Source: an uncultured Prevotella sp.
Lineage (GTDB): Bacteria > Bacteroidota > Bacteroidia > Bacteroidales > Bacteroidaceae
Reading direction: 5' to 3'
Length of the DNA stretch: 64,000 nucleotides
Assembly (NCBI GenBank): GCA_944319815.1
Contig: CALUEX010000048.1
Span: 140,673-204,672, forward strand
Shown here: positions 1 to 64,000 of the stretch, in pieces
Layout: every line of letters starts with the position of its first letter
Position numbering within the stretch: position 1 is the first letter of the stretch
Program-made: the position numbers and the translations under genes
Notes under the pieces: generated by a model
Seen by the model: only the letters and a program-made list of their open reading frames with translations
Database searches by the model: none
Told to the model about the DNA's origin: nothing

Positions 1-519
1 AAACAGTATTTCGCCAGCACCACGTTCTTCAGCTTCTTTCGCCCAAGTAAACAGGCCGCGCTCTGTAACAATTCGTCCACCATTCATGTAGCACATCCAT
101 ACACCGTCTTCACATTTTGCGTCAATGGCGCATACACATACTTGCGAACCGTACCTTGTAGCTATCTCATCTATCAACTCTGGACGGCGAAGAGCCGCGC
201 TGTTCACACTCACTTTGTCGGCACCGGCATTTAGCAGACGCTCGACATCCTTTATATCGTTCACCCCGCCCCCAACAGTAAACGGGATGTTTATTTCCTT
301 AGCCACGCGGGTTACCACTTCAGTGAAAGTCGCGCGTCCCTCATTGCTTGCTGTTATATCAAGATATACTAATTCATCGGCACCGGCATCACTATACGCC
401 TTGCCCAAGGCCACAGGGTCGCCAGCATTGCGCAAATTGACAAAGTTCGTGCCCTTTACAGTCTGTCCGTCCTTAACGTCAAGACATGGAATAATCCGTT
501 TCGCCAAACCTTTCGCCAT
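1..519 (-). CDS. hisF: Imidazole glycerol phosphate synthase cyclase subunit HisF (3' part outside window)
   Basis: The first 173 residues are present; the rest lies beyond position 1. HisF is the cyclase half of IGP synthase: with HisH ammonia it turns PRFAR into imidazole glycerol phosphate and AICAR in histidine synthesis. The start [18 protein letters not shown] contains the family's (beta/alpha)8-barrel strand 1 with the catalytic Asp in [13 protein letters not shown], the phosphate-binding TVGGGV and the second catalytic Asp in CAIDAK follow. hisA ends 20 nt upstream and hisH precedes it, so the three form one leftward operon. The sequence is intact up to the edge. Confidence 0.97.
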
Positions 520-539
520 AATCTCAATTGGTTATACGT

Positions 540-1292
540 TTAATTATCTTCAACGTTTTTGCACGCCATCATAGCTATGTCACTTATCATCGTGCGAACA
601 TCAACACGGCCTTCATAAATAGCCTTGCCGAAAACTACTGACGACACACATTCCCTGTCAAGACGCACGATGTCATCAAGGTTCGCCACGCCGCCACTCG
701 CAATGAGATTGACCTGCGGAAAAGCCTTCACTATCCTTGCGTAAAGCCCGAATGCAGGACCTTGCAACATACCGTCTCTTGATATGTCCGTACAAAGTAC
801 GTTCTTCACGCCTTTATTTACATAATATTCCAAAAAAGCGAGAATGTCCTCACACGTGTCGTCACGCCATCCGTTTATGCTTATCTTGCCGTTACGTGTG
901 TCTGCACCGAGGATTATCCTGTCTGCCCCAAACTTGTCAAGCCAGCCGGCAAACAATTCTTTATGTGTCACGGCAACAGAACCGACAGTCACCATCGATG
1001 CACCTGCGTCAAACACTTTGCACACGTCGTCTTCAGTCTTTACGCCTCCTCCAAAATCAACCTTCAGGTTTGTGCGTCTCGTTATCTCCTTTAGCACACC
1101 TAAATTCACGACGTGCTTTGACTTTGCCCCGTCAAGGTCAACTACGTGAAGACGCTTAAATCCTGAAGACTCAAACAGTTCTGCCATATCAGCAGGAGAC
1201 TCACCGTAAACGGTCTTTGCGTCATAATCCCCTTTTGTCAAGCGAACACATTTGCCGTCTATTATATCTATTGCAGGTATCAGTTCTATCAT
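540..1292 (-). CDS. hisA: ProFAR isomerase HisA
   Basis: 250 residues, normal family length. HisA opens the ribose ring of ProFAR to give PRFAR, the step before HisF/HisH. The N-terminal PAIDIIDGKCVRL holds the catalytic Asp of barrel strand 1, DFGGGVKT is the first phosphate loop, GADTRNG has the second catalytic Asp, and ASGGV near residue 200 is the second phosphate loop. It sits between hisH and hisF on the same strand with short spacers. The 55-nt hisH-hisA spacer begins with a degenerate octamer run (GGTTAAAA, GGTGAAAA and similar) that overlaps the hisH stop codon. Confidence 0.97.
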   Translation of the reverse strand: MIELIPAIDIIDGKCVRLTKGDYDAKTVYGESPADMAELFESSGFKRLHVVDLDGAKSKHVVNLGVLKEITRRTNLKVDFGGGVKTEDDVCKVFDAGASMVTVGSVAVTHKELFAGWLDKFGADRIILGADTRNGKISINGWRDDTCEDILAFLEYYVNKGVKNVLCTDISRDGMLQGPAFGLYARIVKAFPQVNLIASGGVANLDDIVRLDRECVSSVVFGKAIYEGRVDVRTMISDIAMMACKNVEDN

Positions 1293-1347
1293 TTTGTTGC
1301 GGTTTTTACGGTTCTTTAAATAATAACGTTCTGCGAACTTTACCTTT

Positions 1348-1947
1348 TCACCTTTTAACCTTCTCTATAAAGTTTCTAATCATCACACTCCCTGCATCAC
1401 CACTTTTTTCAGGATGAAATTGCGTGGCATAGAAATTATCTTTGTGCAATGATGCGCTGTAAGGCAAAATGTAGTCCGCCGTTGCTGCGGTAGAAGCGCA
1501 TATAGGCACATAATAACTGTGAACGAAATACGCATACACACCCTCAGCCAGCCCATCAAACAGCAGGGATTTCATGTCGTGCAATGAGTTCCACCCCATT
1601 GCCGGTACTTTGTCTTCATGTCGTTCTGGCCTAAACTTCAAGACATCCACATCAAACACACCAAGACAGTCCGTGTCACCTTCTTCCGAATGGCGGCACA
1701 ACAGCTGTTGACCGATGCAAATACCCAAGACAGGCTGGCGCAACCCTTTTATTACCGCGTCAAGTCCCTTGCCATGCAAAAATGCCATCGCACTGGCTGC
1801 CTCACCTTGCCCCGGAAACACGACCCTGTCTGCCGACATTATCTGCTTGGCATCGTCTGTCAACGTGGGCTCTACGCCAAGGCGACGCAAGGCATTAACC
1901 ACACTATACACATTACCTGCATTATATTTTATAACCACAACATCCAT
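1348..1947 (-). CDS. hisH: Imidazole glycerol phosphate synthase glutaminase subunit HisH
   Basis: 199 residues. A class I glutamine amidotransferase that makes ammonia from glutamine and channels it to HisF. It starts MDVVVIKYNAGN. The oxyanion region is PGQG, the nucleophile cysteine lies in GICIGQQLL, and the His/Glu of the triad lie in QFHPEKSG near the C-terminus. It is the first his gene of the leftward run. purU ends about 60 nt upstream, with no clear terminator between, so they may be cotranscribed. The last codons and stop run into a degenerate octamer repeat. Confidence 0.97.
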   Translation of the reverse strand: MDVVVIKYNAGNVYSVVNALRRLGVEPTLTDDAKQIMSADRVVFPGQGEAASAMAFLHGKGLDAVIKGLRQPVLGICIGQQLLCRHSEEGDTDCLGVFDVDVLKFRPERHEDKVPAMGWNSLHDMKSLLFDGLAEGVYAYFVHSYYVPICASTAATADYILPYSASLHKDNFYATQFHPEKSGDAGSVMIRNFIEKVKR

Positions 1948-2008
1948 CTCTTCCTCTTATTTAATAAGTCCTTGAACGGGCTTGGAAAGACACCGCCGAT
2001 TACGTCAC

Positions 2009-2872
2009 TTAACTAAATATTATCGTCTTGTTATTGTACGTCAATATCTTTCGTTCGATATGCTTTGTAACGGCTCGGCTCAAGACTATCTTCTCCAAGT
2101 CGCGTCCTTTCAGCACAAGGCTTTCAGGCGTGTCCTTGTGAGATATTCTCACCACGTCCTGCTCTATTATCGGACCAGCGTCAAGTTCCGTTGTCACATA
2201 ATGGCTCGTAGCCCCTATTATCTTCACACCGCGCTCCCATGCCTGGTGATACGGCTTAGCACCGATAAACGCGGGCAGGAACGAGTGGTGGATGTTTATT
2301 ATATGGTGCGGATAGGCAGCTATCATCTGCTCACTTATTATCTGCATATAACGGGCAAGTACAATGAAGGTCACCCTTTCCTTTTTCAACAGCTCCATCT
2401 CGGCCTGTTCCACATCGGCCTTGTTTGAATGGTCTTTCTTTATCGACCACACGTAGTAAGGTATGCCGAACTGCTCCGCCACATAGCGCAAGTCTTCATG
2501 GTTGCTAACGATACAAGGTATCTCAACGTTCCATTCACCTGCGTTATACCGTGCCAAGAGGTCATACAGGCAGTGGCTCATCTTGCTAACGAAGATTGCC
2601 ATGCGCGGTTTCACGTCGTTAAAGTAAAGGTTGAACGTCATGTCATATCTTTTTGCATATAGTGTCTGGAAATATTCACCCAGTTTCTCGCGTGGGATAA
2701 CGAAACCGTCAAGCTCCCACTCAAGCCTCATGAAGAACATCCCGTCTTGGCGGTCTACATACTGGTCAAGATACACAATGTTTCCATTGTTGTCCGTTAT
2801 GAATTTTGTTATCTCCGTTATTATCCCTCGCTTGTCAGGACAGTGAAGCAGCAATATCGCAGTTGGTCTCAT
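2009..2872 (-). CDS. purU: Formyltetrahydrofolate deformylase PurU
   Basis: 287 residues. Hydrolyses 10-formyl-THF to THF and formate, balancing one-carbon units for purine and glycine metabolism. An N-terminal ACT domain (about 1-85, starting RPTAILLLHCPDKRGIITEI) is followed by a formyltransferase fold. NIHHSFLPAFIGAKPY contains the catalytic His region, and GATSHYVTTELDAGPII the Asp of the family. It lies just upstream of hisH on the same strand. A minus-strand -7 box TACTTTTG at 2910-2917 could drive it; the 5' leader also contains octamer words with GTAAAA. Confidence 0.95.
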   Translation of the reverse strand: MRPTAILLLHCPDKRGIITEITKFITDNNGNIVYLDQYVDRQDGMFFMRLEWELDGFVIPREKLGEYFQTLYAKRYDMTFNLYFNDVKPRMAIFVSKMSHCLYDLLARYNAGEWNVEIPCIVSNHEDLRYVAEQFGIPYYVWSIKKDHSNKADVEQAEMELLKKERVTFIVLARYMQIISEQMIAAYPHHIINIHHSFLPAFIGAKPYHQAWERGVKIIGATSHYVTTELDAGPIIEQDVVRISHKDTPESLVLKGRDLEKIVLSRAVTKHIERKILTYNNKTIIFS

Positions 2873-3375
2873 TAGCCTTAATCATTTTTACCTTTTACAA
2901 TTTTACTTGCAAAAGTATAAAAAAACTTCGGATTATCAGCATTTAAGTCTTGTTTATTTTAATTATTGACTCAAAATGACAATACTAACCACTAAGACGC
3001 TGACATTTGTCAAATTTGAGCACTGCTCTATGCACTGCTGATATTGCTTTTTCCCATAACGTCCAACATTCACGGCAACCTTTTCTCTGAGCTCTCCATA
3101 CCCATCATATAATATGTAAGGGAACGAATTACGCCCAGCTTTTCAACGTGTTATGCAAAGATAACGCAAAAGTCTCAAACCTGCAAGAATAAAAGTGAAT
3201 AAACGCAAACCAAGCATAAATGTACACAGACAAAAAATATGAATATCCGCTATCATTCTAATATTGCCCAATACATATAAACTGGACGTGCATATGTCTT
3301 AAACTCCTTAGCAACCGCAAGAAGCGAAAAACCACTTTAACTACTAATGAATGGGAGCTTTGCGGGCATTTATTC
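2873..3375. other. Intergenic region upstream of purU
   Basis: About 500 nt without a credible gene. It holds two candidate leftward promoters (2910-2917, and the better one at 3156-3186) and scattered TTAAACTCC/TTAGC words like those of the intergenic octamer repeats. No RNA family was recognised. Confidence 0.5.
3156..3186 (-). promoter_or_regulatory. Bacteroidetes-type promoter pointing to purU
   Basis: On the minus strand a TTG (3184-3186) is followed after 20 nt by TATCTTTG (3156-3163), matching the TTTG / TAnnTTTG consensus. It would start transcription near 3149 and give purU a leader of about 275 nt. Inferred from consensus only. Confidence 0.4.
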
Positions 3376-3413
3376 AAAAAAAATCGGGCGCGTAATATAA
3401 ATACGCACCCGAT
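3376..3413 (-). terminator. Rho-independent terminator of the pectate lyase transcript
   Basis: On the minus strand a 12-bp stem (3402-3413 with 3383-3394, one G.U pair, 7-nt loop) is followed by an uninterrupted T run (3382-3376). It lies 27 nt after the pectate lyase stop codon. Confidence 0.85.
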
Positions 3414-3439
3414 ACAAAGATGATTAGTATTGATTTAAA

Positions 3440-6400
3440 TTATTTTCCTGCCGGGACAAGCTCGATGAGGTAAATCTGTGTTTCCTTTGAGCCGCGAGTT
3501 ATGTTGTGGTCTCCAGCTTCAACCGACGTAGTGGCAACAAAATAGTTGTCATTTGCTACACCTTCTATTTTCACATCATCAACTTCAATATCCGCCGGGT
3601 CTTTCTCGGCCTTGGTGAAATAAATGTTCAGCGTCATGGTAGCGTCAATGCTGAAAGCAATATTTGTCGCACTCTCCATCTTCACACCGTTTGTATATGT
3701 AACGCCGCCGACTGTCACTGGGCCGTTCTTGCTCGTCCAGCTCGGCTCGGCACCGTCTTTTGTGGCTACGAACATTGAATTTGATGCCGCCTTGCCGTCG
3801 AAATTGCAAGTGATGATTTCACCTGTCGCAGGAGTGTCAGGGTTTTCATCTTCACCTTCACCCGGATTTGGGTCTACGGGCTCTTCCTCATCACCCTCGT
3901 CAGGATTGGTGGTTTCACCCCCGTCCTTGCTTTCAAGGGCTACATAGAAGAGACAAGTCTCTACGCTGCCACCTTTTGTAATAGTGTACGACGTTCCGGC
4001 CTTCACATCCACTGTTATAATATAGCCGTCACCAGAGGCGGTGGCTACACCTGCAATGTCTTCACCGTTGACAGCCAAGCCTATTTCACCGTCAGAGTAA
4101 TCGTCACGCTTGTCAAAATAGAGAGTCATTGTCATATCTTCGGTAGGGGTAACCGTAAGCTCACCTGACGAGTTCATCTTCAGGCCTTCGCTGTAAGCCG
4201 TACCGTTGATTGTCATGGTTCCGCTCTTGTCAGCCTTTGCAGGTGAAGAACCTTCTGTAAATATGCCAGCATTATTGCTCTGAAGTTTACCACCTACAAA
4301 TAAAGCGTAAATGTCGCCTTCGGTAACAACAGGTGTTTCGGGCTCGTCCGGGTTATCCTCACCCTCATCGCCACCGGGGTTCGGATTAACCGGCTCGTCA
4401 CCGCCTTCACCGCCCTGCTCTCCGCTTTCGGCATTCTCATCACCATAAATACCTACGAGTGAAGTCTTATAATTTTGTATTTTCGACTTCAAAGCTGTAT
4501 TTACGCCATAATCCGCATCGTCCTTTGAATTGTCAAAAGTCCATGTAAAATCGCCATGATTTAAACGGCCAGCACCATAAAAGCCCGTAACTATTGACGG
4601 AACATCCGCAGCTGCATCGATGGTGTAACCATCAACATAGAATATGCTTGCATTCGTGTCAAAGTTATTATACGACGTGCCACCCTTCTTTGTCTTGACA
4701 CCACTCGGCACCTGTTCGTTGCGTGACGTTGCCTCGTATGCGTCAAAATCTACGTTGTCCTCTTGATAAGTAACATACCTAAAGTTGCTTGACTTTTCTG
4801 CAAAAACGTTGTTGTAGGACTTGATTATACCTCCATCCTCGCCGCTGAATGTACCGTCATCACCACCTGCGATGTCACTGCCCTGCAATGAAATCATCAT
4901 CGGCTTGTTCGTGTTACGGAAATAATTGCCCTCAACAAATATACTTGAGCCGCTTGTAGCACCTACTCCATACTTAGATATACCGTCATAATAGTTATTG
5001 TAAACGTGTATTGTCTTTGTCCTTACACGAGGCATACGGGAGTCTGCATGGTCGAACCAGTTGTGATGATAGGTTTCATAATTATCGGTAGCCTCACTCT
5101 TCATTCCACAAAGAGAACACTTGCCACTGTCCCAGAAGTGGTTGTAAGAGAACGTGTTGAAAGAACCTTGGTCTTTTGTGTCAAGCGAACCGTCACCCTT
5201 AGCCTGGTCGCTGTCACCTCCAACACTGCCATAGAAGATGTCGTTATTGTGCACCCAGACACGGTAACCTTCTTTCAGCTGTATGCCATCGTCAGCAAAC
5301 AACATCGTGGCAATGTTGCGTATCTCGACACCGCTGACCTTTGAAAGGGTCATGCCCCAGCCGTACCATGTGGCATCGTCACCAATTCCCTCAAACGTCA
5401 CATTTGCTTCTGTGTCTGCGCCCTTGCCCTTGAGTTGGAGCGAACCGGCCTCGCCCATCAACTGACCACCGTCAACATCTGAAATCTGGCCGATGAAACG
5501 GATTGCAAACGGACGTGTTTCCTTGCCTTTCTCAAAAGCCTGGAGGATTTCCCCAAGACCTGTGCGCTTCTCAAGACCAGACTTATTGCCGGTATTCATT
5601 TCGCACGTAATCGTATTGAAATTATCATTAGTGATGTAAAGTACAACGGCATCCTTCTTCAGCGAACCGTCATTGTTATATGCGCCAACTCCTTCAGTGC
5701 GGTTAAAATGCGCATAGCCAGAACGGTCATAGTTGACAACCGTCATGTTCTCGGCGATGCCTTCAACCCCATTTACTTCATTGCCGTCATTGTCAACAGC
5801 CACAACCTTTATTGCGTAATCGTTACCAGCCACAAGACCTACGATGTCCGCACGGGCGTATGAGCCATAGTCGCGAACAAGCTGCTGGTCTATCTTTGTC
5901 CAATCGGCAGCCTTTCCTCCTTTATAATATACATTATAAGAAGCTGCGCCGCTGTATTTCTCCCACTTTGCATAAAGAGACTCTTGCCAGCCCTTAGCTT
6001 CAGTTATCTTGATTTCGCCTTCCTGTATGTCGCTGTCACCACCTTGCTGCTGAGCCACAGCGAAGTCGATATGGCTCACGCTGCGTGTGTAAGTGTCAAC
6101 CCAATCGCCGGCAACGGGAGTTACGATTACCGTACCTTCCGCCTTATTGAAGGCTATCTTTACGTCGTCCGTGTTATAATACTTGATTTCACCGCCTACC
6201 GTAAGACGTACCTGGTTTACTGCTGTGTTAAGGCTTACCGAATGGTCGTCGGTAACGTCGGGCTGGTCAGGGTCTATAGGCTCGCCGCCACCCTGCTGTG
6301 CATCTGAAACAGAAACGCTGTAAATATACATACCGCCGACCAATGTCGTAAGTGTGACACTTCCGTCTGCGGCAACCGTACCTGTACAAGTCATTTCTTC

Positions 6401-6880
6401 TGACGAGATTGCGGCTTCGCCAAATCCTTGGGTGCCTGACAAATTAGTGGCATCAAGCCCACGCGCAGTTTCAGACTTACCGGTAAGACACTTAACCGTA
6501 ACCACCTGACCTGCCTTAAGGCCATTAATGGTCATCTGCACGCCTGTGCCATTAAGTTCAAGGCGTGAGCTTCCATAATTACATCTTACCTTGGCTTTGC
6601 CTTCTTCTTTTGCGCTCGGTGCACTGGCTGTAAACGTCAAGCCCTTGGCATAATCAAGCTCCGTGCCATTAGCTACCAGAGGGGCATTCTCCAATGCTCC
6701 GCCAATGTAACACCAACGGTCTGCCCCCAAGAGCCAGTTGTCGGCATCAGCCTGGCAAGCAGTCTTGTCTGCATCGCTCATGGTCGAGAAATCCCATGTT
6801 GTCTGTGCGTTTGCACCCGTCGCAAACAGGGCTACAAACCCTGCCAGCAACATATATAATAATGTATTTATCTTTTTCAT
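3440..6880 (-). CDS. Secreted multidomain pectate lyase (PL1-like)
   Basis: 1146 residues with a signal peptide ending at ATGANA-QTTWDF. An N-terminal beta-sandwich-like domain (about 25-195) is followed by a P/D-rich linker, a fibronectin III-like segment (about 285-375), and a PL1 right-handed beta-helix (about 385-760). The helix carries the family signatures: ADDGIQLKEGYRVWVHNN, TYHHNWFDH and the catalytic-Arg motif SRMPRVR. Two related C-terminal domains (about 870-990 and 1015-1146) are separated by acidic Pro/Gly/Asp linkers and may bind carbohydrate. No C-terminal sorting domain is visible. The likely role is cleavage of pectin by beta-elimination outside the inner membrane; the exact substrate cannot be told. 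It starts 4 nt after the small secreted gene upstream. Confidence 0.85.
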   Translation of the reverse strand: MKKINTLLYMLLAGFVALFATGANAQTTWDFSTMSDADKTACQADADNWLLGADRWCYIGGALENAPLVANGTELDYAKGLTFTASAPSAKEEGKAKVRCNYGSSRLELNGTGVQMTINGLKAGQVVTVKCLTGKSETARGLDATNLSGTQGFGEAAISSEEMTCTGTVAADGSVTLTTLVGGMYIYSVSVSDAQQGGGEPIDPDQPDVTDDHSVSLNTAVNQVRLTVGGEIKYYNTDDVKIAFNKAEGTVIVTPVAGDWVDTYTRSVSHIDFAVAQQQGGDSDIQEGEIKITEAKGWQESLYAKWEKYSGAASYNVYYKGGKAADWTKIDQQLVRDYGSYARADIVGLVAGNDYAIKVVAVDNDGNEVNGVEGIAENMTVVNYDRSGYAHFNRTEGVGAYNNDGSLKKDAVVLYITNDNFNTITCEMNTGNKSGLEKRTGLGEILQAFEKGKETRPFAIRFIGQISDVDGGQLMGEAGSLQLKGKGADTEANVTFEGIGDDATWYGWGMTLSKVSGVEIRNIATMLFADDGIQLKEGYRVWVHNNDIFYGSVGGDSDQAKGDGSLDTKDQGSFNTFSYNHFWDSGKCSLCGMKSEATDNYETYHHNWFDHADSRMPRVRTKTIHVYNNYYDGISKYGVGATSGSSIFVEGNYFRNTNKPMMISLQGSDIAGGDDGTFSGEDGGIIKSYNNVFAEKSSNFRYVTYQEDNVDFDAYEATSRNEQVPSGVKTKKGGTSYNNFDTNASIFYVDGYTIDAAADVPSIVTGFYGAGRLNHGDFTWTFDNSKDDADYGVNTALKSKIQNYKTSLVGIYGDENAESGEQGGEGGDEPVNPNPGGDEGEDNPDEPETPVVTEGDIYALFVGGKLQSNNAGIFTEGSSPAKADKSGTMTINGTAYSEGLKMNSSGELTVTPTEDMTMTLYFDKRDDYSDGEIGLAVNGEDIAGVATASGDGYIITVDVKAGTSYTITKGGSVETCLFYVALESKDGGETTNPDEGDEEEPVDPNPGEGEDENPDTPATGEIITCNFDGKAASNSMFVATKDGAEPSWTSKNGPVTVGGVTYTNGVKMESATNIAFSIDATMTLNIYFTKAEKDPADIEVDDVKIEGVANDNYFVATTSVEAGDHNITRGSKETQIYLIELVPAGK

Positions 6881-6884
6881 GGCA

Positions 6885-7259
6885 TCACTTGATTACTTGT
6901 TTCTTACCGTTAACAATATATAGACCCGCCGGCAGACCTTCCGTAGACGTACCAACATATTGGCCACTGATTGTATAAACACGCTTTACGACATCGGTGC
7001 TTTCCGCCCCTACTTCCGTGATGCCTGCAGGCGTATCGTCATTGCTATAGGCAAGGTCAATACTTACAAGCGACATATCCTCCGTCATGGGAGCAGCGCC
7101 GTCCAACTGCATGAGTACATCGTCACCCGAGAATGTCAACTCTGTGACAAAACCGCTAATTGGCGAGCCGTTAACGTACACAGTTTGTTCCGTGTCCGCA
7201 TAGGCAAAGCCTCCTGATAGCACAGCTAACAGGAAGGCGAACAAAGCCTTCTTTTTCAT
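6885..7259 (-). CDS. Small secreted protein with a sorting-domain-like C-terminus
   Basis: 124 residues. A signal peptide (KKKALFAFLLAVLSGGFAYA) is followed by about 70 residues of unrecognised sequence. The C-terminus VYTISGQYVGTSTEGLPAG...IVNGKKQVIK matches the general form of type IX secretion (Por-type) C-terminal domains: a GQ turn, LPAGLYIV, then a basic end. The lyase start codon follows its stop by 4 nt, so the two are almost certainly cotranscribed and perhaps translationally coupled. No enzyme motif is visible. It may be a cell-surface partner of the lyase, but that is only context. Confidence 0.7.
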   Translation of the reverse strand: MKKKALFAFLLAVLSGGFAYADTEQTVYVNGSPISGFVTELTFSGDDVLMQLDGAAPMTEDMSLVSIDLAYSNDDTPAGITEVGAESTDVVKRVYTISGQYVGTSTEGLPAGLYIVNGKKQVIK

Positions 7260-7296
7260 AGTTAAATTTGTTTTTTGTTTGTAGATTAATTCATGG

Positions 7297-7304
7297 CAAA
7301 GATA
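7297..7304 (-). promoter_or_regulatory. -7 box of the small protein/pectate lyase operon
   Basis: Minus-strand TATCTTTG, a perfect TAnnTTTG, would start transcription about 31 nt before the small-protein start codon. No good -33 TTTG at the usual distance. Confidence 0.6.
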
Positions 7305-7471
7305 GGGAAAAACTTTGAAAAATGATAATAAAACAAGAAAAATTTATTATTATTTTTATAAATAGTCATAATATCCATGTTTTTAACACAAACCGGGCAT
7401 CACCGTGCCTCGTCCGCCTTTTTGACCGGCGCAATAGTAGACAATGGTTTCAACCCTGCGGGCAAAATGAA

Positions 7472-7580
7472 TATAAGCCCGTCCTTAGTCTACCGTGCAG
7501 CCGGAAAAAGCCATGCATACACCGATTGAAAAAGGACGGACTTATATAAAACAAAAATTGATTGTCTCACGACAACCAAT
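7472..7580. repeat. Two inverted repeats in the 7.3-7.7 kb gap
   Basis: Outer pair: 15-nt arms 7472-7486 and 7532-7546, one mismatch, enclosing 45 nt. Next to it: a 10-bp hairpin (7557-7566 with 7571-7580, one mismatch, 4-nt loop) followed by CTTTTATT on the plus strand. The 7305-7679 gap has no credible gene. The hairpins may end the DUF3256 transcript or mark a small RNA; not resolvable here. Confidence 0.45.
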
Positions 7581-7679
7581 CTTTTATTAACCTTAATAAT
7601 CTAATACCATGAAAAACACGATGCAAAGGTATGAATAAATCTCATATCTGCAAAATATTCGAATGGAAATATCTTATTT

Positions 7680-8327
7680 TTAACACAATCTAAAAGTTTT
7701 ACCGTTCCATTTAAAAGATTTTTGCTTAATTATCGCTTTCATGTCATTTTGGACTTGTTTTGTAGTGAACGGGATGCCTAGTCCCAGAGTGAGAACCTCG
7801 CCCTTGGCGTCAAAACTCGCATTGACGATTACAGGTTCAATGTTTTTCAACAATTCGCCATACCTTGCCTCGGCCATGGTGTCGGGGCGCACTGTAAGTG
7901 AAGAAAGCATGGCACCTGCATCACGCATATCGGGCAAGCCGAAATCACCGTCAAGCTCATTCCAACCTACCGTGTAAAACCTCACTTCACTCTCAGCCAC
8001 GGGCGACGTGATCGTCTTCACAACACATATTATCTGCGTGGTGTCACCTGTAGAAAGCAGCTTTACTTGCAACATGGAACTTTCACTCAGCTCCATACGT
8101 GCAAAATCATCACTGACAGTCCATATCCGCATTGTGCCGTTAAGGGAATTTTTAATTTCCAACGAATCATTTTCACTGGAAAACCTACCTATCTCATCTC
8201 TACGGTCGTCGTCAATGTATGGTACAATCTCCTTGGGAATTGTACGTAGCACGTTAGTTACCGTCACTTTTGCCATCGTTGACATACATATAAATAAGGT
8301 GGCAATAAATATTATCAATTTCTTCAT
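7680..8327 (-). CDS. DUF3256-like exported protein
   Basis: 215 residues with a clear signal peptide (KKLIIFIATLFICMSTMA). The pattern of a conserved N-terminal ...VLRTIPKEIVPYID..., a central FYTVGWNELDG and a C-terminal LTLGLGIPFTTK fits my memory of DUF3256, a Bacteroidales-only family of about 210 residues without known function. It lies 77 nt downstream of the phenylacetate-CoA ligase gene on the same strand with no strong terminator between, so an operon is likely. No catalytic motif seen. Confidence 0.65.
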   Translation of the reverse strand: MKKLIIFIATLFICMSTMAKVTVTNVLRTIPKEIVPYIDDDRRDEIGRFSSENDSLEIKNSLNGTMRIWTVSDDFARMELSESSMLQVKLLSTGDTTQIICVVKTITSPVAESEVRFYTVGWNELDGDFGLPDMRDAGAMLSSLTVRPDTMAEARYGELLKNIEPVIVNASFDAKGEVLTLGLGIPFTTKQVQNDMKAIIKQKSFKWNGKTFRLC

Positions 8328-8404
8328 GATTCTCTAATTACATAAAAACACTAATATACGAAAAAACTTCCAACACGTCCCTTCAGGTTCAGCATAGGCT
8401 TATG

Positions 8405-9721
8405 TCACCTTCGCAAGTCTTTCACCCTAACGGCCTTTCCGTCACTTGTTGGCAACGAACCTTTTTTCACCAACCTCACTTTGGGCGTAAGCAGGATTTC
8501 GTCTTTCAGGGCTCGCTGTATGTTTCTCGTCATGTTTTGCAACTCGGGAAAGACATCCGTCTGCATATCGTCAAGCTCCACTTCGACAGTCATCAAGTCT
8601 GCATCCCCCACTGTCTCAAGCACTATAAGATAATTTGAGCCCAAACCAGGATATTGAGCCAGGATTTTCTCCACCTGCATCGGGAACACGTTGACGCCCT
8701 TGATTATGAACATATCGTCTGTACGCCCCTTGATGCGGTCGATGCGCCTATGCGTCCTACCGCACGAGCATTGGCCGGGGATAATGCGCGTAAGGTCACG
8801 GGTGCGGTAACGGATTATCGGCATCATCGTTCGGTCAAGCGTGGTAAGCACCATCTCACCGTATTCTCCGTCGGGCACGGGTTCAAGGGTGTCAGGGTCT
8901 ACTATTTCTACGATGTAGTTGTCCTCCCAAAGGTGCATCCCGTCTTGACGTTTGCACTCAAAGGCAACACCCGGCCCATTCATCTCCGTCATGCCGAAAC
9001 TGTTGTACGCCTTGACACCGAGCAGTTGCTCTATACGCCGTCGTTGCTCCTCCGTGTGCGGCTCTGCACCAATAAACAGGGTACGCAACTTTGTGGAACG
9101 CGGGTCGATGCCTTCTTCACGGAACACCTCGGCCAACCTTACGGCATAACTCGGAATGGCATGGAGGCAGGTGGTGCCGAAATCACGGATAAACATAATC
9201 TGCCTCTTGCTATTACCGGCTGCAGCCGGCACCGTGGTTGCCCCCAAACGCTCAGCGCCGTACTGGAAACCAAGACCGCCCGTAAACATCCCGTAACCGG
9301 AACTATTCTGGAACACATCCGTATTACGGCAGCCGACCATATACATATTCCTTGCCACCATGTTGGCCCAAGAGTCAATGTCGTGACGTGAATACACGAC
9401 GACGGTAGGATGCCCCGTTGTCCCGCTTGACGAGTGGATGCGTATGGCATCTTTCATATCGCCGCCTACCAAGCCAAAGGGATAATTATCACGTAGGTCT
9501 TGCTTCGTCGTGAAAGGGAACCTCCTAATATCGTCAACGCTCTTTATTGCCTCAGGCGTTATGCCATGTTCACGAAGCCTACGCCCATAAAACGGTGAAC
9601 GCAACGCTATCTCGACAGTGCGCCGTAGCTTATCGACTTGCAACTGCCGCAACTCGTTGCGCGGCATGGTCTCTATTTCCGGCTGCCAATATTCTCCATC
9701 CATATTCGTTCCAGTTTTCAT
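8405..9721 (-). CDS. Phenylacetate-CoA ligase family enzyme
   Basis: 438 residues, ANL adenylating superfamily. The AMP-binding P-loop is SSSGTTGHPTVV near 102-113, followed by FGMTEMNGPG (adenine/acyl motif) and the hinge region RIDRIKGRTDDMFIIKG. The Cys cluster CSCGRTHRR is usual in the family. It activates an aryl acid, often phenylacetate or an indole/aryl acetate made by amino-acid fermentation, as its CoA thioester using ATP. In gut Bacteroidales these enzymes often accompany 2-oxoacid ferredoxin oxidoreductases; none is in this window. An alternative start is Met7 (MDGEYWQPEIETM). Confidence 0.88.
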   Translation of the reverse strand: MKTGTNMDGEYWQPEIETMPRNELRQLQVDKLRRTVEIALRSPFYGRRLREHGITPEAIKSVDDIRRFPFTTKQDLRDNYPFGLVGGDMKDAIRIHSSSGTTGHPTVVVYSRHDIDSWANMVARNMYMVGCRNTDVFQNSSGYGMFTGGLGFQYGAERLGATTVPAAAGNSKRQIMFIRDFGTTCLHAIPSYAVRLAEVFREEGIDPRSTKLRTLFIGAEPHTEEQRRRIEQLLGVKAYNSFGMTEMNGPGVAFECKRQDGMHLWEDNYIVEIVDPDTLEPVPDGEYGEMVLTTLDRTMMPIIRYRTRDLTRIIPGQCSCGRTHRRIDRIKGRTDDMFIIKGVNVFPMQVEKILAQYPGLGSNYLIVLETVGDADLMTVEVELDDMQTDVFPELQNMTRNIQRALKDEILLTPKVRLVKKGSLPTSDGKAVRVKDLRR

Positions 9722-10459
9722 TACACTGCGCTACACGGTATTGACGGCCAAGCCTTAACATAACAAAGAATTAAGCCGCAAAGCCATAAAAACCGCACAA
9801 CCGTAACTTTTTCAACGTGCAATATTACGATTTTATTTTGACATAGGCAATTAAAAACCAACTTAACTGAACATAAACATCAATATTATTGTTAAATATT
9901 ACAAACATAGTTATCGTGTGAAATATTATTTGACGCATCGAGAAGGTCGTCGGCCAAGTTAACGGCTGAGTTGCAGCCGAATTACTCCATTTTTGCAGAT
10001 ATTACATAAACGCCTGTAAACCAAAGTTTTAAACCACGAACAGATTTAGACTGAACACTATCAAAACAACAAAACAGGTGAATTTATGCCACAATAGGCC
10101 GTATTTTACTTTTCTCAATGCCGCAAAATGCGATGCAAAAGGTATCCTATAACAAGACAAAAGGGCACGTTTCACAAAACAACAAGCCATAAAAAGCCAC
10201 AAAGACGACCATCATCAAGACATTTTACGACCTTTAACGGCACGGCTGTTCCTATTTTTACGATTTACGGTGTAATAGAAAAAGAAAAGGCGACAAGCAC
10301 CATCTATATAAATATTGTTAAGCCCCATCAAGGCACGTAGCCATTGGCACGATGATTGTTCGAATGTGCGTTTTCCACCGAAAAACACCACCAAAACAAG
10401 CGTAAACAGGCCTCAATAATAAAAAATATAAAGAATTGGATAAAATTTTGCCAAAAACA
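9722..10459. other. Intergenic region between the CoA ligase and the tRNA genes
   Basis: About 740 nt, AT-rich, no gene I would support. Near 9760-9815 a one-sided run of degenerate 8-nt words (AAGCCGCA, AAGCCATA and similar) lies upstream of the ligase. A two-unit 22-nt palindrome array is at 10137-10178. Confidence 0.5.
10137..10178. repeat. 22-nt phased palindrome array (2 units)
   Basis: AAAAGG starts at 10137 and 10159, exactly 22 nt apart, each followed by a degenerate CC/GTTTC half. These are degenerate copies of the AAAAGG-N3-CCTTTT unit seen at four other loci. Confidence 0.55.
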
Positions 10460-10491
10460 TTTGTAGGAACAAAAATAAATGCTTACCTTTG
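10460..10491 (+). promoter_or_regulatory. Promoter of the tRNA-Ser/tRNA-Glu transcript
   Basis: TTTG (10460-10463), 20 nt, TACCTTTG (10484-10491): a near-ideal Bacteroidetes promoter. Transcription should begin about 38 nt before tRNA-Ser. Confidence 0.75.
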
Positions 10492-10535
10492 CAACCGCAT
10501 TTGAGCGAGAATGCTTCGGTACAATAAACCGGAAA

Positions 10536-10623
10536 GGAAGTTTGGGTGAGTGGCTGAAACCAGCAGTTTGCTAAACTGCCGTGCGAGTTTATCGTACCGG
10601 GGGTTCGAATCCCCCAGCTTCCG
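10536..10623 (+). tRNA. tRNA-Ser (anticodon GCT)
   Basis: 88 nt. The acceptor stem GGAAGTT pairs with AGCTTCC (one G.U), discriminator G. The anticodon loop TTGCTAA sits in a CAGTT/AACTG stem; the long variable arm expected of tRNA-Ser and the GGTTCGAATCC T-arm are present. CCA is not encoded. It decodes AGC/AGU. Confidence 0.95.
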
Positions 10624-10657
10624 CATACATTATGGAGCGTAACAAAATATTCAATAT

Positions 10658-10732
10658 GGTGGATTCATCTAACGGTTAGGATACAAGATTCTCAATCTTG
10701 GCATAGGGGTTCGATTCCCCTATCCACTACCA
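10658..10732 (+). tRNA. tRNA-Glu (anticodon CTC)
   Basis: 75 nt including an encoded CCA. The acceptor GGTGGAT pairs with ATCCACT (G.U at the first pair). The anticodon stem CAAGA/TCTTG holds loop TTCTCAA with anticodon CTC at 10691-10693, and the T-arm is GGGGTTCGATTCCCC. It lies 34 nt after tRNA-Ser in the same transcript. The CTC anticodon reads GAG only, so a separate TTC tRNA should exist elsewhere. Confidence 0.93.
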
Positions 10733-10781
10733 AAGAAGTCATAAGGTTAGTCTCACACGCCTTATGACTTCTTTCTTTTTT
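10732..10781 (+). terminator. Terminator of the tRNA operon
   Basis: A 15-bp perfect stem (10732-10746 with 10760-10774, 13-nt loop) followed by CTTTTTT. It overlaps the encoded CCA end by one base. Confidence 0.9.
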
Positions 10782-10849
10782 ATACAAATCCACATGATGT
10801 AATAAAATGAATGTATTGTTATAACAATAACGGATTACATTGCAAACTC

Positions 10850-10897
10850 CATAAAAATAATAAAAAGTGGTGCAAGGAAATAGTTTCCTTGCACCAC
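10850..10897 (-). terminator. Terminator of the glycogen operon
   Basis: On the minus strand a 14-bp perfect stem with a 3-nt loop (10884-10897 with 10867-10880), then TTTTTATTATTTTT. It is 43 nt after the glucan phosphorylase stop codon. Confidence 0.93.
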
Positions 10898-10939
10898 CGA
10901 ACATTGAATGTTTATTATCTTACTGGTTCGTTGGGACGA

Positions 10940-13495
10940 TTAAAGCCACTTAACATAACAGAAATCCTGACGATGAGGCAGGTTGTCATTCTTAGGATAC
11001 ATCCTTACGCCTGTCTTGTAAGTTCCAGCTTCTGAAGCCTCAACGGTTGCCTCGAACGTATAAAGATTGCCCTCATGCTTAATGAGCTTGAACGGGAACA
11101 CATTGGATATTCTCTCCTCACCGTCCTTGTCTGTTGTGACAGAAACGAATTCAAGGCCTATTGCATCATTGAGTCCTTGCTCATCGATAACAAACCGCAT
11201 TTTGTATTCAACTCCTGTCTCCATACCTGAAGAAGGCATATTCGTCTCTTTTGACACAACCGTCATCGAATCCCAACGCTCGGCGACAGTTTCCTTCCAC
11301 TGTGCGATGTCCTTTGCCAACCTGTTGTCATTTGCCGACAACTTCTTAAAGCGTGCAGCTTCCTTGACATAGAACTTGCTGTAATAATCATCAAGCTGGC
11401 GCTTCATCGTATAATGTGGAGCTATCGTTGCGATGGAGTTCTTTATTACCTTTATCCAACCTTCACTGTAGCCTGCTTCATTCTTGTTATAATACAAAGG
11501 TATTATCTCATTTTCAAGCAAGCCATAGATTGTGGCAGCGTCCAACTGGTCTTGGTAACCCTGGTTCTTGTAAGTGCGTTTCTCCGTCAAAGCCCATCCG
11601 GCACCCTCACGGTAGCCTTCAAGCCACCAGCCATCAAGCACTGAAAGATTAACGACACCATTCATCTCGGCCTTCTCACCGGATGTACCTGAAGCCTCAA
11701 GAGGACGTGTCGGAGTATTCATCCAAATGTCAACGCCGGATACAAGGCGGCGCGCAAGCTGCATATCATAATCCTCAAGGAAGATAATTTTACCGAGGAA
11801 TTCGGGACGTTGGCTTATCTCAAAAATCCTCTTTATCAAGCCTTGGCCAGCCCCGTCAGCAGGATGTGCCTTACCGGCAAACAAGAACTGCACAGGATGT
11901 TCTGGATTATTGACAATCTTAGAGAGACGGTCAAGGTCGGTAAAAAGCAGGTGGGCACGCTTGTACGTTGCAAAACGGCGGCAGAAACCAATCATGAGCG
12001 CATTGGGATTAATCTTCTCCAACAATGAGACAACACGTGCAGGGTCACCTTGGTTCTTCAACCACGTTTCACGGAACTTGTCACGGATATAGTCAGTCAA
12101 CTTCTTTTTCAGGGCCATACGTGTGTCCCAAATAACGTTGTCCGGCACATTATAAATGGCGTGCCATATAGACTCGTTACTTTGGTCTGCCATGAATGAC
12201 TTATCGAAATACTGTGAGTAGAGCTTGCGCCATTCTGTTGCTGCCCATGTGGGGAAATGCACACCGTTGGTAACGTATCCCACATGGTTCTCCTCCGGAT
12301 AATATCCCTTCCATATCCCAGAGAACATCTTTTGGCTAACCCAACCGTGGAGCTTGCTTACGCCGTTCACTTCCTGGCAGGTATTGCAAGCAAACGTCGA
12401 CATACAGAACTTTTCGTTATGGTCTTCAGGGTTAGTGCGTCCCATTCCGATAAACTCGTCCCAGGTAATTCCGAGTATTGAAGGATAACCTCCCATATAC
12501 TTGCCGAATAAGCCTTCGTCAAAATAATCATGGCCGGCAGGCACTGGAGTATGCACCGTATAAAGAGAGGATGCACGAACAAGCTCAAGAGCCTGGTTGA
12601 AAGTTAGACCGCCCTGTACGTAATCGCAGAGACGTTGCAAGTTGCAAAGTGCGGCATGACCCTCGTTACAGTGATATACATCTTTCTTTATTCCGAGTTT
12701 CTTCAACGTAAGGATACCACCAATTCCCAAAAGGATTTCCTGCTTCAGGCGGTTCTCCCAATCACCACCGTAAAGGGAATGGGTTATCGGCTTGTCAAAA
12801 TCAGAGTTCATCTCGTTGTCCGTATCGAGAAGATACAGGGAAATACGGCCAACATTCACACGCCAAACATACGCATGGACAAGATAATTAACATAAGGAA
12901 CGTCTACTACTAAAGGCTTCCCGTCGGCATCAAGCTGACGCTCTATAGGCAGCGAGTTGAAGTTCTGTGCCTCATAATTGGCAATCTGCTGACCGTCCAT
13001 ACTGAGCGATTGCTTGAAATATCCATACCTATAAAGAAATCCGACAGCGCACATATCCACATTACTGTCAGATGCCTCTTTCAGATAGTCGCCGGCAAGC
13101 ATTCCGAGACCACCAGAATATATCTTCAAGACTTGGTTTATACCATACTCCATGCTGAAGTAAGCCACAGAAGGACGCTTCTTGTCCGGTTTTACGTCCA
13201 TATATTTACGGAACAGTGAATAGACATCCTTCACCTGCTTCATTATAGCTTTGTCACGCACGATTTCCTCCTTGCGGTCATAGCTAAGGCGCTCAAGCAG
13301 CAGGACAGGATTGCGTCCTACCTCTTCGTACAGTTTTTCGTCAAGACTTCTCCACAAGTCTCTTGCCTCGTAGTTCCAAGCCCACCACATATTATGCGAA
13401 AGCTCGTCCAAACATTTCAGTTGTTCCGGCAATCTTGATTTAACCGTTACCTCCTTCCATTGAGGAGCATTGACGTAATCAGCTTTAATTTTCAT
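10940..13495 (-). CDS. glgP: Alpha-glucan phosphorylase (GT35)
   Basis: 851 residues. Releases glucose-1-phosphate from glycogen or maltodextrin using phosphate and PLP. Near the N-terminus, the maltodextrin-phosphorylase-like [10 protein letters not shown] and [14 protein letters not shown] are clear. Further on come HCNEGHAA, the family stretch [15 protein letters not shown], the C-terminal-half phosphate/PLP region [21 protein letters not shown] with [13 protein letters not shown], and a small beta-rich tail of about 120 residues. It is of the alpha-glucan phosphorylase type lacking the long mammalian N-terminus. It follows the glycogen synthase gene by 103 nt on the same strand, so synthesis and breakdown enzymes share an operon. 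Confidence 0.95.
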
Positions 13496-13537
13496 AATCT
13501 ATACAAATTCAATGAATACTCGTATTTTAACTAAACA

Positions 13538-13624
13538 TTAAGAAGCAAGAATTAAAAAGGCAAGCTTTTGGGATATAGTTCTTATACGCAAGACTCTCTT
13601 AATTCCCGGCTTCTTGCTTTTTGC
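13538..13624. repeat. Degenerate heptamer inverted repeat between glycogen synthase and phosphorylase
   Basis: Left arm words TTAAGAA, GCAAGAA, TTAAAAA, GGCAAG (13538-13564). The right arm (about 13595-13624) reads CTCTTAA, TTCCCGG, CTTCTTG, CTTTTTG and overlaps the synthase 3' end. A weaker example of the junction repeat family. Confidence 0.4.
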
Positions 13625-15278
13625 ATTTACGTTCCTCCGCACGCCTTAGGGCAAAATCGTATGCCTCGTAATAATACTTTATAAAATTGCTCCAAAGAGC
13701 TTTCTTCGAAAGTTTTTCAGCGTTGTCACGTGATTTTTTCACCTCGGCAGGCGTAAAGTTTGAATAATCCGAAACGGTTTCCTTAATCCTGTCTGCTACT
13801 TCTGAATAGTTATAGTCCGTGCGATGGATTACCTTGACACCGTCAATTATCTCACCTGGATGGCCTATCTCCGAATTAGCCCACAGACCGAAACCGGCCA
13901 AGTCTGACGTAATGCAAGGAACCTTGAAGGCTATAGCCTCAAGCGGGGTGTAGCCCCACGGTTCATAATAAGAAGGATATATGCATAGGTCGTTGCCTAA
14001 CACAAGGTCGTAATACTTCATGTTGAAAATGCCGTCCGTACCATTCAAATAGCTCGGCAAGAATATCAATTTAACGTTGTCATCCTTGCGATTTTGCATA
14101 TCAAGGTATTTCAGCATATCGAGCACGTTGTCGTGACTCATATTGTGCAGCCAGTGAGTTATCATAGGCACGTGCAAAGGTGTGTCAAACGTCTTGCCCG
14201 ACTTCAAACGGTCAATCAAGTCTTGGCGCGGTTCGCCTACCCATCCAGGCACGTCGATAAAGGCAAGCACTTTCTTATGCAAACGGCTGTCCCTCAAGAG
14301 GCGGTTCATCGCCTCGATGTAGACATCCACGCCCTTGTTCCTGAACTCATAGCGGCCACTGGTAGAAACCACAAGTGTCTCTTTGTCGTCAAACTCAACG
14401 CCCAAAAGTGCATTTGCCACCTCGAACATACGTATACGGGCAAGGTTGCGCTTGCGCGTAAACTGTGCTCCTTTAGGAACAAAATCATCCTCAAAACCAT
14501 TCGGGAGGACAAAATCCACCTGCTTGTCGAGAAGTTCCTTACATTCATTTGCCGTTATCTCGCTCACCGTAGTGAAACAATCAACATATTTAGCCGTCTG
14601 TTTCTCGATGGAATGCTTGCTTTGCATATTCAGTTCCCATGCCATTTGGTCGCCGTTATAAGCAAACAAATAGTCATACAGCGGTTTATTGTTACCGGCT
14701 ATGCTGCGGCCTATGCTCGTGGCATGGGTGGTGAAGATTGTCGCGACCTGCGGCAGTTTTTCGTTGATATAAAGCAGACCAAGCCCTGTCATCCACTCGT
14801 TGCCGTGGTAAATAACACGGGCTGAAGCGTCAAGGTAAAACTTGTAGAAGCTCTCAACCACCTTGGCTGCACCATAAGAGAACATTGAAGCCTCATCATA
14901 GTCTCCATAGGCATGAAGGCTGTCAACCTGGTAAAGCTCCCACAACTTGGTGTAAATATCGTTCTTGTCCTTGAAGTATTGCGTGAAGTCAACCAATATC
15001 GACACGGGCTCTCCCGGAACCTTCCAACGGCCCACCCTTACTGCAAGGCCCTCTTTCAAGGCTTGCTCACGCCATTCAACAAAAAGAGAGCGGTCTTCAT
15101 TAAAATACAGGCTGTTGGCTTCAGCCAAGTCCGGACCTATAAAAATTATCCTGTCGTGCAAAGCGTCTTGCAGTGTCTTGGCACGTGTAGAAAGGACTGT
15201 ATAAATACCACCTACTTTATTGCAGACTTCCCAACTTGACTCAAACACATAGTCGGGAGATAAAAAACCTGTCTCCAT
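13599..15278 (-). CDS. glgA: Glycogen synthase, eukaryote-like GT3 type
   Basis: 559 residues. The N-terminus YVFESSWEVCNKVGGIYTVL carries the KVGG sugar-nucleotide motif of glycogen synthases, and FTTHATSIGRSIAGNN and the donor-site region FLPSYLNGTDG...YPSYYEPWGYTPLEAIAFKVPCI follow. Length and sequence match the animal/fungal GT3 group rather than the bacterial GT5 GlgA; GT3 enzymes are known in Bacteroidetes and normally use UDP-glucose. The symbol is used for function only. The phosphorylase gene follows in the same operon. Confidence 0.92.
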   Translation of the reverse strand: METGFLSPDYVFESSWEVCNKVGGIYTVLSTRAKTLQDALHDRIIFIGPDLAEANSLYFNEDRSLFVEWREQALKEGLAVRVGRWKVPGEPVSILVDFTQYFKDKNDIYTKLWELYQVDSLHAYGDYDEASMFSYGAAKVVESFYKFYLDASARVIYHGNEWMTGLGLLYINEKLPQVATIFTTHATSIGRSIAGNNKPLYDYLFAYNGDQMAWELNMQSKHSIEKQTAKYVDCFTTVSEITANECKELLDKQVDFVLPNGFEDDFVPKGAQFTRKRNLARIRMFEVANALLGVEFDDKETLVVSTSGRYEFRNKGVDVYIEAMNRLLRDSRLHKKVLAFIDVPGWVGEPRQDLIDRLKSGKTFDTPLHVPMITHWLHNMSHDNVLDMLKYLDMQNRKDDNVKLIFLPSYLNGTDGIFNMKYYDLVLGNDLCIYPSYYEPWGYTPLEAIAFKVPCITSDLAGFGLWANSEIGHPGEIIDGVKVIHRTDYNYSEVADRIKETVSDYSNFTPAEVKKSRDNAEKLSKKALWSNFIKYYYEAYDFALRRAEERKCKKQEAGN

Positions 15279-15310
15279 TATCCTAATTACAGATATTTTT
15301 TTAAACGGTG

Positions 15311-15318
15311 CAAAGATA
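15311..15318 (-). promoter_or_regulatory. -7 box of the glycogen operon
   Basis: Minus-strand TATCTTTG, about 33 nt from the synthase start codon. No matching -33 TTTG at standard spacing. Confidence 0.6.
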
Positions 15319-16004
15319 ATAAAATTCGCCCAACCTTACATCTGCGACACGCAAAAAAATCACAAACGTACCGTTTTTCTTGATTTATATAAAAAGCGGT
15401 GAGCAATGGTAAATCTTATTTACAAACGAGCCACAAGCACATTGAGCACCGCGACACGAAATGGCAATGTTTTGCTTACATCCTGAATTACAATGGCTTT
15501 TCACAACGGCATCATTTTCAAACAAAACAAATTTTCGGGCAAATACGCGATTTTCAGGCGTGCAATTCCAAGTCCCTAACTCACAATATGTTACATGAAA
15601 ACTTGCGAATTTGTGCAATAAAAACAACCGACACAATCGTCAAATACGACATAAACGTGTCCAAAAGGTCATCTATTACACCGTCAAAGATGGCCTCCGT
15701 CTACCATAAAAAGCACATTCTACATAAGAAAAAGCACTAAAACGAGCGGTCACATGGTAACAAAAAGAACAAAACAATGCGCCAAACGTTACGAATAGGA
15801 CAACCCATGGCACCACAAAAATCCTATTTCAACCGAAAAAGGCGACAATGGAGAAATGACAAAATGAAAGGCATCCGTATATGGCACGTTTACAAACGAC
15901 ACAAAGACAAAAAAGCACGACTCACCGACAATACGGCAAACAAGCCGCCAAGGGACATTCATGACAACGATAAAAATATACCGCAAAAAAATAATGGCAT
16001 AATA
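15319..16004. other. Intergenic region between the glycogen operon and clpC
   Basis: About 690 nt. Open frames here have no family features or start context. At 15663-15735 there is a weak 22-nt periodicity of AAAAGG/CAAAGA/AAAAGC words that may be a decayed phased array. Nothing else supported. Confidence 0.5.
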
Positions 16005-16033
16005 TTTGCATAATAAAAAAATGTGTATCTTTG
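16005..16033 (+). promoter_or_regulatory. clpC promoter
   Basis: TTTG (16005-16008), 17 nt, TATCTTTG (16026-16033). This predicts a 5' leader of about 230 nt before clpC. I saw no heat-shock inverted repeat (CIRCE-like) in it. Confidence 0.6.
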
Positions 16034-16268
16034 CAAGGTAAGTTGCATTCGGTGAACCGTAAATAAAATCAATCAAAATCCGTTTGCATAACCTGGGTAA
16101 CAGAGAGAACCAAGCGACGAGACACACTGCATAAACGGCACAGGCTTTTTGACAGGTATTACGGCAAAGCACGACAACGGCCGAAGGTAAAAAGACAGAC
16201 AGGCAAAAGACTGACAAAACCTGAACACAGCCAAGTGCATGACTATTAAACATGAAAAGGAGAAGTAC

Positions 16269-18812
16269 ATGACCAGTCAATTTTCACCAAAAGTATCGCA
16301 AATACTGGCGTTCAGCCGCGAGGAAGCAGCACGGTTAGCCAGTAGGTCGGTTGGGCCTGAGCACTTATTGCTCGGCATCCTGCGCGACCAGACCGGCCCC
16401 GTGCATGAATTATTTGTAAAATCAGACATCAATTTCCAATCAGTTAAAAACGAACTTGAACAGAAGGTGCGCGAAGAAGACTTCACGCAACCACTCCATA
16501 CGCACGAGCTGGTGCTTAACGAGAAGGCCAGCAACATCCTGAAGTTAGCCGTCCTCGAAGCACGTATACAATCAACCCAAATGGTTGACGAGCAACATCT
16601 GCTGCTCGCCATACTGCACGACCACGTGAACAATGGAGCTAAGGAGGTTCTTGAATTTAACAACATGAACTACGAAGACGCATTGACATACTTCCAACAA
16701 AAGGCAAACACCGCCACCGACGGTATAACCATGCCTGACAAAGACGAAGACGAGGAGGACGGGATGCTTAACATCAACGGCAAGAACTCGCAAAAATCTA
16801 AGCCAACAGGAACGGCGACAAGTACGCCAAAACAGGCAGGCAAAACTCCCGTATTAGACAATTTTGGCACTGACCTGACCAAGGCGGCCGCCGAAGGGAA
16901 ACTCGACCCGGTGGTTGGAAGAGAGCGTGAAATACAAAGAGTGACCGAAATACTTTGTCGGCGCAAGAAAAACAACCCTATCCTTATTGGAGAACCCGGT
17001 GTAGGCAAAAGCGCAATCGTTGAAGGTTTGGCACAAATGATTGTGAAGCATCACACATCGCCCGTTCTTTTCAACAAGCGCATAATCAACCTTGACATGG
17101 GGGCCATAGTTGCAGGGACAAAGTACCGTGGACAATTCGAGGAGCGCATACGTGCTTTAATAAAGGAAATAGAGCAAAATCCTGATGTCGTAATCTTCAT
17201 CGACGAAATCCACACACTCATCGGAGCCGGTTCAACGCCAGGTTCGATGGACGCCGCCAATATGCTGAAACCGGCTCTGGCAAGGGGCACAATACAGTGC
17301 ATTGGAGCTACGACACTTGACGAATACCGCAACTCAATAGAGAAAGACGGTGCGCTTGAACGCCGCTTCCAGAAGGTCATGATTGAGCCAACAACGGCGG
17401 AAGAGACCGTCACCATACTCAACAACATTAAGGAACGGTATGAATACCACCATCATGTGGCATACTCCGAAGATGCCATATTGGCGTGTGTCAAACTGAC
17501 AGACAGGTATGTAACTGACAGGGCCTTTCCTGACAAAGCCATCGACGCACTTGACGAAGTGGGCGCACGGGTGCACCTTAAAAATGCACAAATGCCTCCG
17601 GAAATAAGCGAAAAGGAGAAGGAAATCAGTTATGTGAAGGAGAAGAAACAGGCTGCCGTAAGGAACCAGAACTTCGAGTTGGCTGCCAGCTACAGGGACA
17701 AGCAGACCGAATTGGAGGCAGAACTTGCCCAGTTGCAAGAGCAATGGAGCAACAACGAAATAGGCAACCGAGACACAATAACCGAAGCTGACGTTGCCGA
17801 CGTGGTGTCGATGATTACCGGTGTGCCTGTACAGAGGATGGCGGAAGCCGAAGGCGTAAGACTGAAAAACATGGGCGAAGAACTCAAGAAATACGTTATC
17901 GCCCAAGACAACGCCATAGAGAAGATGGTAAAAGCCATACAACGTAACCGCGTAGGGCTGAAAGAGCCTAACCATCCCATCGGTGCATTCATGTTCCTTG
18001 GCCCTACCGGAGTGGGCAAGACGTACCTTGCCAAGAAGTTGGCAGAGTATATGTTCGGCAGCAGTGACGCCTTGATACGCATCGACATGAGCGAATACAG
18101 CGAGAGCTTCAACACCTCAAGGCTGATAGGAGCACCTCCGGGATATGTCGGCTACGAAGAAGGCGGGCAACTGACGGAGAGAGTTCGCCGCCACCCCTAC
18201 TCCATCGTGCTGCTCGATGAAATAGAGAAAGCCCATGGCAACGTGTTCAATATGTTGCTGCAAGTGCTCGACGAAGGACGCCTGACAGACGGGAACGGTC
18301 GGCTGATAGACTTCCGGAACACCGTCATAATAATGACAAGTAACGCCGGAACACGCCAACTCAAGGAGTTCGGGCGTGGCGTAGGCTTCACCGCCGGCGG
18401 CAGTATGGGCCTCAGCCTGGACGAGAGCGACAAGGAATATGCACGCAGCATTATCCAGAAAAGCCTCAGCAAACAGTTCAGCCCGGAGTTCCTTAACCGA
18501 TTGGACGAAATCATAACATTCGACCAACTTGACCTTGAGGCCATAAAGAAAATCATCGACATCGAGTTGAAAGGCTTGAACAAGCGCATAGAGGAACTTG
18601 GATACAAGCTGGAAATCACCGACAGGGCCAAGGAGTTTGTCGCAGTCAAGGGCTACGATGTACAGTTTGGTGCCCGTCCGTTAAAGCGAGCCATACAGAA
18701 TTACATCGAAGACGGGGTTTGCGAAATGCTGCTCGCAGGCAAGCTGAACGCAGGAGACACCATCCACGTTGACAAAAACGAGGCAAAAGAAGAGCTGACT
18801 TTTAATAATTAA
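16269..18812 (+). CDS. clpC: ATP-dependent Clp protease ATP-binding subunit ClpC
   Basis: 847 residues from the chosen start, a Met preceded by AGGAG 6 nt upstream; an in-frame Met 30 nt earlier has no such site. Two N-terminal Clp repeats (SREEAARLASRSVGPEHLLLG and a second near 80-145) are followed by an acidic/low-complexity linker, the first AAA+ module (Walker A GEPGVGKS, Walker B VIFIDEIHTL) and a UVR-like coiled coil (NFELAASYRDKQTELEAEL). The second AAA+ module carries GPTGVGKT and VLLDEIEKAH. It unfolds proteins and feeds them to ClpP. The UVR segment marks it as ClpC rather than ClpA or ClpB. Confidence 0.95.
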   Translation: MTSQFSPKVSQILAFSREEAARLASRSVGPEHLLLGILRDQTGPVHELFVKSDINFQSVKNELEQKVREEDFTQPLHTHELVLNEKASNILKLAVLEARIQSTQMVDEQHLLLAILHDHVNNGAKEVLEFNNMNYEDALTYFQQKANTATDGITMPDKDEDEEDGMLNINGKNSQKSKPTGTATSTPKQAGKTPVLDNFGTDLTKAAAEGKLDPVVGREREIQRVTEILCRRKKNNPILIGEPGVGKSAIVEGLAQMIVKHHTSPVLFNKRIINLDMGAIVAGTKYRGQFEERIRALIKEIEQNPDVVIFIDEIHTLIGAGSTPGSMDAANMLKPALARGTIQCIGATTLDEYRNSIEKDGALERRFQKVMIEPTTAEETVTILNNIKERYEYHHHVAYSEDAILACVKLTDRYVTDRAFPDKAIDALDEVGARVHLKNAQMPPEISEKEKEISYVKEKKQAAVRNQNFELAASYRDKQTELEAELAQLQEQWSNNEIGNRDTITEADVADVVSMITGVPVQRMAEAEGVRLKNMGEELKKYVIAQDNAIEKMVKAIQRNRVGLKEPNHPIGAFMFLGPTGVGKTYLAKKLAEYMFGSSDALIRIDMSEYSESFNTSRLIGAPPGYVGYEEGGQLTERVRRHPYSIVLLDEIEKAHGNVFNMLLQVLDEGRLTDGNGRLIDFRNTVIIMTSNAGTRQLKEFGRGVGFTAGGSMGLSLDESDKEYARSIIQKSLSKQFSPEFLNRLDEIITFDQLDLEAIKKIIDIELKGLNKRIEELGYKLEITDRAKEFVAVKGYDVQFGARPLKRAIQNYIEDGVCEMLLAGKLNAGDTIHVDKNEAKEELTFNN

Positions 18813-18901
18813 TGATTAAGGGTTAAGAATTAAGAAAATATGCACTGGTTGTTTAAAAGCCCAAGGTAATTTTCTTAATTCTTAACCCTTAATCATTAAT
18901 T
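18807..18901. repeat. Perfect 33-bp inverted repeat made of TTAAnnn heptamers
   Basis: Arms 18807-18839 and 18869-18901 are exact reverse complements with a 29-nt spacer. The left arm reads as four tandem heptamers (TTAATGA, TTAAGGG, TTAAGAA, TTAAGAA) and includes the clpC stop codon. It lies between convergent genes, so it may act as a two-way terminator, although a T tract is lacking. Confidence 0.85.
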
Positions 18902-18921
18902 TTCCTCCCTTAAAATCTTTA

Positions 18922-19815
18922 TTACCTTACCGTTATGTGAAAGCATCCCTGCTTCACCTCATATTTCACATAACAACGTTTCTTTTCGCGCATATCACGC
19001 AGCACCTCACTGAGCACCCACTTCAAGGTGTCATTGCGCACGGCACGGCGTGGCCGGCCTTCAAAAGGACTGACGGTCTTGTACCTGTTATAACAAATGT
19101 CAAACGTCGTACCATAAAGATGGCATGAATTTTCGGTAGCATTGGGGTTGTATCCCCTTAATTTTTTCACATCAACACGCGAACGGAGCACGCTTGTCAC
19201 TATTATCTGGTGCAACGGTATGCCCTTAATTTGCAAACTGTCATAATATGCACGGCCAATGTCGTTGAGCAACACCGCGGCGCGTGGCACAAGGTAAGGT
19301 ATGCTGTTATGCAAAGGGTCTACGTGGAAATACGGACTCGCACCTACAAAAACAAGTTCTTTCTTGCGCTTTTCGGCATCACGACGGTCAGCCACTGGTT
19401 CAACACCGTGAGTGCTTGCCGCCAACAACTGCACGTCGTTGTTGTCAGGGAAGGTACGACTGAAGCCGGGCACACTGTTAATACGATGCTTCAACTGACG
19501 CCCCTTGTCATCAAAAAAGTAGGTCAAGGGAAACTCGGCCGATGCTCCTGAAGCCTGTTGCCATATCCTGAGACTGTCCGCCACAGGCTGTTCAACCGGT
19601 TGAGATACGACCTTTGATGTGTCAGCTACGGCAACAACATCTTTTTTCCCGTTTGCAACAGACGGGAAGAACAGGCGAACTAACGCCAAGACCAAGACGA
19701 CGGCCGAAAAAGCGGCCAGATATTTATTTTTCGCCACATACCTGCGCAAAGCCCTATAAAGGGCCTTGAGCACTGCGACAAGGGTGTCTTTAAACATAAC
19801 AAATTTTCCTCTCAT
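18922..19815 (-). CDS. DUF5715 family membrane-anchored protein with an M15-peptidase-like site
   Basis: 297 residues. One N-terminal membrane segment (about 31-51), then a region exposed to the periplasm. The C-terminal half has TSVLRSR (208-213), SCHLYGTTFDI (230-240) and CFHI (291-294). This matches the order of zinc ligands of M15/VanY D-Ala-D-Ala carboxypeptidases (SxHxxGxxxD then a late His): H232, D239, H293. I recall the Bacteroidetes family DUF5715; a peptidoglycan amidase/peptidase role is inferred from the motif only. The start overlaps the upstream gene stop by 4 nt (ATGA), so the two are translationally coupled. Confidence 0.75.
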   Translation of the reverse strand: MRGKFVMFKDTLVAVLKALYRALRRYVAKNKYLAAFSAVVLVLALVRLFFPSVANGKKDVVAVADTSKVVSQPVEQPVADSLRIWQQASGASAEFPLTYFFDDKGRQLKHRINSVPGFSRTFPDNNDVQLLAASTHGVEPVADRRDAEKRKKELVFVGASPYFHVDPLHNSIPYLVPRAAVLLNDIGRAYYDSLQIKGIPLHQIIVTSVLRSRVDVKKLRGYNPNATENSCHLYGTTFDICYNRYKTVSPFEGRPRRAVRNDTLKWVLSEVLRDMREKKRCYVKYEVKQGCFHITVR

Positions 19816-20810
19816 TTGCCAGAGGCTTCAGCCTCGCTGCGGATAACCTCGATTATGCGTTCCGAGAGCCATGGACTTGGCTGTTGCCTATAGTCCTTGC
19901 ATATCGCAATGGCAAAATTGTCCGCAAGGCATTCTTCTGGATTTATCACGTAATCGGTATTTTTCCCTACCAAATCATAAAAGTCGGTTGCACGTTCAAG
20001 TGGCACAATCACGGTCTTGCCATCACGCTTCACAGGATTAAAACTACCGTCAAGCGGTATAAGGCCTATCTTCATATAATCAAAGAACGAGCCGCCCGCG
20101 TAATCGCGCTCCGAATAAATCACCATCGTATAAGGGGCTTTCACGCCTTCGACGGTCAACATTGCGTAACTGTCGTAACGGTTAACGTCAGGGTTGGATA
20201 TACGTCTGTCGGTAACGTCTTTAGAGAAACTTATCTCCTTCCCGAGAACGGTGAAGCCTATAACCGAATACATCGCTTTCCTGAACCCAGGGTTGTCGCG
20301 CGTCAAGACATGGAACGTCTCGTGCGCCACGAGCCATGCAAGCCTGTCAGTTGAAACCTTCTTCAAAACGCTTTCGCTGACACAAATGATGTTGCCGCGC
20401 GTGTATGCCCCTGCACCGCCTTCTTCCTCCATCGTCGTCTTAACCAAAGTGAACTCTTTTGGCAACGGCAGGCGAAGGCCCTTGGACGAAAGGCTGTCGT
20501 CAAAAATGCTGAAAGCCTTGAGCAAAGAGTCCTTATCGGCCTCAGTAAAATCGCGTGTACACTTCTTCAGGATACCCATGATTTCCGCACGAGTAGCACC
20601 CGGCTTCCCGACACGGGCTTCTATGTCAAACCGTCCCCAGTTGTCGGTGTTCTTGTCCGGGGTGGACAACATAGTGCTTGCCTCAACCGAATCAACAAAA
20701 TGCAGGACAAATTTATTCATATCACCATCGGCCATTACCTGTATCGACCCGAAACCGAACAAGCAAGACATAGCCAAAGTTCTCAACTTAAACATTACTT
20801 TCATAGCCAT
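19812..20810 (-). CDS. Exported HEXXH zinc-metallopeptidase-like protein
   Basis: 332 residues; the signal peptide ends near MADG (about 28). WLVAHETFHVLTRDNPGF holds HETFH (163-167), and NPEECLADNFA (290-300) offers a downstream Glu, as in gluzincins (HEXXH plus ExxAD). No family was recognised beyond that. It is coupled by a 4-nt overlap to the DUF5715 protein, which also carries a zinc-peptidase-like motif, so the two may act together on the envelope. A second possible start is Met3. The nearest promoter box is at 20837. Confidence 0.7.
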   Translation of the reverse strand: MAMKVMFKLRTLAMSCLFGFGSIQVMADGDMNKFVLHFVDSVEASTMLSTPDKNTDNWGRFDIEARVGKPGATRAEIMGILKKCTRDFTEADKDSLLKAFSIFDDSLSSKGLRLPLPKEFTLVKTTMEEEGGAGAYTRGNIICVSESVLKKVSTDRLAWLVAHETFHVLTRDNPGFRKAMYSVIGFTVLGKEISFSKDVTDRRISNPDVNRYDSYAMLTVEGVKAPYTMVIYSERDYAGGSFFDYMKIGLIPLDGSFNPVKRDGKTVIVPLERATDFYDLVGKNTDYVINPEECLADNFAIAICKDYRQQPSPWLSERIIEVIRSEAEASGK

Positions 20811-20836
20811 TATTCAAGATAAAACAAATCTGAGGG

Positions 20837-20844
20837 CAAAGGTA
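20837..20844 (-). promoter_or_regulatory. -7 box for the metallopeptidase/DUF5715 operon
   Basis: Minus-strand TACCTTTG about 27 nt before the start codon. Confidence 0.55.
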
Positions 20845-21288
20845 AGCAAAAAACTCGACACTCGACGTAAAAGCCGGCAAGTTTTGCTTGCTAAAAATAA
20901 ATGGCATCGCAACAGGCTCAACTTACGTGGGTATGGCAATAACAAAAACGCACTACCAAGAGCAACGGGAACAGTCCCTCGACAAAGGATAAACCTTTAG
21001 ATGTGCCCCATTGCGTATATAACTGTAAACCAAAGACTTAACAACGGCATGACGAAACGTGGCAAAACGCTCGACAAAACATGGCTTCTTGAACGGCCAA
21101 AGGCCACATATTGCAAGACAAAACACCACAAAACGCAAAACATTAAAATTTAGCACGTCCCACATACAGCGCCAACAAACGATGCCATTGTTGCCACCCC
21201 CAACGCAACAAGCCCGACCATCGCGCTCAGACTGAAAAATTATACACATAAAAGAAAGGAAAAACAATGCATATTTAAAAAAAATCCG
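20845..21288. other. Intergenic region between the metallopeptidase and phoH
   Basis: About 440 nt between divergent genes. Many CAAAAC words but no register, hairpin or gene I can support. A 133-residue reverse frame across 20953-21354 is rejected because it overlaps the phoH promoter and start. Confidence 0.5.
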
Positions 21289-21296
21289 TAATTTTG
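21289..21296 (+). promoter_or_regulatory. -7 box of phoH
   Basis: TAATTTTG, a TAnnTTTG match, puts the transcript start around 21303, 20 nt before the TTG start codon. Confidence 0.55.
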
Positions 21297-21322
21297 CAAA
21301 ACAATTCAAATAATAAAGAACA

Positions 21323-22300
21323 TTGATAGAGAAGCACATCGTACTTGAAGACATCGACCCCGTAGTGCTATACGGGGCGGGAAACTCCTACCTACAAATC
21401 ATAAAGGCATTATACCCTAAACTCAGGATTGTGGCCCGCGACAACGTCATACGTGTGCTCGGCGACGAGGAGCTGATGGCGGCCTTCGAGGAAAACATCG
21501 AGAAATTGAGGAGGCACGTGCTGAAATACAACTCAATCAATGAAGAAGACATAATTGACATAATAAAAGGACGAAAGACGAAAGACGACACGTCAAAGGA
21601 CGTCGTGGTCTACAACATATCAGGAAAGCCTATTAAAAGCCGCAGCGAAAACCAACAAAGGCTCATCGACGCATACGAGAAAAACGATATGGTGTTCGCC
21701 GTTGGCCCTGCCGGCACGGGCAAGACATATCTTGGCATAGCCCTCGCCGTAAGGGCGCTGAAAGAGAAAACGGCGAAAAAAATAATACTGAGCCGTCCCG
21801 CGGTGGAGGCAGGAGAAAAGCTCGGGTTCCTGCCTGGTGACATGAAAGATAAGATTGACCCGTACCTGCAACCGCTATATGACGCCCTTGAGGATATGCT
21901 GCCGGCCGTAAAGCTGCAAGATATGCTTGAGAAAAACATCATACAGATAGCCCCGCTCGCATTCATGAGGGGGCGCACCCTGAACGACGCCGTGGTTATT
22001 CTCGACGAGGCGCAGAACACGACTACCGCCCAAATCAAGATGTTCCTGACGCGAATGGGATGGAACACAAAAATGATTATCACCGGCGACCTTACCCAGG
22101 TGGACTTGCCGCACGGTACGCAAAGCGGATTGAGATGTGCGATTGACATATTAAAAAATGTGGAAGGCATCTCTATCGTAAGGCTTGACGGAAAGGACAT
22201 CGTAAGGCACAAGCTCGTCACACGCATAGTGCAGGCATTCGACCAAGCCGACCGTGAACAGGCAAAGGCCGCCACGGAAAGAAGCAAGGAGGCAAATTGA
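21323..22300 (+). CDS. PhoH family ATPase
   Basis: 325 residues, starting at TTG. The next in-frame ATG is about 50 codons inside the conserved N-terminus, and the sequence IEKHIVLEDIDPV right after the TTG looks like other Bacteroidetes PhoH starts, so TTG is preferred. An N-terminal KH-like region is followed by the PhoH ATPase with Walker A GPAGTGKT, FLPGDMKDKIDPYLQPLYDAL, Walker B AVVILDEAQNTT and ITGDLTQVDLP. A cytoplasmic ATPase whose family includes PhoH/YbeZ, linked to RNA metabolism. purC follows by 64 nt. Confidence 0.92.
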   Translation: MIEKHIVLEDIDPVVLYGAGNSYLQIIKALYPKLRIVARDNVIRVLGDEELMAAFEENIEKLRRHVLKYNSINEEDIIDIIKGRKTKDDTSKDVVVYNISGKPIKSRSENQQRLIDAYEKNDMVFAVGPAGTGKTYLGIALAVRALKEKTAKKIILSRPAVEAGEKLGFLPGDMKDKIDPYLQPLYDALEDMLPAVKLQDMLEKNIIQIAPLAFMRGRTLNDAVVILDEAQNTTTAQIKMFLTRMGWNTKMIITGDLTQVDLPHGTQSGLRCAIDILKNVEGISIVRLDGKDIVRHKLVTRIVQAFDQADREQAKAATERSKEAN

Positions 22301-22364
22301 CAACAATACCGCTGCAAGACGCGCAATGAAATACGGATTGCAGTAGGCATAAAATACAACGACA

Positions 22365-23312
22365 ATGAAAGCATTAACGAGAACAGATTTCCATTTTGAT
22401 GGACAAAAAAGTGTTTACCACGGAAAAGTACGCGACGTTTACAACATCAACGACGACATAATCGTCATGATTGCGACCGACAGGATTTCAGCATTCGACG
22501 TCATCCTGCCCAAGGGCATACCTTTCAAGGGACAGGTGCTGAACCAAATCGCGGCCAAGTTCCTCGACCAGACAAAGGACATCTGCCCCAACTGGAAACT
22601 CGCCACGCCAGACCCGATGGTTACGGTAGGACTGAAATGTGAAGGCTTCCGCGTCGAGATGATTATACGCTCAATCCTCACAGGCTCTGCTTGGCGTGAA
22701 TACCAGAAAGGCTGCCGCGAGCTGTGCGGAGTGAAACTGCCCGACGGGATGAGGGAAAACCAGCGTTTCCCCGAACCAATCATCACCCCGACAACCAAGG
22801 CTGACGAAGGCCATGACATGAACATCTCCAAGGAGGAAATCATCGCGCAGGGCATCGTAAGCAAGGAAGACTACGAGGTTATGGAAGACTACACCCGCAA
22901 AATCTTCGCCCGCGGACAGGAGATTGCAGCCAAGCACGGTCTCATCCTCGTTGACACGAAATACGAGTTCGGCAAGCGCGACGGCAAGGTTTACCTCATC
23001 GACGAGGTGCACACGCCCGACAGCAGCCGCTATTTCTATGCCGACGGATACGAAGAAAAGTTCGAGAAAGGCGAGCCACAGCGCCAGCTCTCAAAGGAAT
23101 TCGTGCGCCAATGGCTCATTGAGCACAACTTCATGAACGAGCCGGGACAAGTTATGCCGGAGATAACCGACGAATACGCAGAAAGCGTTAGCGAGCGTTA
23201 CATTGAGCTGTTCGAGCACATTACGGGTGACAAGTTCGACAAAGCGACCGAGGAAGGCGACATCGCGGCGCGCATAGAGAAGAACGTTAAGGAATATCTT
23301 AAAACACTCTGA
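22365..23312 (+). CDS. purC: SAICAR synthase PurC
   Basis: 315 residues. Joins CAIR and aspartate with ATP to give SAICAR in purine synthesis. The start has [11 protein letters not shown], then the family signatures [18 protein letters not shown]-like [44 protein letters not shown], and a C-terminal helix. The length fits the longer Bacteroidetes/eukaryote-like form. It probably shares a transcript with phoH. A heptamer inverted repeat follows the stop codon. Confidence 0.97.
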
Positions 23313-23316
23313 CAAT

Positions 23317-23430
23317 AATTAAATTTGAGAATTAAGAATTGAAAATTATAATTACCTTTGCTTTTTGAAATTGGCGTTACGCTGAAAAAGCAAGCCATAA
23401 AATTCAATTCTTAATTCTCAACTTTCAATT
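23317..23430. repeat. Heptamer inverted repeat between purC and menG
   Basis: A 19-bp exact core (23325-23343 and 23403-23421) lies within arms of degenerate 7-nt words (ATTTGAG, AATTAAG, AATTGAA). Inside the spacer, TTGCTTTTT and AAAAAGCAA can pair, so the whole could fold as nested hairpins. It occupies nearly the entire purC-menG gap. Confidence 0.75.
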
Positions 23431-23435
23431 ACGAT

Positions 23436-24173
23436 ATGGCCTACAAGCAGGAGACAATCACGCCATACGGCAATGGCATGGAAAAGAGCAAACAGGTGGA
23501 GACGATGTTTGACAACATCGCACATTCATACGACTTGCTCAACCACCGGCTGTCCTTCGGGATTGACATCCTTTGGAGAAAGACAGCCATAAGGCAACTG
23601 GCTCCATACAAGCCGTCGGCCATATTAGATATAGCCACAGGCACAGGCGACTTTGCCATAATGGCTGCAAAAAAATTGCGCCCTGACACGGTTGTAGGCA
23701 TAGACATCTCTGAAGGAATGATGCTTATAGGCAAGGAAAAGGCAAAAAGGGAAGGCTTGGGAAACGTCATTTCCTTTAAAAAGGAAGACTGTGAACATCT
23801 ATCTTTCCCTGATAACAGCTTTGATGCCATAACTACCGCCTTCGGCATAAGGAACTTCCAGAACCTTGACAAATGCCTGAAAGAGATGTGCAGAGTGCTG
23901 AAAAACGGAGGCAAATTAAGCATTCTGGAACTCAGCAGGCCATTGCGTTTCCCCATGAAACAGTTATTTTGGCTCTATTCGCACACCCTACTGCCGATTT
24001 ACGGGAAACTTATTTCAAAAGACACAGAAGCATATACCTACCTCATATCGACCATTGAGTCTTTCCCACAAGGAGAAGAAATGGTCGTAATATTCAAGAA
24101 AGCCGGATTTTCGGGAGCAAAGTTCAAGCGTCTGACGTTTGGCATCTGTACTTGTTATTTCGCGATAAAATAA
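23436..24173 (+). CDS. ubiE: Demethylmenaquinone methyltransferase (MenG/UbiE)
   Basis: 245 residues. The last step of menaquinone synthesis, methylating demethylmenaquinone with [24 protein letters not shown] is the family signature near residue 25, the SAM-binding loop is [11 protein letters not shown], and [17 protein letters not shown] and the C-terminal [13 protein letters not shown] match UbiE ends. aroE follows after 10 nt in the same operon, linking menaquinone and aromatic pathways. Confidence 0.96.
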
Positions 24174-24183
24174 ATTAAGCATC

Positions 24184-24930
24184 ATGGATAAATACGGACT
24201 GATAGGCTATCCGCTGGGCCATTCGTTCTCAATAAGCTATTTCAACGAGAAATTCGAGAACGAGAACATCAACGCGGAATACATCAATTTCGAAATTCCA
24301 ACAATCGACGAGCTGCCTGAAATCCTGGCTTCAAACCCTGAGCTGAAGGGACTGAACGTTACCATACCATACAAGGAAAAGGTTATCAGCTTCCTCGATT
24401 CCGTAAGCCCTGAGGCAAGAGCCATAGGGGCTGTCAACGTCATACGCATCGAGCACAAAGGAAAAGACGCTATCTTAAAGGGGTATAACAGTGACGTCAT
24501 CGGATTTACGAAAAGCATCGAACCGCTGCTCGAGCGTTTCCACAAGAAAGCATTGATACTCGGCACGGGCGGAGCGTCGAAAGCCATAAACTACGGACTT
24601 AAGTCCTTAGGGCTTGAAACGGTATTCGTAAGCAGGTATGAACGCCCAGGAACAATACAATATGAAAAAATAACACCGGACGTAATAAACGAATATAATG
24701 TTATAGTTAACTGCACTCCATGCGGAATGTATCCCCATATAGACGAATGCCCGCTGCTTCCATACGAGGCAATGAACAGCAAAACGTTGTTATATGACCT
24801 GCTCTACAACCCAGACCAAACCCTGTTCATGAAGAGAGGTGCCGAACACGGGGCTACAGTAAAGAACGGCCTGGAGATGCTTTTGCTGCAAGCGTTCGCA
24901 AGTTGGGAGTTCTGGAACGAGGGGAAATAA
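24184..24930 (+). CDS. aroE: Shikimate dehydrogenase AroE
   Basis: 248 residues. Reduces 3-dehydroshikimate to shikimate with NADPH. YGLIGYPLGHSFS binds shikimate, LNVTIPYKEKVI carries the catalytic Lys, NSDVIGF and the nucleotide loop LGTGGASKA follow, and NGLEMLLLQA is the C-terminal motif. It lies 10 nt after menG. Slightly short but complete compared with about 270 residues in E. coli. Confidence 0.96.
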   Translation: MDKYGLIGYPLGHSFSISYFNEKFENENINAEYINFEIPTIDELPEILASNPELKGLNVTIPYKEKVISFLDSVSPEARAIGAVNVIRIEHKGKDAILKGYNSDVIGFTKSIEPLLERFHKKALILGTGGASKAINYGLKSLGLETVFVSRYERPGTIQYEKITPDVINEYNVIVNCTPCGMYPHIDECPLLPYEAMNSKTLLYDLLYNPDQTLFMKRGAEHGATVKNGLEMLLLQAFASWEFWNEGK

Positions 24931-25010
24931 CGTAAGAAACAAAGACTGTACAAAGGTTCACGATATTAAACATCTGCAACCCAAGCCGTAATACATAAAG
25001 ACATAAAAAC

Positions 25011-26180
25011 ATGAATTCAAGCAACCGCTATATGATGCGCGGCGTATCTGCCGCTAAAGAGGACGTACACAACGCCATAAAGAATATAGACAAAGGCATA
25101 TTTCCACAGGCTTTCTGCAAGATTATACCTGACATTCTCGGCGGAGACCCTGAATATTGCAACATCATGCACGCCGACGGAGCCGGCACAAAGTCGTCAT
25201 TGGCATACACATACTGGAAAGAGACGGGCGACCTGAGTGTCTGGAAAGGCATAGCACAAGACGCCTTAATCATGAATACGGACGACTTGCTCTGCGTAGG
25301 AGCCGTTGACAACATCTTGGTTTCAAGTACAATTGGCAGAAACAAGATGCTTGTGCCTGGCGAAGTAATATCCGCCATCATCAACGGCACTGACGAATTA
25401 TTGGCCAATATGCACGAAATGGGCATCGGAATTTATGCGACTGGAGGCGAGACTGCCGACGTTGGTGACCTTGTTAGGACTATAATCGTTGACTCTACCG
25501 TGACTTGCAGGATGAAAAGGAGTGACGTAATCAACAACGCCAACATACGTCCCGGCGACGTAATCGTAGGCCTTGCCTCGTTCGGGCAAGCCACATACGA
25601 AGACCGTTACAACGGAGGTATGGGCAGCAACGGACTTACCAGCGCACGCCACGACGTCTTCTCGAAGTACATAGCACGGAAATATCCCGAGAGTTACGAC
25701 CACGCCGTGCCTGAAGAACTTGTCTACAGCGGCAGCTATGAACTGACGGACACCATTCCTGACGTACCTGTCAACGTGGGCCAGTTAGTGCTCTCGCCGA
25801 CACGCACATACGCTCCGGTAATAAAGAAGATGCTCGACGAGCTGAGGCCGGAAATCCACGGAATGGTGCATTGCACGGGCGGAGCACAGACAAAGGTGCT
25901 GCACTTCGTCGGCGACAACTGCCGCGTGGTAAAAGACAATATGTTCCCCGTTCCTCCGTTGTTCAAGCTCATCAAGGAACAAAGCGGCACTGACTGGCAA
26001 GAAATGTACAAGGTGTTCAACATGGGACACCGTATGGAAATCTACGTTAGTCCCGAAACGGCCGACAAAGTAATAGCCATCAGCAAGAGCTTCAACATTG
26101 ACGCACAAGTAATCGGCCATATCGAGGAAGGACAAAAGAGCCTTACTATCAAGTCGGAGTTTGGGGAATTTAATTATTAA
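25011..26180 (+). CDS. purM: AIR synthase (phosphoribosylformylglycinamidine cyclo-ligase) PurM
   Basis: 389 residues, the longer Bacteroidetes form. Closes the imidazole ring of FGAM with ATP to give AIR. MHADGAGTKSSLAY, DALIMNTDDLLCVGA, ATGGETADVGDL and GLASFGQATYEDRYNGGMGSNG are PurM/PurL-superfamily ATP and substrate sites, and HCTGGAQTKVLHF follows. 80 nt after aroE. The prfA gap downstream holds an octamer inverted repeat. Confidence 0.94.
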   Translation: MNSSNRYMMRGVSAAKEDVHNAIKNIDKGIFPQAFCKIIPDILGGDPEYCNIMHADGAGTKSSLAYTYWKETGDLSVWKGIAQDALIMNTDDLLCVGAVDNILVSSTIGRNKMLVPGEVISAIINGTDELLANMHEMGIGIYATGGETADVGDLVRTIIVDSTVTCRMKRSDVINNANIRPGDVIVGLASFGQATYEDRYNGGMGSNGLTSARHDVFSKYIARKYPESYDHAVPEELVYSGSYELTDTIPDVPVNVGQLVLSPTRTYAPVIKKMLDELRPEIHGMVHCTGGAQTKVLHFVGDNCRVVKDNMFPVPPLFKLIKEQSGTDWQEMYKVFNMGHRMEIYVSPETADKVIAISKSFNIDAQVIGHIEEGQKSLTIKSEFGEFNY

Positions 26181-26192
26181 TCTTATTTCTAT

Positions 26193-26316
26193 GGGTTAAA
26201 AGTTATGTAGCTAAGAAGTCAATACCGTACTTTAAAGACATTCACTCATGCCATATATGGCGCAAACGACAATGCATTTGTCTTAACTCCTTGACTACAT
26301 AACTTCTTAACTACAT
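26193..26316. repeat. Octamer inverted repeat between purM and prfA
   Basis: Left arm 26193-26222 and right arm 26283-26315 are imperfect reverse complements. Read on the same strand both are tandem 8-nt words close to AGNAGTTA (for example TGTAGTTA, AGAAGTTA, TGTAGTCA, AGGAGTTA). The right arm has one unit more than the left. Confidence 0.75.
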
Positions 26317-26335
26317 TTATATAACAAACAGTACA

Positions 26336-27448
26336 ATGCCTGACAACAACAGCATATTAGAGAAACTTGAAGGACTTGAGAGCCGTTACGAGGAGGTGGC
26401 AACGCTAATCACCGACCCTGCCGTCATTTCCGACCAGGAAAGATACGTGCGACTGACACGCGAATACAAAGACCTCGACGACATAATGAAAGCCCGCAAG
26501 AAATACATTGCGTGCCTTAACTCCATCAAAGAAGCCAAGGACATTCTCGCAAACGAGAGCGACCCAGACCTGAAAGAGATGGCTCGCGAGGAGCTACAGG
26601 CTAACGAGGAGCTGCAACCTAAGATTGAAGAGGAAATCAAGATGGCCCTTGTGCCGAAAGACCCGGAGGACGCCAAGAACGTGCAAATGGAGATACGAGC
26701 CGGTACGGGAGGAGACGAGGCCGCACTGTTCGCCGGCGACTTGTTCCAGATGTACAAGAAATTCTGCGACAGCATGGGCTGGACGCTGTCGGTGACGAGC
26801 GTGAGCGAAGGTGCGGTTGGAGGCTACAAGGAGATTGATTTTGCCGTGAGTGGCGACAACGTTTATGGCACGCTGAAATACGAGTCGGGCGTGCACCGAG
26901 TGCAGCGCGTGCCGGCCACCGAAACGCAAGGCCGTATGCACACCAGCGCGGCGACCGTAGCCGTACTGCCAGAGGCTGACAAGTTCGAGGTGAACATCAA
27001 CGAGGGCGACATCAAGTGGGACACGTTCCGCAGTTCGGGTGCCGGCGGACAGAACGTCAATAAAGTGGAGTCCGGCGTGCGTCTGCGCTATCCGTGGAAG
27101 AACCCGAACACTGGCGAGGTGGAGGAAATACTCATTGAATGTACCGAAACACGCGACCAGCCCAAGAACAAGGAGCGTGCCCTGTCTCGTCTCCGTACTT
27201 TCATCTATGACCGCGAACACCAAAAGTATATCGACGACATAGCCAGCCGCCGCAAGACGCTCGTCTCGACAGGCGACCGCAGTGCAAAAATCCGCACGTA
27301 CAACTTCCAGCAAGGCCGCGTGACCGACCATCGCATAGGCTACACAACGCACGACCTGCAGGGCTTCCTCAGCGGCAACATCAAGGACATGATTGACGCC
27401 TTGACCGTAGCCGAGAACGCCGAAAGGATGAAAGAAGCGGAACTTTAA
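26336..27448 (+). CDS. prfA: Peptide chain release factor 1 (RF1)
   Basis: 370 residues. Reads UAA/UAG at the ribosome and triggers release. The codon-recognition tripeptide is PAT (VPATETQGR), as in RF1 (RF2 has SPF), and the catalytic GGQ lies in SSGAGGQNVNKVESG. MEIRAGTGGDEAALFAGDLF is a family block. No programmed frameshift is needed, unlike RF2. It sits between two octamer inverted repeats. Confidence 0.97.
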   Translation: MPDNNSILEKLEGLESRYEEVATLITDPAVISDQERYVRLTREYKDLDDIMKARKKYIACLNSIKEAKDILANESDPDLKEMAREELQANEELQPKIEEEIKMALVPKDPEDAKNVQMEIRAGTGGDEAALFAGDLFQMYKKFCDSMGWTLSVTSVSEGAVGGYKEIDFAVSGDNVYGTLKYESGVHRVQRVPATETQGRMHTSAATVAVLPEADKFEVNINEGDIKWDTFRSSGAGGQNVNKVESGVRLRYPWKNPNTGEVEEILIECTETRDQPKNKERALSRLRTFIYDREHQKYIDDIASRRKTLVSTGDRSAKIRTYNFQQGRVTDHRIGYTTHDLQGFLSGNIKDMIDALTVAENAERMKEAEL

Positions 27449-27456
27449 TTTTTACT

Positions 27457-27592
27457 GGGAGTTAAGGAGGTATGGAGTAACGGAGTCAAGGAGTTAAGAC
27501 AAATGCAAATCTTATTGCCAACAAGGTAGTATTAAAGCAATGCAGGTATTGCCTTAACTCCTTAACTACATAACTTCTTAACTCCCATAACC
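27457..27592. repeat. Octamer inverted repeat between prfA and pyrF
   Basis: Left arm 27457-27502 reads GGGAGTTA, AGGAGGTA, TGGAGTAA, CGGAGTCA, AGGAGTTA, AGACAA. The right arm (27551-27592) read on the other strand gives GGGAGTTA, AGAAGTTA, TGTAGTTA, AGGAGTTA, AGGCAA. The arms share ends but differ in unit number (five versus four), so they are not simple copies. The right arm is nearly identical over about 32 nt to the right arm of the purM-prfA element. Confidence 0.8.
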
Positions 27593-27605
27593 AAATAAAA
27601 CGAAT

Positions 27606-28433
27606 ATGACCAGACAACAGCTTATCGAACAGATTTTCGCGAAGAAAACATTTCTTTGCGTAGGACTTGACACTGACATCAAGAAAATACCTGAGCACTT
27701 GCTCAACAGTGACGACCCGATTTTCGATTTCAACAAGGCCATCATTGACGCCACCGCCGACTACTGCGTGGCTTACAAGCCCAACCTCGCCTTCTACGAG
27801 TGTATGGGTACGAAGGGCATTGCCTCGTTTGAACGCACGGTGAGCTACTTGAAGGAGAAATATCCCAACCATTTCATCATAGCCGATGCAAAGCGCGGTG
27901 ACATTGGCAACACGTCGGCAATGTACGCACGCACGTTCTTCGAGGAGTACGACCTCGACGCACTCACCGTTGCGCCATATATGGGCGAAGACAGCGTTAC
28001 CCCATTCCTCGGCTACGACGGCAAGTGGGTCATCCTCTTGGCACTGACGAGCAACAAAGGCTCGCACGACTTCCAGCTGACCGAGGACGAAAACGGCGAA
28101 CGCCTCTTCGAGAAGGTCATCCGCAAGTCGCAAGCCTGGGCTGGTGACGACCGCATGATGTACGTCGTAGGGGCAACCCAAGGCGAGATGTTCAAGGATA
28201 TACGTGCCATAGCACCAACCCACTTCCTTCTCGTCCCAGGCGTAGGAGCACAGGGCGGCAGCCTTCAAGAGGTATGCAAGTATGGCATGACACCAGACTG
28301 CGGACTAATCGTCAACAGCAGCCGCGGCATAATATACGCGTCGAACGGCAAAGACTTTGCCGAAGTTGCTGCAGCAAAGGCTCAAGAATTACAAGCCGAA
28401 ATGGCCGCAGAACTTGACAAAATCCAACATTAA
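27606..28433 (+). CDS. pyrF: Orotidine 5'-phosphate decarboxylase PyrF
   Basis: 275 residues, the longer PyrF type 2 form. Decarboxylates OMP to UMP. Visible: FLCVGLDTD at the N-terminus, the Lys-Asp catalytic tetrad region [37 protein letters not shown], and VPGVGAQGG with the phosphate-binding IVNSSRGI. Ends before a strong terminator. Confidence 0.96.
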
Positions 28434-28460
28434 CGGCAACATTCCACACACCGAACGCAC

Positions 28461-28503
28461 ACGCCCGCAAGGCTGCTAATCCAGCTTTGCGGGCGTTTTT
28501 CCG
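28461..28503 (+). terminator. pyrF terminator
   Basis: A 15-bp stem (28461-28475 with 28482-28496, one G.U, 6-nt loop) followed by TTTTTCCG, 27 nt after the pyrF stop codon. Confidence 0.92.
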
Positions 28504-28595
28504 TTATATAAGACGAAAGAATGAAGAAATAAATAACCCATACAGGCCAAGCAATTAAAATCCACCGCGTAACTCGTTCATTTTCAATACATTGC

Positions 28596-28685
28596 CAAGA
28601 GGGCGTGTTTTGCATTGCAAAACACGCCCTCTTGCATTCCCACTCGTGCCCTTTTGCAAAGCGAAAAGGCACGTTTTACAAATAC
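28596..28685. repeat. 22-nt phased palindrome array (4 degenerate units)
   Basis: Unit starts near 28597, 28619, 28642 and 28664. The first two form a 39-nt near-palindrome (19-nt arms 28596-28614 and 28616-28634). The last reads AAAAGGCACGTTTTAC. Compare arrays at 10137, 46923, 53471 and 59577. Confidence 0.6.
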
Positions 28686-28756
28686 CATACAATCAAACAC
28701 GCTTATCACCCAAGAACAAAATAATACTCAAAATAAAGACATTTAATGAGTTTTAT

Positions 28757-28787
28757 TTTGCAATACGCCTGATTTGCACTATCTTTG
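28757..28787 (+). promoter_or_regulatory. Promoter of the BspA-like lipoprotein leader
   Basis: TTTG (28757-28760), exactly 19 nt, TATCTTTG (28780-28787): an ideal Bacteroidetes promoter. Its predicted start is about 28794, 400 nt before the lipoprotein ATG. Confidence 0.85.
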
Positions 28788-28791
28788 CAAT

Positions 28792-29099
28792 GTTCCCCTT
28801 GCAGAAGCCGCGTAAGTGGCGGAGCGAGGGAACTATATATAGGAAAGGCGTTTATCTGACGCTTTGTGCTTGACACTCTGAAATCTCGCACGTTTCAACC
28901 TTGTCAATGACAAAGCGACGGTAGATGCCCTATGTGGGTATGTACAGCCCTTATTGTGCGCATTCACTTTTGGCGGATGTGCTGATTAAGGTGTCATACA
29001 TATCGGCGTGGGCTTCTGCGTTGCTCGTTTCGACAAGGTGGGCAATGCGAGAGCCTCAGAGTGTGGGACGGGTAACGGATGAGAACTCCCACGCTTTTT
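28792..29099 (+). ncRNA. Long structured leader or small RNA ending in an intrinsic terminator
   Basis: Right after the predicted start, GTTCCC (28792-28797) pairs with GGGAAC (28828-28833) around an inner GCCGC-GTAA-GTGGC hairpin. About 200 nt further on, GTGTGGGA (29061-29068) pairs with TCCCACGC (29087-29094), followed by TTTTT: an intrinsic terminator 92 nt before the lipoprotein start. The region is more GC-rich than ordinary gaps here. From memory, near-identical stretches occur upstream of surface-protein genes in Bacteroides, sometimes mis-annotated as an 81-residue protein starting MPYVGMYSPYCAHS (here 28925-29170). This is either a terminator-controlled leader (attenuator) or an independent sRNA. 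No ligand family was recognised. Confidence 0.6.
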
Positions 29100-29190
29100 C
29101 GTATATAGCCGTTAACTATCGACATTTTCGTTCGGGTTGGGATGTTTCCGAATTGTTAGTAACACGTTAAAACATAAAACATAAAACACA

Positions 29191-30516
29191 ATGAAACAAT
29201 GTTTATTATTCTTGCTTTCATTACTTTGCATTACCACTGCGTGCAGTAATGATGACAACAACGGCTACGGCGATAGTAGTGCGGCTCGTTCAATCCATGT
29301 TAAAAATGCAGGTACGCTCCCAGACCTTATCAGTGAATACGAAATGTATAAAATTACTGACCTTAAAGTATCTGGCGTCTTGAACGGAACTGATATTATA
29401 ATCTTACGCAAAATGGCAGGATGCGATGAACAAGGAAAGCAAACAGGAGGCATTCTCGCAAATCTTGATATGTCAGATACAAAAATTGTTCCTGGCGGAG
29501 AATCTTATTACGGAAGATACCAAACAGATTATGACATTATAAACAGATATATGTTCTACGAATGCGCATCGCTAAAGTCCATAATCTTACCAAATAGCGT
29601 AACTACAATCAAGTCAGTTGCATTTGCAGATTGCGATAATCTTAAATCTGTAACATTACCCTCAAACATACATAAACTTGCAGTGCTTTTTAATACTGAC
29701 TATAATGACTATGAAAATTACCCGTTAATTTACATATTTTCATCCACGCCACCTGAACTATCAGACTATGCACCAAATCAAAGCGGAATTCTGTATGTTC
29801 CCAAAGGTTGCCGCAAAAAATACATCAATAGCGATTGGGGCGATATTTTCGAAATAATATTGGAAGAAGGAGAGACCATTGACGACATATCTGAAAACGA
29901 AGAAGACTCTGAAAACGAAGAAGACGACCACGGTCTTTCACCCGAAGTTGAAAGCTCCTACCGTACCTCTATTTCGGGAAGTTACTTCGGCAGTACGGGC
30001 GGCAACTGGCAGCTGGAAAACAAAATCTATTTCTACAATGACACGATAGACGGCAAGACGGTAGCTGAAAAGACGGACTCCGTCGTGAATGTAATAGGCC
30101 GTTTCAGCACAGACTCAACCTTCACTATCAGCAATGTGCCCGGCCGTGTGCTCGCAAAGGAGTTCCCCGATGAGTACAGCGACATGAAGAAGGCCATCGA
30201 GGACGGTCCGGCGCAGATAATCAATGGTTGGTATATCATAAACAACGTTGCCGAGGACGGTGCTGCATTGATTGTGGCCGGCGAGGTTACCTTCCCGTCG
30301 CTGACATACGGCGGCACGACCCATAACGACATTCGCATCGAGTTCTTGCAGTCACTGGCGGCATTTGGCTACATCAGCGGGCGTAAGGCTGTTGAACTCC
30401 AGATGTATGTAGGTTCGGTTTATGAGGGCGAAAACAAGCTGTTCGAAATCTACGACGGCCAGTCTTATGGCATTGAGCAAGCCAAGGCGCAGCTCTTGGT
30501 TAGGGTTGTTAGATAA
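29191..30516 (+). CDS. BspA-like leucine-rich-repeat lipoprotein with a second C-terminal domain
   Basis: 441 residues. A lipoprotein signal with lipobox (ITTAC-SNDDN). Residues 60-230 contain a short BspA/LRR_5 type run (FYECASLKSIILPNSVTTI, FADCDNLKSVTLPSNI) ending in the typical LYVPKGCRKKYINSDWGD. An acidic linker contains two exact copies of SENEED (18-bp tandem repeat, 29890-29925). The C-terminal 190 residues form a different domain, possibly DUF4840-like (uncertain). The first ~750 nt are visibly more AT-rich than the rest, suggesting a fusion. Surface-exposed or periplasmic; role unknown. Confidence 0.7.
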   Translation: MKQCLLFLLSLLCITTACSNDDNNGYGDSSAARSIHVKNAGTLPDLISEYEMYKITDLKVSGVLNGTDIIILRKMAGCDEQGKQTGGILANLDMSDTKIVPGGESYYGRYQTDYDIINRYMFYECASLKSIILPNSVTTIKSVAFADCDNLKSVTLPSNIHKLAVLFNTDYNDYENYPLIYIFSSTPPELSDYAPNQSGILYVPKGCRKKYINSDWGDIFEIILEEGETIDDISENEEDSENEEDDHGLSPEVESSYRTSISGSYFGSTGGNWQLENKIYFYNDTIDGKTVAEKTDSVVNVIGRFSTDSTFTISNVPGRVLAKEFPDEYSDMKKAIEDGPAQIINGWYIINNVAEDGAALIVAGEVTFPSLTYGGTTHNDIRIEFLQSLAAFGYISGRKAVELQMYVGSVYEGENKLFEIYDGQSYGIEQAKAQLLVRVVR

Positions 30517-30548
30517 ATTCAAACGAGAATCCAATGGCACAACATACA

Positions 30549-30593
30549 TACGTTGAGAGGCCTTGCCCATCTTGGGCAAGGCCTCTCAACGTA
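30549..30593. terminator. Strong palindromic stem between convergent genes
   Basis: A 20-bp perfect stem (30549-30568 with 30574-30593), 5-nt loop, between the lipoprotein stop and the DUF3127 gene stop. No T tract on either side, so termination is inferred from position and stability only. Confidence 0.65.
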
Positions 30594-30609
30594 TTGTCAG
30601 CATTCAAAG

Positions 30610-31041
30610 TTAGAATGGCAGGTCGTCTTCGCTTTCGCTTTCAGACTGCGGAGGGAACGGAGCGGCCTCTTGGGCGGGTGCTGCGGGAGCAGCCGGCTGT
30701 GCCGACGGAGCGGGTGCGGGCTGGTCGAACGGCATGGGCTGAACGGGAGCCTGAGCTGCAGCGTTAGGGTCAATGCGCTCAACCTTCCATGCACGGATGG
30801 AGTTGAACCAACGGCCTTGGTACTCGTGTGCGTCGATGTCGAAACTTACGCGAAGCTCCTCACCTATTTGTATGTTGAACAGCTGGATTTTGTCAGCACC
30901 GAACACATTGAAACAGCAACGACGAGGATACTGTTCGTGAGTTTCTATGACGTAATCCTGAGACTTCCACTGCGTGCCAGTCCTTGCCGAAACTCCTTCC
31001 CTTGCAGGGACGACTGCTATGATTTTACCTTCTATTTCCAT
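30610..31041 (-). CDS. DUF3127 protein with an SSB-like C-terminal tip
   Basis: 143 residues from Met at 31041; an upstream in-frame Met would add 26 residues without family character. An N-terminal compact domain (MEIEGKIIAVVPAREG... to RAWKVERI, about 90 residues) fits DUF3127, which I recall as an OB-like Bacteroidetes family. Then comes a Pro/Ala/Gln-rich tail ending SESEDDLPF. The acidic end with DDLPF mirrors the DDDIPF tip of single-strand DNA-binding proteins, which recruits repair and replication proteins. It is divergent from dnaN, which fits a replication or repair role. Function inferred. Confidence 0.75.
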   Translation of the reverse strand: MEIEGKIIAVVPAREGVSARTGTQWKSQDYVIETHEQYPRRCCFNVFGADKIQLFNIQIGEELRVSFDIDAHEYQGRWFNSIRAWKVERIDPNAAAQAPVQPMPFDQPAPAPSAQPAAPAAPAQEAAPFPPQSESESEDDLPF

Positions 31042-31123
31042 AAAACGTTTGTTAGTGTTATTAATTTTTTTGATTGCGAAATTAGTAAAATACTCGTGAA
31101 TAAAGAAATTTTTGCACATTTTT

Positions 31124-31155
31124 TTTGTTTTGCCGTTTGCTTTTTCGTATTTTTG
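31124..31155 (+). promoter_or_regulatory. dnaN promoter
   Basis: TTTG (31124-31127), 20 nt, TATTTTTG (31148-31155). Gives dnaN a leader of about 160 nt. Confidence 0.55.
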
Positions 31156-31321
31156 TATCCTGTTTGGACTGGAGGCAAGCCGCCAAACTTATGTGTGTGG
31201 CAAAGCCGTAAACTAACAGGCCTTATGCCAAGTGCAAACGAGCTATATGGCTAATACCCTAACATGATTGCCATTGCACTTGCCAACCAATTTAAAGAAA
31301 GACATAACATAAAATAGTGAT

Positions 31322-32443
31322 ATGAGACTTACAATATCAAGCACATCGTTGGCAAATCGCCTTTCGGCTTTGTCAAAGGTTTTCAGCAGCAAGAACACTA
31401 TGCCCATTCTGGGATGTTACTTGTTTGAAGTAAAAAACAATCTGCTGACCATAACAGCTTCAGACAGCGAGAATGTAATGACTACGCAAGTACCCCTTGA
31501 CGAAGCTGACAGTGAAGGTGTATTCGCCATAAACAACCGTACTATTCTCGATGCAGTGAAAGAGCTGCCCGAACAGCCCCTGACGTTGGACGTCGATATG
31601 TCGTCGTTCGCCGTGAAAGTAATTTACCAGAACGGTATGTATAACTTCACGGCTCAAGACGGAGCTGAATTTCCGCGTCTGCAACCACTGCAAGACGATG
31701 CCGCCACAATCATAATCGACTCAAAGACATTGCTGAACGACATAACCCACTCTATCTTCGCCACTGCCAACGAGGAGTTAAGGCCTGTAATGAACGGCAT
31801 CTATTTCGACCTGAACCAAAACGGGCTCGCTATAGTAGCAAGCGACGGGCACGAGTTGGTGCGCACGACCAACAAGAGCATAACCGCCGAGACCCCAATG
31901 TCGTTCATAATGCCAAAGAAGCCTGCAAACCTGCTGAAAAGCGTGTTGACGAAAAGCGAAGACGAAGTAATAATAAGGTTTAACGGACGTAACGCAAGTA
32001 TATCATATCCCGACGGGTCGTTGACTTGCCGACTGATAGAAGGACGCTACCCGAACTACAACTCGGTAATCCCGCAGGACAATCCTTACCAGCTGACCAT
32101 AGACCGCATGGTGCTTATCGGCGTCATCCGCCGCGTATTGCCTTTCGCAAGCAGCATCCAGCAAGTACGCCTACACATAGAAATGGGCAAGGCTGTCATT
32201 TCATCTGAAGACATTGACTTCTACACAAGCGCAAAAGAGGAAATAACCTGCGACTATACAGGTATACCCATGGACATAGGTTTCAAGGGCACATCACTTA
32301 TGGAAATACTGAACAACCTCGACTGTGAAGAGGTGACACTGAAACTTGCCGACCCTAGCCGTCCGTGCCTCATCCTGCCGACACAGCAGCCTGAAAACGA
32401 AGAGGTGCTGATGCTCATAATGCCAATGTTGCTGAATGACTGA
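31322..32443 (+). CDS. dnaN: DNA polymerase III beta sliding clamp DnaN
   Basis: 373 residues, normal clamp length with three similar domains. Starts MRLTISSTSLANRLSALSKV; NTMPILGCYLFEV, ARPVMNGIYFDL-like RPVMNGIYFDL, VASDGHELVRT and the C-terminal IMPMLLND are clamp signatures. Tethers polymerase to DNA. First of a rightward run dnaN, exonuclease, coaBC, porD-like, recN that I recall as conserved in Bacteroidetes. No dnaA or origin is adjacent. Confidence 0.97.
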   Translation: MRLTISSTSLANRLSALSKVFSSKNTMPILGCYLFEVKNNLLTITASDSENVMTTQVPLDEADSEGVFAINNRTILDAVKELPEQPLTLDVDMSSFAVKVIYQNGMYNFTAQDGAEFPRLQPLQDDAATIIIDSKTLLNDITHSIFATANEELRPVMNGIYFDLNQNGLAIVASDGHELVRTTNKSITAETPMSFIMPKKPANLLKSVLTKSEDEVIIRFNGRNASISYPDGSLTCRLIEGRYPNYNSVIPQDNPYQLTIDRMVLIGVIRRVLPFASSIQQVRLHIEMGKAVISSEDIDFYTSAKEEITCDYTGIPMDIGFKGTSLMEILNNLDCEEVTLKLADPSRPCLILPTQQPENEEVLMLIMPMLLND

Positions 32444-32454
32444 TTGTTGCATTA

Positions 32455-32544
32455 GACTTTACGGTTATTGTGGAATGAGGTCGTAAGGCCTTCGTATTGT
32501 AAACCTACATGAACATGACCCCAAAATCCTATAACCGTAAAGCC
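32455..32544. repeat. Octamer inverted repeat between dnaN and the exonuclease gene
   Basis: Arms 32455-32482 and 32517-32544, 28 nt each, imperfect. Right arm read on the other strand: GGCTTTAC, GGTTATAG, GATTTTGG, GGTC; left arm: GACTTTAC, GGTTATTG, TGGAATGA, GGTC. 8-nt word structure in both. Confidence 0.65.
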
Positions 32545-32572
32545 AAACAACCGCATAACCACATATTAAACA

Positions 32573-33427
32573 ATGAAACTCAACTTGACTAAGCCCCTGA
32601 TTGTCTTCGACCTCGAGACAACGGGGCTTGACCTTGTAAAGGACAGAATCATACAAATATCATACATCAAGGTTTACCCGGACGACAGGGAAGAAAGAAA
32701 AAACATATTTATAAATCCCGAAAGGCCAATTCCTGCCGACGTGGCACAACTTACAGGCATAAGTGATGCAGACGTCAAGGATGCGCCTACGTTCAAGAGC
32801 ATTGCCACCGAACTGGAAAACAAGTTCAAGGGATGCGACTTTGCCGGCTTCAACTCAAACCACTTCGACGTGCCTATGCTCGCCGAGGAATTTTTACGTG
32901 CAGGCATCGACTTCGATTTCTCAAAATGCAGACTTATCGACGTCCAGACCATCTTCCATAAGATGGAACGCCGCAATCTTGCAGCTGCATATAAGTTCTA
33001 TTGTGGGCGAAAGATGGAAGAGGACTTCACGGCACATAAAGCTGACCAAGACACCGAAGCTACATACCGTGTACTGCAGGGCGAGCTGGATATGTATGCC
33101 CCCGGGAAACAGGAAGAACCGGAACGACAGCTAAACAACGACATGGACGAGCTGGCCGAGTTCTCAAAGATGAACAACAATGTAGACTTTGCCGGACGCA
33201 TTATCTGGAAAGAGATGAAAGACAAGGACGGCAACACGCTGACTGACGCAGCGGGAAAGCCACGAATGTATGAAGTGTTCAACTTCGGCAAATACAAGGG
33301 TTGGGGCGTTGCCGACGTGCTGCATCGCGACCCGGGATATTACAGCTGGATGTTGAGCAGTGACTTTACGTATAACACAAAGCAGGTGCTCACAAGAATA
33401 CGCTTAAGGGAGTTCAACAAGAACTAA
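32573..33427 (+). CDS. DnaQ-like 3'-5' exonuclease with ExoX-like C-terminus
   Basis: 284 residues. DEDDh exonuclease: IVFDLETTGLD (Asp/Glu, Exo I), FAGFNSNHFDVPML (Exo II) and HKADQDTEATYRVL (Exo IIIe, His and Asp). The C-terminal part VFNFGKYKGWGVADVLHRDPGYYSWML is the small domain found at the end of ExoX-like enzymes. Could act as a polymerase III epsilon-type proofreader or a repair exonuclease; its place beside dnaN supports replication. Octamer repeats flank it on both sides. Confidence 0.9.
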   Translation: MKLNLTKPLIVFDLETTGLDLVKDRIIQISYIKVYPDDREERKNIFINPERPIPADVAQLTGISDADVKDAPTFKSIATELENKFKGCDFAGFNSNHFDVPMLAEEFLRAGIDFDFSKCRLIDVQTIFHKMERRNLAAAYKFYCGRKMEEDFTAHKADQDTEATYRVLQGELDMYAPGKQEEPERQLNNDMDELAEFSKMNNNVDFAGRIIWKEMKDKDGNTLTDAAGKPRMYEVFNFGKYKGWGVADVLHRDPGYYSWMLSSDFTYNTKQVLTRIRLREFNKN

Positions 33428-33434
33428 AAAGTCC

Positions 33435-33496
33435 AAGAGTTAAGACCATATCCTTATTAAACGACCATCATTGAAAAGGATATGTTCTTAGCTCTT
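33435..33496. repeat. Octamer inverted repeat before coaBC
   Basis: Arms 33435-33453 (AAGAGTTA, AGACCATA, TCC) and 33478-33496, 19 nt with few mismatches, 24-nt spacer. It fills most of the exonuclease-coaBC gap. Confidence 0.6.
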
Positions 33497-33524
33497 AATC
33501 ATTAAAAACATAAACAAAAACGCC

Positions 33525-34730
33525 ATGTTGAAAGGTAAGAAAATCGTTCTCGGAATAACAGGAAGCATCGCCGCATATAAGGCGTGCCTAATTATACGCG
33601 GACTGATAAAGCAGGGCGCGGAAGTGCAAACCGTGATAACCCCGGCCGGAAAAGAGTTCATCACGCCCATCACCCTGTCAGCATTAACACACAAGCCTGT
33701 GATTAGCGAGTTCTTCTCGCAACGTGACGGTACGTGGAATTCACACGTTGACTTAGGGCTTTGGGCTGACGCTATGCTTATAGCCCCATGCACGGCAAGC
33801 ACTATAGGGAAAATGGCCAATGGCATAGCCGACAATATGCTCATCACGACTTACCTCTCAATGAAAGCGCCTGTATTCATTGCCCCTGCAATGGACCTTG
33901 ATATGTATGCTCACCCTTCAACTCAGCAGAACCTTGACAGGCTACGGTCTTACGGGAACATCATAATAGAGCCGCAAAGCGGTTTTCTTGCCAGTGGGCT
34001 GGAAGGGAAAGGACGCATGGAAGAACCTGACGAGATAGTCAAGACACTCGACAGATTTTTCTACGAAAAGAAAAACGAACTTCAGGGAAAAAAGATAATG
34101 ATAACCGCAGGGCCCACATACGAAAAGATTGACCCTGTAAGGTTTATCGGCAACTATTCAAGCGGTAAAATGGGTTATGCCTTAGCCGAAGAATGCGCAA
34201 AGCGCGGAGCTGAAGTAACACTGATTAGCGGCCCTGTAAGCATTGATTGCCAGGAAAAGATACATCGCATAAACGTGGAAAGTTGCCAAGAAATGTATAA
34301 TGCATCAATAGAGGCCTTCCCGTATTGTGACGCGGCCATACTTTGTGCCGCAGTGGCAGATTTCAAGCCAGAAACAGCTGCAAGCAAAAAAATAAAGCGC
34401 GGAAAAGACGACCTCATAATACGTCTAAGTCCAACGCACGACATCGCAGCCGAACTCGGCAGAAGAAAAAACTGGCAACAGGTTTTAATCGGGTTTGCCT
34501 TGGAGACCGACAATGAAGATGCGAACGCAAAAGGGAAATTAGAAAAAAAGCATTTTGATTTCATCGTGCTCAACTCAACACGCAACGAGGGAACTACATT
34601 CAGGACTGACGACAACCAAATAAAAATAATATCAAAATCGGCTGTCAAAGAATACGAAAAGAAAAGCAAGCATGAAGTAGCGTGCGACATAATCGACGAA
34701 ATGTCCGTCTTAATCCACCAAAACAACTAA
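33525..34730 (+). CDS. coaBC: Bifunctional phosphopantothenoylcysteine decarboxylase / phosphopantothenate-cysteine ligase
   Basis: 401 residues. Two steps of coenzyme A synthesis: ligation of cysteine to phosphopantothenate (C-terminal CoaB) and FMN-dependent decarboxylation (N-terminal CoaC). CoaC: ITGSIAAYKACLIIRGL, active-site His in SHVDLGLWADAMLIAPCTAST, PAMDLDMYAHPSTQQNL, substrate loop PQSGFLASGLEGKGRM. CoaB: ITAGPTYEKIDPVRFIGNYSSG and DFIVLNS. Complete and in standard order. Confidence 0.96.
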   Translation: MLKGKKIVLGITGSIAAYKACLIIRGLIKQGAEVQTVITPAGKEFITPITLSALTHKPVISEFFSQRDGTWNSHVDLGLWADAMLIAPCTASTIGKMANGIADNMLITTYLSMKAPVFIAPAMDLDMYAHPSTQQNLDRLRSYGNIIIEPQSGFLASGLEGKGRMEEPDEIVKTLDRFFYEKKNELQGKKIMITAGPTYEKIDPVRFIGNYSSGKMGYALAEECAKRGAEVTLISGPVSIDCQEKIHRINVESCQEMYNASIEAFPYCDAAILCAAVADFKPETAASKKIKRGKDDLIIRLSPTHDIAAELGRRKNWQQVLIGFALETDNEDANAKGKLEKKHFDFIVLNSTRNEGTTFRTDDNQIKIISKSAVKEYEKKSKHEVACDIIDEMSVLIHQNN

Positions 34731-34743
34731 AACCAACAACCCT

Positions 34744-35661
34744 ATGCAAACAGGAAAATTGAGACTCGCATTATCATTTTTGTGCCTGTTAGCCATATTC
34801 ACGAAGTCCTACGCACAAGAACTTTCGGCGAAAGTCACCATAAACCACAACCAAATACAAGGAACAGACGCAAGCGTTTTCGACAACTTACAGGAAACGC
34901 TTGAACAATTCATCAACGATAAACAATGGACTTCGCTGCAATTCCAAAAGAACGAAAGAATTGTCTGCAATTTCAACATTACCGTAACAAAATATGACCA
35001 ATCTTCAAACCTATTTACGTGTACGGCCTTGATACAAGCCAACAGGCCCGTATACAACTCGGCTTACACGTCCATCTTATACAACAACCAAGACGGGGAC
35101 TTCAACTTTGAATTTGCCCAATTCGACCAGTTGACCTTCAACGAAGAAATGGTAGACAATCAACTTACGGCACTAATAGCCTATTACGCCTACCTAATAA
35201 TCGGGCTTGACCTTGACAGTTTTTCCCCCATGGGCGGAGAAGACGTCCTGCAACGATGCATGAACCTTGTAAATAACGCCCAAAACCTGAACTTCACCGG
35301 ATGGAAAGCATTTGAGAACGACCGCAACAGGTTCGCTATCATAAACGACTATCTAGACGGGGCAATGCAGCCTTTCAGACAACTACAATACGACTATTAC
35401 CGCACTGGGCTTGACGAAATGGCCAACAATGCCGACCGTGGACGCACAAACATATCTACAGCATTAGAGACCCACCTGAAAAAGGTACACGAAGACAAAC
35501 CGCTCAGTATGCTGCCACAAATATGGACGGACTACAAGAAGGACGAACTCAGTAACATATATAAAGGTAAAGGTACACAAAAAGAGAAAGAAGCCATTTA
35601 CGAGATATTGTTCTCAATAAATGCGTCACAAAGCAACTATTGGGACAAGATAAAAGAATAA
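34744..35661 (+). CDS. PorD/DUF4835-like exported protein
   Basis: 305 residues with a signal peptide (about 1-25, ending SYAQ). The core with QFIND..W, RIVCNFNITVT, PVYNSAYTSILYNNQD, and YYAYLIIGLDLDSFSPMGG is the pattern I know as DUF4835, named PorD in the type IX secretion literature. It is common beside coaBC and recN in Bacteroidetes, including species without a full secretion system, so a role in type IX secretion here is not proven. 13 nt after coaBC, 18 nt before recN: one operon. Confidence 0.8.
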   Translation: MQTGKLRLALSFLCLLAIFTKSYAQELSAKVTINHNQIQGTDASVFDNLQETLEQFINDKQWTSLQFQKNERIVCNFNITVTKYDQSSNLFTCTALIQANRPVYNSAYTSILYNNQDGDFNFEFAQFDQLTFNEEMVDNQLTALIAYYAYLIIGLDLDSFSPMGGEDVLQRCMNLVNNAQNLNFTGWKAFENDRNRFAIINDYLDGAMQPFRQLQYDYYRTGLDEMANNADRGRTNISTALETHLKKVHEDKPLSMLPQIWTDYKKDELSNIYKGKGTQKEKEAIYEILFSINASQSNYWDKIKE

Positions 35662-35679
35662 ACAACAACCGTTGAAAAA

Positions 35680-37359
35680 ATGCTGAAACAACTATACATC
35701 AACAACTTCACGCTGATAGACACTCTTGACATACAGCTTAACCCAGGTTTTTCCGTAATAACAGGCGAAACAGGCGCAGGCAAAAGCATCATACTCGGTG
35801 CTATCAATTTACTGCTCGGACAACGCGCTGACACAAAGTGCATAAAACACGACACACATAAATGCATCATAGAAGCGCACTTCGACATCAGCCGCTATGG
35901 TATGGAAAACTTTTTCAACGACAATGGTATCGACTATGATGCTGACGACTGCATACTTAGGCGAGAAATTAGCCCCACAGGAAAAAGCCGGGCTTTCATC
36001 AACGACACTCCTGTTACACTGTTAACAATGCGGACTCTTGGAAGCCAACTGATAGATATACACAGCCAACACCAAAACCTATTACTGAATGAAGAAAACT
36101 TCCAGCTTAACGTAATAGACATTATTGCTGAAGACAAACCGCTGTTGATTAAATACAAAGAACACTTTTCAGAATTGAAGGCAGTGAGGAGAGAAATTCA
36201 GAAAATGCGCGACGAAGCTGAAGAAAACAAGAAGAATGAAGACTTCATGCGGTTTCAATTAAAAGAGCTAATGGATGCTGGGCTTCAACCGGAAATGCAA
36301 GAAGAGCTTGAACACGAAAGCGATATGCTCAGTCATGTCGAAGAAATAAAAACCGCCCTCTACAGTGTAGAAAACATATTAGAGAATGGCAACAACTCAA
36401 ATGACGGTGATGACGGTGTGACCAACAGGCTTAAAGAAGCAGTGCGCTCATTAGAAAACATCGTTGACATATTTCCTGAGACAAAGTCGCTAGCCGAGCG
36501 CATGGAAAGTTGCTACATCGAGCTGAAAGACATCTTGCAAGAAATAAGCACGGAAGCAGCTAATATTGATTTCGACCCCAAACGCCTTGAACAGGTAAAT
36601 TCAATGCTTGACAAAATCTACTCACTCGAGCACAAGCACAACGTAACGACAATAAACGAGTTGCTTATTTTACAAAAGGATTTGGAAACAAAACTCAACA
36701 ATATAGATAATAGTGACGAAGAAATATCCAAATTACTCAAGAAAGAACAGGTATTATCCGACGAATGTGAACGTTTAGCGGACGAGCTGACGGCTATACG
36801 AACAAAGTCAGCTAAAAAGATTGAGAAAGAAATGCCCGAAAGGCTAATTGCATTAGGCATACCCAAAGTGCGTTTTGCAGTCAATATTGAAAACAAGGAG
36901 CTAGGCAACGACGGACACGACAGGGTATCGTTCATGTTCAGTGCAAATACCAGCACTCCTATGCAGCCCGTAGCACAGGTCGCTTCAGGAGGTGAAATAG
37001 CGCGAGTCATGCTTTCGCTCAAAGCAATGATAAGTGGTGCCGTAAAACTGCCTACAATCATATTCGATGAAATAGACACTGGCGTAAGCGGTAAGATTGC
37101 AGAAAAAATGGCAGACATAATGCAGGCTATGGCTCATTCTGAACGACAGGTCATAAGCATTACGCACTTACCACAAATTGCAGCCAAAGGTTCAACCCAC
37201 TACAAAGTATATAAAGAAGAAAGTAGCAGTGGCACAATAAGTAGTATGCGACAACTGTCAAATGACGAACGCATCAAAGAAATAGCCCAGATGCTAAGTG
37301 GCTCAAAAATAACCGAAGCTGCCATAAGCAATGCAAAAGAATTACTGAAAGTGGAATAA
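35680..37359 (+). CDS. recN: DNA repair protein RecN
   Basis: 559 residues, SMC-like ATPase acting early in double-strand break repair. MLKQLYINNFTLIDTLDIQLNPGF, then Walker A GETGAGKS (about 30-37), a Q-loop region SQHQNLLLNEENFQ, two coiled-coil arms (about 155-380), the ABC signature VASGGEIARVMLSLK, Walker B IIFDEIDTGVSG and ISITHLPQIAA. Normal length. Operon with porD-like and the TPR protein. Confidence 0.96.
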   Translation: MLKQLYINNFTLIDTLDIQLNPGFSVITGETGAGKSIILGAINLLLGQRADTKCIKHDTHKCIIEAHFDISRYGMENFFNDNGIDYDADDCILRREISPTGKSRAFINDTPVTLLTMRTLGSQLIDIHSQHQNLLLNEENFQLNVIDIIAEDKPLLIKYKEHFSELKAVRREIQKMRDEAEENKKNEDFMRFQLKELMDAGLQPEMQEELEHESDMLSHVEEIKTALYSVENILENGNNSNDGDDGVTNRLKEAVRSLENIVDIFPETKSLAERMESCYIELKDILQEISTEAANIDFDPKRLEQVNSMLDKIYSLEHKHNVTTINELLILQKDLETKLNNIDNSDEEISKLLKKEQVLSDECERLADELTAIRTKSAKKIEKEMPERLIALGIPKVRFAVNIENKELGNDGHDRVSFMFSANTSTPMQPVAQVASGGEIARVMLSLKAMISGAVKLPTIIFDEIDTGVSGKIAEKMADIMQAMAHSERQVISITHLPQIAAKGSTHYKVYKEESSSGTISSMRQLSNDERIKEIAQMLSGSKITEAAISNAKELLKVE

Positions 37360-37406
37360 AAAACCACCACAACGCAAGAAAAAACACTGTAAACGAATAT
37401 AAATAA

Positions 37407-39086
37407 TTGAAAATGAAACACATAACAACAATAATTGCAACAATAATCATCAGCTGCCTGCATTGCTTTGCCCAATCTGACGCTGTAAAAGAAGCCGCTA
37501 AGTCAGTATTCAAATTGACCACATACAATGCTGACGGCACAGTATTGAGCGAAAGCAACGGCGTTTTTACTTCACAGGACGGCACGGCTATAAGTTCACT
37601 AAAACCATTCATAGGAGCAGCAAAAGCCATCATAACCGATACAAAAGGGAAACAGGCAGAGGTCACAAGAATGCTCGGAGCCAACGAACTTTACGATATA
37701 GCAAAATTCAAGGTGGATAGAGAAAAGACCACGCCCATCACCTTTTCCACGGTTCCCTCGAAAAACGGCGATGCAGTATGGCTCATAACATACGATGACA
37801 AAGGAACTGCGCAACCAATCGGAGCTACCGTAAAAAGCGTGGAAACATTCATGGATAAATATTCATATTACATCATCATGGCGCAAGCTCCAGACAAATC
37901 GGAAGCCTGTCCGTTCGTGAATGACAACGGACAGATAATCGGCCTGATGAAACGTTCAAACTCGTCATTAGACATTCATGCCGTGGATGCAAACTTTGCA
38001 ATGAGCCTTGCAACAACGGGGTTGTCACTTAATGACCCCGTGCTACGCCAAATTGGCATTGCGCCAGCACTGCCCAATGATAAAGACCAGGCACTCCTGA
38101 CGCTTATTATGGCCGAACAAGGCAACGACTCCACTAAACTTACCGCCATCGTGAACGACTTTTTGGCAAAATACCCAGACCTTACTGACGGATATACAGC
38201 CAAAGCTCGTATGCAAGTAAACAAAAATGACTTTAAAGGTGCAAACGAGACGATGGAGGAAGCCATAAAAAGAGCCAGCAGTAAGGATATGGCCCATGCC
38301 GAATACGGAAGACTTATATACAACAACTTGGTTAACAACGCCAACCAAAATATTCCAGAATGGACGCTTGACAAAGCTGAAGAAGAAACGGACAAGGCCT
38401 TTGCCATAAATCCATTGCCTACATACAAGCACCAAAAGGCCCAGATAACGTTTGCCAAAGGAAAATACCAAGAGGCCTACGATGTTTTCACAGAACTGTT
38501 AAACTCACAAATGAGAAATCCTGAATTATTCTATGAAGCATCCCAATGCAAAGTCATGTTAAAAGCTCCTGAAAGCGAAATAATTGCATTGCTTGACAGT
38601 GCGATAAACAATACCGACAGTTTGCGGATGAATGAAGCCGCACCTTACTTCCTCGCACGTGCCGAAGCATACAACGCTTTAGACAGTTTCCGCTTGGCTG
38701 TATTCGACTACACCCGTTATGAAATACTTGTAGGACATCCGCTTGAAGCACAATTTTATTATATCCGAAGCAAAACCGAGATAAAAGCCAAGTTATACAA
38801 ACAAGCCTTGGGCGATATGGCTGCCGCCATCATCCGTGCACCACAAGAACCAACTTATTATGCCGAAATGGCATCATTACAGTTAAGGGTCAATCTGCAT
38901 GACGATGCGATAAAGACAGCCCAACGATGCATAGAACTGGCTCCAGAATATTCAGATGGTTATCTGATACTTGGATTGGCCCAAATAAGTAAGGGTGACA
39001 AGAATACCGGCATGGCCAACCTTGATAAAGCAAAACAGCTTGGCAATCCGCAAGCCCAGCCACTGATTGACAAATACTCTAAATAA
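37407..39086 (+). CDS. Exported pseudo-protease (trypsin fold) with TPR repeats
   Basis: 559 residues; signal peptide ends near CFAQ. Residues about 25-215 follow the DegP/trypsin pattern: SNGVFTSQDGTAISSLKPFIGA aligns with the catalytic-His strand, LYDIAKFKV with the catalytic-Asp strand and SEACPFVNDNGQIIGLM with the GNSGGP serine loop. The His and the Ser are missing; only the Asp remains. From about 225 to the end there are TPR-like helical pairs (for example KYQEAYDVFTELLN, HDDAIKTAQRCIELAPEYSDGYLILGLAQ). Probably a non-catalytic envelope scaffold. 47 nt after recN. Confidence 0.75.
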   Translation: MKMKHITTIIATIIISCLHCFAQSDAVKEAAKSVFKLTTYNADGTVLSESNGVFTSQDGTAISSLKPFIGAAKAIITDTKGKQAEVTRMLGANELYDIAKFKVDREKTTPITFSTVPSKNGDAVWLITYDDKGTAQPIGATVKSVETFMDKYSYYIIMAQAPDKSEACPFVNDNGQIIGLMKRSNSSLDIHAVDANFAMSLATTGLSLNDPVLRQIGIAPALPNDKDQALLTLIMAEQGNDSTKLTAIVNDFLAKYPDLTDGYTAKARMQVNKNDFKGANETMEEAIKRASSKDMAHAEYGRLIYNNLVNNANQNIPEWTLDKAEEETDKAFAINPLPTYKHQKAQITFAKGKYQEAYDVFTELLNSQMRNPELFYEASQCKVMLKAPESEIIALLDSAINNTDSLRMNEAAPYFLARAEAYNALDSFRLAVFDYTRYEILVGHPLEAQFYYIRSKTEIKAKLYKQALGDMAAAIIRAPQEPTYYAEMASLQLRVNLHDDAIKTAQRCIELAPEYSDGYLILGLAQISKGDKNTGMANLDKAKQLGNPQAQPLIDKYSK

Positions 39087-39099
39087 AATAAAGGCATAC

Positions 39100-39139
39100 A
39101 AGGATTAAGAAGATTTACTTTAAAATCTCCTTAATCCTT
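39100..39139. terminator. Short inverted repeat between convergent genes
   Basis: Arms 39100-39116 and 39123-39139 (17 nt, one mismatch, 6-nt loop), made of AAGGATTA/AGAAGATT octamers. Placed between the TPR protein stop and the TRIC-like gene stop, so it may end both transcripts. Confidence 0.6.
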
Positions 39140-39153
39140 AAATATTAAAGTTC

Positions 39154-39774
39154 TTAAATTCCACTTTCCTCGTCACGAAGGTGCGGCAATGATATATGGA
39201 ACTTAACCGCCATTAGGCGAACAACAACAACAATAGTGAAACTGATTATTGCCGTCATTTCCACCCCCAGTCCCAATTCCTGGCAAACATAGTATGCCAA
39301 TCCACCGAACATACACGCTATGGCATAAATTTCTTTACGGAAAATCAATGGCACCTCGTTAATCAGGACATCACGTATCACACCGCCTGCAGCTCCTGTT
39401 ATACAACCCATAATTATGGCCACCCAGAAAGGGAAACCTTCATATAAGGTTTTTTGCAATCCAGCCACAGTGAACAATGCTAAGCCAAGCGTATCAAACA
39501 AGAACCACGTGTTCGTAAACTTAACTATTGCTTTCTTGAATACGATAACTGTCAACAAGGCTACAGCCGTACATACCATATACACAGAATTTGTCATCCA
39601 GAAAGGTATGACACCAAGCATGACATCCCTTATTGTGCCACCTCCGATAGCTGTAGCAAGGCCTACAACATACCCACCAAACCAGTCGAACTTCTTTGAC
39701 GCAGCCCAGCGTATGCCAGATATTGCAAAAGCAAACGTGCCAAGAAATTCGATTACAAGCTGCACTGTCTCCAT
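39154..39774 (-). CDS. Trimeric intracellular cation channel-like membrane protein (UPF0126)
   Basis: 206 residues, about seven hydrophobic segments. The pattern is a double repeat: FLGTFAFAISGIRWAASKKFDWFGGYVVGLATAIGGGTIRDVMLG and later ALFTVAGLQKT...IIMGCITGAAGGVIRDVLINEVP. GGGTIRDV and GGVIRDV are signatures of the bacterial TRIC family, which conducts K+ or other cations. The start overlaps the dehydrogenase stop by one base (TGATG). Confidence 0.88.
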   Translation of the reverse strand: METVQLVIEFLGTFAFAISGIRWAASKKFDWFGGYVVGLATAIGGGTIRDVMLGVIPFWMTNSVYMVCTAVALLTVIVFKKAIVKFTNTWFLFDTLGLALFTVAGLQKTLYEGFPFWVAIIMGCITGAAGGVIRDVLINEVPLIFRKEIYAIACMFGGLAYYVCQELGLGVEMTAIISFTIVVVVRLMAVKFHISLPHLRDEESGI

Positions 39775-40733
39775 CAGCTTACCACGTTGACAGGTGAACC
39801 ACTGAAAAATGCCTTAACATTTGCCGCAGCCACTGCCATCAAACGTCGGCGAGCCGCTAACGTAGCCCATGCTATGTGCGGAGTTATATAAGCATTTGGC
39901 GCCTTGAACAACGGGTTGTCAGCTCTTGGAGGCTCTTCACGCATTACGTCCGCAGCATACCCACCAAGCTGTCCTGACTCAAGGGCTTCAGCCACGTCTT
40001 CTTCATTGACAAGCCTGCCACGCCCCGTGTTTATAAGCAACGCTCCAGGCTTCATGCGGCTGATGGTAGTTTTATTCATCATTTCAGTTGTCTTGTCAGT
40101 CAACGGACAATGGAGAGTCAGTATATCGCTGATTCCTAAAAGGCCGCTGAAAGTGGTCTTCTGTATCCCCGACGGCAAATCAGCTGAGTTTTTACTTGTA
40201 CAAGCAAAAACGTCCATACCAAAATCACGGGCTATACACGCCACTTTATAACCTATATTACCCAATCCCACTATTCCTAAAGTATGGCCAGCCAGCTCAT
40301 CGAGATGCGTATCCCAATAACAAAAATCAACCGAGGCACTCCATTTTCCCTCACGGTTTTCCCTGGCATAGTGCGCCACACGGTTAGTCATATTCAATAT
40401 ATGGGCAAAAGTCATCTGCACCACGCTGTTTGTACTATACGCAGGCACATTGGTTACGACGATGCCACGCTTACGCGCAGCCTCAACATCCACAACATTA
40501 TATCCCGTAGCCAGCACCCCAACATATTTCAGGTTACTTAAAGCGTCCATCACCTCTTCCGTTATAACCACCTTGTTGGTCAATATGGCATCGGCATTTT
40601 TCGCCCTCTCCACCACGTCACCGGCATTGGTACGGTCATACACCGTTACCTCACCACATTCTTCAAGCGCTTCCCACGACAAGTCGCCGGGGTTTACGCT
40701 ATATCCATCCAATACAACAATCTTCATATCCAT
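39774..40733 (-). CDS. D-2-hydroxyacid dehydrogenase
   Basis: 319 residues. NAD(P)-dependent reduction of a 2-oxo acid such as hydroxypyruvate or glyoxylate. Rossmann loop HTLGIVGLGNIGYKVA, substrate Arg region LLINTGRGRLVNEEDVAEAL, the Glu in MREEPPRADNPL and the catalytic His in PNAYITPHIAWAT. Close to hydroxypyruvate reductases in layout; the exact substrate cannot be told. Coupled to the TRIC-like gene downstream. Confidence 0.9.
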   Translation of the reverse strand: MDMKIVVLDGYSVNPGDLSWEALEECGEVTVYDRTNAGDVVERAKNADAILTNKVVITEEVMDALSNLKYVGVLATGYNVVDVEAARKRGIVVTNVPAYSTNSVVQMTFAHILNMTNRVAHYARENREGKWSASVDFCYWDTHLDELAGHTLGIVGLGNIGYKVACIARDFGMDVFACTSKNSADLPSGIQKTTFSGLLGISDILTLHCPLTDKTTEMMNKTTISRMKPGALLINTGRGRLVNEEDVAEALESGQLGGYAADVMREEPPRADNPLFKAPNAYITPHIAWATLAARRRLMAVAAANVKAFFSGSPVNVVS

Positions 40734-40784
40734 TTATTTCATTTATAACTAATAAGCTGAAAATATTTAAGCCATGAACCTATC

Positions 40785-42062
40785 TCATTTTTCCCTAAAC
40801 CGTTCTCCCCAACAAGCAAGCATACGTTGATACATCCGTTCCTCTGTAGGAGAATGCTGCGCGTGCCATAACCGCTCGCCCTGCAAGGCGTCAGGCAAAT
40901 ACTGCTGCACGACAAAGTTTCCGGGGTAATCATGAGCGTATTTATACCCATCATGATAACCAAGTTCTGCCATTAGCTTGGTCGGCGCGTTGCGTAAGTG
41001 CAGCGGTACAGGCTGGTTACCCGTCTTCTTTACCAAGCTCAATGCCTCTGCAATACCATTATAAGCCGAATTGCTCTTGGCGCTGGTCGCCAAATACACC
41101 GTAGCTTCAGCCAAAGGTATACGCCCCTCGGGCCATCCTATCTTATTAACTGCATCAAAAGCTGCATTGGCGAGCAGCAAGGCATTAGGATTAGCCAACC
41201 CTATGTCCTCGGAAGCGCTTATCACCAGCCTACGGGCTATGAACTTCGGGTCTTCGCCCCCCTCAATCATTCTCGCCAGCCAATACAAGGCTGCGTCAGG
41301 GTCAGACCCTCGGATACTCTTGATGAACGCCGACACTATGTCATAATGCATCTCTCCGTCCTTGTCATAAGCCAACGGATTTTGTTGTAGGCATTCTTCC
41401 ACCAAATTGTCGGTTATCTCTATCGTACCGCCTTTAGCTGCACCGACGACCAATTCCAATGTATTCAGCAATTTACGTGCATCGCCCCCACTGTACCTCA
41501 ACAATGCCCCGGTCTCTTTCAGTCGTATGTCAAGTTTTTTAAGCTCCGTGTCTTCTGTCACGGCACGATGCAGCAATCCCAATAAGTCATCTTTGTCGAG
41601 TGGCTTCAGTACATATAGCTGGCAACGTGAAAGCAAAGGCCTTATCACCTCGAACGACGGGTTCTCCGTAGTGGCCCCGATAAGCGTCACCACGCCCTGC
41701 TCCACTGCTGCCAGCAACGAATCCTGCTGGCTCTTGCTAAACCGATGTATCTCGTCAATGAATAATATCGGTGCATTCGCATTAAAAAAGCCTGAATGCT
41801 TAGCCCTGTCTATAACGTCCCTCACCTCCTTCACGCCGCTCGACACTGCGCTCAGGGTATAAAATGGCACTTTCAACTCGTTGGCTACTATCAACGCCAG
41901 CGTGGTTTTGCCAACCCCCGGAGGCCCCCATAGTATGAACGACACCGCCCTGCCCGACATTATCATGTTGCGCAAGACGGCGTTATCTCCCACAAGGTGC
42001 TTCTGTCCGACATATTCGTCAAGCGACCTGGGCCTCAATCTTTCTGCCAAAGGTTTAACCAT
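40785..42062 (-). CDS. rarA: Replication-associated recombination protein RarA (MgsA)
   Basis: 425 residues from MVKPLAERLRPRSLDEYVGQKHL. A longer frame adds 18 residues, but a -7 box TACTTTTG (minus strand, 42073-42080) lies inside that extension, so the short start fits. AAA+ clamp-loader-like: Walker A LWGPPGVGKTTLA, Walker B PILFIDEIHRFSKSQQD, sensor GATTENPSF. C-terminal tetramerisation domain with HYDIVSAFIKSIRGSDPDAALYWLARMIEGGED. Acts at stalled replication forks. Confidence 0.95.
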   Translation of the reverse strand: MVKPLAERLRPRSLDEYVGQKHLVGDNAVLRNMIMSGRAVSFILWGPPGVGKTTLALIVANELKVPFYTLSAVSSGVKEVRDVIDRAKHSGFFNANAPILFIDEIHRFSKSQQDSLLAAVEQGVVTLIGATTENPSFEVIRPLLSRCQLYVLKPLDKDDLLGLLHRAVTEDTELKKLDIRLKETGALLRYSGGDARKLLNTLELVVGAAKGGTIEITDNLVEECLQQNPLAYDKDGEMHYDIVSAFIKSIRGSDPDAALYWLARMIEGGEDPKFIARRLVISASEDIGLANPNALLLANAAFDAVNKIGWPEGRIPLAEATVYLATSAKSNSAYNGIAEALSLVKKTGNQPVPLHLRNAPTKLMAELGYHDGYKYAHDYPGNFVVQQYLPDALQGERLWHAQHSPTEERMYQRMLACWGERFREK

Positions 42063-42072
42063 AATAATATTG

Positions 42073-42080
42073 CAAAAGTA
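42073..42080 (-). promoter_or_regulatory. -7 box of rarA
   Basis: Minus-strand TACTTTTG 10 nt before the rarA start codon, so the leader would be only a few nucleotides. This supports Met at 42062. Confidence 0.5.
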
Positions 42081-42120
42081 AGAAATATATCGCATTAAGC
42101 AAAAATTATCACCCAAAAAC

Positions 42121-42150
42121 TTGCCGTTAAAGGATAATGTATTACTTTTG
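42121..42150 (+). promoter_or_regulatory. Promoter of the nitrilase gene
   Basis: TTG (42121-42123), 19 nt, TACTTTTG (42143-42150), 32 nt before the nitrilase start. Confidence 0.6.
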
Positions 42151-42182
42151 CAACACCCATATTAAACCCCTAACCGCAAGAA

Positions 42183-42959
42183 ATGAGAATAACCATCCTA
42201 CAGACAGACGCAAAGTGGGCTTGTCCCGACGTCAACGTGGCTGCGGCAGAAGCTCTCATCGAAAGCGCTCCACAATCAGACTTATACGTTCTACCGGAAA
42301 TGTGGGCGACAGGATTTGCCGCCACCACGCCTGACGTGGCTTGCACAAACGCCCCTCTACGGTGGATGCAGATTGCAGCCAAGCGCAAAGACGCTGCCGT
42401 ATGTGGAGGAGGAGCTGTAAAAGAGGATGATGGGACTTACCGCAACAGGTTGTATTTCGTAACCCCCGACGGCATGACAGAATATTACGACAAACGTCAC
42501 CTGTTCACGCCTGGAGGCGAGCACCTGCATTACACACCCGGTTCAAGGCGCATCGTGGTAAACTATAGGGGCGTGCGGTTCCTCTTGTTGACGTGCTATG
42601 ACCTGCGATTTCCCGCATGGATGCGCTACGACGGCGACTATGATGCCATCATCTTTGCCGCCAACTGGCCTGAAAGCAGGCAGGAAGTATGGCTTACGCT
42701 GCTCAAGGCGAGGGCCATTGAGAACCAATGTTACGTAATCGGGGCTAACCGCATAGGCCACGACCCGCAGTGTACTTACGCAGGAGGCAGCGCTATTATC
42801 ACCCCTAAAGGCAACATCATTGCTACTGACGACAGACAAGAGGCACAAACGGTGACGGCCGACATCGACATGGAAGAACTGAGGAGCTTCAGGGCCAAAT
42901 TCCCTGTGCTTGACGACCGGGACACGGTAATGCTGACGCAAACGTCACGACACCATTAA
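42183..42959 (+). CDS. Nitrilase superfamily amidase (omega-amidase/YafV-like)
   Basis: 258 residues. The Glu-Lys-Cys triad is visible: E39 in VLPEMWATGF, K104 in YYDKRHLFTPGGEH, C138 in LLTCYDLRFPAW. The KRHLF-PGGE and TCYDLRFP motifs match the omega-amidase/YafV branch, which hydrolyses 2-oxoglutaramate or related omega-amides, probably metabolite repair. The substrate is inferred from branch resemblance. The acidic unknown gene follows by 42 nt. Confidence 0.88.
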   Translation: MRITILQTDAKWACPDVNVAAAEALIESAPQSDLYVLPEMWATGFAATTPDVACTNAPLRWMQIAAKRKDAAVCGGGAVKEDDGTYRNRLYFVTPDGMTEYYDKRHLFTPGGEHLHYTPGSRRIVVNYRGVRFLLLTCYDLRFPAWMRYDGDYDAIIFAANWPESRQEVWLTLLKARAIENQCYVIGANRIGHDPQCTYAGGSAIITPKGNIIATDDRQEAQTVTADIDMEELRSFRAKFPVLDDRDTVMLTQTSRHH

Positions 42960-43001
42960 AACATCGCAACCAACAAATACAGATAAAAAACAAAATGAAA
43001 T

Positions 43002-43808
43002 ATGAAAACCATCGACAAGAAATCACTCACACTTAAGACACTCAACAAGAGTAACATCTGGGACGTGCAAGAGAGCGACATCTTCAGGATGCTCGAAGCG
43101 GCGGAGAAAGATGCCGACATCAAGGACAACATCCGTCACTATATAGATATTGTAAAAAGCGCGTTCGACCTCGAAGAAATAAAGACCGAACGGCCGGAGG
43201 TTGCCAAGAAGTATGAAGCCCGTGGCTACAAAACGGGCACCATGCGCGCCGCAGACGGGCACGAAATGAACATTGCCATAAAGAAGCGTCCCATCATGCG
43301 CGTCACAGACCTTACTTACGAGAACATACGCCACATCACTGCCGAAAAGCTAATGGAGGTGCTCGACAGGAACTTCGGAGGAGGCTGGGACTCTCTCTCC
43401 CAGAGCATACAGGACATCATCCAGAGCGGCTTCGACATCAGCACCACTACCCTACCTAAAGACCGTCTACATAAGCCGGGCGGTATGTACGAGAAGAAAG
43501 TGGCCGACGGTTTCGCCGTACTCGAAATACCAAAGGGTGCATGGATTGAAGCTATCTTTGCCAAACTAAAGCCGGAAACTGAGAAGCCGCACGTCAAGTA
43601 TGACGAGGACATGGCCAAGAAATACGGTTCTGACGACGAAGATGACGACGAGGACCTGCCTGAGGAGCGCGACACTTACAGCGACCCTGATGATGACGAC
43701 TTCGACGAGGACAAGCTGACCGAGGAAAGTTATCGCACAACAATAGAAGCAGACCCGGAAGACCTCGACCTCGCAGCCGAAGACGTTACCGACGACGACG
43801 ATTACTAA
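43002..43808 (+). CDS. Acidic protein of unknown function
   Basis: 268 residues, no signal peptide or membrane segment. I do not recognise the family. Residues 1-190 look folded, with alternating charged helices and the motif GTMRAADGHEMNIAIKKRP. The last 70 residues are almost wholly Asp/Glu (runs such as DDEDDDEDLPEE and DPDDDDFDED), a disordered acidic tail. Codon use resembles the neighbours, so it is likely a resident gene. Operon position after the nitrilase. Confidence 0.65.
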   Translation: MKTIDKKSLTLKTLNKSNIWDVQESDIFRMLEAAEKDADIKDNIRHYIDIVKSAFDLEEIKTERPEVAKKYEARGYKTGTMRAADGHEMNIAIKKRPIMRVTDLTYENIRHITAEKLMEVLDRNFGGGWDSLSQSIQDIIQSGFDISTTTLPKDRLHKPGGMYEKKVADGFAVLEIPKGAWIEAIFAKLKPETEKPHVKYDEDMAKKYGSDDEDDDEDLPEERDTYSDPDDDDFDEDKLTEESYRTTIEADPEDLDLAAEDVTDDDDY

Positions 43809-43818
43809 TTCTCTTAGC

Positions 43819-43982
43819 AGACGAGGGACGAGCAAACAAGGGACAAGCTAATAAGCAACGGAAGTAAAAAGTAAACGAGTAGATAGGGCAAATCGCCTTG
43901 TCTACTCGTTTACTTTTTGCATATACGAACTTTGCTTGTTGGCTCGTCTCTCGTCCCTTGTCTGCTCGTCCCTTGTCTGCTT
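43819..43982. repeat. Large inverted repeat of GACRAG-type heptamers/octamers
   Basis: Inner 18-bp perfect stem (43866-43883 with 43901-43918). Outer arms (43819-43858 and about 43926-43982) are tandem words such as GACGAGG, GACGAGC, GGACAAG and, on the other strand, GGACGAG, CAGACAAG. The right arm carries more units than the left. Lies between convergent genes. Confidence 0.8.
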
Positions 43983-43995
43983 GTTTGCTAAAAAG

Positions 43996-45120
43996 CTAAA
44001 AAGCCGACTTCCTTCTATTGCACTCACGACAGAGCATCTGGCAGTTCTCCTTAACGGTGCGGCCGCCTTCTTTCCATGGAGTTATGTGGTCGCCCTCCAT
44101 AAACTCATAGTCAAACTCCTTGCCGCAGATAGCGCACTTGTGGCCTTGTTCCTCCCACACGGCTAACTTTATGTCGTCGGGGAAGGCGCGCAGGTCGAGC
44201 CAATGCTCGTCACCTGTCAATACGTAGGGTATGATGCCGGTCTGGCGTTGTATTTCGCTGTCGCGCATCAAGGTGGATATGCGGCGGCCAAGTGCTGCGG
44301 TGTCGAGCGTCTCGCTGCCGAACTTGTCGTAAAGCATTGCCCAGTCGAGGCCCTTCATTATTTTCTTGAACTTCCTTGGGTCGAAGTTCGTGATTGCCCA
44401 GTTGAGCACATTCTGGAAGTAAGTCCACAGGTTGTTGGCGTTCGGGTCGTGCTGGTGCACTGCCATATAGCCTACGGCTGTCTGCCGTTTACCGCCTCGC
44501 GTCTCATGGTCGGCCATCCATTCCAATGCCTTTTTCAGGTAATCCTGGCGTATAGCCGTACCGTTAACCAAGTCGCGCCCCAAGCGGTAAGCCCCGCAGT
44601 TAGACTTCGAGAAATGCCGCTTTGCGTCCGACACGAACGGCCCTGCATACACGGCGTTGTTTATTTCCTGCTCATTGAGCGGCTTACCGGCAATGTTAAT
44701 AGTCTTGAACCACTCCAACTTTTCCGACGGCTCGCCCTCGCATACGTACACGGTCAACTTATAGTCAAGTATTTTCTTCTGTATGTCTCCCGGTTGGTTA
44801 AAGAAGTTCTTGAAATCATACGAGAACGCCCCGGCCACATATTCGCACAGCGAGAGCGTGCGCTGCTGGCCGTCCATCACCTCGTATGGGCACTCGGCGT
44901 CGTCGCCACGCTTCACCCAATACATCACGTTCAGCGGATAGCCGTTCAGCACAGTGGTTATTACGGCCTGTTGCTCCTTCTCGTTGTAGATGAACTCGCG
45001 CTGATATGGCGGCCTTATGTCAAGCCTTCCGCCGTAACCGCGCACTCCATTCTCGTCGTTATTCACGTATCCGTTGGTTATTTCGCCAACGGTCACTTCT
45101 ATTTGCTTAATTGTCATCAT
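43996..45120 (-). CDS. DUF262-HNH nuclease
   Basis: 374 residues. N-terminal DUF262 (ParB/GmrS-like) with YQREFIYNEKEQQAVI and the nucleotide motif VMDGQQRTLS (81-90), as in type IV restriction GmrSD-type proteins. The C-terminus is an HNH nuclease: C329-x2-C332, H345 in GDHITPW, C364-x2-C367 followed by NRRK. The start codon is 26 nt after the methyltransferase stop, so the pair is one leftward operon. Likely the nuclease of a modification/restriction pair; specificity unknown. No EcoRI-like endonuclease gene is present. Confidence 0.85.
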   Translation of the reverse strand: MMTIKQIEVTVGEITNGYVNNDENGVRGYGGRLDIRPPYQREFIYNEKEQQAVITTVLNGYPLNVMYWVKRGDDAECPYEVMDGQQRTLSLCEYVAGAFSYDFKNFFNQPGDIQKKILDYKLTVYVCEGEPSEKLEWFKTINIAGKPLNEQEINNAVYAGPFVSDAKRHFSKSNCGAYRLGRDLVNGTAIRQDYLKKALEWMADHETRGGKRQTAVGYMAVHQHDPNANNLWTYFQNVLNWAITNFDPRKFKKIMKGLDWAMLYDKFGSETLDTAALGRRISTLMRDSEIQRQTGIIPYVLTGDEHWLDLRAFPDDIKLAVWEEQGHKCAICGKEFDYEFMEGDHITPWKEGGRTVKENCQMLCRECNRRKSAF

Positions 45121-45121
45121 G

Positions 45122-45161
45122 TGTTTAAGGTTTTAAGGTTATGAGGTTATAGGGTTTTGGG
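45122..45161 (-). repeat. Octamer repeat filling the methyltransferase-nuclease spacer
   Basis: On the minus strand the junction reads as tandem 8-mers: CCTATAAC, CTCATAAC, CTTAAAAC, CTTAAACA. The methyltransferase stop TAA lies in the first unit and the nuclease ATG follows the last. One-armed; no inverted mate seen. Confidence 0.7.
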
Positions 45162-46223
45162 GTGCTTGTTGCGGATAAAGACTCTACTATATTGCCGTTT
45201 TCCATTTACGATACCACACCCTCCCCTATCGTCAGGATGAATGGTGTAACCAATTCTATTCAATACTTCCTTGGGAGTTGACGCTCGCGTGTTTCCACTC
45301 GCTTGCCATACTATTTCAAATTGATTGGGACAATATTTATCAAGGAATGTTATTGGAACTCCCATCAACCCTGAATAATCGCAAGGTATGTCTTGAGTTC
45401 TGTTTACATTTATTGCATCATAATTTTCATACTTTGGATATTCTTCAGGAGAATAATGACAGACCAAATCTAATTCTTCATTTCGTTTCGGTATCTCTAA
45501 ATTCGTAAACCAATGAACGCCAGAGACCCTAATCATACCTTCACGATGGTCACTTGCTGTTGCTACATCTTCATACGGAGAAAAGAAATGTGCTGCAGCT
45601 CCCTTAAAACCATATCCAAACCATACTTTATTGTTTATTATCAAAGGAAAAATATCTTTATATATGGCATTCCCTTGTTTTCCTATTATCAGAAACTTTT
45701 TATCATACTTCACAAGCTGCCCTATATACTCACGGAACAAGGAGAACGGAGGATTGGTGACAACAATATCTGCCTGTTTTAGCAATTCGATGCACTCACG
45801 AGAGCGGAAATCTCCTGTTTCAAGCGTGGAAATCACGTTCTTGTCATTCTTCAACAAATATTGCACATCCGAAAGGTCTACTGCCCCGTCGCCGTTCAAA
45901 TCTTTCACCTCGGTAATTTCCACTTTATAGGCAATTCGTTTGGGTTCTTCATCATCCCATTTGAACAGCAACGGCAGTTCATTGCCTTGTACGGGTGAGC
46001 CGTTATAGCAGGTACAGATGAGCTTTCGCAGCCCAAGCTGGTTGAAACGCAAGGCAAAATACTTGAAAAAGTTGCTTTCGTAAGGGTCATCACAGTTGCA
46101 AAGTACCGTCTTACCACGAAAATGCGACCAGTAATGTTGCAGCTCGCGCTCAATATCGGACATCTGCGTATAAAACTCGTCCTTCTTGGCGCGCTTTGCC
46201 AAATTAAGGTTTTTGTTTGCCAT
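45147..46223 (-). CDS. M.EcoRI-family adenine methyltransferase
   Basis: 358 residues. Close in order to my memory of M.EcoRI: KKDEFYTQMSDIERELQHY, NCDDPYESNFFKYFA, the catalytic TNPPFSLFREY (156-166, NPPF motif), KYDKKFLIIG, PKYENYDAINVNRTQDIPCDYSGLMGVPITFL. Methylates adenine with SAM; M.EcoRI acts on GAATTC, but the target here is unknown. Residues 108-119 (DLNGDGAVDLSD) look like a dockerin/EF-hand calcium loop, absent from M.EcoRI as I remember it. The 3' two-thirds of the gene is AT-rich compared with its neighbours, a sign of transfer. A hairpin (minus-strand GATAGTTTA ... TAAACTATC) lies just before the start codon. Confidence 0.87.
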   Translation of the reverse strand: MANKNLNLAKRAKKDEFYTQMSDIERELQHYWSHFRGKTVLCNCDDPYESNFFKYFALRFNQLGLRKLICTCYNGSPVQGNELPLLFKWDDEEPKRIAYKVEITEVKDLNGDGAVDLSDVQYLLKNDKNVISTLETGDFRSRECIELLKQADIVVTNPPFSLFREYIGQLVKYDKKFLIIGKQGNAIYKDIFPLIINNKVWFGYGFKGAAAHFFSPYEDVATASDHREGMIRVSGVHWFTNLEIPKRNEELDLVCHYSPEEYPKYENYDAINVNRTQDIPCDYSGLMGVPITFLDKYCPNQFEIVWQASGNTRASTPKEVLNRIGYTIHPDDRGGCGIVNGKRQYSRVFIRNKHPKTL

Positions 46224-46559
46224 AGTAATGATAGTTTACAAGCATAAACTATCAATCACTTACGCGCAATAAAAAAGGTGTGAGCTTTCTTATTGCGTTC
46301 TGCGAGGTAGCGTAGGAATGAAACCCCTTATCACCATAATAAGCACTCACACCCTATCGGTGGAGCATCGCCCATTATTGGTGATAAAGGAACATCCTCT
46401 ACGTGATTTCCTTATCTATTATCCGGCAGTTCTTATATCACTTAAAGTTTCCTACGCTTTTAGCAGAACGCGAAATAATAGCTAATGCTTCTTTATTTCT
46501 AATATGTCGTTATAAATCTTTCTTTCTATTTTTTGCTTTTATTTTTTATGTTTCGTTAC
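46224..46559 (-). promoter_or_regulatory. Structured leader of the methyltransferase-nuclease operon
   Basis: About 335 nt of leader (minus strand). Three pairings seen: P1, 46289-46316 with 46452-46479 (imperfect, around GCGTTCTGC and GCGTAGG); P2, 46323-46340 with 46374-46390 (around CCTTATCACC); and a terminator-like stem GGTGTGAG (46346-46353) with CTCACACC (46277-46284) followed by TTTTTT. The terminator stem encloses the 3' strand of P1, so formation of the two could compete. A 9-bp hairpin lies next to the start codon. Suggests attenuation or a small RNA; not a family I recognise. Confidence 0.6.
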
Positions 46560-46565
46560 TATCTG

Positions 46566-46596
46566 CAAAGGTAAAGAATATTTCCTGAACGACAAA
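46566..46596 (-). promoter_or_regulatory. Promoter of the methyltransferase-nuclease operon
   Basis: Minus strand TTTG (46593-46596), exactly 19 nt, TACCTTTG (46566-46573). An ideal match, so the leader below it is very probably transcribed. Confidence 0.8.
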
Positions 46597-46648
46597 AAAA
46601 CAAACATTACTTTTATAAATTATGAATGTCTGCGATTAGCAAACATCC

Positions 46649-46765
46649 ACCGTAGGGACATAATTCATTATGTCCGCACGCCACGAAGGGGCGTATGTTG
46701 ACAAACAATACTGCGTAATACGTTTCTGCGAAACGTGCGGACATAATGAATTATGTCCCTACGGT
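46649..46765. repeat. 32-bp perfect inverted repeat with palindromic arms
   Basis: Arms 46649-46680 and 46734-46765 are exact reverse complements. Each arm has its own dyad (GGACATAAT TC ATTATGTCC), so the element can also form a double hairpin. The 53-nt spacer contains AAGGGGCG. I recall similar CCGTAGGGACATAA elements scattered in other bacterial genomes, like REP or MITE sequences. No transposase nearby. Confidence 0.85.
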
Positions 46766-46769
46766 AGGC

Positions 46770-46892
46770 GGTTTGCAGTTTTTCGTTAAATAAATAAAGA
46801 GCAACGGTTTGCAGTTTACGGCTCTTCATTATACAAATAAAGAACAACGGTCAACTTGTTTACGGTTCTTCGTTATACAAACAATGAATAAC
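46770..46892. repeat. Three tandem ~43-nt repeats
   Basis: Copies at 46770-46805 (shortened), 46806-46848 and 46849-46892, each from GGTTTGCAGTTT or a variant to AACAAC/AATAAC. Diverged copies, adjacent to the 32-bp inverted repeat. Confidence 0.75.
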
Positions 46893-46920
46893 ATAAATCC
46901 CGTTTGCGCCAAACAACGTT

Positions 46921-46985
46921 GCAAAAGGATACCTTTTACGCGATAAAAGGGCATCTTTTACTGGCTAAAAGGAGGCATATTGAGA
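46921..46985. repeat. 22-nt phased palindrome array (3 units)
   Basis: AAAAGG at 46923, 46945 and 46967, exactly 22 nt apart; the first two continue as N3-CCTTTTAC or close to it. Confidence 0.75.
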
Positions 46986-47062
46986 ACACGTTGACTATCA
47001 ACGAATTACGGGAACGGCACAAATGGAATTTAAATTTGCCGTTGCATTTCTTGCGGTTTTGC

Positions 47063-47093
47063 TTTGCGTTTATTGGAATTTTGCATACCTTTG
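47063..47093 (+). promoter_or_regulatory. Promoter of the cobalamin uptake operon
   Basis: TTTG (47063-47066), exactly 19 nt, TACCTTTG (47086-47093), placing the transcript start just before the riboswitch. Confidence 0.85.
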
Positions 47094-47102
47094 CACACGC
47101 TG

Positions 47103-47262
47103 ATTGGTTCACGCATGAGTGATTAAAAGGGAAACGAGTGAAAATCCCGTACAGTCCCGCTGCTGTGAGCTGTCATTATCGCGACGGACAACACGCCACT
47201 GGCACAGTTTTTTAGCCGGGAAGGCAGTCCGACGAGGACAGCGTAGTCAGAAGACCTGCCGT
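47103..47262 (+). promoter_or_regulatory. Cobalamin riboswitch
   Basis: Core elements in order: an initial paired GGTTCACGCATGAGTG region, GGGAAACGAGTGAAAATCCC, CAGTCCCGCTGCTGTGA, CACTGGCACAGTTTTTTAGCCGGGAAGGCAGTCCG, and the B12 box AGTCAGAAGACCTGCC (47245-47260). Between it and the btuB start, CACC can pair with GGTG around the AGGAAGG ribosome site, so binding of B12 likely shuts translation. No T-rich terminator seen. Confidence 0.95.
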
Positions 47263-47305
47263 CAGTTATGTCTAATTCACCGCTTCGAGGAAGGTGGTGT
47301 ATTAT

Positions 47306-49312
47306 ATGCTTACGATATTGACACGTTACAGACTTTCAACGTTTGCGGCTGCCGCGATGCTTGCTATATGCACTACGGCCAACGCGCAACACACTGACAG
47401 CATAGCGCACAGCGAGGTGCTCGACGACGTTACCGTGACCGACGCGGCACGCCGAAAGCAACTTGCCACGACAGCTCCAGTGCGCACGCTCGACAGCGAG
47501 GCCATGTTGCGGCTCGGCGTGACCGACATTGCCGACGCGCTGCACCGCCTGCCGGGCATCACCCTGCGCGACTACGGCGGCGCGGGGGGCATGAAGACCG
47601 TGGCCGTGCGCGGCCTCGGCACGCAGCACACGGGCGTGAGCTATGACGGAATAGCCCTGAGCGACTGCCAGACGGGCGAAATAGACGTATCGCGTTATTC
47701 GCTTGAGAACGTGGCGGACATATCGCTCACCGTGGGCGACAACGAGGACATATTCATCCCGGCACGCAACGCTGCATACGCGGCGATGCTGTCCATCAAC
47801 ACAATGGCCCCGCCAACGGCCGACACGCGCCCTCACCTCTCGGCGCAGGTAAAGGTCGGCTCGTTCGGCTACGTCAGTCCTTTCGTGCGTTACAGCCAAA
47901 ACTTCTCGGACAGGTTCGCCTTCACGGTGTCTGGCGAATACGTCTATGCCGAGAACGACTATCCCTTCACGCTGCGCAACGGGAACGTGGCGACACGAGA
48001 GAGGCGCACCAACAGCATGATGAACTCCGCCCACGGCGAGGCCGGTTTCATCTGGAACGCGGGACGCAACAGCCGCATAGACGGTAAAATATACTACTAC
48101 GACAACGACCGCGAACTGCCAGGGCAGGTACGGTACTACACCGACGTAAGCCTTGAAAGGCTGCACGACCGCAACTTCTTCGCGCAAATGCAATACCGCA
48201 CGTGGAACAGCCGTAACCTGTCTTTCAAGCTGAACGCCAAGTATAACTGGGCTTCGTCTGAATATACCAACGGCCTTTACCAGGGCGGCATCAACGACGC
48301 GAGTTACTGGCAGCGCGAGGCATACGCCTCGGCGTGCCTTCTCTACACGCCGTCAAAGGCCTGGGCAATGGACTATTCGGCCGACTATATCTTCAACAAC
48401 CTCAACAGTAGCCTGGCCACCGACACGCGGCCTTACCGCAACACGGTGCTGCAGTCGGCCACGGTGCGCTATAGCGGAGGACGGTTTACGGTGATGGCGC
48501 GACTGCTGTGCTCGCTATACTTCAATTCGGCGAAGGACGGCGAGAGCGCACGCGACGCCCGCAAGCTGTCGCCCTCGGCATCGCTGTCATACCGTCTGCT
48601 GAAGGACGAAGACCTCTACGTGCGCCTGTCGTACAAAAACATCTTCCGTGCGCCAACGTTCAACGAGTCGTATTTCTTCCATTACGGCAGCACCGACCTG
48701 CGCCCGGAGAGCACCGACCAGCTGAACATCGGCGTGACATGGGAGCACGCTTACGGCCGCGCATCCTACTTCAGGTTGTCTGCCGACGGGTATATTAATA
48801 AGGTAAAGGACAAAATCGTGGCCGTGCCTTACAATATGTTCGTGTGGACTAACATCAACGTGGGCAAGGTCAAGGGCCACGGCGTTGAGCTTACGGGCAC
48901 ATGGAACCACCACTTCAACCAACGTTTCACGCTCTTGGCAACGGCAAATTACGGCTGGCAGAAGGCCGAGAACCGCACCAACGAGGAGTCGCCTTACTAC
49001 GGGTTCCAGCTGGCTTACACCCCGGAGCACCAAGGAAGCGCAACGGTGAGCCTTGAAAACCCGTGGGTAAACGTCTCCGTACACGGCTACGCCGTAAGCA
49101 AGCGACACGCCAACAACAACCATTACGAGGGCACTGACATCAGCGGATATGCCGACTTCGGCCTCACGGTCTATCGCGACATCCGCCTGTGGTCGGGCAT
49201 TTTACAGGTGCGCGGCGACATAAAGAACATCCTCGACAAGCAATACGAGATTGTGGCACGCTACCCCATGCCCGGAAGGAATTACCAAATATCAATTAAC
49301 TATAAATTCTAA
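47306..49312 (+). CDS. btuB: TonB-dependent cobalamin receptor BtuB-like
   Basis: 668 residues from the ATG at 47306 (GTG codons 12 nt earlier are less likely; GAGGAAGG lies upstream). Signal peptide to TANAQ. Plug domain with ALHRLPGITLRDYGGAGGMKTVAVRGLGTQHTGVSYDGI, then a beta-barrel ending in Phe (YQISINYKF), as outer-membrane proteins do. No N-terminal CarboxypepD_reg extension, so a compact BtuB-sized receptor. Directly behind a cobalamin riboswitch and with B12-transport partners, the substrate is almost surely a corrinoid. Confidence 0.93.
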   Translation: MLTILTRYRLSTFAAAAMLAICTTANAQHTDSIAHSEVLDDVTVTDAARRKQLATTAPVRTLDSEAMLRLGVTDIADALHRLPGITLRDYGGAGGMKTVAVRGLGTQHTGVSYDGIALSDCQTGEIDVSRYSLENVADISLTVGDNEDIFIPARNAAYAAMLSINTMAPPTADTRPHLSAQVKVGSFGYVSPFVRYSQNFSDRFAFTVSGEYVYAENDYPFTLRNGNVATRERRTNSMMNSAHGEAGFIWNAGRNSRIDGKIYYYDNDRELPGQVRYYTDVSLERLHDRNFFAQMQYRTWNSRNLSFKLNAKYNWASSEYTNGLYQGGINDASYWQREAYASACLLYTPSKAWAMDYSADYIFNNLNSSLATDTRPYRNTVLQSATVRYSGGRFTVMARLLCSLYFNSAKDGESARDARKLSPSASLSYRLLKDEDLYVRLSYKNIFRAPTFNESYFFHYGSTDLRPESTDQLNIGVTWEHAYGRASYFRLSADGYINKVKDKIVAVPYNMFVWTNINVGKVKGHGVELTGTWNHHFNQRFTLLATANYGWQKAENRTNEESPYYGFQLAYTPEHQGSATVSLENPWVNVSVHGYAVSKRHANNNHYEGTDISGYADFGLTVYRDIRLWSGILQVRGDIKNILDKQYEIVARYPMPGRNYQISINYKF

Positions 49313-49320
49313 ACAGCAAA

Positions 49321-50439
49321 ATGAAAAAGCTATTACCCATGATTTCAGCAGCCGTAATGTGCGGCTTGGCGTTCACTTCATGCAGCGACGACGACACGCC
49401 TACGCCTCCTACGCCAACAACCGTGACCGAAGGCATCTTCGTCGTAAATGAAGGAACTTACGGCAGCATACCCGGAAGCCTGACGTCAATCGGCAAGGAC
49501 GGCAGCATAACGCAAGACGCCTTTGCCAAGGCAAACAACGGTATGGCGCTCGGCGACACTCCAAACGACGCCCTCGTCTACGGCAGCAAGCTCTACATAG
49601 TGGCTAACGGTGACAACCTTGTATGGGTGCTCGACAGGAACACGCTCAAGATAAAGGAACAGATAAACACAACAGAGCTCATGGGAGACGACAAAGGCAA
49701 GCAGCCACGTTGCCTGTTAGCTGCCGGACAGTATGTCTTCTTGTCAACTTTTGACGGGTATGTCGCAGCTATCGACACAACGACATACGAGGCCGCGCAC
49801 ATCTACCAAGCCGGTTCTTACCCCGAAGGCATGGCCGTTAGCAACGGCAACTTATACGTGGCTAACTCTGATTACGGGCAAAACCTAAATCCGTCAATAT
49901 CAATAATAAACCTAAATACGGGCGAGAAGACCCAAGACTACACTGACGAACTCATCACAAACCCGCAAAGTATCGTCACAATCGGCAACTCGATGTACGT
50001 GCTTGACTCCGGATGGTACGACGATAACTGGACGCAACACGACGCCGGAATACGCAAAATAGAGAACGGGAAAGTAACTATGCTGGCCAACGCATCACTC
50101 ATGGCCGCAAACGTAAACGACGGACTGCTGTACATCGTCAACTCTCCGTACTCGTCAACCGAGGAAACCACATATACCGTTTACGACTGCAACACGGGTC
50201 AAACGCGCACTTTCATCACTGGCGACGACATTGAATACCCTGCCGCAATAGCCGTTGACCCAGAGAACGGTGACGTTTACATCTCGTCATACCACGTAAA
50301 CGCAGACACGGGTTATGCCGACTACTCGGCCAACGGATACGTAAACCAATATCGCGCAGACGGCACTTTCGTGACAAGTTACGAAACGGGAGTAGGTCCT
50401 ACGATGCTCGTCTTCAACTATTATACGACGAATGAATAA
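49321..50439 (+). CDS. btuG: Surface corrinoid-binding propeller lipoprotein BtuG-like
   Basis: 372 residues, lipoprotein signal (AFTSC-SDDD). The body is a beta-propeller of YncE/DUF5074 type, with repeats such as GSKLYIVANGDNLVWVLDRNTL and NGNLYVANSDY. In Bacteroides, BtuG is a surface propeller lipoprotein with very tight B12 binding that pairs with BtuB; position 8 nt after btuB supports that role. The Gly/Asp/Thr-rich blades lack catalytic features. The end overlaps the next gene by 8 nt. Confidence 0.8.
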   Translation: MKKLLPMISAAVMCGLAFTSCSDDDTPTPPTPTTVTEGIFVVNEGTYGSIPGSLTSIGKDGSITQDAFAKANNGMALGDTPNDALVYGSKLYIVANGDNLVWVLDRNTLKIKEQINTTELMGDDKGKQPRCLLAAGQYVFLSTFDGYVAAIDTTTYEAAHIYQAGSYPEGMAVSNGNLYVANSDYGQNLNPSISIINLNTGEKTQDYTDELITNPQSIVTIGNSMYVLDSGWYDDNWTQHDAGIRKIENGKVTMLANASLMAANVNDGLLYIVNSPYSSTEETTYTVYDCNTGQTRTFITGDDIEYPAAIAVDPENGDVYISSYHVNADTGYADYSANGYVNQYRADGTFVTSYETGVGPTMLVFNYYTTNE

Positions 50440-51580
50440 CCTAAAAATCATCATCATCTGCACCGCCGTGGCGCTTGTCCTGCTTTGCTCATGCAACACA
50501 GGCAGCGGCACGGCGGCTTTTTCTGGTGGCGACACGCTGCAGCTGAAGCATTCCGAACTGCTAACCATCGTCAAGCACGACAGCTTCACCGTCGTGACCA
50601 TAAGCGACCCATGGAACAAGGGGAAAGCCCTGCACACGTATATACTCGTAAGCGACACGCTCGCAGGGCTTGCCGACAGGATGAAAGCACACCGCACGAC
50701 CAACGAAACGGTTGTGCGCACACCGCTAAGGCACGCCGTCGTTACAACATCCGTACACTGCGGACTGCTTGTTTCGTTAGGCAAGGGCAGCTCTATCGGC
50801 GGCATTTGCGACATAGAATATATCAACCAGCCGTGGATAAGGCAACAATGCGCCAAGGGAGCAATCGCCGACTGCGGTAACAGCACGGCCCCGACACTCG
50901 AGAAAATCATTGCCGCGAAGGCCGATGCAGTGCTAATATCACCGTTCCAGAACAGCGGAGGATACGGACGACTTGCCGAATGGGACAGTCCCGTGATAGA
51001 GATGGCCGACTATATGGAGACCTCTGCACTTGGCAGGGCCGAGTGGATGAAGTTCTACGGGATGCTTTTCGGAGCCGAGAACAAGGCCGACAGCCTGTTT
51101 GATGCCGTCGAACAAAGCTACAACGAGCTGAAGACGATGGCCAAGAAGTCACGAACGCGCAAATCGGTAATCATGGATAAAGTGGAAGGTTCGGTGTGGT
51201 ATGTGCCCGGCGGACGCAGCACCATCGGAGGCATCATAGCCGATGCCAACGCCGGATACGCCTTCGCTGACGACCAAAACAGCGGAAGTCTGCAACTGAC
51301 GTTCGAGACCGTACTTGAAAAAGCGGGCAACGCTGACGTCTGGATGTACCGATACGGCGGACGACAAGCAACGCTGGAAACACTACTGGCTGAGAACAGA
51401 GGCTATGCGGAGTTCAAGGCGTTCAAGGACAAGGCCGTGTACGGGTGCAACACAACGACGACAACATTCTATGAAGACACGCCGTTCAGGCCTGACTTGC
51501 TGCTGCGCGACTTCATAATAATAACCCATCCCGACTTGACGAGTCTCGGCGCGCCTAAATATTTCACCAAACTGAAATGA
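50432..51580 (+). CDS. btuF: Cobalamin ABC transporter substrate-binding lipoprotein BtuF-like
   Basis: 382 residues with lipobox near VLLCSC (C21). Class III periplasmic binding protein: VVTTSVHCGLLVSLGKGSSIGGICD, then PTLEKIIAAKADAVLISPF, a long helix and the C-lobe with VPGGRSTIGGIIADANAGY. The fold fits BtuF/FepB-type proteins; the riboswitch and btuB point to a corrinoid. The start lies inside the btuG end; the stop overlaps btuC by ATGA. Confidence 0.87.
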   Translation: MNNLKIIIICTAVALVLLCSCNTGSGTAAFSGGDTLQLKHSELLTIVKHDSFTVVTISDPWNKGKALHTYILVSDTLAGLADRMKAHRTTNETVVRTPLRHAVVTTSVHCGLLVSLGKGSSIGGICDIEYINQPWIRQQCAKGAIADCGNSTAPTLEKIIAAKADAVLISPFQNSGGYGRLAEWDSPVIEMADYMETSALGRAEWMKFYGMLFGAENKADSLFDAVEQSYNELKTMAKKSRTRKSVIMDKVEGSVWYVPGGRSTIGGIIADANAGYAFADDQNSGSLQLTFETVLEKAGNADVWMYRYGGRQATLETLLAENRGYAEFKAFKDKAVYGCNTTTTTFYEDTPFRPDLLLRDFIIITHPDLTSLGAPKYFTKLK

Positions 51581-52590
51581 GCAAAAAAACAAAAATAAAC
51601 ATAGCCATAGCCGCAACGCTGATACCGCTGTTTGCGCTCAACCTTGTTTACGGAGCCGTCAGCATACCTGTTGAGGCTGTAGCCGACATACTGTTAGGCA
51701 ACGGCAGCGGGCAGCCAACGTGGGACTATATAGTGAAACAAGCCCGTTTGCCACAAGCCACAACGGCCATACTATGCGGAAGTTCGCTCGCCGTAAGCGG
51801 ACTATTGCTACAGACGGCGTTCCGCAACCCGCTGGCTGGGCCCTCCATATTCGGCATCAACAGCGGCGCAAGCCTCGGAGCGGCGTGCGTACTGCTGGGA
51901 ATGGGAGGCGGGATGACCCTCGGCACAGTTACGTTCACCGGTTTCATGGCCGTCATTACTGCATCTTTTGCCGGCGCAATGGCCGTTATGGCCGTGCTCT
52001 TGGCATTCTCGCGGATAGTGAAAAACAACGTCATGCTACTAATCACGGGCATAATGATTGGCTATGTGGCATCGTCGGCCATTGCCCTGCTCAATTTCTT
52101 TTCTACCGAGGAGGGCGTTCATTCATACATGGTATGGGGATTGGGCAACTTCGGCGGCGTATCACTCGATATGCTTCCGGCCTTCGCGGCTGTGACAGCC
52201 TGCGGCCTCACCGCCGCAATGCTGCTTACCAAACCATTGAATGCCCTGCTCCTTGGCGAACAGTATGCCGAGAACCTCGGTGTAAACACCGTCAGCTTGC
52301 GCAACAAACTGCTACTTGTCACAGGGCTTCTTACGGCATCGGCCACGGCTTTCTGTGGGCCGATAGCGTTCATCGGACTTGCCGTGCCGCACGTGGCACG
52401 GATGTTGCTCAACACGGACAACCACCTGCAACTAATCCCGGCAACAATGACGACGGGGGCGGCAACGGCCTTGCTGTGCAACCTTGTGTGCGTGCTACCC
52501 GGCGAACACGGCATGATACCGCTAAACGCCGTTACCCCGATAATGGGCGCACCGGTCATAATATACGTCATCATGAAACGACGAAAGTGA
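51577..52590 (+). CDS. btuC: Cobalamin ABC transporter permease BtuC-like (FecCD family)
   Basis: 337 residues, about ten hydrophobic segments. RLPQATTAILCGSSLAVSGLLLQTAFRNPLAGPSIFGINSGASLGA and the ATPase-coupling region ...FCGPIAFIGLAVPHVARMLLNTDNH match BtuC/FecCD. Translationally coupled to the binding protein. No ATPase (btuD) gene follows, so the ATPase must be encoded elsewhere or shared. Confidence 0.92.
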   Translation: MSKKTKINIAIAATLIPLFALNLVYGAVSIPVEAVADILLGNGSGQPTWDYIVKQARLPQATTAILCGSSLAVSGLLLQTAFRNPLAGPSIFGINSGASLGAACVLLGMGGGMTLGTVTFTGFMAVITASFAGAMAVMAVLLAFSRIVKNNVMLLITGIMIGYVASSAIALLNFFSTEEGVHSYMVWGLGNFGGVSLDMLPAFAAVTACGLTAAMLLTKPLNALLLGEQYAENLGVNTVSLRNKLLLVTGLLTASATAFCGPIAFIGLAVPHVARMLLNTDNHLQLIPATMTTGAATALLCNLVCVLPGEHGMIPLNAVTPIMGAPVIIYVIMKRRK

Positions 52591-52610
52591 CCGCTCAACC
52601 GCCACCGGCA

Positions 52611-52644
52611 TTGCCGTAATGGCCACAAAAGCCATCACCGGCAA
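52611..52644 (+). terminator. Hairpin after btuC
   Basis: Two-part stem TTGCCG/CGGCAA and ATGGC/GCCAT with a 7-nt loop, 20 nt after btuC. No T tract, so only a candidate terminator. Confidence 0.4.
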
Positions 52645-52719
52645 CAATTAACAACATAAAAAATGGCATAAGAAAACGAAAAAACACCGACCCAAAACGG
52701 CAACTTTGACTTTAATCAA

Positions 52720-52727
52720 TATCTTTG
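52720..52727 (+). promoter_or_regulatory. -7 box of the nitroreductase gene
   Basis: TATCTTTG, 70 nt before the start codon; no clear TTTG at the usual -33 distance. Confidence 0.45.
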
Positions 52728-52797
52728 CAATACTTGTCACCACAAAACAACACTTTTACAAAACAACATTTGCATCACTAATAAAAACAACCTGAAC

Positions 52798-53430
52798 ATG
52801 AAAAAGAACAAGTTTGCAATGTCTGTCATGACCGCAATGCTCGGCATGACGATATGCTGCGGCGAAGCTGCCGCACAAGAGACACAGTTGCCCACCCCCT
52901 CAAAGACCAACGTGGCAGGCAGCCTGAACAAGGCGCTGCAAGACAGGCACTCCACACGTACCTTCACGAACAAGGTTGTGGACGACCAAACGCTGTCAGA
53001 CCTGCTTTGGGCAGCCAACGGCGTCAACCGCAACGACGGCAAGCGCACGGCCCCGTCGGCAATGAACCGCCAGGACGTAACCATATACGTGGGCAAGGCC
53101 GACGGCACTTTCCGCTATGACGCAGCGACAAACAAACTGGTGAAAATAGGCAACAGTGACTTGCGCAAGGCCGCAGCGGGCCGTAACAAGTTCATCGAGA
53201 CGGCTCCTGTAGTGCTTGTCATCGCGTCAGACACAGGGCTCACTAACGGCAACATGGCAATAAGCGGCCTTGACGCGGGCGCGGTTATGCAGAACGTTTA
53301 CCTGTATTGCGCCGCCAACGGGATGGCTACCGTATGCTGTTACGCCGGCGAAAAGCCCGTAGATATGCAGAAATTCCTCGGCATAAAGGAAAACATCGTG
53401 CCATTGGTATATATGCCCGTAGGATACTAA
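52798..53430 (+). CDS. Exported nitroreductase-like protein (SagB/ThcOx type)
   Basis: 210 residues. The N-terminus KKNKFAMSVMTAMLGMTICCGEAAAQ is a signal peptide. The remainder is an FMN nitroreductase fold: LNKALQDRHSTRTFTNKVVDDQTLSDLLWAANGVNRNDGKRTAPSAMNRQD and LDAGAVMQNVYLYCAANGMATVCCYAG. Export is unusual for this family. It follows the B12 operon on the same strand but with its own promoter box; the resemblance to BluB (B12 lower-ligand synthesis) is only fold-level and I do not call it that. Confidence 0.75.
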   Translation: MKKNKFAMSVMTAMLGMTICCGEAAAQETQLPTPSKTNVAGSLNKALQDRHSTRTFTNKVVDDQTLSDLLWAANGVNRNDGKRTAPSAMNRQDVTIYVGKADGTFRYDAATNKLVKIGNSDLRKAAAGRNKFIETAPVVLVIASDTGLTNGNMAISGLDAGAVMQNVYLYCAANGMATVCCYAGEKPVDMQKFLGIKENIVPLVYMPVGY

Positions 53431-53470
53431 ACAGGCTAATGGCATAACACATTGTGAACCAAGCAAATAT

Positions 53471-53558
53471 GAAAGGGCATCTTTTACGCTGTAAAAGGTG
53501 CCCTTTTTACAAGCAAAAGGCCACCTTTCGCATCACGAAAGGTGGCCTTCAGTAAATC
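53471..53558. repeat. 22-nt phased palindrome array (4 units) between convergent genes
   Basis: The AAAAGG-equivalent starts are 53471, 53493, 53515 and 53537, exactly 22 nt apart. Pairs fold as two hairpins: 53472-53487 with 53491-53506, and 53517-53530 with 53536-53549 (14 bp perfect). The first is followed by TTTTTA, so it may also end the nitroreductase transcript. Confidence 0.85.
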
Positions 53559-53568
53559 GGATGATATA

Positions 53569-54816
53569 TTACTCGTACCTCATCGACCGTGCCGGATGCA
53601 CACGCGAGGCAAGATAGCTCGGAGCAACGAGCACGAAGACGCATACCAACAGCGTTGCAACATTGAGCAACAAGATGGCAGGCAGGCTGAATTCAACGGG
53701 TACCGTATCCACGTAATACGTCGCAGCGTCAAGTTTCACCATACCCGTGAACATCTGGATTAATATAAGGCCTATGCCGATAACGTTGCCGATAAGCATA
53801 CCGCGCCCTATTATGAACACTGCAAACCAAAGGAACGTCTTGCGCACAGTGGCGTTGCGCGCGCCAAGAGCCTTGAGCAGGCCTATCATCGAGGTACGTT
53901 CAAGTATCATGATGAGCAATCCGGAAATCATGGTAAACCCAGCCACGCAGAGCATCAGCGCAAGGATAATCCATACGTTGAGGTCAAGCAGGTCGAGCCA
54001 AGTGAAGATTTGCGGATTAAGTCGTTGGATTGTTTCCGTTGAATAAGTCTCGCCATACTTGTCAACGGTTCTGTTTACCTTGTCAACAAAGCTGTTCTCA
54101 ACTATGTCGAGACTGTCAAAATCATTGACTGAGACCTCTGCCCCACTCGCCTGGTCTGGCTCCCAGCCGTTCAGGCGCACCGCCGTATAAAGGTCTGTAA
54201 AACACAACACCTTGTCAAACTGAGACAAGTTAGTCTGGTAAACGCCTGCAATAGTGAACCGACGCACACGAACGTCGCCGTCGCCAAGGAAATAGGCAAA
54301 CACCTTGTCGCCCGTATCCAGGCGCAACCTGTCGGCCATAATCTTAGAGATGAGGATTTTTCCGCGGCTGACAGAGTCGCTGAAAGCCGGTATTGAGCCG
54401 CTTATCAAGTTGTCATGGATGAATGTCGTATCGTATTCGGCAGCCACCCCCTTAAACGCAACACCAAGGAAATCGCTGTCGGTCTTCAATATTCCCTGCT
54501 TCATGGCATACCGCTGCACATGGCTCACGCCGTCAATACCACGCAAGGCCCGCATCATGCTGTCGTCCATACACACAGGAGTGTTGCTGCGGCCGTGCAG
54601 TGTGCCGAAGTTTGCAACCGTTATATGGCTGCCGAAACCTACGGCCTTGTCGCGGATTGTGTGCTTAAAACCAAATACGATACTTACGGAAACAAGCATT
54701 ACCGCAAGCCCTATGGCAACCCCTGCGGTTGCAATCCGCATGGCAGGACGGCTGACTTTCTGCTTCGCGTCATTGGCCGAATAAATGTGCCTGGCTATAA
54801 ACAATGGCAGGTTCAT
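53569..54816 (-). CDS. LolC/LolE-like ABC transporter permease
   Basis: 415 residues. An N-terminal membrane helix (GVAIGLAVMLVSVSIVFGFKH), a large periplasmic MacB-PCD-like domain, then three C-terminal helices of the FtsX domain (TMISGLLIMILERTSMIGLLKALGARNATVRKTF). Fits lipoprotein-release permeases that move lipoproteins from the inner membrane. The coupling ATPase is not adjacent. The start overlaps the aminotransferase stop by 4 nt. Confidence 0.85.
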   Translation of the reverse strand: MNLPLFIARHIYSANDAKQKVSRPAMRIATAGVAIGLAVMLVSVSIVFGFKHTIRDKAVGFGSHITVANFGTLHGRSNTPVCMDDSMMRALRGIDGVSHVQRYAMKQGILKTDSDFLGVAFKGVAAEYDTTFIHDNLISGSIPAFSDSVSRGKILISKIMADRLRLDTGDKVFAYFLGDGDVRVRRFTIAGVYQTNLSQFDKVLCFTDLYTAVRLNGWEPDQASGAEVSVNDFDSLDIVENSFVDKVNRTVDKYGETYSTETIQRLNPQIFTWLDLLDLNVWIILALMLCVAGFTMISGLLIMILERTSMIGLLKALGARNATVRKTFLWFAVFIIGRGMLIGNVIGIGLILIQMFTGMVKLDAATYYVDTVPVEFSLPAILLLNVATLLVCVFVLVAPSYLASRVHPARSMRYE

Positions 54817-56018
54817 TCGCCGTCCTCCCTTCCAGGATAAGCCTCAAGAGCCTTGCGTAGCACTACCAGCGAGCGCACGAGGTCTTCCTTGTTAAGCACA
54901 TAGGCTATGCGAACTTGGTTACGCCCCGCTCCGGGAGTAGTATAAAAACCTGAAGCCGGAGCCATCATGACGGTCTCTCCCTCGTAATTAAAATCTTCCA
55001 AGCACCAACGGCAGAACTTCTCGCTGTCGTCAACGGGCAGTTTTGCCACCGTGTAGAAAGCCCCCATAGGTATAGGGGAATAAACGCCGGGAATACGGTT
55101 AAGCCCGTCAATAAGGCACTTACGGCGCTCCACGTATTCGTCATACACGTTCCTGTAATACTCTTCAGGTGCGTCCAACGATGCCTCTGCCGCAATCTGC
55201 CCGATTAACGGCGGCGACAGACGGGCTTGGCAAAACTTCATCACGGCGCGACGCACTTCCTCATTCTTCGTTATCAGTGCCCCGATGCGTATTCCGCACT
55301 CGCTGTAACGCTTGCTTACAGAGTCAATCAACACCACGTTTTGCTCGATACCTTCCAAATGGCAGGCACTGATGTAGGGTGAACCAGTATAGATGTATTC
55401 GCGATAAACCTCATCGGAGAACAGGTAAAGGTCATACTTCTTCACGAGGTCGCGTATCTGGTGCATCTCACGCCGGGTGTAAAGATAGCCCGTAGGGTTG
55501 TTAGGGTTGCAGATAAGTATTGCCCGCGTGCGCTCGTTAATCAGCTCCTCGAACTTCTCCACCTTAGGCAACGAGAAGCCTTCCTCTATCGTCGTGGCGA
55601 TAGTACGTATCTTCGCGCCGGCCGAGATAGCAAAAGCCATATAGTTGGCATAGGCCGGTTCGGGTACGATAATCTCGTCTCCCGGATTTAGGCACGACAT
55701 GAAGGCGAACAACACGGCCTCACTGCCGCCACAGGTTATGATGATGTCTTCCGGGGTAACGCTGATGTCATACTTCTTGTAATAATCGACCAACTTCTTG
55801 CGGTAGCTCAAATATCCCTGCGATGGTGAATACTCAAGTATCGTTCTGTCAATATTTCGTATTGCGTCGAGTGCAACCTTTGGGGTGGGTAAATCTGGCT
55901 GGCCGATATTCAGATGGTAAACCTTGATGCCGCGTGCCTTGGCAGCAGCAGCCAAAGGTGCAAGTTTCCTGATTGGAGACTCTGGCATTTCCAATCCCCT
56001 GACTGATATTTGAGGCAT
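54813..56018 (-). CDS. PLP-dependent aminotransferase (class I/II)
   Basis: 401 residues. Fold-type I: NIGQPDLPTPKVALDAI at the start, CGGSEAVLFAF, NPNNPTGYLYTRREM, DEVYREYIYTG, the Schiff-base Lys in SVSKRYSECGIRIG, and the Arg in NQVRIAYVLNKED. The lysine motif SVSKRYSECG is that of aspartate/aromatic-type enzymes; specific substrate unknown. Promoter box at 56051-56058. Coupled to the LolC/E-like permease. Confidence 0.9.
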   Translation of the reverse strand: MPQISVRGLEMPESPIRKLAPLAAAAKARGIKVYHLNIGQPDLPTPKVALDAIRNIDRTILEYSPSQGYLSYRKKLVDYYKKYDISVTPEDIIITCGGSEAVLFAFMSCLNPGDEIIVPEPAYANYMAFAISAGAKIRTIATTIEEGFSLPKVEKFEELINERTRAILICNPNNPTGYLYTRREMHQIRDLVKKYDLYLFSDEVYREYIYTGSPYISACHLEGIEQNVVLIDSVSKRYSECGIRIGALITKNEEVRRAVMKFCQARLSPPLIGQIAAEASLDAPEEYYRNVYDEYVERRKCLIDGLNRIPGVYSPIPMGAFYTVAKLPVDDSEKFCRWCLEDFNYEGETVMMAPASGFYTTPGAGRNQVRIAYVLNKEDLVRSLVVLRKALEAYPGREDGE

Positions 56019-56050
56019 AATTTATAATCCTTTTTTCGTTAAAACGATTG

Positions 56051-56058
56051 CAAATTTA
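56051..56058 (-). promoter_or_regulatory. -7 box for the aminotransferase/permease operon
   Basis: Minus-strand TAAATTTG; a TTG lies 17 nt further upstream. Confidence 0.5.
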
Positions 56059-56140
56059 CAAAAAATCAGCGTAAACAACTAACAAAACCTAAATATTACA
56101 GCATTTCGTGTTTAAAATTCACAACCTCGAATGGGCGTCA

Positions 56141-58480
56141 TCAGTTAAAGAAGTTCCAAGAAACACCGAAACGGAATATCCTGCCATTCATCGGGTAATG
56201 CGGAACAAGAAAGCTATCTCCGTTGCTTGCATTGACATGGCTCATCATCACAAAGAACCTTGTATGCTTGAGATGCATATTGGCATATACGTTCACAAAC
56301 GGATAATTGCCTACTTCAACATTGGCCGCACCGTTGTCTTGAACGGTGTACTGACCCAACGCCGGACTGTAATCGAGAGCCTTGTACTTTGTAAAATACC
56401 TTACGTCCGCACCCAAATCGACAGTTAGCACTTTGGCGATTTTGAAATGCAGGTAGAGATTAGAATAAACATTAAGCATTGGAACAGGCAATACATCATC
56501 GTCACTCGATTTCTGGTAAGTTATGAGGTTCTCCCAGTTGAGAGGCCCCAACTTAAAATCCTGGGCCAGTTGTAAAGTCAACAGGCTGAGATTACTTGAA
56601 CTTTGCCGAACATACACTGAATTGCCTGTGCGTCCGAAGTCTTCTGTTATGTTATAACGCTGTGCTAAATACGTATAATTCTGCAAGTTATCGTAAGCCA
56701 CACGCAACTTTGTTCGGGTTCGCTTCAGCGACAGCACACCTTCAATGTGCGTCCGCATCTCTTGGTCAAGGCTGCCGTTATCCCACCAATAATGCTTCGA
56801 ATGGTAATGACGGTAATAGAACGTGGGATTAACACGGTGGAAATAAGCATAGGCTGCAAGCGTTACCGTATCCTTGAACAACCTGAAATTAAGGTCGGCA
56901 CGGCCATCAACCTTCAGCTGCCCCGCGTCCTCACCAAGCAACCAAGTCTCCGCTGTAATGTTGTAATGCAAGGTCGAGCCTTGCGCTTTTACAAGCTGCC
57001 CACCCACGCTTAGGTTGTGTTCATTATACGAATTGCGCCTTCCCATCACCGAATCCGGCAACGTGAAATGCCGCAAGTCTGATGTCACAAATGCTTTCAA
57101 GCCTGCTTTAGCCCATTTGTTAAAACCCTCAAGCAAAGCCACGGCGAAAGTATTTTTCAATGAATAATGGGTCGTCTTGTCATAAATCGAGTCGCCTTCC
57201 GCACGCTCAAACATGGGATATGTATCCGCATAAAAGTTCTCTGGGGTAGCATAAGCCTGGTATATGCGACTATAATTGTCGAATTTCAAGGTATGTATGA
57301 AGCTCGTCACCGGCACATATTCGTCTTTCATCCATGTCGTATCAGGCTGTTCGCCGCCATCAATGCCACCTGCGGCCAACAAACTGTCAGCTGCGGCCTT
57401 GTCAACGGTTATCCTGTCCGACTTCACTACAGCCGTATCTGCCGGCTCATTACCGGCTATGACTGCGTCATCAGGGCGGCCTGCATAAGTTTTCTGTTCC
57501 TCATAACTGTCCTCATCGAAATCGCGTCCTTCCTCCTCGGCCTTTTTCCTGGCCTTTTCCTTTGCCTTGCGTGCAGCATTCTCGCGTTGGGACTCTATGG
57601 CAAACTTCTTCGCCTTGATTTCGTCCTCCGTCATTTTCACCTTACGGCGAAAACCGAAACTGTACCTATGCGAAAAGAATATATGCTGGTTATCGTTCCT
57701 GTTCCAGTTGCTCTCGAGTACGGTCGGAATTTCATCCGTCCGGAAATTGTCCTCAAACATCTCGGGATGAGTTATATAGTTGTCATCGAGGATACCACCG
57801 TTCTCCGCCATCTTCTCATGGTTCAATGACACCAAGAAGTGGGCGTTGTATCTTTCGCCAAGATACGAAGCGTACATTGAATAATTGAAATGCGACGTAC
57901 TTTGGTTTTGGTAATACCCACGCCCGTATATGTAATCAAACTTGAAGCCCACACCTAACTCCTTACCTGCATTGACACCGAACAAAGCCTTGAAATGCTC
58001 CTCGCCGTTTGTCCTGTTGCCGCACGTATTATATGATATGTTGGTTATCGGCGACAGCGTATTGGTAAACTGGAATTTGTCTACAGGCGTTATGAAATAG
58101 TCATACGGCTGGGTAAAAATGAACTGCTCGGTCTCGCCGCGGTCGATGAATATCCTGTTGATGCGCGGAGAGCCAAGATTGCCAAGCGTATTGAACTCGC
58201 CACGCAAGCCCTCGGTAAAGATAGAGTTCATGTACATATGGGGCAATGTGTCAGGCTCAGCGGCCGTGCGCTCACCGAAACGCTCATCCACCGTCCACAC
58301 CTTTAGCCCCCTGGGTATCTCCTTATGCTTCGTCCCCAAGGAGTCGCGTCCTCCATTCTGCAACGTTGATGCCGACGTGAACTCGCCCGTGTCCGTCAAC
58401 TGGTTGTAATCCTGCGCAGCCAATGGCAGGCAAAAGAACAACAAGCACAGAATGGCCGCGGCTAATGTCTTTACTCTCAT
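56141..58480 (-). CDS. Putative porin (PF14121-type outer-membrane protein)
   Basis: 779 residues from the ATG at 58480, which overlaps the stop of the preceding small gene (ATGA); a longer frame starting 21 nt earlier is less likely. Signal peptide KTLAAAILCLLFFCLPLAAQ. Many aromatic beta-strands, a charged coiled insert (residues about 285-330, with many Glu/Lys/Arg), and a C-terminus ending in SWNFFN, with a terminal aromatic as in barrels. The putative-porin label is from family memory; pore function not shown. The insert rich in KAKEKARKKAEEEGRD is unusual. Confidence 0.75.
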   Translation of the reverse strand: MRVKTLAAAILCLLFFCLPLAAQDYNQLTDTGEFTSASTLQNGGRDSLGTKHKEIPRGLKVWTVDERFGERTAAEPDTLPHMYMNSIFTEGLRGEFNTLGNLGSPRINRIFIDRGETEQFIFTQPYDYFITPVDKFQFTNTLSPITNISYNTCGNRTNGEEHFKALFGVNAGKELGVGFKFDYIYGRGYYQNQSTSHFNYSMYASYLGERYNAHFLVSLNHEKMAENGGILDDNYITHPEMFEDNFRTDEIPTVLESNWNRNDNQHIFFSHRYSFGFRRKVKMTEDEIKAKKFAIESQRENAARKAKEKARKKAEEEGRDFDEDSYEEQKTYAGRPDDAVIAGNEPADTAVVKSDRITVDKAAADSLLAAGGIDGGEQPDTTWMKDEYVPVTSFIHTLKFDNYSRIYQAYATPENFYADTYPMFERAEGDSIYDKTTHYSLKNTFAVALLEGFNKWAKAGLKAFVTSDLRHFTLPDSVMGRRNSYNEHNLSVGGQLVKAQGSTLHYNITAETWLLGEDAGQLKVDGRADLNFRLFKDTVTLAAYAYFHRVNPTFYYRHYHSKHYWWDNGSLDQEMRTHIEGVLSLKRTRTKLRVAYDNLQNYTYLAQRYNITEDFGRTGNSVYVRQSSSNLSLLTLQLAQDFKLGPLNWENLITYQKSSDDDVLPVPMLNVYSNLYLHFKIAKVLTVDLGADVRYFTKYKALDYSPALGQYTVQDNGAANVEVGNYPFVNVYANMHLKHTRFFVMMSHVNASNGDSFLVPHYPMNGRIFRFGVSWNFFN

Positions 58481-58707
58481 TTCATGAAACGGAAAACACA
58501 TTCTACAATCTTAAACACCATCGAAACGAGTATTATTATGGTGCCGACGTCATGTGACGAATAGAAATAAACAACTACACCAATAATCGCGCCGACCATG
58601 AAAATTATGTTCAAGATGTTGCGCAACATGAGATAACGGTCGCCACCATCGTCACGGCGATGCCTTGGCTGCCCGCCGTCTATCTTGTTTTCTTGACTAC
58701 TAAGCAT
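58477..58707 (-). CDS. Small two-helix membrane protein
   Basis: 76 residues. A polar N-terminal 25 residues (QENKIDGGQPRHRRDD), then two hydrophobic segments (LNIIFMVGAIIGVVVYFY and VGTIIILVSMVFKIVECV). Its stop overlaps the porin start by 4 nt, so it is translationally coupled. No family recognised. Confidence 0.7.
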   Translation of the reverse strand: MLSSQENKIDGGQPRHRRDDGGDRYLMLRNILNIIFMVGAIIGVVVYFYSSHDVGTIIILVSMVFKIVECVFRFMK

Positions 58708-58798
58708 TTAATCTTCGATTTGTGGAGTTTGGCCGCCACGGCGGATGCCGGCTTCCAGAGCCTCCGTTTGTTCATCTTGTAAATATCACCTAACGCCG

Positions 58799-59440
58799 TC
58801 AACCGAGCACGGCCTCCTTTATAACACTGAAAAGATAGTCCTTACGGTCTATTGTCTTACGGCGGAACTTTGACGACCCGGGCAACAGCTTCGTCTTTTT
58901 GCGGTTGAGCGCATTCTCGTCGTCAATCCACTCTTCAGCTTTGTAGACATATCCCCCGTCTCTCGTGCGGTCCTCTTCGTAGCGGTAAGATATTCGGTTC
59001 ATCGTCACCGTAAGGTGGTTGTCCTTGCAGTAGGCTATCAGCGTATAATTAAACTTTGTCCTGTCAAGCATGAAAAACTTGTCGGTGAACACCAGCCATT
59101 CCCTGATGCTCGCCACGACGATATGGTCTTTCTTGTTTACCAATGCCACTTGGCTGCCTTCAAGCTGGTTTTCCGTCTTGGTGAGGTCGGTAAAACAGGC
59201 AAGCATTATATCGTATATCTGTTCGGCTGTCTTGCCTGGCACATCCACGTCAAGCCGCCATTCCACCTTTCCGTCAACTTCCGGCACGGCTCCGGACAAG
59301 TATTTAGCGTCTTCACTCGGCTTATCCTGCTTATCTTGCGACTCAAGTTCCTCTGCGCCTGCAGGCTTCTCCCACACTGACTGCGCCATTACTGATATTG
59401 GCAACAGCATGGATATAAGGATAAAAAATAACTTCATCAC
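58799..59440 (-). CDS. DUF4468-like exported protein
   Basis: 213 residues; signal peptide ends at VMAQ. A single domain with VEWRLDVDVPGKTAEQIYDIMLACFTDL, YTLIAYCKDNHLTVTMNRISYRYEE and EEWIDDENALNRKKTK fits my memory of DUF4468, a TBP-like fold in Bacteroidetes of unknown function. A -7 box (TAACTTTG, 59457-59464) is just upstream. Downstream: the small membrane gene and the porin on the same strand after a 91-nt gap. Confidence 0.7.
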   Translation of the reverse strand: MMKLFFILISMLLPISVMAQSVWEKPAGAEELESQDKQDKPSEDAKYLSGAVPEVDGKVEWRLDVDVPGKTAEQIYDIMLACFTDLTKTENQLEGSQVALVNKKDHIVVASIREWLVFTDKFFMLDRTKFNYTLIAYCKDNHLTVTMNRISYRYEEDRTRDGGYVYKAEEWIDDENALNRKKTKLLPGSSKFRRKTIDRKDYLFSVIKEAVLG

Positions 59441-59456
59441 GATGGAAAATTTTGCG

Positions 59457-59464
59457 CAAAGTTA
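59457..59464 (-). promoter_or_regulatory. -7 box of the DUF4468 gene
   Basis: Minus-strand TAACTTTG (TAnnTTTG) 17 nt before the start codon. Confidence 0.55.
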
Positions 59465-59574
59465 ATAAATTACCCCCAACGGACATAACAAAAAGCAATA
59501 TTTAACGTGACTTCGGCATTTTTTTGGACAGCGATAAGCCATTAACGGCTATTACGCTGGAAACCAGACGGTTT

Positions 59575-59658
59575 GCAAAAGGGCACCTTTTACCTTGCAA
59601 AAGGGCATCTCTTAAAACGCAAAAGGGCACCTTTTAAATTACAAAAGGTGCCCTTTCG
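59575..59658. repeat. 22-nt phased palindrome array (3 direct units plus an inverted one)
   Basis: AAAAGG at 59577, 59599 and 59621, exactly 22 nt apart, each with CA(C/T)CTTTT or similar. An inverted unit at 59643-59656 pairs with the third (14-bp perfect stem). Between the DUF4468 and uvrB genes. Confidence 0.85.
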
Positions 59659-59701
59659 TTGGGAACGTGCGCAGCCCTCGCCCAACGACAACGGCCACAA
59701 T

Positions 59702-59852
59702 AATATATAATGAATGCGCGCTAAGCTCCCATTAATCAGGAGTCAAAGTAGTTATCGCTCTTTTCACTCGTAAGGAGTTAAAGACAAAAGTCTTGTCGCT
59801 TTATGCCTGATTAACGGATGTTGGGCAGTTCGCGGATATTCATTAATATATA
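59702..59852. repeat. Imperfect inverted repeat downstream of uvrB
   Basis: Matching ends at 59702-59715 with 59838-59851 and 59731-59740 with 59806-59814, with weaker pairing between. Includes AAGGAGTTAAAG-type words, so probably another degenerate member of the junction family. Confidence 0.45.
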
Positions 59853-59878
59853 GGCACACAACTTGGGAAGCCCACAAT

Positions 59879-61921
59879 TCAGCGCGCCTTATCATCAAGC
59901 ATGGCTTGCAGCCGCAAAAGCTCGTCGCGGAACTGGGCGGCCTGTATAAAGTCCAACTCCTTGGCGGCCTTCTTCATCAGGCGCTGGGTATTGGCTATGC
60001 TCTTTTCAAGCTGCTCGCGGCTCATGTACTGCACCACGGGGTCGGCGGCAAAAGCCACGTGTTCCTCCTCGATATACGGCTTATACTTCTGCCCCTCTTT
60101 CGGCTTATCGGCTTCAACAGCCGTCTCGTTAAGGGCATTGCGCTTTATGCCTTTCGTTATTTGTTTTGGCGTTATGTGATGGAGCTCATTGTAGCGCAGC
60201 TGTTTCTCGCGCCTTCGCATGGTCTCGTCGATGGTCAGTTGCATACTGGCGGTGATTTTGTCGGCATACATGATGACCTTGCCGTTTACGTTGCGGGCAG
60301 CACGCCCGGCAGTCTGCGTGAGCGAGCGGTGCGAGCGGAGGAAACCCTCCTTGTCGGCATCGAGGATGGCCACAAGCGACACCTCTGGCAAGTCGAGCCC
60401 CTCGCGCAACAGATTTACGCCAACGAGGACGTCAAAAACGCCTTCGCGCAAATCGTTCATGATTTTCACGCGGTCAAGTGTAGCCACGTCGCTATGGATG
60501 TAGTTGGCCCTGACGCCATGGTTGAGCAAGTATTCAGTCAACTCCTCGGCCATACGCTTCGTAAGGGTAGTCACCAATGTACGCTCTCCCCTTTCGTTAC
60601 GGAGCAGTATTTCCTCCATCAAGTCGTCTACCTGGTTCTCGCTGGGACGTACCTCTATTTCCGGGTCAAGCAGTCCGGTAGGACGGATGACTTGCTCAAC
60701 CACCACGCCGCCGGCCTCCTCCAGCTCGTAATCGGCAGGAGTTGCCGACACGTATATTACCTGGTTAATCATCGAGTGGAACTCGTCGAACGTTAGAGGA
60801 CGGTTGTCGAATGCGGCTGGAAGACGGAAGCCGTATTCCACGAGGTTGGTCTTGCGGGCACGGTCGCCCCCGTACATTGCACTGATTTGCGGCACGCTGA
60901 CATGGCTCTCGTCAATGACCAAAAGATAATCCTTTGGGAAAAAGTCGAAAAGGCAATACGGCTTTTGTCCAGGTTCGCGCCCGTCAAAATATCGCGAATA
61001 GTTCTCTATCCCCGAACAATGGCCGAGTTCCTTTATCATCTCCATGTCATACTCCACGCGCTCCTTAATGCGCTGAGCCTTAATGTTTTCGCCACGTTCA
61101 TTAAAGTAGTCAATTTGCTTCACCAAGTCATCCTGGATTTGTCGCACGGCAATCTCTGTTTGTTCCTTTGACGTCACAAAAAGATTGGCAGGATAAATCT
61201 GGTAACTGTCAAAAGACGCAAGACGGTGGAAACTGACAGAGTCCATCTCTTCGATTGCGTCAACCTCATCGTCCCAAAACGACACGCGCAGCACATTGTC
61301 ACTATATGCCATGAAAACGTCTACCGTGTCACCACGCACACGGAAATTCCCACGTTTCAGTTCCAAATCATTCCTCACATACAAAGCATTAACCAAGCTG
61401 CGCAGGAAAACGTTGCGGTCCAGTTTCTGCCCACGCTTTATCGAAATAACGCTCTTGGCCATCTCGACCGGGCCTCCCATACCGTAGATGCAGGAAACGG
61501 AAGACACCACGACCACGTCTTTCCTGCCTGACAATAATGAAGAAACCGCCGAAAGCCGCAGACGGTCTATCTCCTCATTTATGGCCAAGTCTTTTTCTAT
61601 GTAGGTATCAGTCTGCGGCAGATATGCTTCAGGCTGGTAATAATCGTAATATGAAACGTAATACTCGACGGCGTTGCCAGGAAAAAACGATTTCATCTCG
61701 CTGTACAACTGGGCCGCGAGTGTCTTGTTATGGCTTAGTATAAGAGTAGGCTTGTTGACGTTGGCTATCACGTTTGCCACGGTAAACGTCTTGCCCGAGC
61801 CTGTCACCCCGAGCAACACCTGCGACTTTTCCCCCTCTTTTATTCCGTCGGTCAGTTGTTTGATAGCTTCCGGCTGGTCGCCCGTGGGGGCGTAGTCAGA
61901 AACAAGTTTAAATTTGCCCAT
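59879..61921 (-). CDS. uvrB: Excinuclease ABC subunit B (UvrB)
   Basis: 680 residues. A helicase-like damage-recognition subunit of nucleotide excision repair. Starts MGKFKLVSDYAPTGDQPEAI; Walker A GVTGSGKT, beta-hairpin YYVSYYDYYQPEAYLPQTDTY, VIDESHV, LREGLDLPEVSLVAILDADKEGFLRS, a C-terminal UVR motif (LMKKAAKELDFIQAAQFRDEL). Complete. A -7 box TAACTTTG on the minus strand at 61953-61960. Confidence 0.97.
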   Translation of the reverse strand: MGKFKLVSDYAPTGDQPEAIKQLTDGIKEGEKSQVLLGVTGSGKTFTVANVIANVNKPTLILSHNKTLAAQLYSEMKSFFPGNAVEYYVSYYDYYQPEAYLPQTDTYIEKDLAINEEIDRLRLSAVSSLLSGRKDVVVVSSVSCIYGMGGPVEMAKSVISIKRGQKLDRNVFLRSLVNALYVRNDLELKRGNFRVRGDTVDVFMAYSDNVLRVSFWDDEVDAIEEMDSVSFHRLASFDSYQIYPANLFVTSKEQTEIAVRQIQDDLVKQIDYFNERGENIKAQRIKERVEYDMEMIKELGHCSGIENYSRYFDGREPGQKPYCLFDFFPKDYLLVIDESHVSVPQISAMYGGDRARKTNLVEYGFRLPAAFDNRPLTFDEFHSMINQVIYVSATPADYELEEAGGVVVEQVIRPTGLLDPEIEVRPSENQVDDLMEEILLRNERGERTLVTTLTKRMAEELTEYLLNHGVRANYIHSDVATLDRVKIMNDLREGVFDVLVGVNLLREGLDLPEVSLVAILDADKEGFLRSHRSLTQTAGRAARNVNGKVIMYADKITASMQLTIDETMRRREKQLRYNELHHITPKQITKGIKRNALNETAVEADKPKEGQKYKPYIEEEHVAFAADPVVQYMSREQLEKSIANTQRLMKKAAKELDFIQAAQFRDELLRLQAMLDDKAR

Positions 61922-61952
61922 TGCGCATAAACACTTTTATCTTTAAACCGTG

Positions 61953-61960
61953 CAAAGTTA
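61953..61960 (-). promoter_or_regulatory. -7 box of uvrB
   Basis: Minus-strand TAACTTTG, 31 nt before the uvrB start. Confidence 0.55.
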
Positions 61961-62053
61961 ATCATTATTCCCCATTGTAACACTCAAAGGCTGCATTAAT
62001 GAATGAGAATATCCATATATTACCCATTTTTTCTTAAAAATGACAGGCAAGCC

Positions 62054-62084
62054 TTGCCATTTATAAGAATAATGTGTACTTTTG
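62054..62084 (+). promoter_or_regulatory. Promoter of bamD-rpoZ
   Basis: TTG (62054-62056), 20 nt, TACTTTTG (62077-62084), 21 nt before the bamD start. Confidence 0.65.
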
Positions 62085-62105
62085 CAACCAAATGCGTGAA
62101 TTCTT

Positions 62106-62933
62106 ATGAACAAAAATATTCTTATCACTGTACTTGCAGCGTTACTTTTTTCAGGATGTGCACACGAGTTCAACCAGGTATACAAGTCGCAAGACCACAC
62201 CTATAAATATGAATTCGCTAAAGAATGTTTCGCCAACGGCAAATATTCACAAGCTATAACCCTGCTGCAAGAAGTGGTCACGTTCCAGAAAGGAACGGAC
62301 AATGGAGAGGAAAGTCTTTATATGCTCGCCATGGCGCAGTATTGCGACAAAGATTATGAAGGGGCAGCCATGACGTTCAAGAAATACAGGCAATCTTACC
62401 CTAAAGGCATCTACGCAGAAATAGCGTCATTCTATATCGGCGAAAGTCTCTACATGAGCACGCCCGAGCCGCGCCTGGACCAGACACAAACGGTTAACGC
62501 CATTGCCGCATTCCAGGAGTATCTTGACATTTACCCGGAAGCCAGGCTTAAGGACAAAGCGCAAAAAAGGCTGTTCGAACTGCAAGACAAATTGGTCAGG
62601 AAAGAACTTTATTCGGCTCAGCTGTATTATAACCTCGGCTCATACTTTGGCAACTGCACCAGTGGCGGCAGTAACTATGAGGCCTGTATAATAACCGCAC
62701 AAAACGCAATAAACGACTATCCGTACACAAACCTGCGCGAAGACTTCGCGCTCCTGATAATGAAAAGCAAGTACGAACTTGCACAGCAAAGCGTGGAGTC
62801 AAAAAAAATAGACCGCTACCGTGACGCTGAAGACGAGTGTTACGGGTTCATCAACGAATATCCCGAATCAAAAAACAAGAAACTGGCAGAGAAATACATT
62901 GCATCTTGCAAAAAGTACACTGAAGGAAAATAA
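62106..62933 (+). CDS. bamD: Outer-membrane assembly lipoprotein BamD
   Basis: 275 residues. Lipobox FSGC-AHEF (C18), then TPR-like helical pairs (ECFANGKYSQAITLLQEVVTF; YEGAAMTFKKYRQSYPKGIYAEIASF; AFQEYLDIYPEARLKDKAQKRLFEL). The length and YPKG/YPEA repeats match BamD/ComL, which with BamA inserts beta-barrels. First gene of bamD-rpoZ-DUF4293. Confidence 0.9.
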   Translation: MNKNILITVLAALLFSGCAHEFNQVYKSQDHTYKYEFAKECFANGKYSQAITLLQEVVTFQKGTDNGEESLYMLAMAQYCDKDYEGAAMTFKKYRQSYPKGIYAEIASFYIGESLYMSTPEPRLDQTQTVNAIAAFQEYLDIYPEARLKDKAQKRLFELQDKLVRKELYSAQLYYNLGSYFGNCTSGGSNYEACIITAQNAINDYPYTNLREDFALLIMKSKYELAQQSVESKKIDRYRDAEDECYGFINEYPESKNKKLAEKYIASCKKYTEGK

Positions 62934-62957
62934 CATCGTAAATATTGTAATTGGAAC

Positions 62958-63299
62958 ATGGACTACAAAAAATCAAAAGCACCCACGAACACAGTCACAC
63001 GCAACATAATGGACTTGTGCAAGGACACTGGGAACATTTACAAAAGCGTTGCGATTATTTCAAAACGTGCAAACCAAATTTCAGTAGAAATCAAACAAGA
63101 CTTGAGCAAGAAACTTGCTGAGTTCGCATCTTACAATGACAGCCTGGAAGAAGTTTTTGAAAACAGGGAACAAATAGAAATTTCCAGGTATTACGAGAAA
63201 TTGCCAAAACCGACACTGCTGGCAACACAAGAGTTCATCGACGGCAACGTCCATTGGCGTGACACCCAAAAAGAGAACCAAAAGGAAGCGTTACAATGA
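62958..63299 (+). CDS. rpoZ: RNA polymerase omega-type subunit (Rpb6/RpoZ-like)
   Basis: 113 residues. NTVTRNIMDLCKDTGNIYKSVAIISKRANQIS is the conserved omega/Rpb6 helical core, as I know it from Bacteroidetes. It helps RNA polymerase assemble. 25 nt after bamD; the stop overlaps the next gene by 4 nt. Confidence 0.85.
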   Translation: MDYKKSKAPTNTVTRNIMDLCKDTGNIYKSVAIISKRANQISVEIKQDLSKKLAEFASYNDSLEEVFENREQIEISRYYEKLPKPTLLATQEFIDGNVHWRDTQKENQKEALQ

Positions 63300-63754
63300 T
63301 ACAACGCAGGCAAACATTATTCTTGCTCACGGCGGCAGTATTGACCGTTGTTTGCTTGTGTCTTCCTCTCGGCGTCTTTACGCCAGGCACGGGGCTTGAC
63401 GGTGAGGAAGTCATGTACAACCTGTGGATTATGCGCCCTGACGGGAGTCTCGATTTCTCCGTATGGGCTCTTTTTGCAATACTTTTGCTCACCTGCCCCA
63501 TCACAATCATGGCAATATTCTCGTACAGGAACAGGATTACACAAAGTCGGTTCTGTATGTTCAACATTCTGCTATGCCTGGGCTGGTATGCAGTTTACGC
63601 CGTCATGGCTTTCAATGCAGGCGAGGACGGCAGTGCCTTCAAGCCAACCCTAACGGCAGCCTTACCGGCCGTCAACATGATTTTATATTTCATGGCAAGA
63701 AAAGCCATCTTGGCTGACGAGGAACTGATACGCTCCGCTGACAGAATAAGATAA
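63296..63754 (+). CDS. DUF4293 membrane protein
   Basis: 152 residues with four hydrophobic segments (about 8-28, 53-73, 85-105, 117-135). MIQRRQTLFLLTAAVL is the typical DUF4293 start (IQRxQ-T), a Bacteroidetes family of unknown function usually beside the omega subunit gene, as here. Coupled by ATGA overlap. A strong terminator follows. Confidence 0.8.
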   Translation: MIQRRQTLFLLTAAVLTVVCLCLPLGVFTPGTGLDGEEVMYNLWIMRPDGSLDFSVWALFAILLLTCPITIMAIFSYRNRITQSRFCMFNILLCLGWYAVYAVMAFNAGEDGSAFKPTLTAALPAVNMILYFMARKAILADEELIRSADRIR

Positions 63755-63763
63755 TAAGTAATA

Positions 63764-63825
63764 AAAGGCGAAAATCCATCGCGAGGCATTTTGTAAAGTG
63801 GATGGATTTTCGCCTTTATGTTTTT
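63764..63825 (+). terminator. Terminator of the bamD operon
   Basis: A 17-bp perfect stem (63764-63780 with 63801-63817), 20-nt loop, then ATGTTTTT. Confidence 0.85.
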
Positions 63826-63876
63826 ACTCCTACGACCCACCTTTTTACCTTTTTCTTATTTTTTCTTTTGAAAAAA

Positions 63877-63908
63877 TTTGCCAAAGTAACAAAAATGTAT
63901 TATCTTTG
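63877..63908 (+). promoter_or_regulatory. Promoter of tRNA-Cys
   Basis: TTTG (63877-63880), 20 nt, TATCTTTG (63901-63908), 19 nt before the tRNA. Confidence 0.8.
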
Positions 63909-63927
63909 CACCGCAAAAAGCGAACAA

Positions 63928-63998
63928 GGTACCTTGGCCGAGCGGTTAGGTAACGGTCTGCAAAACCGTGTAGAGCAGTTCGACTCTGCTAGGTACCT
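63928..63998 (+). tRNA. tRNA-Cys (anticodon GCA)
   Basis: The acceptor GGTACCT pairs with AGGTACC, discriminator T as expected for tRNA-Cys. Anticodon stem ACGGT/ACCGT, loop CTGCAAA with GCA. T-arm GAGCAGTTCGACTCTGCT. The window ends two bases after the discriminator, so any encoded 3' CCA cannot be seen in full. Confidence 0.93.
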
Positions 63999-64000
63999 CA

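Follow-up and report, generated by a model that had tools for sequence, protein, structure and literature searches.

Intergenic palindromic repeats of the REP/BIME kind are best known from Proteobacteria, and the BIME-1/RIB elements among them also go by the name RIP. BIMEs consist of REPs set at regular intervals in alternating orientation, and in BIME-1 the sequence between the REPs interacts with IHF, according to the excerpted text of PMC2817692. The IHF consensus appears as TAAnnnnTTGATW and WATCAAnnnnTTR in part of another paper (PMC10380432); a table excerpted from PMC6907758 lists WATCAAnnnnTTR against H-NS, and its rows look swapped. Correia/NEMIS elements of Neisseria are about 107 or 155 bp long; the longer form lies between genes in almost every case and is bound by IHF in vitro, as stated in sections of PMC2229807. 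Within the Bacteroidales, BrickBuilt MITEs of Porphyromonas gingivalis consist of 23-nt tandem units (PMC4596501, in part), while PINSR is a 188-bp intergenic repeat of the Prevotella intermedia group, with 177 and 184 copies in two strains and, in the portion available, no terminal inverted repeats (PMC4755523).

The arrays described here were found in a window of 64,000 nucleotides, the whole stretch of DNA analysed, from an uncultured Prevotella genome of 2.78 Mb (G000). On the best reading, the known elements that they most resemble in composition are the BIME-1/RIB elements of E. coli, which bind IHF. Like these, they are multi-copy and intergenic and combine inverted palindromic units with an IHF consensus, the Prevotella site being putative. 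Unlike them, the Prevotella element carries its IHF-type site at one end rather than between two REPs, has four short units at a 22-nt pitch, shows no RAYT association and belongs to another phylum. RIBs reportedly lie at the 3' ends of transcription units (an observation attributed to Boccard and Prentki, 1993), whereas the Prevotella element also occurs between divergent genes.

REPINs and RAYT-mobilised REP doublets are likewise built of short, hairpin-forming palindromes in inverted pairs, but a Y1 transposase is unmatched in 8 of the 12 motif-rich Prevotella genomes, and that of G000 stands beside a different palindrome. Correia/NEMIS elements are similar in size, intergenic and linked to IHF (a predicted link in Prevotella); they differ in having 24-bp terminal inverted repeats and target duplication, neither of which was seen in the Prevotella element, and the sections available of that account report no 22-nt units (PMC2229807). 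BrickBuilt differs in having a leader, a tail, terminal inverted repeats and up to 18 repeats per element, as the excerpted description has it, and its main text contains neither 'palindrom' nor 'hairpin' (PMC4596501). PINSR shares the genus and the intergenic location, as known from a partial description rather than from its sequence (PMC4755523). No description of the Prevotella element was found in the literature searched, which was mainly open-access, included parts of PMC5771137, PMC2267715 and PMC3733652, and covered PINSR by description only.

The reading preferred here, with a probability of about 0.6, is that the arrays are composite elements of a REP/BIME type, short, intergenic and non-coding, with an IHF-type head and paired hairpins, and that their role is mainly structural. 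A complete element is about 115 bp long. Its head carries the IHF consensus YAANNNNTTGATW, typically inside TAAC-NNN-TTGATNATCAA, and is followed by four 15-nt palindromic units at a 22-nt pitch. Units 1:2 and 3:4 pair to give two hairpins in a row, at a 44-nt pitch, each with a 3-nt loop and a stem that reaches about 17 bp at most.

Arrays in the window

A scan of the window for AAAAGGNNNCCTTTT at up to 2 mismatches returned 14 matches, against a mean of 3.49 and a maximum of 8 in 100 dinucleotide shuffles. The preliminary description had placed arrays of this palindrome, phased at 22 nt, at five intergenic loci. Those at 53471, 59577, 46923 and 10137 were recovered, the second of them with its three reported units and a fourth, at 59643, that had been missed. 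The fifth, near 28597, is real but differs in sequence, consisting of a hairpin with 19-nt arms and an imperfect second one. The accompanying remark that 22 bp is about two helical turns holds, as does the exclusion of a CRISPR, since the spacers are 7 nt rather than long and unique. The features are listed below by window position, with a point for strand where none applies; the second diverged hairpin, the head at 53445 and the palindrome at 59557 were read directly from the sequence.

10137..10173, strand., array of two degenerate units (10137/10159), 2 mismatches each, 22-nt pitch
28596..28634, strand., first hairpin of the diverged element, its 19-nt arms being 100% complementary
28645..28673, strand., diverged element, second hairpin, CGTGCCCTTTTGC AAA GCGAAAAGGCACG, imperfect
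46923..46981, strand., array of three units (46923/46945/46967) between divergent genes, EcoRI-type methylase (-) and TonB-dependent receptor (+)
46996..47008, strand +, exact IHF consensus, head of the 46923 array, WATCAANNNNTTR (TATCAACGAATTA)
53445..53457, strand -, degenerate IHF-type head of the 53471 array, TAA-N4-TTGTGA
53471..53551, strand., array of four units at 22-nt pitch forming two hairpins; units 53471/53493/53515 at up to 2 mismatches, 53537 with 3; neighbours a nitroreductase-family gene (+) and an FtsX/MacB-type permease gene (-)
53472-53487 / 53491-53506, arms of hairpin U1:U2 of the 53471 array
53517-53530 / 53536-53549, arms of hairpin U3:U4 of the 53471 array
59557..59567, strand., palindrome CTGGAAACCAG by the 59577 array, not the IHF consensus
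59577..59657, strand., array of four units (59577/59599/59621/59643); U3:U4 a perfect hairpin, arms 59622-59635 / 59643-59656; neighbours uvrB (-) and a DUF4468 gene (-)

The arms of the two hairpins in the 53471 array are 94% and 100% complementary. Its head agrees with YAANNNNTTGATW at 7 of 9 specified positions, a weak and inexact match. The centre of CTGGAAACCAG lies 22 bp from that of the first unit of the 59577 array, and this palindrome is a possible degenerate head. Further single matches to AAAAGGNNNCCTTTT at up to 2 mismatches occur at 13555 and 15663. A search of Rfam returned no family at the arrays.

Several other features of the window were also recorded. A cobalamin riboswitch (RF00174, 98 bits) occupies 47088-47277, just upstream of a TonB-dependent receptor gene; a distance of 80 bp separates it from the IHF-type head at the 46923 array. 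The EcoRI-type adenine methylase gene spans 45147-46223 on the minus strand (PF13651, E 6e-146), and a match to the FopS paralogous sRNA family (RF04319) lies at 7548-7619, also on the minus strand.

Pitch, pairing and head of the element

The 22-nt register proposed for the window extends through the genome and is commoner than chance. G000 holds 80 exact copies of AAAAGGNNNCCTTTT and 325 at up to 1 mismatch, against 0 and 13 for the reversed control motif TTTTCCNNNGGAAAA. A survey of 864 kb (40 stretches plus the window) found 56 arrays, of which 17 have four units, 14 have three, 15 have two and 10 are single, with none longer than four; extrapolating from 46 per 864 kb gives about 150 loci in the genome. 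In the same 864 kb, distances from sites at up to 1 mismatch to neighbours at up to 3 fall at 22 (85), 44 (47) and 66 (17). Smaller shoulders appear at 21 (19) and 43 (7), and 28 were one-base shifts of the same site. A motif-blind scan of all lags from 12 to 60 also ranked lag 22 first, in 24 of 36 arrays at a strict threshold and 51 of 124 at a looser one. Of the 24, 17 contain a unit of the AAAAGGNNNCCTTTT family and seven are other repeats or too diverged. Other lag-22 repeats of the GACGAGGGACAAGC type occur in G000 near L020 19433, L021 14478 and L035 174.

The arms of the units read RAAAGG...CCTTTY and the spacers RY-N3-RY, so that an 8-mer and its complement alternate every 11 bp with variable triplets between them. 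The centre triplets of adjacent units are reverse-complementary in 31 of 93 cases in G000 (11.9+-3.0 when shuffled) and in 107 of 351 in other species (30.6+-5.1); none of 1000 shuffles reached either value. Adjacent spacer triplets show no such excess (G000 1/47 against 1.4; other species 10/221 against 8.0). Within four-unit arrays of other species, the end pairs 1:2 and 3:4 are complementary in 75 of 176 cases and the middle pair 2:3 in 8 of 88 (Fisher 8.5e-9); the G000 figures, 13/32 and 2/16, are borderline alone (p 0.057). When 39 four-unit arrays are oriented by their heads, pairs 1:2, 2:3 and 3:4 are complementary in 18, 1 and 15. Since 1:2 and 3:4 match and 2:3 stays at chance level in both sources, the element is read as two tandem hairpins, with the spacer triplet as the loop. 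Folding with RNA parameters gives a mean z of -4.9, below -2 in 26 of 31 arrays.

The pairing is not universal: 6 of 16 four-unit arrays in G000 and 28 of 88 elsewhere lack any fully complementary neighbour pair. In other species, identical neighbour centres are also raised (57 against 30.3 shuffled), as are complementary centres at distances 2 and 3 and complementary spacers at distance 2 (12/109 against 4.0; spacer 1 with 3 in 11 of 86 four-unit arrays). These shuffles pool species with different preferred triplets, which makes G000 alone the cleaner test. Four units are found in 87 of the 130 arrays from other species, which were chosen by a two-unit pattern, and five in 11.

The element is polar. 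In a set of 186 arrays that includes single units (56 from G000 and 130 from other species), 60 have a palindrome of the TGATNATCA type, at up to 1 mismatch, in the 11-bp register on exactly one side, and none has it on both sides, against 2 for the same number of offsets shifted by 4; the remaining 126 lack a recognisable head. With offsets unrestricted, the head palindrome starts mostly 10 nt beyond the array, then 21, then 9, and the first two values place its centre about 22 or 33 bp from that of the nearest unit. A logo anchored on exact heads with a strong array (the 21 of 29 at offset 10) gives TAACnnnTTGATAATCAAcnnnTTTGC and then four units, after which the signal fades, and its head signal contains the IHF consensus.

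In G000, 17 of 46 arrays have an exact YAANNNNTTGATW no more than 60 bp away, against 72 of 3409 random intergenic windows and 30 of 3000 random windows of any kind; in other species 24 of 126 arrays do, against 10 of 3000. It is absent within that distance from 29 of the 46 and 102 of the 126. Changing its spacer from 4 to 3, 5 or 6 nt leaves 0, 0 and 1 of the 46 arrays in G000, and 2, 7 and 0 of the 126 in other species (random 4, 15 and 4 of 3000), where the 5-nt form is therefore mildly raised. G000 has five matches to PF00216 (HU/IHF); one is partial and weak, and two are adjacent, one of these lying within a longer open frame. From the sequence, the likeliest protein site is the putative IHF-type head beside the array, a feature absent from the preliminary description.

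Distribution and changing unit sequences

A pattern scan of named genomes found at least 109 matching stretches. Among the matches listed, 103 of 109 are labelled Prevotella, Xylanibacter, Palleniella, Marseilla or Prevotellaceae, while the Chlorobium and proteobacterium matches look like ordinary terminators. Four belong to one MAG labelled Bacillota (JAMPFD01 contigs; L130, L133, L138, L155), which is probably mislabelled, since its locus L130 holds Prevotella-like DNA that matches G000 at 74-76% along 1.0-1.3 kb. In the genus of the window, 12 of 200 genomes have at least 8 exact copies of AAAAGGNNNCCTTTT (187 in the richest, G137) and the remainder at most 4; none of 57 sampled genomes from other genera of the family has more than 2. 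The preliminary description had also raised clustering by chromosomal position. None was seen in G056, the genome in which this was tested (32 exact sites on two chromosomes, KS p 0.65 and 0.59).

Exact matches to the head pattern GTAACNNNYTGATNATCAR occur in 111 of these 200 genomes, whereas the control was matched twice in total. Across the order, a looser pattern, YAANNNNTTGATWATCAR, is common (127 of 149 genomes), but when 30 such loci from six genomes in other families were inspected by eye, no array could be seen between about 75 bp ahead of the pattern and 100 bp beyond it. This order-wide enrichment is therefore not evidence for the element, and the idea of the head as a Bacteroidales-wide element was rejected.

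Outside the window's species, the head and/or the 22-nt pitch seem to be kept with different units. For example, among 40 stretches around heads from 14 other species, judged by eye, some in G253, G061, G134, G143 and G226 have 22-nt units with another sequence; other stretches show a plain hairpin, and in still others no structure is evident. Lag 22 accounts for 10 of 11 arrays in the lag scan of G056, 3 of 5 in G176, 3 of 4 in G253, 2 of 4 in G120 and 2 of 7 in G181; at the strict threshold it gave none in G137, G105 and G084, and none in the controls G015 and G348. The scan is insensitive to diverged arrays: in 120 kb of G137 it found 0 at the strict and 3 at the looser threshold, where the motif finds 7. 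G056 holds at least three unrelated families at this pitch (L294-L300), for instance TTTTCATGAAAATAAATATTTC, with four units in 4 of 5 arrays, and G120 also carries a 22-nt family of different sequence. The IHF consensus stands near 0 of 5 arrays of the second family in G056, 0 of 2 in G120 and 2 of 4 in G253.

In G043, a control from a different genus of the family, the scan found one array at lag 22 and eight at 21. These eight arrays of at least two units (L321-L327) repeat the palindrome CAAACNATNGTTTG at a 21-nt pitch; six of them have four units, one has three and one has five, and there is one single unit besides. None of the eight has the IHF consensus, and no complementary neighbours were seen by eye in the rows inspected, for which reasons they are not filed with the Prevotella element.

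Proposed structural role, possible mobility and other explanations

Under the preferred reading, an IHF/HU-family protein would bind and bend the head, and the palindromes would fold into hairpins or cruciforms when the DNA is supercoiled or single-stranded. In read-through transcripts they would fold as RNA hairpins. The element would serve mainly as a structural module for topology or transcript ends. The preliminary description's suggestions of nucleoid-protein sites or a short mobile repeat were in the right neighbourhood.

The strongest competitor, possible though at less than even odds, is a mobile non-autonomous element, MITE- or REPIN-like, whose transposase would recognise the hairpins and perhaps the IHF site, the present copies being remnants. 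Its polarity, limited size, many copies and patchy copy number within the genus would suit such an origin. So would the lack of any bias in gene orientation, a point raised in the preliminary description: in tandem regions the gene on the head side points toward the element in 18 cases and away in 19. Longer intergenic regions more often hold arrays (tandem 3/106 at 120-250 bp, 9/39 at 400-700 bp), the element's own length adding to these regions.

A small comparison of orthologous loci is relevant here. Nine forward pairs were placed, two of which (L066 and L125) were dropped for gaps of about 3 kb. Of the other seven, the array is clear in G000 at four (4-10 mismatches over three units), marginal at two (13 and 14 mismatches; minimum of 200 random 300-mers, 15) and without room at one. 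In the reverse direction, two of seven rows are clearly present (3 and 4 mismatches), four ambiguous (14-16) and one clearly absent: at C1 54608 against L110 the best three-unit score is 18 mismatches, where the random median is 19. This one absence favours mobility, while the positions kept in relatives at several places speak against it. So does the lack of near-identical copies among 16 four-unit elements of G000, which share at most 14 of 21 variable positions. Neither terminal inverted repeats nor a target duplication is apparent in the anchored logo or pairwise gaps, and no clean empty site was found.

The search for a transposase tracking the element was confined to Y1 and found none. 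A Y1 (RAYT/IS200-type) transposase was matched in 4 of the 12 motif-rich genomes and not in G137, the richest, and on this distribution RAYT/Y1 was rejected as the driver; two of the eight motif-rich genomes without a match are only 78% and 81% complete. The only Y1 gene of G000 (L180, contig C21, open frame 1432-1959) adjoins a different palindrome, and its 3.4-kb locus contains no array. The inverted palindrome that follows this gene is of the GGACATAATN2ATTATGTCC type, with repeats at about 1995-2110, and the locus has the look of a RAYT accompanied by a REP pair of its own.

That the arrays are intrinsic transcription terminators, perhaps working in both directions, is unlikely. The hairpins do have the A-tract/stem/T-tract form, and in tandem regions of G000 the array lies closer to the upstream gene's 3' end in 20 of 23 (p 0.0005), although promoter avoidance would likewise push elements that way and the gene starts are approximate. 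By a simple gene caller, 52 of the 56 G000 arrays are intergenic, three of the other four being single units. Of 45 placed arrays of at least two units, 23 are in tandem, 17 in divergent and 5 in convergent regions; as shares of regions of at least 120 bp, these are 23/217, 17/63 and 5/44. The many divergent placements count against terminators, as do the one-sided head with its IHF consensus and the usual limit of four units. With both sources pooled, 85 arrays are in tandem regions, 40 in divergent and 28 in convergent ones, the last being in the terminators' favour; another 13 are at the edge of a locus and 6 within ORFs. Of the pooled arrays, 9 lie between genes both pointing away and 9 between genes both pointing toward.

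Operator arrays, bound cooperatively by one sequence-specific protein along one helix face, had been the main idea of the preliminary description and now appear quite unlikely. The exact 22-nt pitch and the conserved AAAAGG/CCTTTT arms of the palindromic units suit them. However, cooperative binding predicts neither the complementarity of the end pairs without that of 2:3, nor a pitch that other species keep with unrelated units, and about 150 extrapolated loci is a further point against it. Neutral minisatellites arising through slippage or hairpin template switching are very improbable, for although orthologues in L120 and G000 differ in array length by one 22-nt unit, the usual limit of four units, the one-sided head and the 11-bp register of head and units all argue against them.

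Returning to the structural reading, the species-specific letters of the units seem to require past mobility or some coordinated rewriting. A broader and tentative proposal, which we consider possible rather than probable, is that the inherited feature is geometry rather than sequence: about four palindromes at a two-turn pitch, forming two hairpins, often with a bend of the IHF type at the head. Each lineage would then have its own unit sequence, and in some genomes several such families would coexist. This would make the element a chromosome-structure module in Prevotella, and perhaps in the wider Bacteroidaceae. If this is true, its reader would be shape-specific, either an IHF/HU-led nucleoprotein or a hairpin-specific enzyme. 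Unit sequence that changes under a constant pitch, with paired units and an IHF-type head, would allow a test for selection on the geometry of DNA, and the element family provides a marker set for studies of the nucleoid and of transcript ends in an abundant human-associated genus. As a minor observation, G219 carries 17 copies of the reversed motif that served as the control, perhaps another unit family.
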